A DNA stretch of 35,372 bases from Desulfobacterales bacterium (lineage in GTDB: Bacteria > Desulfobacterota > Desulfobacteria > Desulfobacterales > SKZT01): the NCBI GenBank assembly GCA_018399715.1, contig JAGYNR010000014.1, positions 1-35,372 on the forward strand. Direction: 5' to 3'. The position numbers and the translations under genes were made by a program. The notes beneath the pieces were generated by a model. That model did not search any database. It saw only the letters and a program-made list of their open reading frames with translations, and was not told the origin of the DNA. Below, piece by piece: positions 1 to 35,372 of the stretch; positions within the stretch are counted from its first letter, which is position 1; the number at the start of each line of letters is the position of its first letter.

Positions 1-141
1 TCGGCGATTGATACCCTTAACCACCTGAAATTCACCACAGATATTGTTCAACTTCAGGTAAATGAAAGCACACCGATGCCCGTCGGCATGCGGTTTGCCG
101 CCAAAAATCCGGTTTGGATCATTTCGGGAGAACTTCAGTAG
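1..141 (+). CDS. C-terminal fragment of an unidentified protein (...TPMPVGMRFAAKNPVWIISGELQ*), truncated by the window start
   Basis: Frame 1 is open from base 1 to TAG at 139-141 (46 codons). No family recognised. Confidence 0.55.
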   Translation, partial: SAIDTLNHLKFTTDIVQLQVNESTPMPVGMRFAAKNPVWIISGELQ

Positions 142-283
142 TGCCCGAACGAAAACCAGGATTTTTCGTTAAGATCAAGGAAGACGAAAATTTTAACCAC
201 AGGCATACATTAAGTATTTCGAGGATTAAAATTTGAGTCTGACGCAGATATTGGCGAAAAAGACAGTTTTCGTTCGGGCACTA
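139..283. repeat. MITE-like element, long form copy 1 (145 bp), with perfect 18-bp terminal inverted repeats
   Basis: tagtgcccgaacgaaaac (139-156) is the exact reverse complement of gttttcgttcgggcacta (266-283). Inner inverted repeat aaattttaacc (188-198) / ggattaaaattt (223-234). About 95% identical to 33081-33225. Confidence 0.9.
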
Positions 284-1204
284 TTTAAGCAATCCCTTAC
301 TTTCCAGCCATTGCCGTGCCACTGTGCTGATATCTTCATGGCTTACATCCACACTGGCGTTTAACCGCCGGATTTCCCGGGTCGTAAGATGCTCAGCGAT
401 CGGTTTTAAAATATCGGGGATGTCAGGATACTGTTTTAAAATCGCTTCACGAACTACCGGTGCCGGATGATACGCCGGAAAGTAGTGTTGATCATCTTTC
501 AGGGTAATAAATCCAAATGCCTCTATCCGGCCATCAGTAGCAAATCCCATGGACACATCGACATTTTTGTCCCGAAGCGCCTGGTAAACCAGCCCCGAAT
601 CCATCTTTCTAACCTTGTCATACGGTAACCGAAAGCCATATGTTTTCATCAGCGGCTTAAACCCGTCCGGACGTTCCCAAAACTCAGCATTTACCCCCAC
701 AACCAGCTTATCGGGATATTTATTGATATAGTTACTTAAATCACTGATACTGACAATTTCCAGCTTTTTAGCCTGCCTTTCTCTCATCATCAGCGTATAA
801 GTATTATTGAATTTGACCGGATGAAGCCAAACCAGCCCCAACCTGGCATCCGCTGTTTTTACCCACTCGTACACTTTTTGGGGATCGGTCATGACATCCC
901 GATCGGATTGTTTATGGTAAACCGTATAAGCACTTCCGGTGTATTCGTAATAAAGGTCGATCTGATGGTTAACCAAGGACCTGCGCACCACGGCCGAGCC
1001 GACGCCTGTTTTTAACATTACCGGCAATCCATTTGCCTCCAGAAGGGTTTTGGCCAGTTCTGACAACAGATACTGCTCCGTAAAGTTTTTACCGCCGACC
1101 ACAATCGGATCAACTGCCTGGCTTGTTGTAGAAAACAAACTGATCATGAGGACAGCGATGACCATAATAACTGAGTATTTGAATAAGAACATACACTTAA
1201 GCAT
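281..1204 (-). CDS. Osmoprotectant (glycine betaine/choline-type) ABC transporter substrate-binding protein, OpuCC/YehZ family
   Basis: Signal peptide followed by VGGKNFTEQYLLSELAKTLLEANG, typical of OpuC/OsmF SBPs; in operon with two permeases and an ATPase. Confidence 0.9.
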   Translation of the reverse strand: MLKCMFLFKYSVIMVIAVLMISLFSTTSQAVDPIVVGGKNFTEQYLLSELAKTLLEANGLPVMLKTGVGSAVVRRSLVNHQIDLYYEYTGSAYTVYHKQSDRDVMTDPQKVYEWVKTADARLGLVWLHPVKFNNTYTLMMRERQAKKLEIVSISDLSNYINKYPDKLVVGVNAEFWERPDGFKPLMKTYGFRLPYDKVRKMDSGLVYQALRDKNVDVSMGFATDGRIEAFGFITLKDDQHYFPAYHPAPVVREAILKQYPDIPDILKPIAEHLTTREIRRLNASVDVSHEDISTVARQWLESKGLLK

Positions 1205-1229
1205 AATTTTCTCTCCTGCTTCTCATCAT

Positions 1230-1970
1230 TCAATCCATTTCTGTTTTCAGGCGAATACCTTTTGGGATTAAAAACAGGCTTAGCATTTCCACGAGGTAGT
1301 CTGCGCAAAGCGCTATCAGCACCGTAGGAATAGCCCCTGCAAGCAGCTTATCCGGGCGCATTAAATTGATCCCGATAAAAATATGCTCGCCCAAACCGCC
1401 GGCTCCGATTAAAAACGCCAGAGCAGCGGTTCCGATATTAATCACCAGTGATATCCGGAAGCCGGTGAGAATCACTTTCATGGCGTTAGGCAATTCAACT
1501 TCGAATAAAATCCGAAAATTGGACATGCCCATACCTTTGGCGGCATCGATTATCCATTTTGGAACTGACATAATACCAGCCAGCGTATTTCGGGCAATGG
1601 GTAAAATCGAATAGATCAATAACGCGAAAATGGCCGTTTTGTATCCGATACCCAAAATACTCATCACCAGGGCAATAACAGCCAAAGAGGGAATGGTTTG
1701 CCCCAGACCGACGATGTACATGATGATCCCCGAAAATTTTTTGAAGCCCGGGCGGGTAAAAACAATCCCCACCAACAGGCCGATAGCGGTGGCAAATGCC
1801 ATGCTTACTGCAACCATCCATAGATGCTGAATAATCAGATGGATCGTATACTGAAATTCAAAGGGATCGGAAAGATATGCGATCACTTTGAAACGTTCCA
1901 GCGCAATCCCACAGCCAATCATCATTGCAAGAGCCATAAGGCGCCAGATTTTGTAAAATATTTCACTCAT
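1230..1970 (-). CDS. Osmoprotectant ABC transporter permease (OpuCB/OpuCD, YehW/YehY-like)
   Basis: Multi-TM permease with DAAKGMGMSNFRILFEVELPNAMKVILTGFR (EAA-type motif); operon context. Confidence 0.9.
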   Translation of the reverse strand: MSEIFYKIWRLMALAMMIGCGIALERFKVIAYLSDPFEFQYTIHLIIQHLWMVAVSMAFATAIGLLVGIVFTRPGFKKFSGIIMYIVGLGQTIPSLAVIALVMSILGIGYKTAIFALLIYSILPIARNTLAGIMSVPKWIIDAAKGMGMSNFRILFEVELPNAMKVILTGFRISLVINIGTAALAFLIGAGGLGEHIFIGINLMRPDKLLAGAIPTVLIALCADYLVEMLSLFLIPKGIRLKTEMD

Positions 1971-2634
1971 CTATATGTTTTCTTCCGATCTTTATACCGG
2001 CCGGCGTTACCAGTTTTTCCAACAGTGCCATGGCAGTATCAACCACAATTGCCAGCAACGAAACCAGTACGGCGCCGGCCACGATCATTTCTCCGTAAAC
2101 TCTTGCAATCCCTTGCTGAATAAAGACCCCTAGTCCGCCGGCGCCAATATAGGCGGCTATAGCTGCGATACCAATATTCATCACGGCTGCGGTCCGAAGA
2201 CCTGCTACAATAACCGGGATAGACAAGGGAATCTCAATTTCCCTTAATCGGCGCCATGTACTCATTCCCAATCCTCTGGCAGCATCCACCAGCTCGGCAG
2301 GTACATTTTGAATCGCGGTGCAGGTGTTTCGTATAATGGGCAACTGGCTGTATAGTACCAGTGCGGTAATGGCCGGAACTTTTCCCAGCCCTTGTCCGAT
2401 CAATGACAGAAGGGGCAGCATGATACCGAAAAGGGCGATTGAAGGTGTGGTCATCAACACGTTGGCAATATTGATTACCTTTTGAGCAGCCTTTTCATGC
2501 CGTGTGATAACGATACCCATCGGAACTCCGATTCCAATAGCAATAACCAAAGCGATCGTAACCATCCAGATGTGCTCCCAGGTAAGCATGAGGCACTTTG
2601 CCCGATGATCTGTCATAAATTGCCAGATATGCAT
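1963..2634 (-). CDS. Osmoprotectant ABC transporter permease (second subunit)
   Basis: DAARGLGMSTWRRLREIEIPLSIPVIVAGLRTAAVMNIGIAAIAAYIGAGGLG; overlaps both neighbouring transporter genes. Confidence 0.9.
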   Translation of the reverse strand: MHIWQFMTDHRAKCLMLTWEHIWMVTIALVIAIGIGVPMGIVITRHEKAAQKVINIANVLMTTPSIALFGIMLPLLSLIGQGLGKVPAITALVLYSQLPIIRNTCTAIQNVPAELVDAARGLGMSTWRRLREIEIPLSIPVIVAGLRTAAVMNIGIAAIAAYIGAGGLGVFIQQGIARVYGEMIVAGAVLVSLLAIVVDTAMALLEKLVTPAGIKIGRKHIDE

Positions 2635-3767
2635 TGAAAGTGATCCTTTTGGGTTTGATGGTATATTTCCATAATCGATGTTTGAATGTCTTCCAGTGAA
2701 ATAGTACCGAGCAGCTTATGGTTTTCGTCAACAACACACAAAAGTCGAATGTTGTACATCAGCATGGCCGACAGCACATCTTTTAAAGAATCATACGGAT
2801 AAATCTGTATCGGATAGTGTTTGGCTATTTTTTTAACAAGGCCGTCTTTTTCTTTCAGCATTGAAGGGGTAACATACCCCATTGGCCGTTCCTTTTCGAT
2901 CACCGTTGCATGGTTTAACTCATTATCCCGAAGAAATTTTAGTGCGGTGATGGTATCGGTAGACGCCTCGATCAGACGATAAGGTGCTTCAACCATGGCA
3001 TTTTTTGCTTTTCGGAGTCCTAGTACCTGCAACCCCCGGTCAGCTCCGACAAAATCAGCGATGTACTTATTCTTGGGTCTTGTCAGGATCATTTCAGGCG
3101 AATCATACTGAATAAGATGTCCCTGATCGAAAATAGCAATTTTATCCCCCATTTTAATGGCTTCCTGAAGATCGTGGGTGACGAAAATAACAGTTTTTTT
3201 TAGTTTTGCCTGAACCCTTAAAAATTCATCCTGAATTCCCACCCGATTGATCGGATCGATGGCTCCGAATGGTTCATCCATGAGAAGAATATTGGGATCG
3301 GCAGCCAGACATCGGGCCACACCTATGCGTTGCTGCTGTCCCCCGGAAAGTTCCGCCGGATACCGATCCCGGTATTTTTCAGGTTCCAGCCTTAACATGG
3401 TCAAAAGTTCGTCAGCTCGTCTTTGAATACGTTGTTTATCCCATTTCAACAGTCTGGGAACGGTAGCAATATTGCCATAAATGGTTTTGTTGGGAAAAAG
3501 ACCGACGGCCTGAATGGCATAGCCCATAGACTGACGTAATTTTACCGGATCAGTGTCCATTATATCCCGGCCATCGACCGTGATTTTCCCCCGGGTTATT
3601 GGAATAAGCCGGTTGGTAAGCCGAAGCAGCGTTGTTTTTCCGCAACCCGACGGACCGAGCAGGGTGACCACATCCCCTTTTTCCACTTCAAAACTGACAT
3701 TATCCACGGCGGTGACGGTTTTTCCTCCAAAACCAAATATCTTGGTAACCTTTTCATATCGGATCAT
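2613..3767 (-). CDS. Osmoprotectant ABC transporter ATP-binding protein with C-terminal CBS domains (OpuCA-like)
   Basis: Walker A GPSGCGKTT, signature LSGGQQQRIGVAR, Walker B ILLMDEPFGAID; C-terminal CBS pair (YRLIEASTDTITALKFLRD..., LLGTISLEDIQTSIM). Confidence 0.92.
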   Translation of the reverse strand: MIRYEKVTKIFGFGGKTVTAVDNVSFEVEKGDVVTLLGPSGCGKTTLLRLTNRLIPITRGKITVDGRDIMDTDPVKLRQSMGYAIQAVGLFPNKTIYGNIATVPRLLKWDKQRIQRRADELLTMLRLEPEKYRDRYPAELSGGQQQRIGVARCLAADPNILLMDEPFGAIDPINRVGIQDEFLRVQAKLKKTVIFVTHDLQEAIKMGDKIAIFDQGHLIQYDSPEMILTRPKNKYIADFVGADRGLQVLGLRKAKNAMVEAPYRLIEASTDTITALKFLRDNELNHATVIEKERPMGYVTPSMLKEKDGLVKKIAKHYPIQIYPYDSLKDVLSAMLMYNIRLLCVVDENHKLLGTISLEDIQTSIMEIYHQTQKDHFQCISGNL

Positions 3768-3788
3768 TGGTCTCTCTCTATCAACATC

Positions 3789-4295
3789 CTATATCCTGGC
3801 CGACTTTGCCCAAAGATTATTATCGAGAATGTAATCCTCGTATTCATCTTCAGGCACCCCAAGGGATGAAACAGCTATATTTTTTACGGAGATTCCGGCC
3901 AAATGAACCGTTTCAGGATCACCTGAAATAAGGGGATGCCACCATGCCAGATCTTTTGTTTCCATTACCAGCCGGTACGCACAGGTTTTTGGAAGCCAGC
4001 GAAATCTGGCTATTTTAAAAGGATTCAGCCATTCACAATCCGGCGCAATGCGGGTTCGGTGGGCATATATCGTACATCGGCAGGTTTTCAGATCCAGGTA
4101 TCGACAGGCTAAATTCGTATAGTATACTTTACCGTTTTTAGCATCTTTTAATTTTTCCAGACAGCAGCGTCCGCAGCCGTCACATAAAAGTTCCCATTCC
4201 TTCCGGGTCATTTTCTGAAGGGGTTTTTCTTTCCAGAAACCGGTTTGGCGTTTATTCATCATGCATTTCATAATTCTCTGGTTAACAAGGTTCAT
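3789..4295 (-). CDS. YcgN-family (UPF0260) cysteine-cluster protein
   Basis: CDGCGRCCLEKL...ACRYLDLKTCRCTIYAHRTRIAPDCEWL...TCAYRLV...WWHPLISGD, typical of YcgN. Exact start uncertain because several in-frame ATGs are present. Confidence 0.85.
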   Translation of the reverse strand: MNLVNQRIMKCMMNKRQTGFWKEKPLQKMTRKEWELLCDGCGRCCLEKLKDAKNGKVYYTNLACRYLDLKTCRCTIYAHRTRIAPDCEWLNPFKIARFRWLPKTCAYRLVMETKDLAWWHPLISGDPETVHLAGISVKNIAVSSLGVPEDEYEDYILDNNLWAKSARI

Positions 4296-4544
4296 TAACA
4301 GATTTTACAGACACCGGATCTTGACATAAATTCGCTTTTAGGTCAAAGACGGGTTTTTAAGACTTGGGGTTATTTCTAAAAATTTTATCATACAAATATC
4401 TTTCGAAAGGGGCAAATCTTTTTTCTCCTTGCTTTTTTTAAGGGGAACCTTTACAAATTTCGTCTAAACTCAAACCTAAACTGAGCGTTAAAAATTTTGG
4501 AAAGGTTATTTTACAATGTGATTAAAAGGAAGGAAGTATAAACC

Positions 4545-5873
4545 ATGAACATTAATCCAATTGCACAGCAACTTAATTCGACTATTAAAAAGGGAAATTC
4601 ATATTTGATGGAAATGCTTTCCAAAACCGGACGCAGATTGTTTTTCCCCAAAGGAATTCTTTCACAAAGTGCCGAAGCAAGACAAAAGGCTTATGACAAA
4701 TTCAACGCTACTATCGGTATTGCTACCGATAACCTTCACACCATGCATCTGCCCTCAATTATGAACAGTGTTCAGGGATTAAGGGTCAGTGACGCACTCA
4801 CCTATGCGCCTTCTTTCGGTATCCCCGGTCTGAGGCAGGCATGGAAAGATGCAATGCTCAAAAAGAATCCGACGCTGAAAAATAAAACCATCAGCCTGCC
4901 GATTGTGACAAACGGCATCACTCATGGAATCAGCGCTTTTGCCGATATGTTCATTGATCCTGATGATGTACTGATATTCCCTGACAAAATGTGGGGCAAT
5001 AACAACCTGATCATGTGTATACGAAAGGATGCAGAAATCAGCCAATATCCGCTTTTCAGCGAAATGAACCGTTTTAATATTCCGGCATTTGAAAAAGCAG
5101 TGCGACAAAATGCAGAAAACAACTACAAGATTATTGTCTTCTTAAATTTTCCCAACAATCCCACCGGTTACACGCCTACCGAAGAAGAAGGTAACCAGAT
5201 TGCTGATGTTCTCACTAATGTCGCCAAAGAGGGAACCAATGTGATTGCAGTTACAGATGATGCGTATTTTGGTCTCCGTTATGAATCGTCTGCCATGAAA
5301 GAATCGTTGTTTTCCCTATTGTGCGACAGGCATCCGCGGATGCTGGCAGTCAAGCTGGACGGGGCAACCAAGGAGATGTTTGTCTGGGGCTTAAGAGTCG
5401 GATTTATTACCTATGGCACATTGGTCGATGGCAATTATCATGATTTTTATGACGCTTTGGAACGAAAAACCGCAGCCGATATCAGAGGTTCCATATCAAA
5501 TGCCTCACATCTTAGCCAATCTATCGTTTTAAAATCCATGCTCAGCCCCGATGAACTTGAAACAGAACGTGCAGCTAAAGTTCAGCTTTTGAAAAACAGA
5601 GCCGTTAAAATCAAAGAAATTTTAAAAAATCCAAAATATGATGATGCATGGGAAATGTATCCTTTCAATTCAGGATATTTCATGTGCTTGAAACTCAAAT
5701 CTGTCGATGCCGAAGAACTTCGGGTCCATATCCTTGACAAATATAAAGTTGGCACCATTTCGATCAATCAGACGGATCTTCGAATTGCGTTTTCATGCGT
5801 TGATGAAGAAAATCTGGCGGAATTGTTTGATGCTGTTTATCAGGGCGTCAAAGATCTGGAGTCTAAAAAATAA
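4545..5873 (+). CDS. Pyridoxal-phosphate aminotransferase, class I/II (aromatic/aspartate type)
   Basis: VFLNFPNNPTGYTPT, DDAYFGLRYE, KLDGATKEMFVWGLRVGF (PLP lysine region); RBS ggaagg upstream of ATG. Confidence 0.85.
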   Translation: MNINPIAQQLNSTIKKGNSYLMEMLSKTGRRLFFPKGILSQSAEARQKAYDKFNATIGIATDNLHTMHLPSIMNSVQGLRVSDALTYAPSFGIPGLRQAWKDAMLKKNPTLKNKTISLPIVTNGITHGISAFADMFIDPDDVLIFPDKMWGNNNLIMCIRKDAEISQYPLFSEMNRFNIPAFEKAVRQNAENNYKIIVFLNFPNNPTGYTPTEEEGNQIADVLTNVAKEGTNVIAVTDDAYFGLRYESSAMKESLFSLLCDRHPRMLAVKLDGATKEMFVWGLRVGFITYGTLVDGNYHDFYDALERKTAADIRGSISNASHLSQSIVLKSMLSPDELETERAAKVQLLKNRAVKIKEILKNPKYDDAWEMYPFNSGYFMCLKLKSVDAEELRVHILDKYKVGTISINQTDLRIAFSCVDEENLAELFDAVYQGVKDLESKK

Positions 5874-5909
5874 AATATAAACATAGACTTACTTTCTCCA
5901 AAATTTATT

Positions 5910-7778
5910 ATGGAAAGAGGACGCTATTCATTTAAAAACTGGTTAAGCAATTTCGGATGCTTAGCGAAAAAGCCGGTCAAATTGGCCCGGGCCGGCAAAT
6001 GGACGGTTTATTTTATTCTAATCGGACTTATTGCCGGACTGGGGTCAATTGTCTTTCACTATCTTTGCCAGTTGGGAATCCATTATTTCATGGATATGAT
6101 AGCCGGATATCGTCCTCCCACTCCCGCGGGAGAGCATCATCTGATCCCCTCGACCTCCCGCCCTTTTAACAGATGGATCCTACTGTTTCTTCCAGCTTTC
6201 GGCGGTATCATCAGTGGCTGGATTGTCTATACATTTGCCCCGGAGGCCGAGGGTCATGGAACGGATGCTGCCATCGACGCCTATCACAGGAAGGGCGGAT
6301 TTATGCGTAGCAGAGTGCCTATCGTGAAAACCATTGCCTCTGCTATAACCTTGACAACAGGCGGCTCCGGTGGCAGAGAGGGGCCTATCGCACAGATCGG
6401 GGCGGGTTTTGGCTCATTTCTGGCAACAACACTGAAGCTTTCTGACAGGGAACGAAGAATTATGATGGCGGCCGGAATCGGGGCCGGTGTGGGTAGTATT
6501 TTTCGGGCGCCTCTGGCTGGTGCACTTTTTGCGGCTGAAGTTCTCTACCGCGATCCGGAGTTTGAATCCGAAGTCATCATTCCCTCCGGGATTTCATCGG
6601 TAGTGGCTTACTGTCTTTTCTGCCTTGTTTTTGGATGGGGCTCTCTTTTTCAGTCCCCTGACTTTTTATTTAGAAATCCTCTTGAACTCGGTCCCTATAT
6701 AGTCCTTTCCTTGGTTTTGGTCGTTACGGGAATGTTGTATGTAAAATCCTTTTATGGCATTACCCACATCTTTCGGTCCGTCAAATGGTTGCCCAATCAT
6801 CTAAAGCCAGCCATAGGAGGACTTTGTACTGGTATCATTGGTTTTTTTCTTCCCCAAACCCTGGCTTTCGGCTATGGGTTCGCCCAACAGGCACTGAATA
6901 ATGAGTTGACCATCTCATTTCTTCTACTACTGGCTCTCGGGAAAATCGTTACGACTTCGTTTTCAATTGGTTCCGGCGGTAGCGGTGGCGTTTTCGGGCC
7001 ATCGGTGGTAATTGGTGGTGCGATGGGCGGTGTTGTGGGCAAACTATTTCATTTTCTCATGCCGGGCATCGTAACAGAACCCGGTGCATTTGTAGTGGTT
7101 GGAATGGCCGGTTTTTTTACTGCCGTTTCAAATACGCCCATTTCCACCATTATATTTGTCAGCGAAATGACCAACTCTTACCATCTGTTGCTTCCCAGCC
7201 TTCTGGTCTGTTCGGTTTCGTATCTGACCGCCCAGCGATGGACTATTTATCATCGCCAGGTCAAAAGCAAAATCGATTCCCCGGCCCATGCCGGGGAATT
7301 CTTTATTGATATTCTTCAGACCATAAAAGTAAAAGATTTGATGCAGCATGTCCGTCAAGTAAACCCGATTCCCCAGGAAATAAGTTTTTCCGAATTCAAA
7401 AAAATTTTTTCGAAAACCAAACAGCATTATTTCCCGGTGATAGACAACAATCAACGGCTCACAGGTATTTTTTCCAGCACCGATATCCGCGGAGTCCTGT
7501 TTTCCCCAGGCATCGGGGCCCTCATCCGCATGAAAGATATCTCCACCTCGGACATCATCGTGACCTCTCCATCCGAAGATCTCAATGCAGTTCTGCAAAA
7601 ATTTACGATAAAAAATATCGACAGCCTTCCGGTAGTCCGAGACGATGACCACGGTATCCTTATCGGAATGTTAAATCGTCGTGAAGTCATTTCTTTTTAC
7701 AACAAAAAAGTACAGGACATAAAAACCGGAGGGGAAAATTCATCTGAAGCCGCGCAGGAGTTTCTACATCACCAATAA
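5910..7778 (+). CDS. CLC-family chloride channel/antiporter with C-terminal CBS pair
   Basis: GGSGGREGPIAQIGAGFGS (GREGP motif), GSGGSGGVFGPSVVIGG, multiple TM segments, C-terminal CBS domains (MQHVRQVNPIPQEISFSEFKKIF...; DIIVTSPSEDLNAVLQKF). Confidence 0.92.
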   Translation: MERGRYSFKNWLSNFGCLAKKPVKLARAGKWTVYFILIGLIAGLGSIVFHYLCQLGIHYFMDMIAGYRPPTPAGEHHLIPSTSRPFNRWILLFLPAFGGIISGWIVYTFAPEAEGHGTDAAIDAYHRKGGFMRSRVPIVKTIASAITLTTGGSGGREGPIAQIGAGFGSFLATTLKLSDRERRIMMAAGIGAGVGSIFRAPLAGALFAAEVLYRDPEFESEVIIPSGISSVVAYCLFCLVFGWGSLFQSPDFLFRNPLELGPYIVLSLVLVVTGMLYVKSFYGITHIFRSVKWLPNHLKPAIGGLCTGIIGFFLPQTLAFGYGFAQQALNNELTISFLLLLALGKIVTTSFSIGSGGSGGVFGPSVVIGGAMGGVVGKLFHFLMPGIVTEPGAFVVVGMAGFFTAVSNTPISTIIFVSEMTNSYHLLLPSLLVCSVSYLTAQRWTIYHRQVKSKIDSPAHAGEFFIDILQTIKVKDLMQHVRQVNPIPQEISFSEFKKIFSKTKQHYFPVIDNNQRLTGIFSSTDIRGVLFSPGIGALIRMKDISTSDIIVTSPSEDLNAVLQKFTIKNIDSLPVVRDDDHGILIGMLNRREVISFYNKKVQDIKTGGENSSEAAQEFLHHQ

Positions 7779-7870
7779 ATAATATTCGAAATTGACCATC
7801 AAATCTTATTTCAGCGAATTATATCAATTATAAATACTATCAAATAGCTACGGACTGCTATTTTATTCCG

Positions 7871-8164
7871 TTATATTTTTTTCTCTACTGATTTTATTTT
7901 TCCGGCAATTCTTCCGCTGTGACCTTTGCGATAATCGACTTTTATGGTCATGTATATTCTGTCGCTTTGCTGTTTTAAATTTTCAAAACATTGTTGGATA
8001 ACTTCCATAACATCGTTCCAATCTCCTTCAATACAAGTGCCCATCGGACCAAGCTGATAGGTCAGTTTGCTTTTTTTAATAATCTGTAAAGCTTCAGCAA
8101 CATAAGGACTAACACTTATACCCTTGTCAATGGGAAATATCGAAAAATCAACAACAACACTCAC
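7871..8164 (-). CDS. Thiamine-binding / MTH1187-YqgV (UPF0045) family protein
   Basis: VSVVVDFSIFPIDKGISVSPYVAEALQIIKKSKLTYQLGPMGTCIEGDWNDVMEVIQQC. A GTG start at 8164 fits the family N-terminus better than the longer ORF starting at 8251. Confidence 0.8.
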   Translation of the reverse strand: MSVVVDFSIFPIDKGISVSPYVAEALQIIKKSKLTYQLGPMGTCIEGDWNDVMEVIQQCFENLKQQSDRIYMTIKVDYRKGHSGRIAGKIKSVEKKI

Positions 8165-8195
8165 AAATTTTATCCTTTCGTTATTTTGATTATCC

Positions 8196-8212
8196 AGTGC
8201 CCCAACGAAAAC
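8196..8212. repeat. Probable solo terminal inverted repeat (remnant) of the MITE-like family
   Basis: agtgccccaacgaaaac matches the long-form left TIR agtgcccgaacgaaaac at 16/17 positions; intergenic. Confidence 0.5.
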
Positions 8213-8213
8213 G

Positions 8214-8750
8214 CTATTCTTTAGCAAATTTCCTAAAAGCATCCAGGGCAACAGGTAAAAGACGACGGATAAATCCCTCCTTGTCCCGGTCGCTTAAACC
8301 CAGATATTCATTTCTCCGGGGATGGTGATGTACCAGAACCGGGGGATGACGGGTACATTCTTTTTTTACCTTGTCAAATTTTTGGACTATTTCGATAAGG
8401 CTATACTGCTCGCAAGGGATTGGTTCAACCCAACCCAGACGCCGTTCCATTTCAAAACGGACCTGATCTGCCAAAAAGAAATGAATATCTATCACCCGAA
8501 GCTGATCTTGTTTATCTAACCAGTCAAATTTGATACCATGGCCTAAATTTAATACCGCCATAATGAATTCATAAAAAGCAAAGGCACTCTCCTCTCCCGG
8601 TTGAGCCAGAAAATAAAGAGTTTTATCCGAAATGTCGGAAAGTCTTGAATCTTGTACAAAAGATTCTTGAAAACGTTTTTGCCAAAAATCCAGACCCTTT
8701 TGCCCTGTTGTCTTGCTTCGATATTTTCCGAGATCGATAATTTCTGCCAT
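8214..8750 (-). CDS. Conserved hypothetical protein
   Basis: 178-aa ORF (MAEIIDLGKYRSKTTGQKGLDFWQKRF...) following the gene order of this strand; no family recognised. Confidence 0.65.
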   Translation of the reverse strand: MAEIIDLGKYRSKTTGQKGLDFWQKRFQESFVQDSRLSDISDKTLYFLAQPGEESAFAFYEFIMAVLNLGHGIKFDWLDKQDQLRVIDIHFFLADQVRFEMERRLGWVEPIPCEQYSLIEIVQKFDKVKKECTRHPPVLVHHHPRRNEYLGLSDRDKEGFIRRLLPVALDAFRKFAKE

Positions 8751-9167
8751 TATTTTTTTTCAAGTCTGCCAAATATAATGCGGCTGTGTTTAATTTATAC
8801 AATGGTGATGCTAAAAATGTAGTGATCATGTAAAAAATCATAAAGCACAAAATACATGAAAATTCGTTTTTTTATTTTAGATCTTTAATTCCTGTCACTA
8901 CCTGTTTATAACCACCCGTACAATATATATAAATGACTTATTCATGAATAACTAAATACCCTTGTGTTTTTTTAACACGCTATATACCTTATGTCAAAAT
9001 TTAAAGATTTTATCATCTTCTTGATAACCAATAACCATCTTGACATCATTACCTGCCAGCGTGTAATAAGAAAAGAGATTGTAAGATATTTAAAATAAAT
9101 ATATCTGCTATCTTTTATAAATTGTTGAAAAGCATCCCACATATTACCGCAAAAAGGAGACATTTGA

Positions 9168-10772
9168 ATGGAGTTTAAAGCGAAGATTTTAGCCATTTTT
9201 GTCTTCGGGATTTTTTCCCTGATTCATTTTGGCGTTGGTGCCGTATTCTCGTTTGCTCAGACAGAAAACAAGTCAACGGTGGTTCATGTAGAGAATTTTC
9301 AGCAACATAACGCCGTTCAGGACAAAATAATAGAAAATCCTTTATCCGTTTATGAATCAAAAGCAATTCATGTTGCGGCTCAAGAAAGCGAGCAGGTTCA
9401 AGACACTCATACCCATGGACACGGTCATTTCAATTTGGGAGAAGTACTTCCGCTCTGGAGTTGTATACCTTTTGCCTGTATTCTTCTTTCCATAGCTCTT
9501 TTTCCACTTCTAGCACCGGAATTTTGGCATCACCATTTCGGTAAAATTTCAGCTTTCTGGGCAGCAACCTTGGGGATACCTTTTCTGATTGCTTACCGTA
9601 GCCTCGCGCTTTATGAAATATTTCACATCATACTGGCCGACTATGTTCCCTTTATCATTTTGTTGTGGTCCCTTTATACTGTCAGCGGTGGAATACTTTT
9701 AAGGGGAAGTCTTCGGGGCACTCCTGCTGTTAACACCGTTATGCTGATCATCGGAACAGTACTAGCATCATGGATGGGTACCACGGGGGCGGCCATGTTG
9801 ATGATTCGCCCTTTTTTGCGAGCCAACAGCTATCGTAAGAGCAGAACATTTATGGTCGTGTTTTTCATATTCCTGGTCGCCAACATCGGCGGCTCTCTGA
9901 CACCTCTGGGAGACCCGCCATTATTTTTGGGATTTCTTCATGGCGTAGATTTTTTCTGGACCTTCAATATATTACCGCACATGATGGTAGTAGCAATCAT
10001 TCTTTTGGTGCTTTATTTTGCGATTGACAGGCATTTTTATAAAAAAGAAGTAGGAGAAGTTCCTCCCGACGACGGTGTTAAAGAACCTTTGAAATTAAAG
10101 GGGATTCATAACTTCCTGTTTCTGGGGGGGATTGTCGTATCTGTTCTCATAAGCGGCGTAGTGGATTGGGGAAATATTAATGTCTTAGGCGTTCACCGGG
10201 CGATCCAGGATTGGGTTCGCGATGGCCTTCTGATTCTAATGGGTATATTATCTTTGGTAACCACTTCTTTTAAAATCAGGGAAGATAACGAATTCACATG
10301 GTTTCCTATTATTGAAGTTGCCTATTTGTTTATTGGCATATTTATTACCATGATTCCGGCATTGCTCATTTTAAAAGCCGGATCAAAAGGAGAACTTGCT
10401 TTTCTTATTAATGCGGTTCAACAGCCGACGCATTACTTCTGGGTCACGGGTGCGCTGTCAGCCTTTCTGGATAATGCCCCCACATACCTGACGTTTTTTA
10501 ACACGGCACTAGGAAGCTTTTATTCCGGAATGCCGGAACATCAGGCGGTTGAACTTCTCATGAGCGATAAGGCAATCTATTTAAAGGCCATATCTACAGG
10601 AGCCGTATTTTTTGGTGCCTGCAGTTACATCGGCAATGCGCCAAACTTTATGGTACGATCTATTGCTGAAGAATGCGGTACCCCGATGCCCAGTTTCTTC
10701 GGGTATATTATAAAGTATAGCCTGATTTTTCTGGTTCCCTGTTTTGGAATTATTACATTAATTTTCTTTTAA
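9168..10772 (+). CDS. NhaD-like sodium:proton antiporter (ion transporter superfamily)
   Basis: N-terminal TM/signal, His-rich segment DTHTHGHGHFNLGE, then NIGGSLTPLGDPPLFLGFLHGVDFFWTF and LSAFLDNAPTYLTFFNTALG, typical of NhaD-like antiporters; RBS aaaagga. Confidence 0.87.
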   Translation: MEFKAKILAIFVFGIFSLIHFGVGAVFSFAQTENKSTVVHVENFQQHNAVQDKIIENPLSVYESKAIHVAAQESEQVQDTHTHGHGHFNLGEVLPLWSCIPFACILLSIALFPLLAPEFWHHHFGKISAFWAATLGIPFLIAYRSLALYEIFHIILADYVPFIILLWSLYTVSGGILLRGSLRGTPAVNTVMLIIGTVLASWMGTTGAAMLMIRPFLRANSYRKSRTFMVVFFIFLVANIGGSLTPLGDPPLFLGFLHGVDFFWTFNILPHMMVVAIILLVLYFAIDRHFYKKEVGEVPPDDGVKEPLKLKGIHNFLFLGGIVVSVLISGVVDWGNINVLGVHRAIQDWVRDGLLILMGILSLVTTSFKIREDNEFTWFPIIEVAYLFIGIFITMIPALLILKAGSKGELAFLINAVQQPTHYFWVTGALSAFLDNAPTYLTFFNTALGSFYSGMPEHQAVELLMSDKAIYLKAISTGAVFFGACSYIGNAPNFMVRSIAEECGTPMPSFFGYIIKYSLIFLVPCFGIITLIFF

Positions 10773-10850
10773 AAAAATCAAGCTATTAACTATAATACTA
10801 TTGTAAGTATTGTTTAAAAATTTCAAAAATAACAATCAGAAGAGGCAAAA

Positions 10851-13379
10851 GTGCTAAAACGGTGTTTGGAATTTAAAATGGCCATTGTAGGGGCCGGAAA
10901 ATTTTGCAAAAAATTTATTGAGTATTTTTACTACAATGGTAATACCGATATTCGCCCAAAAATATTAGGCGTTGCCGATAAATGTCGAAATGCACCCGGA
11001 AGAAAACTGGCCGAAAAAATGGGTCTGTTTACAACCAACGATTACACAAAATTATATGATTTAAAGGGTCTTCAGTTGATTCTGGAACTGACCAACGATC
11101 CAACGCTTGCCGATGTAATAGCAAAAACAAAGCCTGACCATATCGAAATAATCGACCATTTTGATGCCCGAACCTTGTGGGATACACTTTTGGTGGAAAG
11201 CATCAAAGATAAAGGTCTGAAAGAACTGGAGGGCAAAAAAAATGATCCGGCGGCTATTGTTTCAATTTTTGAAAAAATGACAGATCAGTTTTCATCCATC
11301 ATACAAGAGAGAAACAACCGGTCCCGCGAGATTGAAAAAGAACTTTTCCAGCAGGAGCGATCTGTCTCCCAGATTATTCAGGGAAGTACAATTCCCACCT
11401 TTGTGATAAACAAAGACCATGTTGTTACTCACTGGAACAAAGCCATGGAAAAGCTCGTTGGCTATAAAGCCGAGGAAATTGTGGGGACAAAAAACCAATG
11501 GTTGCCTTTCTACAACAGAAAACGTCATACCATGGCGGATGTTATTCTCGATCATATTGAGGAAAGAGAGATAAAAAAACTCTACGGTGACAAATGGCAA
11601 AAATCACCTCTTATCGCCGGAGCCTACCAAGCGGAGGACTTTTTTCCAAAACTCGGGGAGAATGGCAAGTGGTGTTTTTTTACCGCAGCACCTATCAAAG
11701 CTCCCGATGGGTGCATCATTGGCGCTATCGAAACACTATGGGATAAAACAGAGGACAAACGGGCAGAGGAGGAAAAAGAACGGTATACTCGTGAATTAAG
11801 CACACTTCTCGCCATTTACACGGCACTAAGTTCTCCAATGGATTTCAAAGGGCGGATAGATAATGCTATGCAGGAGCTAATGGATTTTTTGAATGCCGAC
11901 GGCGTTTGCATATTTTTGGTTGATCATAATGGTGATTTCCATTTGAAATACTCCAAAGGATTATGTGAAGATTCCTGCAAGGATTGCTATAAGGCCAATC
12001 CTGATTGTATAATCAACTGGGTGGCCCAAACCGGTAATTTCACAATTCTCGAAGATCCTCCACAGAATTGTTCTAAAAAAGTCCGTTTTCTGGTACGTGA
12101 AAATTTCAAATCTCTTGTCTATATTCCAATTAGTAACAAAGAAAGGGAGGCATTTGGTGTTATCCGAATCGGCAGCAAAAAAACCGGCCACTTTTCCTAT
12201 CAAAAACAAGATATCCTTGAACTGATCGCAAACCGTATCGGTGTGGCAATTGAAAACGCCATGCTTCAGGAACAATACATCCGTTCGGAAGAAAAATACC
12301 GAACCCTTTTCAATAATGATCCTAATCCTATTTTTATTATCGACAGCAGCACTTTTAAAATTCAGGATATTAACCAGAGGGCTCAGGATAAATACGGATT
12401 TGCCAGGGAAGAGTTATCCGGTGTTTCCTTTTTAAAACTTGGCGATCCGGATGATAACGAAGTATCCAGGGGTCTGAAAAAATTATCCAGAGAGCACTCT
12501 TTATTGTTTTCCAAAAAGCGCCATTACCGAAAAGACGGCAAAGCTTTTTTTGTCAATATCAGTGTCAGCTATGCCCAATATTGTGAAAGCAATGTTATGA
12601 TTGCAACGACGTCGGATATCAGCGAAAGCGTGGAAAAGGAAACTCAGCTTATTCAGGCCAGCAAAATGACGACCCTGGGCGTTATGGCCGCCGGTATGGC
12701 CCATGAAATTAATCAGCCTCTGAATGTTATCCAGATATGCGCTGATTTTTTTCTGAAAATGTTAAAACGCAAAAAACCTATCAAGGATGAAGACTTGAGG
12801 AGTATGGCCAATGATATTATAGAAAATGTGGACCGTGCCACCAAGGTTATCAAGCATGTGCGGGATTTTGCACGGCAATCAGAGGTCAAACGAAGCAAGA
12901 TAAATATCAACGAGCCACTAGAGGATGTTTTCAAGGTTTTAGGTCATCAATTAAAAGTGCACCAAATCGAACTGATATTGAATCTGGAACCTGATATTCC
13001 ACCCATCATGGCCGACCATAACCGAATGGAGCAGGTGTTTATCAATCTGGTCACCAACGCCATTGATGCCCTTGATGAAAAGGCCGAAAAAAAGGAATAT
13101 AAGGACAGCGATAAAAAACTTTGCATTAAATCCTTTACAGAAAACAATAATGTGATAGTAACGGTTAGAGATACAGGAATCGGTATGACCGACGAGGTAA
13201 AGGAAAAATTATTCGAGCCGTTTTTTACCACTAAAAAAACCGGAAGAGGGACTGGCTTGGGGGTAAGTATCAGTTACGGCATCGTGAAAGATTATGATGG
13301 GGACATCGAAATTGAAAGCAAACTCGGGGTCGGCACCACCTTTAAACTGAAATTTCCTGCAATGCAACAAAATGCGTAA
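10851..13379 (+). CDS. Sensor histidine kinase with N-terminal Rossmann-like domain, PAS, GAF, PAS, HisKA and HATPase
   Basis: N-terminus MAIVGAGKFCKKFIEYFYYNG...ILGVADKCRNAPG (GxGxxxxxF, Rossmann-like); PAS (GSTIPTFVINKDHVVTHWNKAMEKLVGY); GAF with CxxC pairs; H-box GMAHEINQPLNVIQ; G-boxes DTGIGMTDE and GRGTGLGVSIS. Second in-frame ATG at 10878. Confidence 0.9.
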   Translation: MLKRCLEFKMAIVGAGKFCKKFIEYFYYNGNTDIRPKILGVADKCRNAPGRKLAEKMGLFTTNDYTKLYDLKGLQLILELTNDPTLADVIAKTKPDHIEIIDHFDARTLWDTLLVESIKDKGLKELEGKKNDPAAIVSIFEKMTDQFSSIIQERNNRSREIEKELFQQERSVSQIIQGSTIPTFVINKDHVVTHWNKAMEKLVGYKAEEIVGTKNQWLPFYNRKRHTMADVILDHIEEREIKKLYGDKWQKSPLIAGAYQAEDFFPKLGENGKWCFFTAAPIKAPDGCIIGAIETLWDKTEDKRAEEEKERYTRELSTLLAIYTALSSPMDFKGRIDNAMQELMDFLNADGVCIFLVDHNGDFHLKYSKGLCEDSCKDCYKANPDCIINWVAQTGNFTILEDPPQNCSKKVRFLVRENFKSLVYIPISNKEREAFGVIRIGSKKTGHFSYQKQDILELIANRIGVAIENAMLQEQYIRSEEKYRTLFNNDPNPIFIIDSSTFKIQDINQRAQDKYGFAREELSGVSFLKLGDPDDNEVSRGLKKLSREHSLLFSKKRHYRKDGKAFFVNISVSYAQYCESNVMIATTSDISESVEKETQLIQASKMTTLGVMAAGMAHEINQPLNVIQICADFFLKMLKRKKPIKDEDLRSMANDIIENVDRATKVIKHVRDFARQSEVKRSKININEPLEDVFKVLGHQLKVHQIELILNLEPDIPPIMADHNRMEQVFINLVTNAIDALDEKAEKKEYKDSDKKLCIKSFTENNNVIVTVRDTGIGMTDEVKEKLFEPFFTTKKTGRGTGLGVSISYGIVKDYDGDIEIESKLGVGTTFKLKFPAMQQNA

Positions 13380-13388
13380 TTGTATTTT

Positions 13389-14930
13389 ATGGCAAAACTT
13401 TTGTTAATAGATGACGAGGAAGCCAATGTTCGGGTGATGGCTATATCACTTCGCAGTGACGGCTATGATGTTGTAACGGCCTATAGCGGTGAGGAAGGAC
13501 TGGATGTTTATGAAAAAGAAAACCCGGATATCGTCGTCACCGATATTAAAATGCCCGGCATGGATGGCATTGACGTATTAAAAGCAATCAAGGAACGTAA
13601 TCCAGAGTCTGAAGTTATTATTATTACCGGTCATGGAGACATCGACAACGCCATTGAAGCATTGAAATACGGGGCGTCGGACTTTATCAACAAACCTGTC
13701 AGAGATGATGCCTTAGCTGTGGCCCTGGAAAGAGCCTTAGAAAAGCTTGACATAAAAAGAAGACTCAATGAATATACCGAGAACCTGGAAAAAGAAGTAT
13801 CCAAGGCTACCCAAGAATTGCGTCGGCAATCCCACTTTATGGAGAAACTAATTTTGACATCCCAGGAAGGAATTGTAGCAACGGATAAGAAAATGAAGGT
13901 TGTTATTTACAATCCTTCCGCTGAAGTCATCCTAGGATATGAGCCTGAAACGGTTATAAATAAAAAAAGGGCCATGGATCTGTTTCCCAAAGAGGTTATG
14001 CGCTTGTATGTCGCCAGAAAACATGACTCAAAATCTATCAAAAAGTTGCAATGGAGAGAGGTTCAAGTACGGGATAAAAATGGTATTCAGATTCCAGTAC
14101 GCTTTACCGGAACTTTTTTATATGAAAAAAACAATATTATGGGCAGTGTTGCGTTTATGCAGGATTTAAGAGAAATTAAACGACTTGAAAAAGAACTTCT
14201 CAGGTCTGAACGACTGGCAACTATCGGGCAGACCGTTGCCGGTATGGCCCATAGTGTCAAAAATATTCTGCACGGATTTAAAGGCGGCAACTATTTGATG
14301 GAGATTGGATTTAAAAAAGATGATACTGAAAAACTCAAGGCCGGCTGGGACATGATCCAGAAAAATATCCGTCAGACATCTGAACTAGTAATGGACCTGT
14401 TATCTTTTTCCAAAGAAAGACCACCTGAATATGAACCATGTCGTCCGAATGATATTGCACGAGATGTTTGTGAAATACTCAAAGAAACCGCCCATGAGCA
14501 TAATGTAAGGATTTTGAAGGATCTCGATCCGGCCATCGGTCAGGTGCGTATGGACCCGCGGAGTGTTCACAATATTTTGATGAATCTGGCTTCCAACGCG
14601 GTTGATGCCTGTATTTTTGATGAAAACATTGATAAATCCCGGCGTGTGATATTGAAAACGGTTCTTGAAGAAAATGGTGTTGTTCGTTTTGAGGTGAAGG
14701 ATAACGGAGTCGGCATGACACCTGATGTTCAGGAAAAAATTTTTACTTCTTTCTTCAGCACCAAAGGACACATGGGAACAGGCTTAGGACTGCTGGTCAC
14801 CCGTAAGCTGATTGAGGAGCATAACGGAACCATTGATATGCAGTCCGAGCCGAATAAAGGTACTACTTTTATCGTGAGAATTCCTTTTGAAAGAGTTGAA
14901 GGTAACTTAGTAAATACTGACAAGCATTGA
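13389..14930 (+). CDS. Hybrid regulator: N-terminal receiver domain, PAS, histidine kinase
   Basis: LLLIDDEEANVRVMAISL...DIVVTDIKMPGMDG...NKPV (receiver), PAS (EGIVATDKKMKVVIYNPSAEVILGY), H-box AGMAHSVKNILHG, DNGVGMTPD and MGTGLGLLVT. ATG at 13389 preferred over TTG at 13380. Confidence 0.9.
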   Translation: MAKLLLIDDEEANVRVMAISLRSDGYDVVTAYSGEEGLDVYEKENPDIVVTDIKMPGMDGIDVLKAIKERNPESEVIIITGHGDIDNAIEALKYGASDFINKPVRDDALAVALERALEKLDIKRRLNEYTENLEKEVSKATQELRRQSHFMEKLILTSQEGIVATDKKMKVVIYNPSAEVILGYEPETVINKKRAMDLFPKEVMRLYVARKHDSKSIKKLQWREVQVRDKNGIQIPVRFTGTFLYEKNNIMGSVAFMQDLREIKRLEKELLRSERLATIGQTVAGMAHSVKNILHGFKGGNYLMEIGFKKDDTEKLKAGWDMIQKNIRQTSELVMDLLSFSKERPPEYEPCRPNDIARDVCEILKETAHEHNVRILKDLDPAIGQVRMDPRSVHNILMNLASNAVDACIFDENIDKSRRVILKTVLEENGVVRFEVKDNGVGMTPDVQEKIFTSFFSTKGHMGTGLGLLVTRKLIEEHNGTIDMQSEPNKGTTFIVRIPFERVEGNLVNTDKH

Positions 14931-14979
14931 TCATAACCTGATGAATCATATATTAAATTATTAAGGAGGATATTACATC

Positions 14980-15372
14980 ATGGGGAAAAAAATTCTGGTC
15001 GTCGATGATGATCCTGATGTTCGTTTGTTCACTCAGGCAGTTCTGGAGGAAAATGGGTTTACTCCCTTAATGGCCAATAATGGTGAAGAGGGAGAACAAA
15101 TGGTTAAAAGGCAAAAACCGGACCTGATTGTCCTGGATATTCTGATGCCGAAGGAAAGCGGAATTCGGCTATACCGAAAACTGAAGACAGATAAAGAATT
15201 TAAAGACATACCAGTCGTCGTTCTTTCCGGAATTGCTGAAAAATCATTTCTTAGGTCTCAGAAAGTGCTCACCGAGTTTGGCGGGGATCCGGTACCCGAA
15301 CCTGAAGCATACATGGAAAAACCAGTTGATGGAGATGTCCTGGCTGAAACGATAAAAAAAGTTATCGGATAA
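14980..15372 (+). CDS. Single-domain response regulator
   Basis: KILVVDDDPDVRLFTQAVLEENGF...PDLIVLDILMPKESG...VVVLSGIAE...MEKPVD; strong RBS aaggagg. Confidence 0.92.
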   Translation: MGKKILVVDDDPDVRLFTQAVLEENGFTPLMANNGEEGEQMVKRQKPDLIVLDILMPKESGIRLYRKLKTDKEFKDIPVVVLSGIAEKSFLRSQKVLTEFGGDPVPEPEAYMEKPVDGDVLAETIKKVIG

Positions 15373-15424
15373 TGTTATCATATCCCGTGACATTGGTTTA
15401 GAAACAACAATAAGGAATGAAGAA

Positions 15425-16303
15425 ATGGAGATTCGTAAGCTGCTGTTCGTGACCAAATTTGAGGAATTAGGCTTTGATGCCCTGCAGTCCTTATTGACGC
15501 TCAGAAATGCCCATTTGGAACATGTAGTATTCATGAACGTCATCGAAAGAGATGAGGTCGCCATGCAAAGGGGGCTCGGATACAAAAGAAGTGAGGCAGT
15601 GAGGCTTCGGGAGCGGGCGAATATCCGGTTTATCGACTGGGCGGAAGATCTCTTCGAGCAAGGCATGGAGGTAGGGGTATATATTGTTGTCGGAAATCTA
15701 ATTCCCCAGGTGATTATTGCTGCTGAAAAAGAAGATGCCGACCTTATCGTTATCGGATGTCGTGATCAAAGTAAGCTCGAAATGTTCTACTCCGGTTCCG
15801 ATATCACCGAACTTTTAAAAAGATCTGAACGACCGGTGCTTGTTTACAAACCAATGGCAAGGTCCGGAATCGTTTTGGAAAAGCCTTTCGAGAAACCACT
15901 TTTGGCTGTTGATGGATCACCTGCCAGTCTCAGAGCTGTACAATATATCGAAAAGCTAAAAAATGTGGTCAATGAAGTTCACCTTCTTTATGTAGCCAGC
16001 CCTAAAGAATTAAAGGGCACTTCCAATTTGAATATACAGCAGCTTCGGAAAGAAAAACGAAAAGAACTCGAAAAGGTCTCTGAAGGCCTTGAAGATAAGG
16101 GGATAAGAACCCGATCTCACGTATACATTGGTGATACGGTAGAGGAAATTGAGCGGGCCGCCCGTGAATGCCAGTCGACTATAATCGTTATGGGCTCTTC
16201 CGGAAGAGCTTCATGGATCGAAAGATGGATCGGCAGCACACCGCGGACCATAGCAGAAAGATCTCCCTTTCCTACCCTCATCATTCCGTACCAGGGAGAC
16301 TAA
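15425..16303 (+). CDS. Tandem universal stress protein (two UspA domains)
   Basis: Two Usp units: ...ADLIVIGCRDQSKLEMFYSGSDITELLKRSERPVLVYKP and KPLLAVDGSPASLRAV...TIIVMGSSGRASWIERWIGSTPRTIAERSPFPTLIIP. Confidence 0.9.
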   Translation: MEIRKLLFVTKFEELGFDALQSLLTLRNAHLEHVVFMNVIERDEVAMQRGLGYKRSEAVRLRERANIRFIDWAEDLFEQGMEVGVYIVVGNLIPQVIIAAEKEDADLIVIGCRDQSKLEMFYSGSDITELLKRSERPVLVYKPMARSGIVLEKPFEKPLLAVDGSPASLRAVQYIEKLKNVVNEVHLLYVASPKELKGTSNLNIQQLRKEKRKELEKVSEGLEDKGIRTRSHVYIGDTVEEIERAARECQSTIIVMGSSGRASWIERWIGSTPRTIAERSPFPTLIIPYQGD

Positions 16304-16382
16304 AAACGTATCGGCTCTTTCCAGCGGATTTGATAATAATCCGGGAAAAAAGCCGGAAGATAAAAATAGGAGGAACTTATTA

Positions 16383-16991
16383 ATGGCGGTTATCACGATT
16401 TCACGGCAGTTTGGTTCAGGAGGGAAAACCCTGGGCAAAATGATTGCCGAAGCATTGGGATACACATTTGCCGACAGTGACATTGTTTCCATGATTGCAA
16501 ATGCGGCGAATGTATCGGAAACCTGGGTTGAAAACGTAGAAAGAGAAGCAGGTGGCAAGTTGTCCAGGGTTATATCAAAAATGGTTAACAAAAGTTTGGT
16601 AGATAAGGTTTTAAAATCCGAACGGGGCTATATCGATGAGCAAATCTATTTAGATTACCTTGTGGTCATGATTGCCCAGATTGCTGAAGAAGGCAATGTG
16701 ATCATTCTCGGCCGGGGCAGTCAATATATTTTAAATGACCATCCAGATGCATATCATATTCTTTTGGTGGATGAATTTGAAAATCGTGTCAAATTTATGA
16801 TGAATCATTATGACATGAGTTATAATAAGGCATCCCAGACAGTTAAAAATGAAGATAAACGCAGAATAAATCTTTTCCGAAAAATAGGCAAGACTGATTA
16901 CGACAATCCTCAACTTTATCATATGGTTCTTAACATGGCACGCCTGGAACTCGAAAAGGCTCAAAAACTGATCCTTCAAATGATAAAATAA
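16383..16991 (+). CDS. Cytidylate kinase-like family protein
   Basis: AVITISRQFGSGGKTLGKMIAEALGYTFADSDIV...VIILGRGSQYIL, typical of the cytidylate kinase-like family. Confidence 0.87.
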   Translation: MAVITISRQFGSGGKTLGKMIAEALGYTFADSDIVSMIANAANVSETWVENVEREAGGKLSRVISKMVNKSLVDKVLKSERGYIDEQIYLDYLVVMIAQIAEEGNVIILGRGSQYILNDHPDAYHILLVDEFENRVKFMMNHYDMSYNKASQTVKNEDKRRINLFRKIGKTDYDNPQLYHMVLNMARLELEKAQKLILQMIK

Positions 16992-17007
16992 GATCAATTT
17001 TGTTACC

Positions 17008-17045
17008 GGAGGGGAAAAATCGCTTTCCCCTCCAGTATTTTTTCG
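17008..17045 (+). terminator. Rho-independent terminator downstream of the antiporter/two-component block
   Basis: Perfect 10-bp stem ggaggggaaa (17008-17017) / tttcccctcc (17024-17033), 6-nt loop, followed by agtatttttttc. Confidence 0.8.
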
Positions 17046-17089
17046 ATATCTCAATTATTTTCAGCTACAATCCTGAGTACCCTTTTCTC

Positions 17090-18742
17090 TTACGTTTTTA
17101 ATGTCTTTTCCAAATACATCCGGCAACAAGCAGCAAAATCTTCCGGATAGTGACCATTGATCCATCTTAATTGAGCCTCGCTGAAAGCACCCGGCGAATA
17201 CGGAATTTTCGGGAGAAATGCATATAACAACCGTTGGTGCTTATCGGATGAATCCAATCTTTTAGCGTATTCAATAACAGAAATCATACGGGCACCCATT
17301 GCCCCTAAAATTTTCATTGTCAAATACATTCCTTTATCCAAGGATTGTCGAATATCCGTGTGTGCTTCCACGACATTGCCAACCGGTGGTAATACCATGA
17401 GTTGAATCTCCCATTGAGAGGTTTGGGCTTTAGGCACAAAAATCATTACATATGCATCTTCATAAATGATTAAGCTGTTTTCCAGATTTTTCTGATCCAT
17501 TCGCCGGTTTTTTCTGATTGCGTGAAGATAGCATTCAAAAAAATCTTTTCCAGTTTTTTCACGAAACTCACTGGTAAATTCGGCAATCAGGTCCCCACAA
17601 GCAAATGACTGGAATGTATCTTCAGAAGCACCGGCTGTCCGGACTTTGGCTGGAATCAAGGCATACTGCTGATGAACCTGCTGGTGGGATGCGTGAAGAC
17701 GGTATTTGGTAGGTGAAAAATCAAATCCATAGTTCCAGCCCCACAGTGTACAATTAAACTTTAATTCAGTTTTTCCGTTATATTGTGATAAATTTTGAAC
17801 AATTTTTTTTCTTAACATCTCCAGTTGATCCGGCGACATCTGCTTTTTAGAAAATGGCGGCTTAATTGTCAACATCTCTGCCAATCTTGAAAACGTCCGC
17901 TGGTAATAAAGATGGCGCATTCCGAAAATATCAGCCATTTTCAGATCAGCCAGACGGTACCGGGGTTGATCGTCAGCCATATTAGCCGCATAGTGGCCCC
18001 AGGGAATATAGCTGTTGCGTCGAAGATATTCAAACACATGACTTTCCCCGGACTGCCATTCGCCCACAATTTCACTATCTCCCTGAACGCCGGGCCGAAG
18101 GACCATTATCTGTTTATAAATTTCAGGAAGATAATCATTATTTACCAAGGTTTCGAAAAGTGCTTTTTTGTGAATAACCGGAACAGCACGTCCGTTTTTA
18201 TCCTTTTTAAACAGAAGACCGCAGGGCTGATTCCCCTGTTTAGTATAAATGAATTCACAACAAAGATGCGCCAGCCTGACAAGCTCATCTGGATCTGTAC
18301 TGGTAACAGCCAGGCAAAGAAGCACAGATTCAGGGAGAACCTTAAAAAAATCTGCCAGCGACTTTTCTGAAATATTTTCAGCACTCCACTGATTTACCGC
18401 CCGGCTAAAAGAAACATCTGACAACTTCGAAAGTAATATTTTTTCAGGGTGGCTGGCGTTCTCATCTGCCCATCGCTTGGTAATGTAAGTCGTTCCCCGA
18501 AAACCGAAAGGATTGGGTATTTCAAAAATAGTATCCGCCTTGTGTTCATCAATTGCATCCGGCGGGAAATTGGCATGGTTTGTATGAATAGAACCATCGG
18601 GAAAGGTTCCCAAAAAACGAATATTATCATTTTCCCGAAAGTTTTCCACATGAAAATCAGGCATATGAATACTATAAACAAAATGGCCATCCGGGGAAAC
18701 ACATGTGCGCAAATCTTCCGTCAACTTGTTATCATTTCTCAT
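17090..18742 (-). CDS. Conserved hypothetical protein, possibly HIT/GalT-superfamily-like
   Basis: 550-aa ORF; RLHASHQQVHQQYALIPAKV and SLIIYEDAYVMIFVPKAQTSQWEIQLMVLPP loosely resemble GalT/HIT nucleotidyltransferase motifs. Family is uncertain. Confidence 0.65.
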   Translation of the reverse strand: MRNDNKLTEDLRTCVSPDGHFVYSIHMPDFHVENFRENDNIRFLGTFPDGSIHTNHANFPPDAIDEHKADTIFEIPNPFGFRGTTYITKRWADENASHPEKILLSKLSDVSFSRAVNQWSAENISEKSLADFFKVLPESVLLCLAVTSTDPDELVRLAHLCCEFIYTKQGNQPCGLLFKKDKNGRAVPVIHKKALFETLVNNDYLPEIYKQIMVLRPGVQGDSEIVGEWQSGESHVFEYLRRNSYIPWGHYAANMADDQPRYRLADLKMADIFGMRHLYYQRTFSRLAEMLTIKPPFSKKQMSPDQLEMLRKKIVQNLSQYNGKTELKFNCTLWGWNYGFDFSPTKYRLHASHQQVHQQYALIPAKVRTAGASEDTFQSFACGDLIAEFTSEFREKTGKDFFECYLHAIRKNRRMDQKNLENSLIIYEDAYVMIFVPKAQTSQWEIQLMVLPPVGNVVEAHTDIRQSLDKGMYLTMKILGAMGARMISVIEYAKRLDSSDKHQRLLYAFLPKIPYSPGAFSEAQLRWINGHYPEDFAACCRMYLEKTLKT

Positions 18743-18943
18743 CTGTCATCAATGCCTTACCGCTAATACCTGTTTTTAAGTTTAAGTTTTTAAAATTTAT
18801 CGAAAAACAAAAAAAAATGAAAGCATTTTTCAACAGCCATTCTAATTTTAAATTATTATTTTATAGCTTGCTTATATTAATTTTACTTGATAATATATTT
18901 ACTTCTAAATTTTTTCTCAATATATTGGCCTCGGGAGAATATA

Positions 18944-19273
18944 ATGGAGCTTAAAACCAGAACCGAGAAAGGCGCTGTCATCGTATCCTTTCAGGGAAGG
19001 TTCGATTATCCGACAATGCAGGAATTGGAACAAAAGCTATCAACGGTGCTTCAAGAAAATCCTACCACTTTGGTTTTAAGCCTTGATGAGGTTGAATTTA
19101 TTAGCAGTGCCGGTTTACAGGTGATCTTGAATCTTTCCAAAAAAATTAAAGAAAAACATGGACAGATTTTATTGGTCGGTCTTAACGGAACTGTCCGGCG
19201 GGTATTTGAATTGTCCGGTTTAAATCAGGTTTTTGAAACCTATGACACGACTGATGAAGCCCTCGACCGATAA
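18944..19273 (+). CDS. STAS-domain anti-sigma factor antagonist-like protein
   Basis: MELKTRTEKGAVIVSFQGRFDY...LVLSLDEVEFISSAGLQVILNLSKKIKEKHGQILLVGLNGTVRRVFELSGL, typical STAS with phospho-acceptor-region SSAG. ATG at 18944 follows a gggag RBS. Confidence 0.9.
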   Translation: MELKTRTEKGAVIVSFQGRFDYPTMQELEQKLSTVLQENPTTLVLSLDEVEFISSAGLQVILNLSKKIKEKHGQILLVGLNGTVRRVFELSGLNQVFETYDTTDEALDR

Positions 19274-19362
19274 TTTCACAGTCAAAAAAAATGATAGAAC
19301 CCCTTATTTACCAGCCCATATTTCCTCTCTTATATAATCGCTACTGAAACCAGGAGTCATAT

Positions 19363-20847
19363 ATGGCTTTTAGCATTGCCTTAATCATTATTTTTGGTCT
19401 TCTTGCCGACTATCTGTTACGCCGGATAAAACTGCCGGGCCTGATTGGCATGCTTTTTGTCGGGGTTATAGCCGGGCCTTATGTTTTAGGGCTCATCAGC
19501 CCGGAGATGATGACCGTTTCCGGTGACCTGCGAAGAATTGCATTGATTGTCATATTACTCCGAGCCGGCTTTGAGCTTCACCGGGACACATTAAACCGTG
19601 TGGGCCGGGCGGCTTTGATCATGAGCTGTGTACCGGCATTGTTTGAAATTGCCGGCATTGCTTGGGTAGCACCCAAGCTACTGAATATAACCCTTCTCGA
19701 TGCGTTAATTTTGGGATCGATACTGGCGGCGGTTTCTCCGGCGGTCGTAGTTCCCCTGATGATAAATTTTATGGATCGTGGACGAGGGGCTAAAAAAGGA
19801 ATCCCGACCCTGATTCTGGGGGCATCTTCCGTCGACGATGTCTTCGTTATCGTGTTGTTTACGGTGTTTCTTGGGATGGTCGGCACACAATCCGTTAATA
19901 TTTGGGCCAAACTTGCCGAAATCCCGATTTCCATAACACTTGGCATCCTTGTTGGAATTATCCCGGGTTATATTTTATGGCGTCTTTTTATCCGATACGA
20001 CTGGCGCCCTCCGAAAAGAACACTGATTGTTTTAGGGGTGGCAATTCTGCTGACATGGTTTGAACAATTCTGTGAAAATTTTGTTCCCATTGCCAGTTTG
20101 TTAGGGGTCATGGCAATTGGATTTATTATCCTGGAAAAATCTCAGTCTATTGCTCACCTGATTTCCCAGAAACTAAAAAAATTATGGGTTTTTGCTGAAC
20201 TTTTATTGTTTGTACTGGTAGGCGCTCAGGTAAATATCCATGTTGCTTTGGATGCCGGTTTGGCCGGTATGTTTGTCATTGCGGTAGGCCTTATATTTAG
20301 AAGTATCGGCACTTATATCTCTTTGTTCGGGGCTGGCCTTAACTGGCAGGAAAAACTTTTTTGCGTTGTCGCCTATATACCCAAAGCAACCGTGCAGGCA
20401 GCAATCGGGGCTGTACCTCTAGCCGCCGGACTGCCCGCCGGTGAGGTCATTTTGGCGGTAGCGGTATTATCGATTATTGTAACCGCCCCACTAGGTGCCA
20501 TCGGCATAATGGTGATGGGCGAAAGAATTCTGGATCAGGGGGAACGTTCCCCCTATATGTTTAAAGAAATACGCAAAAAATTTGAACTGCCTCATGTTGG
20601 CCAAAGAGTTCGCAACAAAAATACCGGCCGTATCTGGAAAGTCATCGAAGAAAAAGAGATATGGATGACCTCTCCAGAACCAAAGTCAAATTCACCACAA
20701 TCATCCCAAAAAATTCCGGCGATTCATCTCAGGTTTTGGGCAGAGGATACGTATCCCCGCAAAGGTTCCGGAAAGACCTTTTCTCAGATATATAGTTCGA
20801 AAGGACGATCATTTGAAAAAGATTGGGAAATCCTTTTTGATTGGTAA
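19363..20847 (+). CDS. CPA-family cation:proton antiporter with a C-terminal soluble extension
   Basis: GLLADYLLRRIKLPGLIGMLFVGVIAGPYVLGLISPEM, SVDDVFVIVLFTVFLGM, GAQVNIHVALDAG; soluble C-terminus of about 80 aa. Confidence 0.88.
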   Translation: MAFSIALIIIFGLLADYLLRRIKLPGLIGMLFVGVIAGPYVLGLISPEMMTVSGDLRRIALIVILLRAGFELHRDTLNRVGRAALIMSCVPALFEIAGIAWVAPKLLNITLLDALILGSILAAVSPAVVVPLMINFMDRGRGAKKGIPTLILGASSVDDVFVIVLFTVFLGMVGTQSVNIWAKLAEIPISITLGILVGIIPGYILWRLFIRYDWRPPKRTLIVLGVAILLTWFEQFCENFVPIASLLGVMAIGFIILEKSQSIAHLISQKLKKLWVFAELLLFVLVGAQVNIHVALDAGLAGMFVIAVGLIFRSIGTYISLFGAGLNWQEKLFCVVAYIPKATVQAAIGAVPLAAGLPAGEVILAVAVLSIIVTAPLGAIGIMVMGERILDQGERSPYMFKEIRKKFELPHVGQRVRNKNTGRIWKVIEEKEIWMTSPEPKSNSPQSSQKIPAIHLRFWAEDTYPRKGSGKTFSQIYSSKGRSFEKDWEILFDW

Positions 20848-20858
20848 AAAGATTACAC

Positions 20859-21833
20859 TTAACCCTGTTCGTCCTTATCTGATGATCCGATTTTATCGCG
20901 CATCTGTGTATCAGCCATAACGTTTTTCATGCGGTAATAGTCCATAACACCCAGGTTACCGTTTCTGAAAGCTTCCGATATGGCCAGCGGAATCTTCGCT
21001 TCTGCCTCAACCACTTTGGCCTTCATGGACTCCACTTTGGCTTTCATTTCCTGCTCAATCGCATAAGCCATTGCCCTACGCTCTTCAGCTTTAGCCTGGG
21101 CGATTTTTTTGTCAGCTTCAGCCCGATCTGTTTCCAGTTCAGCACCAATATTTTTCCCCACATCTACATCGGCAATATCAATGGAAAGTATCTCATATGC
21201 CGTTCCGGCATCCAAACCTTTTTCCAGAACCCGTTTGGAAATCATATCAGGATTTTCCAGCACCAGTTTGTGGGTATCTGCAGAACCAATGGTCGTAACA
21301 ATTCCCTCGCCCACCCTTGCCAGAATCGTTTCTTCGCCGGCACCGCCTACCAGACGATCGATATTTGCCCGCACCGTAACCCTTGATATGGCTTTCAACT
21401 GAATGCCGTCTTTTGCCACGGCCGCTACCAAAGGCGTTTCAATTACTTTCGGGTTGACACTCATCTGCACGGCTTCGAGGACATTTCTGCCGGCCAGATC
21501 AATAGCAGCCGCCCGCTTAAATTTCAGATCAATGTTGGCCTTATCGGCGGCAATCAGTGCCTGTACCACCCGCATGATATTTCCGCCTGCCAGGTAATGG
21601 GATTCCATTTCATCCGTCGATATATTCAATCCGGCTTTTACCGCCATAATTTTAGCATTGACCAAAAGCTTTGGGGGCACTTTTCGAAACCGCATAAAAA
21701 CAATGTTAAAAAGCCCCACACGGGCACCGGATACAAGAGCCTGAACCCAAAGGGAAAGGGCCGACCCGACGAAATAAATCAAAACAATAATAACGATAAT
21801 CAACAAAACCATTACAATGGTATAAAAGTCCAT
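20859..21833 (-). CDS. floA: Flotillin-like protein FloA (UPF0365)
   Basis: N-terminal [111 protein letters not shown]. Confidence 0.94.
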
Positions 21834-21836
21834 GGC

Positions 21837-22328
21837 CTAATTTTCCTCCTTCATTACAGTTTGCTTTTTGACAATGATTTGATTTCCAGTCACTTTTTCA
21901 ACAACAATGGGTGTCCCTTTTTCTATATATTCTCCACGGGTTACTACATCAGCCCGTTTATCTCCTAACAAGGCAACGCCTGACGGTCTGAGATCTGATA
22001 GCGCCGTCCCGGTTAAACCGATATATCCATCCATATCCGGCTCCTGAGAACTGACGCCATCTTCACGGGAAAGTGCACTGACCAAAGTCAACGGAGACCG
22101 TTCTAAAAACTTAAAACCATAAACAACCAGAACCGGAACTATAATCAGATCCGCCATCATAAATATCCATCCCCAAAATATGGATACATCGCTGAACACC
22201 AGATACAGCGAATAGCCGAAGATACATATAGCCAGTAACGTCAGAATACCGGCTGATGGAAGCAAAATTTCAGCAAAAATAACACCGACGCCGGCTAATT
22301 GCAGTATGACAGGAATCAGAAATTTCAT
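21837..22328 (-). CDS. Short NfeD family protein
   Basis: Three TMs followed by C-terminal OB-like NfeD domain (GLTGTALSDLRPSGVALLGDKRADVVTRGEYIEKGTPIVVEKVTGNQIIVKK); directly upstream of floA. Confidence 0.9.
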   Translation of the reverse strand: MKFLIPVILQLAGVGVIFAEILLPSAGILTLLAICIFGYSLYLVFSDVSIFWGWIFMMADLIIVPVLVVYGFKFLERSPLTLVSALSREDGVSSQEPDMDGYIGLTGTALSDLRPSGVALLGDKRADVVTRGEYIEKGTPIVVEKVTGNQIIVKKQTVMKEEN

Positions 22329-22343
22329 TTTATTGATGGTTTA

Positions 22344-23840
22344 TCATTGGATTGTTGGTATCTTTTCCTCATTTTTGGCAGCCCTGACAATCAGACGGTT
22401 TCCTTTTATCGTATATACAATTACGGGAGTTCCCTTTTCAATAAATTCTCCTTCACTGATGACATCGAAAGGCTCACCTTTTATCTCAGCTTTTCCCGAG
22501 GGCCTTAAAAAGGACAGTGCAATCCCCCTGTCGCCTTCTCTAACTTTTACAATCTCATTCGAGTTCGCCCGGCATTCCCTGAGATTATGAGATAAATAGG
22601 CACTTTCGGTTTTCCCGCCATACGCAGGCAAAATATATCTAAAAACCAGCAACCCGGCAAAAAAGGCACCTAAAAAAGATCCCAGGACTTTGACAATGTT
22701 TCTGACCAAAATTTCCGTCTGCCACGGCAAAGAGGGGTCCGGAAGGACAAAATCCTGAAGAGAAAGAATCATTCCAACAATCAGACAAACAACACCGGCA
22801 AATCCGGCAACTCCGAATCCGGGAATCACCAGGACCTCAATACTCAAAAGACCTATTCCCAATATAATTATCAGCAATTCGGTATAGTCCGCCAAACCGA
22901 CCAAATACTGGTTAAAAAAAACGATAGCAAGACATAAGATTCCAATAATGCCGGGAATCCCAAACCCCGGCGACTGTATTTCCGTATAGAGGGCTCCAAG
23001 ACCAATTAACATTAAAACAGGGGCTGCAACCACCAGAAATCTCACCAATGACTCGGACCACGTTTCTGTCACCCTTACGATTTCAACATCCTGGATATTC
23101 AGATTTTCCAGGATATCTTCGATATCTGTGACGCTCATTTTTGAAAACCCCAGGCGTTTAGCCTCAATATCATCCATGGTTAATAATTCGCCTTCTGCCA
23201 CAACTGTTCGTCTGGATGTAACGTTGCTTTTTTCGGCCTCCGTGAGATCAACAAATGCCTGTTTGTCAAGATAATGTGTTTTTCCGTTCATGATAACTTC
23301 ATAAACTTCCATTTCCGGTGTAACCATGGATTCAGCCAATGTTTCCGGATACCCGTTGCGTCGGGCAAGGGCACGAAATTTTGCACGAAGCGGCGACTGA
23401 AACTTTTCTCCCATTAATTTTGGTCCATCGTTGTCATAAGTAATCGGTGCACAGTCTCCGATCGTCGTATGAGGTTTCATAAAAAGACTGCTGCAGGCAA
23501 GAGAGATCAACGCACCGGCCGAAATAGCTTTATTTTTGACATAGGCGACAGTTTTCCCCTTTGGGGATTCCAAAATAGTGTCTACTATTTCCAGGGCCGA
23601 ATCCACCCTCCCGCCAAATGTATCTATTTCCAGAACGTACACTACATTTTCTCCAGGGGTTCTTTCAGGTAAAAATGCCCGCTTGATGAAAGCTGCCATT
23701 CCGGGGTCCACAGTGCCGTAAACCGGTATGACATAAACAGATTTCAATGGAGATGCTAAATATGCCGACTCAATCAACCATAAACAAGGAAAAAAGAAAA
23801 GCACTAAAAAGGCAACCAAAAATTTAAAACACCGGTTCAT
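22344..23840 (-). CDS. Long NfeD family protein with N-terminal ClpP/SppA-like serine protease domain
   Basis: VYVIPVYGTVDPGMAAFIKRAF...VLEIDTFGGRVDSALEIVDTI...AYVKNKAISAGALISLACSSLFMKPHTTIG...; C-terminal NfeD domain. Confidence 0.9.
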   Translation of the reverse strand: MNRCFKFLVAFLVLFFFPCLWLIESAYLASPLKSVYVIPVYGTVDPGMAAFIKRAFLPERTPGENVVYVLEIDTFGGRVDSALEIVDTILESPKGKTVAYVKNKAISAGALISLACSSLFMKPHTTIGDCAPITYDNDGPKLMGEKFQSPLRAKFRALARRNGYPETLAESMVTPEMEVYEVIMNGKTHYLDKQAFVDLTEAEKSNVTSRRTVVAEGELLTMDDIEAKRLGFSKMSVTDIEDILENLNIQDVEIVRVTETWSESLVRFLVVAAPVLMLIGLGALYTEIQSPGFGIPGIIGILCLAIVFFNQYLVGLADYTELLIIILGIGLLSIEVLVIPGFGVAGFAGVVCLIVGMILSLQDFVLPDPSLPWQTEILVRNIVKVLGSFLGAFFAGLLVFRYILPAYGGKTESAYLSHNLRECRANSNEIVKVREGDRGIALSFLRPSGKAEIKGEPFDVISEGEFIEKGTPVIVYTIKGNRLIVRAAKNEEKIPTIQ

Positions 23841-23904
23841 TAAAAAATCCTCGTGAATTCAGAATTAAGTGTTGCCGCCGTATTTAACCGAATTTTATTA
23901 TTTG

Positions 23905-23941
23905 GTGCCTGAACGAAAAATCCTGGTTTTCGTTCAGGCAC
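23905..23941. repeat. MITE-like family, short hairpin form copy A
   Basis: gtgcctgaacgaaaa (23905-23919) / ttttcgttcaggcac (23927-23941): perfect 15-bp stem, loop atcctgg. Its reverse complement matches the left end of the long form through gaacgaaaaccaggatttttcgtt. Confidence 0.85.
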
Positions 23942-24181
23942 TATTTGTTTGACACTCATTTTTTTTACATGAATGTAACACCTAAAAAAATTCTAAGTCC
24001 CACTATTTTTTTATCCTCTCTGTCCCAAAAAGTCAATTCACACAAACAGGTCAATCGCCCTAGTTCAACTAAAATAAGAAAATTTTCACCAAACATCAGG
24101 GTTGACGAAAGAACCCTTTGATAATATATATTAAAGTTTATGTATAATGAAAATTCTCCTGATCTTATAAAGAGAGGCAAA

Positions 24182-25462
24182 ATGAATCAAAAAAGTTCGA
24201 AAAACGATCTGACCACTGAGGAGATATTACGATTCCGAAAACTGGAAAACATTTTTCTCAGTCGCTGCCGTCATTTCGGTTATAACGAAATTAAGACATC
24301 AACTATCGAGCCGCTCTATATTTTTACCGCTCTGGGTGCACTTCGGGATGCCAAATTAAATCGCATCTATTCCTTTATTGACTGGGATGGCTGGAGTGGT
24401 GAACGAGTCGCATTAAAACCTGATTCTACCCCCTGTGTGGCCAGATACTGGGGCAATCATTTTCCCAACGATAACAGCAAACATAAGTTTTGCTATGTGG
24501 AAAATCATTTTGAATGGGCCGATTCAGGAGATTTCATTACGGAGCGATGGCAATGCGGTGTGGAAAATATTGGTTCGCAAAATCCTGAAGCGGATATAGA
24601 GATTATTTACATGGCATTGGACATCCTTCGAAACGTAGGACTGAAAAATACTTATCTTTTCTTGTCCTATCCTTCTATCATCCAGCAAATGGTTGATGGA
24701 TTTTCCCTGGACCCCTCCTCGGAGAAAAAAATTCTTGGGACCATTCGGGAAGGAAAAAATTACAAGGATATGCTGGTACAGTTGTCTGTAGAACCCGAAA
24801 AAGCAAAAGAACTGGAGACGTTTCTATCCGTTCCCAGTGAATCTGCCAACTATTCAGCCAATTATCTGGAAAATTTAAAATATGCACTAAATAACAGTAC
24901 TTGGAAACGAATCGCAACGATGATGGAAAATTTTATTTCCATCTGTAGGCGGCTGGATAGTCTGGAATGCCAATACATCATCGATTTTAACCTCCTGGGA
25001 GATCTGGATTATTATACCGGTGCAAAGTTCCAGATATTATCTTCCCCCACCAGAAAATCACGAAAAGATATTTTATCCTCCGGCGGAAGATATGACAATC
25101 TGACCGGTAATATGTGGGAACTATCCGATACAGTGCCGGCGGTCGGTTTTGCTTTGTTTATCCGTAATATAATACCATTTGTATCGACCATATCCGATAA
25201 ATTCCAAAATATCTGTATTCAAATCAGCAATATTTCCCGACGCAATGTCTGCAAGGGACAATGGCTGTGTGATAAACTTTTTTCTTTGGGGTTTGCCGCT
25301 ATGATTTCATTTTCCAGGGTCAAACCGGAAGATTTTAATAACTTCGGACTGGTCATCGATGTGGATTATGATCAATATCCCGACGGTTATCGTGTGCTGA
25401 GTAGCCAAAAAATTGGAAAACTTCTTTTAATGAATCTTTTTGGAGAATTCAATGACAGTTGA
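24182..25462 (+). CDS. HisZ-like / HisRS-paralog protein (ATP phosphoribosyltransferase regulatory subunit-like) with a C-terminal extension
   Basis: ALKPDSTPCVARYWGN, FNLLGDLDYYTGAKFQI, SSGGRYDNLTGNMWELSDTVPAVGFAL match HisZ/HisRS catalytic-fold motifs; motif 2 arginine pattern not retained (EWADSGDFITERWQCG). ATG at 24182 with gagagg RBS. Confidence 0.82.
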   Translation: MNQKSSKNDLTTEEILRFRKLENIFLSRCRHFGYNEIKTSTIEPLYIFTALGALRDAKLNRIYSFIDWDGWSGERVALKPDSTPCVARYWGNHFPNDNSKHKFCYVENHFEWADSGDFITERWQCGVENIGSQNPEADIEIIYMALDILRNVGLKNTYLFLSYPSIIQQMVDGFSLDPSSEKKILGTIREGKNYKDMLVQLSVEPEKAKELETFLSVPSESANYSANYLENLKYALNNSTWKRIATMMENFISICRRLDSLECQYIIDFNLLGDLDYYTGAKFQILSSPTRKSRKDILSSGGRYDNLTGNMWELSDTVPAVGFALFIRNIIPFVSTISDKFQNICIQISNISRRNVCKGQWLCDKLFSLGFAAMISFSRVKPEDFNNFGLVIDVDYDQYPDGYRVLSSQKIGKLLLMNLFGEFNDS

Positions 25463-26129
25463 TACCATCAGCGTTTGTCTGCCGAAAGGAAATCCCATAA
25501 AACCATTGGCGGCTTACCTCGAACAAGTCGGTTTTCCGGTCAGGGAATATCACTCCAAAAATCGGACTTACCGTCCCCCGGTAGACCATCTTCCGGTGAG
25601 AGCCAAAATTATGGCGGAAAAAGATGTTGCCATCCAGGTATCCGTCGGTAATTATGATATTGGATTTTGCGGTTTAGACTGGACCAAAGAACTGATTGAT
25701 AAGTACCGGGGCAGCAACCTCCATATATTTAAATATATGGGAATAGACCGCAGAAAATTATTTGTCTGCTCAGGGCTCAGCAGCCGCTTCAACAGCATAA
25801 CCGAACTTAATAACCATCAAGCGTTTATCACCATTATTAGTGAATATCCTAACCTTTCAGAGCGTTTTGCCATGAAAAACCGGCTGAAAAAATTTAAGAT
25901 TTTTTCCGCATGGGGAAGTGTCGAAGCTTATCCTCCGGAGCACGGAGACATTGTCATTCTTTCATCCTACGAAAAGGACAGCCTGGGTGAAATGGGACTG
26001 GTTCCTATCAGCTGTGAACTGGAATCCCAACTGTGCCTGCTGGTTAATCGCACCAGTTTCGTGGAGAAAAATCTGTCACCGGTTCTTGATTATTTCAGCG
26101 GCATTAATTCTTCAGGAGAAGAAAAATAA
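25452..26129 (+). CDS. HisG-like protein 1 (ATP phosphoribosyltransferase catalytic-subunit paralog, degenerate PRPP loop)
   Basis: ISVCLPKGNPIKPLAAYLEQVGFPV...YDIGFCGLDWTKEL...SAWGSVEAYPPEHGDIVILSSYEKDSLGEMGL aligns with HisG GSVELAP..ADAIVD.VSTGxTL..NGL but lacks TGxTL. Overlaps the HisZ-like gene by 11 bp. Confidence 0.78.
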   Translation: MTVDTISVCLPKGNPIKPLAAYLEQVGFPVREYHSKNRTYRPPVDHLPVRAKIMAEKDVAIQVSVGNYDIGFCGLDWTKELIDKYRGSNLHIFKYMGIDRRKLFVCSGLSSRFNSITELNNHQAFITIISEYPNLSERFAMKNRLKKFKIFSAWGSVEAYPPEHGDIVILSSYEKDSLGEMGLVPISCELESQLCLLVNRTSFVEKNLSPVLDYFSGINSSGEEK

Positions 26130-26130
26130 A

Positions 26131-26877
26131 ATGACAGTAGCCGAAAAGCTCAACCTGGCCTTACCCGACGGCCATCTGATGAATCACGTTTTACCCTTTA
26201 TCGATAGGTCCGGACTGGCTTTCAAAGGATATGACCAAAACAATATGATCCGGAGACCGATTCTGCGAACTGTAACAGAACAAGCCGGCCGAATGATTCC
26301 GGAGCCGGACAAGATAGCCACAAAAGTCATCCGTCCTCAGGATATGCCTACCCATGTGGCAAATGCCAATTTCGATTTAGCCATTTCGGGTACTGACTGG
26401 CTTGCCGAACACCTCCAGCGGTTTCCTAAAAGCCCGGTAATGGAAAAACTTCGTCTGGGGTTTGGCAAAGTCCGGATTGTTGCAGCCGTCCATGAAAAAA
26501 TGGGAGATAATATCAAGACATTTATCAGCTTTTTCCGAAAAGAGCACAAAAACAGCAAGCTCAGAATCGCTTCGGAATATGTATACATCGCCGATGCTTT
26601 CGCTCAGGAAAAAAAGCTGCATCCTTACCGGGTCATTATGACATACGGTGCTACCGAATCGTTGATCCCTGAAGATTGTGATATGATTATCGAAAATACG
26701 GAAACCGGAAATACCCTCCGGAAAAACCAACTAAAAATCATTGAAACTTTGGATATCCTGGGAACACCCTGGTCTGAGGGATGCCTGATCACCAGTTCGG
26801 ACAGCCTGAAAACAGATTGGAAACGCGACATCATTGAGGCCATCACTAGGCTTTTGTGTCGGGAAGCAGTATATTGA
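26131..26877 (+). CDS. HisG-like protein 2 (ATP phosphoribosyltransferase paralog with TGxTL retained)
   Basis: LNLALPDGHLMNHVLPFIDRSGL...FDLAISGTDWLAEHL...TYGATESLIPEDCDMIIENTETGNTLRKNQL. ATG 26131 directly after the HisG1 stop, RBS aggaga. Confidence 0.8.
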   Translation: MTVAEKLNLALPDGHLMNHVLPFIDRSGLAFKGYDQNNMIRRPILRTVTEQAGRMIPEPDKIATKVIRPQDMPTHVANANFDLAISGTDWLAEHLQRFPKSPVMEKLRLGFGKVRIVAAVHEKMGDNIKTFISFFRKEHKNSKLRIASEYVYIADAFAQEKKLHPYRVIMTYGATESLIPEDCDMIIENTETGNTLRKNQLKIIETLDILGTPWSEGCLITSSDSLKTDWKRDIIEAITRLLCREAVY

Positions 26878-28312
26878 ATTTTTCCCGAATCTTCGCATCC
26901 GCCGCTGTTGAAATACATGGACTTTCCGGTTCATTGAGGATCTTTTCTGCGATTTCCCGCGCCCGTTGCCTGGCATCCTTGCTCCCTTCGGATTCCCATT
27001 TTACGCGACTTTTGCGATCACTTACCCCACTACCCTGAAAATATTCTGTCCGCATATAGTTTAGCGTATGAGGAGACATCATGAAGTTTCCACCGGGTCC
27101 GATGCTATCGATAACTTCCATGCCCAGGTGGTCAGCATCGACATCAATTCCCCTCAACACTTTACAGGCCATCCCGATAATTTCATCATCCATCACATAC
27201 TGCTCATAGGCTACGGTCAGCATTGATTCCATCATTCCGGCAGAATGATGCATATAGTTGGAACCACCCATTGCGCCCAGAAGAATAGTCATCGCTTTTT
27301 CCCATCCGGCCTGGGCATCGGGAATTTTGGCATCCACCAATCCGGCGGAATTGTAGTTGGGAACCTGGATATGCGCTGCCATCTGATGAATGGCTGCATT
27401 CATCATGCCGCATTCCACCCCGCCCCCCAGATATCCCATTGTATTTAAATTAGCCATACCGGGAATGCCGCCGTAAAGCAATGGTGCACCGGGTTTTGTC
27501 AATTGGCAGACCGTTATACCGGCAAGCTGTTCGGCATGAACCAGTGCCAGAGTTGCCGCCATGGTAATGGGGGCTGTCGAGCCTGCCATGGGCGCACAGG
27601 AAAGGGCTACAGGAATTTCATTTCGATTACATTCCTGCATGATTTTTGTGGATTGGGTACAAAATTTAAGCGGTGAAATGGCAAAGGAGGTAATGACCGA
27701 AATAAAGGGCTTTTCCCTCAACTTTTCTTTTCCGCCGGCAATAATAGCGGCCAAATCCATAACGTTGTGAACACCGGCTTCATCATTTACCCCGGACATA
27801 ACGTGTTTCCGGGTACCGTTGAGACAGGCGTAATACATGTTCACATCGTATTCGGACTCCGGAATATCTGTGGGGATACAAGGCCGAACGAAAAAATGGA
27901 TATGGTTGAGTTTATCCACTAACCGCCCAATTTGATAAATATCAGTTAACGTACTGGAACGGGCCTGACCGCTTTTTAGATCCAACACTTTAATAGCAGC
28001 TCCGCCGGTTCCAATATGCACTTTGTCATTGGTGAGATCAAGGTTATTATCATCTTCCCGACCATATAAAATTACCTGCCGGGGCGCTTTTTGAATTTGT
28101 TCTGATATCAGGTTCCGGGGGAAAAATATTCGAGATTTGTCTCTTTTAACTGTGGCCCCGGCCTTTTCGAGCATCTTTAGCGTTTTTTCAAGACCGGCCT
28201 CATACGTCATCCCGGTTTTTTCTAGAATGGTCAATGCAGTATCATGTATCGTTTGAATATTTTCCGGTGAAAGAGGTCTATAAATACCGCCGGTCAGTCC
28301 TTTTAAATACAT
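26846..28312 (-). CDS. Trimethylamine methyltransferase (MttB) superfamily protein, non-pyrrolysine type
   Basis: 488-aa uninterrupted ORF: IHDTALTILEKTGMTYE...LYGREDDNNLDLTNDKVHIGTGGAAIKVLDL...APMAGSTAPITMAATLALVHAEQLAGITVCQLTKPGAPLLYGG...DAQAGWEKAMTILLGAMGGSNYMHHSAGM. Confidence 0.92.
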   Translation of the reverse strand: MYLKGLTGGIYRPLSPENIQTIHDTALTILEKTGMTYEAGLEKTLKMLEKAGATVKRDKSRIFFPRNLISEQIQKAPRQVILYGREDDNNLDLTNDKVHIGTGGAAIKVLDLKSGQARSSTLTDIYQIGRLVDKLNHIHFFVRPCIPTDIPESEYDVNMYYACLNGTRKHVMSGVNDEAGVHNVMDLAAIIAGGKEKLREKPFISVITSFAISPLKFCTQSTKIMQECNRNEIPVALSCAPMAGSTAPITMAATLALVHAEQLAGITVCQLTKPGAPLLYGGIPGMANLNTMGYLGGGVECGMMNAAIHQMAAHIQVPNYNSAGLVDAKIPDAQAGWEKAMTILLGAMGGSNYMHHSAGMMESMLTVAYEQYVMDDEIIGMACKVLRGIDVDADHLGMEVIDSIGPGGNFMMSPHTLNYMRTEYFQGSGVSDRKSRVKWESEGSKDARQRAREIAEKILNEPESPCISTAADAKIREKFNILLPDTKA

Positions 28313-28530
28313 GTCTTCTCCTTGTTTGATATTGTTTAATGGATAAAATTAATCTTTTTGAGCTCGGAAAAAATAACGTTTCATTGTATCTGTTTCAATC
28401 GCTAACGCTGATACTCTCAAATGTCAAGAATGAAAACCAAAAATCGGATTGTATTATTTTTTATTTCATAAAAATTTTCACAAATGGGTCAAAAAATGAT
28501 ATGAGGGTATTTTTAAATTTTTTACTAATT

Positions 28531-28568
28531 AGTGCCGAACGAAAATTCATAGTTTTCGTTCAGGCACT
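28531..28568. repeat. MITE-like family, short hairpin form copy B, upstream of cobS
   Basis: agtgccgaacgaaaa / ttttcgttcaggcact, stem with one unpaired base, loop ttcatag (28546-28552). Confidence 0.85.
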
Positions 28569-28585
28569 ACTTAAAGGGGCTTTTT

Positions 28586-29308
28586 GTGAAAGGGCTGATC
28601 TCTGCCATTCAGTTTATAACCAGCATCCCGGCCGGAAAAAAAGTCATATTCGAACCCGTTAAAATGATTGCTTTCTTCCCGGTTGTAGGGTTGCTCATCG
28701 GCGTTGTCGTTTCTGCTTTCGATTATCTGGCCCGGCCATTGTGGTCAAATCAGGTGGTCTCGCTGTTGGATATTCTATTATTGATTGCATTAACCGGGGC
28801 ACTGCACCTGGACGGTTTGGGAGATACAGCCGACGGGCTCTACGGACGCCGAACCAGGGAGAAAGCTTTGGAGATTATGAAAGACAGCCGTGTGGGTATT
28901 ATGGGTATGGTGGCTGTCGTCAGCGCCCTGGCAGTAAAGTGGGCAGGCATCTCCGGCCTGGAACATCACCGAAGTCTTTTTATCGTCCTGGTTCCTGCCT
29001 ATGCCCGCGGAGCTATGATATTCGGTATGTTTTTTTTGACGTACGGGAGACCCGGCGGCGGAACCGGTCATCCTTTTTTTAAAGAATCCCTGAAATTAAA
29101 CGTATTTATCTTTATGCTCATTCCGGTTATCTTGACATGTTTTGCCGGCTTTCGGGGCGTTTGCCTTATTGCGGGTTTCATCATGATCACTGCTATCATT
29201 TTGTTTTTCTATAAAAAGCGCCTGGGATGTATTACAGGAGATATGCTGGGTGCTATGGTAGAAACCAACGAGGCCGGGCTGTTTCTTTTGATGTCTGCAG
29301 GAGGCTGA
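28586..29308 (+). CDS. cobS: Adenosylcobinamide-GDP ribazoletransferase (cobalamin synthase)
   Basis: GLISAIQFITSIPAG, ALTGALHLDGLGDTADGLYGRRTREKALEIMKDSRVGIMG (CobS signature); GTG start with aaagggg SD. Confidence 0.95.
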   Translation: MKGLISAIQFITSIPAGKKVIFEPVKMIAFFPVVGLLIGVVVSAFDYLARPLWSNQVVSLLDILLLIALTGALHLDGLGDTADGLYGRRTREKALEIMKDSRVGIMGMVAVVSALAVKWAGISGLEHHRSLFIVLVPAYARGAMIFGMFFLTYGRPGGGTGHPFFKESLKLNVFIFMLIPVILTCFAGFRGVCLIAGFIMITAIILFFYKKRLGCITGDMLGAMVETNEAGLFLLMSAGG

Positions 29309-29311
29309 TCA

Positions 29312-30391
29312 ATGATTTCCGGACATGGAGGAAATATTCATGAAATCGCCGGCCGGCTAAGATGTCTTCCTGCCGATATTATCGACATGAGCAGCAATGT
29401 CAATCCTTTGGGTCCCCCCGGTGGCTTTTTGGATTTTTTGACGGAAAATCTTTATATGATTACGTCACTTCCCGAAGCCAATGCCGGCACCATTAACCAT
29501 GATTTTGCCGCCTACTACGGACTTCAAACCGATACGGTGCTAGCGGGAAACGGCACAACTCAATTCATATACTTACTTCCCAAGGTTCTGAATAGCCGAA
29601 AGGTGCTCATTGTCGGACCTACCTATGCAGACTATGCGGATTCATGCCGAATGCACGGCATACCGTTTGAGTTTTTCATGACCACGGCAGCAGAGAAATT
29701 TCAGGTTGATTTCAATAAACTGGAGAGTAAACTGGTTGAGGTGGATACGGTATTTATCTGCAATCCCAACAACCCTACCAGCACCCTTATTCCGGTCCAA
29801 TCCCTGGAAAATCTTATTATCAGGCACCCAGATGTTTTTTTTGTTGTCGATGAATCCTATTTGCCTTTTGTTCCCGACCATAACCGGCTCAGTCTGCTCA
29901 AAAATCAATCGGACAACCTGGTTATTTTAAACTCTATGTCGAAAATTTTCGGAATTCCGGGGCTTAGAATCGGCTTTGTTATCGCATCCCAAAAAATAAT
30001 ACAAAAAATTTTAGCCTACTATCTTCCATGGAGTGTCAACAGCCTTGCCCAGGCTGCTGTATCCTATTTGATGAACCATAAGCTGACCGTCGACAAGTTT
30101 ATACAAGTGTCTCAAACATATTTAGAGATAGAAAGGACTCATTTTTTACAAAATTTTGCCTGCACTTCCAGGATTCTTTTTTTTTCCGGTCCAACATCGT
30201 TTATCCTGGGAAAACTTTCGGATATGAACGCAAACGAAGTTTGTGAACGTCTTGCCGGAGAACGAATCCTGATCAGGAACTGTGATAATTTCGAGGGCTT
30301 GTCCCACCGTTATATTCGAATATCTTTGAAAACCAGCGATATAAACCGCATGGCGGCTGAAAAACTATTACAGGTCATCATGTCTTTGTAA
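29312..30391 (+). CDS. Threonine-phosphate decarboxylase / HisC-like aminotransferase (CobD/CobC type)
   Basis: MISGHGGNIHEIA...DMSSNVNPLGPP...FICNPNNPTSTLI...VVDESYLPFVPD...SMSKIFGIPGLRIGF. HGGN start plus cobS/cbiB context. Confidence 0.88.
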   Translation: MISGHGGNIHEIAGRLRCLPADIIDMSSNVNPLGPPGGFLDFLTENLYMITSLPEANAGTINHDFAAYYGLQTDTVLAGNGTTQFIYLLPKVLNSRKVLIVGPTYADYADSCRMHGIPFEFFMTTAAEKFQVDFNKLESKLVEVDTVFICNPNNPTSTLIPVQSLENLIIRHPDVFFVVDESYLPFVPDHNRLSLLKNQSDNLVILNSMSKIFGIPGLRIGFVIASQKIIQKILAYYLPWSVNSLAQAAVSYLMNHKLTVDKFIQVSQTYLEIERTHFLQNFACTSRILFFSGPTSFILGKLSDMNANEVCERLAGERILIRNCDNFEGLSHRYIRISLKTSDINRMAAEKLLQVIMSL

Positions 30392-30452
30392 GGCATTATA
30401 ACCAACCCGGGAAGTAGAATTTCAATCGATGTTCAAGTTTTCAGGAGGATTA

Positions 30453-31406
30453 TTGTTGAACACAACTGTCATATGTCTGATGATTCCGGCAGCATTTATT
30501 CTGGATATTATTTTCGGAGACCCTCAATGGAAATATCATCCGGTGCGGTTGATGGGAATTGCTATCCAAAAAACCGAACCTGTTTTCAGGGATATTCCTA
30601 TTCCCTTGGTGGTTTCGGGAGCAATTTTCGCCACCGGATTGATCGGTATGACTTTTTTACTTTCTTTTGCGGCAATCAATATTCTTTGTGCCCTCTCCCC
30701 CGTATCGGGATTTATTCTGGAAACGATTTTAATCTATTTTTGCATTTCCGCCGGAGCCCTGGAAAGGTCCGCGCGAGACGTTTTTCGCTTCATTATGCAC
30801 CGCCGCATTACGGAGGCCAGAAAAAAACTGTCCATGATTGTGGGAAGGGATGTCAAACATCTGGATACCACTGCGCTGACTCGTGCAACCGTTGAGACCG
30901 TTGCCGAAAACTTAGTTGATGGTGTTATTGCCCCGATCTTTTTTGCAGCTATCGGTGGCGCACCATTGGCATTAACGTATAAAATGATTAACACTTTAGA
31001 TTCCATGGTAGGATATAAAAATGAACAATACCGTGAATTTGGTAAAATTTCCGCCCGAATCGATGACATTGCCAATTATGTGCCGGCACGGTTGTCGGTT
31101 CCCGTTATCTTTGTTGCTGCCTGGATTTTATCCCAAAAAGGATCTGATGCTTTGATAACCGCCAAAAAAGACGGACGGCAGCACACCAGTCCCAATGCCG
31201 GATATCCGGAAGCTGCATTTGCAGGTTCCTTGAATATAAGGCTGGGGGGCCCCAGTTATTATGGAGGAAAAATGGTAAAAAAATCCTTTATCGGAGATGA
31301 TTTTGCCGATCCTGAACCCTATCATATCCAAAAAGCCTGTGACGTGATGATCTTATCATCAGCTCTGTGGGTTGTTTTTCTTTGGGCGATCACCCTGTTT
31401 GGTTGA
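30453..31406 (+). CDS. cbiB: Adenosylcobinamide-phosphate synthase (CbiB/CobD family)
   Basis: FILDIIFGDPQWKYHPVRLMGIAI, LSMIVGRDVKHLDTTALTRATVETVAENLVDGVIAPIFFAAIGGAPLALTYKMINTLDSMVGYKNEQYREFG, TSPNAGYPEAAFAGSLNIRLGGPSYYGG. Start probably TTG 30453/30456 after aggagg; the ORF extends to ATG 30429. Confidence 0.93.
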   Translation: MLNTTVICLMIPAAFILDIIFGDPQWKYHPVRLMGIAIQKTEPVFRDIPIPLVVSGAIFATGLIGMTFLLSFAAINILCALSPVSGFILETILIYFCISAGALERSARDVFRFIMHRRITEARKKLSMIVGRDVKHLDTTALTRATVETVAENLVDGVIAPIFFAAIGGAPLALTYKMINTLDSMVGYKNEQYREFGKISARIDDIANYVPARLSVPVIFVAAWILSQKGSDALITAKKDGRQHTSPNAGYPEAAFAGSLNIRLGGPSYYGGKMVKKSFIGDDFADPEPYHIQKACDVMILSSALWVVFLWAITLFG

Positions 31407-31417
31407 AAGGCAATTAT

Positions 31418-32221
31418 ATGATCGATACTTATCCGGAACTTCACAAATCCTACAAGAAAAAATTTCCGTTTAAATTATGCACCACATCCTTTATCTATCC
31501 GGCAAATTATATTCAAAACATTACAATGCTGGGTCCTTATGTGGATGAAATCGAACTGCTTTTCTTTGAAAGCCATCCTGAAAATGGCCTTCCTGTGGAA
31601 AAGGAAATGAGCGAACTTGCTGAAAAACTTGCCGAGTTCAATCTAAGTTGTAATATTCATCTTCCATTAGATATTTCACTAGGAGATTCAGATTCACAAA
31701 AACGCAGACATGCGATACAAACAATTAAAAGATTACTGCCAATAACTAATCCCTTGTTTCCAACAACGTATACTGTTCATTTCACTTATGAAGAAAATGA
31801 AAAAACATCAAAAGATATCGCAAACTGGCAGAAAAGGGTCATTGACAGTATGGGTGAAATTCTCGGTGACGGTATACCAGCAAGCCTTTTTACCGTGGAG
31901 AATTTGAACTATCCTTTTGAATGGACTGAAGATATTATTGACCGGCTACAGCTTCGGGTTTGTATCGATATCGGCCATTTTATCACCAGAGGAGAGTCTT
32001 TTGAAGCAGCATTTGAAAAACACCGCAGCATTACTGATATCTTCCATATTTGCGGAGTATCGGGAAAAAAGGATCATCTTTCCCTGGAAATTCTGGCAGA
32101 AAATCATCGCTATCCTCTATTAAGGATGTTGAAAAACTTTTCCGGCATCGTTTCTTTGGAAGTTTTCTCTTTTCAACACCTGGAAAGTTCCCTTGTCGCC
32201 CTGGAAAAAATGATGGCCTAA
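31418..32221 (+). CDS. CbiR-like cobamide-remodelling phosphodiesterase (xylose-isomerase/AP-endonuclease-2 TIM-barrel fold)
   Basis: FKLCTTSFIYPANYIQNITMLGPYVDEIELLFFES, NIHLPLDISLG, TVENLNYPF, VCIDIGHFITRG, FHICGVSGKKDHLSL; positioned directly after cbiB. Confidence 0.8.
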   Translation: MIDTYPELHKSYKKKFPFKLCTTSFIYPANYIQNITMLGPYVDEIELLFFESHPENGLPVEKEMSELAEKLAEFNLSCNIHLPLDISLGDSDSQKRRHAIQTIKRLLPITNPLFPTTYTVHFTYEENEKTSKDIANWQKRVIDSMGEILGDGIPASLFTVENLNYPFEWTEDIIDRLQLRVCIDIGHFITRGESFEAAFEKHRSITDIFHICGVSGKKDHLSLEILAENHRYPLLRMLKNFSGIVSLEVFSFQHLESSLVALEKMMA

Positions 32222-32389
32222 AAGAATAATCGTCATTTAATGGGTTTTCATTGACATTTTCAAATATTTTCTTAGTTTTACATTAGCTTTTTGTGGATCA
32301 GCAACATAGGTTTGACATGTGCATATGGAAAATGTCTGTCAGCCCACAGGGTACAGGCAATTAAAAACAATACTGTTGGAGGTAAAATA

Positions 32390-33067
32390 ATGGCTTTTGA
32401 AACGAAAGAAGAAGTTCTTGAAAAAATAATGAAAGCGGATAAGCCACTGTGCCCTCACTGTGGTCAGGAGATGAGCCTTTGGGAAGTTCCGCCTGTTAAT
32501 TTCAGCGATGGTCTCGGTTGGGGAGTACCTTATCTTTATATCTGCTTTAATGATGAGTGTCCTTTGTATGTTGGGGGATGGGCTAATTTGGAACAAAACT
32601 ATAACCAGCAAGCATCTTACCGGTGTCTTTGCTATCCGGGAACGCAGGATTTCGAATGCATGCCCGTATTTAGTTCAATGGGGGGAACCGCACAGATTAT
32701 TGATAACGAGGTCCTCGCCCGTGAAGAGGCGTTAAAATCAGCCACCAAAAAAGGATTCAATATTCTTGCAACGTGTATTACCGAAAATGACATGGTTTGC
32801 GTTGCCCGCATGTTGATGGATGCGACGGAACCGCAGCGTGTGCGCCTAAAGGCAGCCGAGATTATCGGAGATTACGGAGATATCGACACCATTGAACCTA
32901 TCCGAAGCTACCGGTTTGGCAAAGCGAGCCTTCAGGAAAAGGCCAATGAGGCCATCGATAAGATTCACGAACGAAATTTCACCCGGGAATGCCCATACTG
33001 TGCAGAAATTATCAAGAAACGCGCCAAAATCTGCAAGCATTGCGGCAAAGACGTTAGCGGCAAATAA
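32390..33067 (+). CDS. Zinc-ribbon protein with N- and C-terminal Cys clusters and a HEAT-like middle region
   Basis: CPHCGQEM...CFNDECPLYVGGW near the N-terminus, DATEPQRVRLKAAEIIGDYGDIDTIEPIR (HEAT-like), C-terminal CPYCAEIIKKRAKICKHCGKDVSG. ATG 32390 after ggaggt. Confidence 0.75.
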   Translation: MAFETKEEVLEKIMKADKPLCPHCGQEMSLWEVPPVNFSDGLGWGVPYLYICFNDECPLYVGGWANLEQNYNQQASYRCLCYPGTQDFECMPVFSSMGGTAQIIDNEVLAREEALKSATKKGFNILATCITENDMVCVARMLMDATEPQRVRLKAAEIIGDYGDIDTIEPIRSYRFGKASLQEKANEAIDKIHERNFTRECPYCAEIIKKRAKICKHCGKDVSGK

Positions 33068-33080
33068 AACAATTACTATT

Positions 33081-33225
33081 TAATGCCCGCACGAAAACCA
33101 GGATTTTTCGTTAAGATTAAGGAAGACGAAAATTTTAACCACAGACATACATTGAGTATTTCGAGGATTAAAATTTGAGTCTGACGCAGATATTGGCGAA
33201 AAAGACAGTTTTCGGTCAGGCACTA
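33081..33225. repeat. MITE-like element, long form copy 2 (145 bp)
   Basis: taatgcccgcacgaaaac ... gttttcggtcaggcacta. Same length and orientation as 139-283; about 7 mismatches over 145 bp by eye. Confidence 0.9.
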
Positions 33226-33289
33226 TTTATCACTTCGCGCCGTCATTAAGACGGCGCTCTTTTCAATCCCGTCAATCAAACGAATCACC

Positions 33290-34240
33290 TTAAACATGAT
33301 TCCTCAGTTTCAGGTCCAATGGATGAGGATTCAGATAGGTCTGTTTTTGTAAATAGGGCTGGTCGTATTTCCGGACAAAATGATTCATCAGGGTTACCGG
33401 TACAATCAGGGGCAGGTAACCGTTTTGGTATCGTTCCAGAATCTCCAGAACCTCTTTTTTTTCATCTGGTGATAACACTTTTTTGAAATATCCCAGGATA
33501 TGATGAAGGACATTTACATTTTTTTTGATAGTTGCTTTAAACTTGAGTCCTCTTAAAAGAAAAATTTCGTAATTTTCGAAAAGTTTTTCGATAGGGTATT
33601 GTTTGCCGTCTGCCACCAGTTTTCCCATTTTTCGGTAATATTCGGGACTATGTGAAAGTATCAGGAGCTTGTTGGAGGTATGGTAATCCACCAGATCTTT
33701 AAGACTCCGTTTCTTTGACAGCATCTCTCGCCACCGCTTCAGAGCAAATATCCGTTCAATAAAATTTTCTCTCAGACCAGGATCATGGAGTCGTCCCTCA
33801 TCTTCGACAGGCAGCAATGGAAAAGCATCCATAAATGCTTTTGCGAAAATTCCCACTCCGGCTTTCCGGGGTATTTTTTTTTCATTGTAGACCTTCACCC
33901 GTTCCATACCGCTGCTGGGAGATTTGCTTTTAAAAATAAAACCGCACAGGTTTTCTTTCTCAAGCACCTGAATTTTGCCGGCAGCCCAGTTTTTCATGAT
34001 CTCAGTCACATCCTCTCTTGTTTTTGTAATCAACAAATGAGGCGTTTCAGGATGGCCTTCCAGGTGAAACGGAAGCCTCGGAACCTTAAATCCGCTTTCC
34101 ACCTCAGGACAAACCGGAACAAATTCCATATATCTGCCAAGGGTATCTGTAATAAACCGATCATGCTTATGACCACCATCATACCGAACTGATAGTCCCA
34201 AAAGACAGGAGCTAACGCCTATTTTGATTTTTTCCGTCAT
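33290..34240 (-). CDS. DUF523 and DUF1722 (YbgA) domain protein
   Basis: KIGVSSCLLGLSVRYDGGHKHDRFI...EFVPVCPEVESGFKVPRLPFHLEG (DUF523); C-terminal DLVDYHTSNKLLILSHSPEYYRKMGKLV...HHILGYFKKVLS (DUF1722). Confidence 0.92.
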   Translation of the reverse strand: MTEKIKIGVSSCLLGLSVRYDGGHKHDRFITDTLGRYMEFVPVCPEVESGFKVPRLPFHLEGHPETPHLLITKTREDVTEIMKNWAAGKIQVLEKENLCGFIFKSKSPSSGMERVKVYNEKKIPRKAGVGIFAKAFMDAFPLLPVEDEGRLHDPGLRENFIERIFALKRWREMLSKKRSLKDLVDYHTSNKLLILSHSPEYYRKMGKLVADGKQYPIEKLFENYEIFLLRGLKFKATIKKNVNVLHHILGYFKKVLSPDEKKEVLEILERYQNGYLPLIVPVTLMNHFVRKYDQPYLQKQTYLNPHPLDLKLRNHV

Positions 34241-34265
34241 ATTTATACACTCTAAAAGGAAATGT

Positions 34266-35369
34266 TTAATTCTGATAGGGTTTGACCGGCGTAACGCTGA
34301 ATCCTCGTTTTTCTAGCTGTTTCAGGATTCCTTTTTCACCCGGTAAATGGAGTGCGCCAACCGCAATAAAAGCATCTCCTTCAAGAAGATATGGAAGCAT
34401 CCGGTTAACCATTTTGATATTTCTGTCATCAACTACTTGTTTAAGTAATCGATCAGCGGCAAATTGACCCGAAACAGACCCGGTAAATTTTTTCGCCAAA
34501 CGGGCTACTGCTTCCAGATCTCCTGCTACGTAAGTACTAACAAGTTTTTCCAGCATATTAGGAATTTGCGGCAGTTGATCCAAGACATCTTTTAAAAGGG
34601 CTACCTGATCATCCATGGACATGTTGTCAAATATCGCCAACTGTTCATTAGCGGTCTCCAAGCCGATTATATTTTTATTCTGAGCCCTGGCTTTTTCAAG
34701 AAGCACCAAATCCATGAAGCGACCGGTCTTGGGCTTAGGAACAGTCAAAATGGCATAAACTGCCCATGGTTTAAGCTGATTAAAAACAATTTCCGGAAGC
34801 CCGTATTCCAAAAGGGCATCGCTTGTTCTCTGGTAAAGATCATCCCCGATAACAGATTTCAGTGTCCGGCCATCTGTAAACATCATGGAAGCACTCATCT
34901 GGGTAAAATCATTCAAATCGATATTTGCTTCCATGATAAAGGTTTCGGCGCCTTTAAGTGTTCTTTGTAATGCAGGAGAAAAATCAAGCACACGAGGATC
35001 CTCAGAATGAATCGTTCCAAGAATATAGTTCGGAGCGACATCTGAAACGTTGATTTTCCAAAGCATGCCTTCCGTATCATTTTGCTGTTCTGCTGACTCA
35101 GTGTCATCGGTTTCAACATCTTCAGTCAAGGGTTGAGTCGTCGTTTGAATAACATCGCCTTTTTCCTGCCACCATGAATCCTCCTGGGATTCCACCGGCG
35201 GCTGGTCTGAATAATGCCAGTTCCCATTTTCATCCTTCCACCGGTAAAGATCCCCGAAGGCCGGTGAGATAAAACCTGCAAATATTAAAAGAATCGATAA
35301 CATTCCGATGATACGGCGCGTGGTTATATTTTTTGACATCATTTTGATCATCCTTTTTAATGAATCCAC
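34266..35369 (-). CDS. TraB/GumN family protein with N-terminal DUF4124
   Basis: Signal peptide, GDLYRWKDENGNWHYSDQPP (DUF4124), then MLWKINVSDVAPNYILGTIHSEDPRVLDFSP...AIFDNMSMDDQVALLKDVL...IAVGALHLPGEKGILKQLEKRGF (TraB/GumN). Confidence 0.88.
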   Translation of the reverse strand: MDSLKRMIKMMSKNITTRRIIGMLSILLIFAGFISPAFGDLYRWKDENGNWHYSDQPPVESQEDSWWQEKGDVIQTTTQPLTEDVETDDTESAEQQNDTEGMLWKINVSDVAPNYILGTIHSEDPRVLDFSPALQRTLKGAETFIMEANIDLNDFTQMSASMMFTDGRTLKSVIGDDLYQRTSDALLEYGLPEIVFNQLKPWAVYAILTVPKPKTGRFMDLVLLEKARAQNKNIIGLETANEQLAIFDNMSMDDQVALLKDVLDQLPQIPNMLEKLVSTYVAGDLEAVARLAKKFTGSVSGQFAADRLLKQVVDDRNIKMVNRMLPYLLEGDAFIAVGALHLPGEKGILKQLEKRGFSVTPVKPYQN

Positions 35370-35372
35370 AAA

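Follow-up and report, generated by a model that had tools for sequence, protein, structure and literature searches.

The window analysed here, a stretch of 35,372 nucleotides from a Desulfobacterales contig (JAGYNR010000014.1), contains three tightly packed genes on the + strand, and the coordinates of the open reading frames together with Pfam and NCBIfam matches confirm their initial description, made from the sequence alone, as one HisZ and two HisG-like genes. The first gene (24182–25462, with its ATG at 24182 and its stop codon ending at 25462) encodes a HisZ-like protein of 426 amino acids. The second (25452–26129, ATG start) and the third (26131–26877) encode HisG-like proteins of 225 and 248 amino acids, which we call A and B. 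The HisZ and A genes overlap by 11 bp, and a single base (26130) separates A from B. When the three proteins were compared with profile models, as the sequence-only reading had advised, both A and B exceeded the cut-offs of the HisG models—PF01634 (4.9e-17 and 62.7 bits for A, 5e-31 and 108.2 bits for B; curated cut-off 25.5) and TIGR00070 (84.3 and 107.5 bits, respectively). The HisZ-like protein matched PF13393 (tRNA-synt_His) above its curated cut-off (2.9e-41), and its best HisZ model in NCBIfam was TIGR00443, at 155 bits, below the cut-off of 272. Judged by their lengths, neither A nor B has a C-terminal regulatory domain, and a HisZ gene adjoins them, which is the arrangement by which short-form HisZ–HisGS is recognized. 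The window holds no other committed histidine biosynthesis gene, as had been claimed; the aminotransferase gene at 29312–30391 belongs to a CobS/CbiB cluster.

The HisZ of the trio is a dead paralogue of histidyl-tRNA synthetase (HisRS), predicted to serve as a scaffold and regulatory subunit. In 10 of 10 trio HisZ proteins two Arg residues are lost, that of class II motif 2 and that of RGLxYYTG, both of which are retained by HisRS proteins from these genomes or from related ones; YYTG and GGRY are kept in HisZ. On this residue pattern, it is very unlikely that the trio HisZ works as a synthetase, and a separate HisRS is present in several trio genomes (G002, G195, G258, and Magnetocorallium).

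In the short-form enzyme of Psychrobacter arcticus, Arg56 of one HisGS subunit crosses the dimer into the active site of its partner, and the R56A substitution lowers the rate 42-fold (PMC9734150). The gamma-phosphate of ATP is bound by Arg73, which corresponds to Arg70 in A. baumannii (PMC10795190). We located these reference residues on the sequence from A. baumannii by the offsets in numbering, with its KGR, SRK, and LRASD motifs as landmarks, and counted columns in an alignment of A (12 rows), B (11 rows), and 60 single-gene HisG proteins, canonical ones included. The cross-dimer Arg is present in A in 12/12 rows, in B in 0/11, and in 58/60 single-gene HisG proteins; in A of the window it is Arg38 (25563–25565, +), an assignment made both from the column table and from an ungapped phmmer alignment, and its context, NRxYRP, is strict in the main clade. 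The ATP-binding Arg has the opposite distribution. It is missing from every A, where Ala or Ser takes its place in 12/12 (Ala55 in the window, 25614–25616, +), and is kept in 11/11 B (Arg68 of RPQDMP, 26332–26334, +) and 60/60 single-gene HisG proteins. Likewise, the PRPP loop (TGxTLxxN) occurs in none of the 11 A rows that reach it and in all 11 of B, and its Thr is found in 60/60 single-gene HisG proteins; by alignment and column table, the window's B carries the intact loop TGNTLRKN (26704–26727, +) and its A the degenerate SSYEKDSLGEMG (25962–25997, +). The Lys of LPKG is kept in 12/12 A (Lys12, 25485–25487, +), and all 11 B have Asp instead, in an LPDGH motif whose Asp13-Gly14-His15 (26167–26175, +) replaces KGR/KGS. 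Arg32 was also considered as a marker and dropped, as the single-chain HisG proteins of the phylum mostly have Ser there.

Each paralogue thus appears, from the alignments, to have lost what the other kept, with two qualifications. The Arg56 column is ambiguous in B, where phmmer opens a 2-residue gap to align the Arg of RRP, a motif that lies two to three residues further downstream, and MAFFT places L, M, I, N, or P. Moreover, the change from Lys to Asp does not fit a simple exchange: since LPDGH of B is without the Lys (and the Arg/Ser) of LPKGR/S, and the Lys of A would not obviously reach the B site, the reciprocity is not fully accounted for.

An AlphaFold model of B (pLDDT 84) has as its best PDB matches the short-form HisGS structures 11te and 6fca (target-normalized TM up to 0.86), and the matching structures are HisGS from Bordetella, P. 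arcticus, and A. baumannii. The model of A was poor (pLDDT 44, from a 7-row alignment) and was left unused; the HisG fold that we assign to A is the one indicated by its HMM and profile matches.

In a maximum-likelihood tree, A forms one clade (100/99), B forms another (99/93), and the two are sisters (95/91), next to which stands the single HisG of two related genomes, G158 and G171 (99/96). The tree is made of in-phylum rows plus one reference and has long branches, especially in A, whose stem (1.4) is longer than that of B (0.47). On this topology, A and B are best read as sister clades from one old duplication. Each clade includes members of the window's order and of a family elsewhere in the phylum (f86), and with two orders in both clades the duplication would be older than the divergence of the two orders, or else the genes were transferred together as a block. 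Grouping with canonical HisG, which had been put forward for checking, was not seen: in this set of in-phylum rows and one reference, A, B, and the single HisG form a clade apart from the 4 classical HisGS rows. Between genomes G001 and G002, dN/dS is ~0.10 for A and 0.04 for both B and HisZ, with synonymous sites near saturation, and A has ~70 invariant columns; these values indicate that A is under purifying selection and is not decaying.

The 12 trio genomes searched have no other HisG. The window's own assembly (77% complete) contains only two HisG domains, those of A and B, and a dedicated search for a third in 12 trio genomes and the two with the related single HisG found none in any trio genome. 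These 12 include Desulfonema magnum 4be13 (NZ_CP061800, one contig of 8.0 Mb), G001 and G195 (each 99% complete), and Candidatus Magnetocorallium (G768). Among 146 relatives, nearly all non-trio genomes have a canonical HisG (E ~1e-43 to 1e-48), whereas trio carriers have only the divergent pair. The PR-AMP cyclohydrolase HisI, which works two steps after ATP phosphoribosyltransferase, was found in 10 of the 12 trio genomes, the exceptions being the window's genome and G230 (89% complete). Among the seven tested for further steps, all have HisA/HisF-family genes, six have HisD (G001, G002, G008, G041, G094, and D. magnum, G115), and four have a canonical imidazoleglycerol-phosphate dehydratase (IGPD), with a tandem version in G001 and G002; in the window's 77% complete genome, HisI, IGPD, and HisD were not detected. 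The trio is rare in the window's order (8 of 390 genomes), and A had no match in 72,556 plasmid records, a search for spread by plasmids. The order HisZ–A–B recurs in at least ten genera and so is not a matter of chance. D. magnum was isolated in a defined, vitamin-supplemented mineral medium; in the literature searched, we found no paper documenting its growth without amino acids. In two further genomes, G026 (96% complete) and G040 (93%), neither Pfam nor the B profile revealed a HisG, although HisI and HisD are present; the cause would be gaps in the assemblies or else another replacement.

Because the pair is the sole HisG of the trio genomes, most of which have downstream histidine genes, the trio is almost certainly the ATP phosphoribosyltransferase that opens the histidine pathway in these sulfate-reducing bacteria—a known enzyme in an unusual form, rather than part of a new pathway. 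Synthesis of PR-ATP is the only economical reading, with ATP as the presumed substrate. We propose, with a probability of roughly 0.65, that the trio is a split ATP phosphoribosyltransferase, in which an A:B heterodimer sits on HisZ and has one composite active site per pair. The complex would catalyse ATP + PRPP → PR-ATP + PPi in an architecture like that of the short form, with HisZ as scaffold and regulator, through which feedback would act, and with the usual HisGS homodimer replaced by an obligate A:B heterodimer. B would supply the PRPP-binding loop and the Arg for the ATP phosphate, and so bind both PRPP and ATP; Arg38 of A would cross the dimer interface and stabilize the leaving pyrophosphate in trans, a role matching the known trans contribution of Arg56; and, the cleft of A itself being dead, one composite site would be left per A:B pair. 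The sequence-only reading had suggested an allosterically rewired complex, and a modified form of that idea is supported, in that A and B separated long ago, are under constraint, and have lost catalytic residues in a complementary fashion.

The main rival keeps catalysis within a B:B homodimer, with the RRP Arg of B replacing Arg56 and A reduced to a pseudoenzyme with a regulatory role, which would bind HisZ or a nucleotide and add nothing to the active site. The position of RRP near that of Arg56, and the phmmer alignment that joins the two through a short gap, speak for it, and Lys12, kept in A, could mark a ligand site in the cleft of A itself. We consider it unlikely, if by no means far-fetched, since A retains precisely the trans-acting residue in 12/12, surrounded in the main clade by a strict NRxYRP motif, and the distant B of G230 has Lys for the first Arg of RRP (NKRP). 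That A and B each form a homomeric enzyme of their own, with only the operon in common, seems very improbable to us: each is HisG-like on its own, but no full-length A has a PRPP loop, which makes a stand-alone phosphoribosyltransferase of this fold unlikely, and the genes stay strictly adjacent and in the same order. Least credible of all is that A is a functionless duplicate in decay, which its stem branch, longer than that of B, might suggest, as A is intact across two orders, with the low dN/dS and the invariant columns given above.

The sequence-only reading had also raised phosphoribosylation of a substrate other than ATP, which might be the lower-ligand base of a cobamide or another nucleobase, and had itself named, as part of what would speak against it, that these are the only hisG and hisZ genes of their genome; for hisG this proves to be so in the window's genome and in 11 more. 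The strong divergence from canonical HisG, the altered LPDGH of B, and the cobamide genes downstream would all suit such a substrate; even so, we regard it as improbable, because no HisG besides the pair exists in genomes where HisI, HisD, and HisA/F are retained, B keeps the Arg for the ATP gamma-phosphate, and other trio loci are without cobamide neighbours. Upstream of the trio in the window lies a FloA/NfeD cluster, and downstream are a convergent MttB-family gene (26846–28312, − strand), which overlaps the end of B by 32 bp, and a cluster of CobS, aminotransferase, CbiB, and TIM-barrel genes. The FloA/NfeD neighbour is common only to the window's own family, and no other trio locus that was read shares the cobamide genes. 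Elsewhere, to go by names read off translations and not by family searches, the trio adjoins a lipocalin-like gene, ATP sulfurylase, MutS, and others, and in Magnetocorallium it directly follows hisS. Since its neighbours are not common to other trio loci, the link to the cobamide and MttB genes is rejected, and this neighbourhood is incidental and uninformative. No Rfam leader or attenuator was found near the trio at the gathering threshold.

Among described systems, the trio is closest in architecture to short-form HisZ–HisGS (P. arcticus, A. baumannii, Lactococcus lactis, and Thermotoga maritima), with which it shares a HisZ that is a dead HisRS, the lack of a C-terminal regulatory domain in HisG, and, for B, the fold. 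It differs in having two paralogues with reciprocal loss of active-site residues where the short form has one HisG; there, HisGS is a homodimer within a hetero-octamer with HisZ4, whereas the existence of an A/B pair argues against a homodimer. The short form is also subject to feedback inhibition by histidine and to activation by HisZ. The long form, HisGL, which is the HisG of most relatives in the order, belongs to the same catalytic family, presumably performs the same reaction, and has a WGATE..P..AD-type motif resembling that of A and B; unlike them, it is one chain of ~290 amino acids with its own regulatory domain, and trio genomes do not have it. The nearest single-gene relative of A+B is the HisG of ~255 amino acids in G158 (L141:4586-6917) and G171 (L140:6378-8735), one gene instead of two, with all catalytic motifs present. 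It lies beside a HisRS-like gene of ~515 amino acids, which in G158 keeps the synthetase Arg residues, unlike the HisZ of the trio. In the literature searched, no precedent for a two-HisG system or a pseudoenzyme HisG was found.

A HAD–IGPD–IGPD fusion replaces canonical HisB in G002 (L085:3690-5609) and at loci L087, L089, L090, and L091, and is also found in G001 and other relatives. It occurs in 12 of 390 genomes of the order, three of these matches spanning only the IGPD–IGPD part, and in G002 the gene lies within the order hisB–hisC–hisD–hisS. Its first IGPD domain has lost the N-terminal HHxxE block and kept the C-terminal one, and its second shows the reverse. As with A and B, a protein of the histidine pathway has been duplicated here and the copies have lost complementary catalytic motifs, partly in the same genomes; unlike A and B, this HisB is a fused single chain, a different enzyme, and differently distributed. 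By its motifs, it would be a parallel case of the same logic within the same bacterial family. We think it rather probable that a homodimer became an obligate heterodimer through reciprocal loss of active-site halves, and that HisB/IGPD took the same route in this lineage.

Textbooks present ATP phosphoribosyltransferase as an example of allostery, and artificial mutants serve to study its half-site behaviour and the Arg that acts in trans. If the split reading is true, nature offers an enzyme with the halves of its site on different genes, so that the role of each half could be tested cleanly, and a clear case of the evolution of a heteromer from a homomer by complementary degeneration. There is also a consequence for annotation, as A alone resembles a defective HisG, which could lead to a false prediction of auxotrophy.

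Three minor observations concern the surroundings of the trio. Rfam PYLIS_3, the pyrrolysine insertion sequence of mttB, matches the window at 27241–27340 (−) with 60 bits, within the MttB-family gene, whose open reading frame has no in-frame TAG; the match is probably due to homology in the coding sequence, the gene being a relative of MttB without pyrrolysine. Close to the trio of D. magnum (L039:7906-8771) lies a tandem repeat array (translation FRRNDK..SENLDMDSC). Directly after cobS-cobD-cbiB in the window, a gene at 31367–32221 (+) encodes an AP_endonuc_2 TIM-barrel protein, which we take to resemble the cobamide-remodelling enzyme CbiR.
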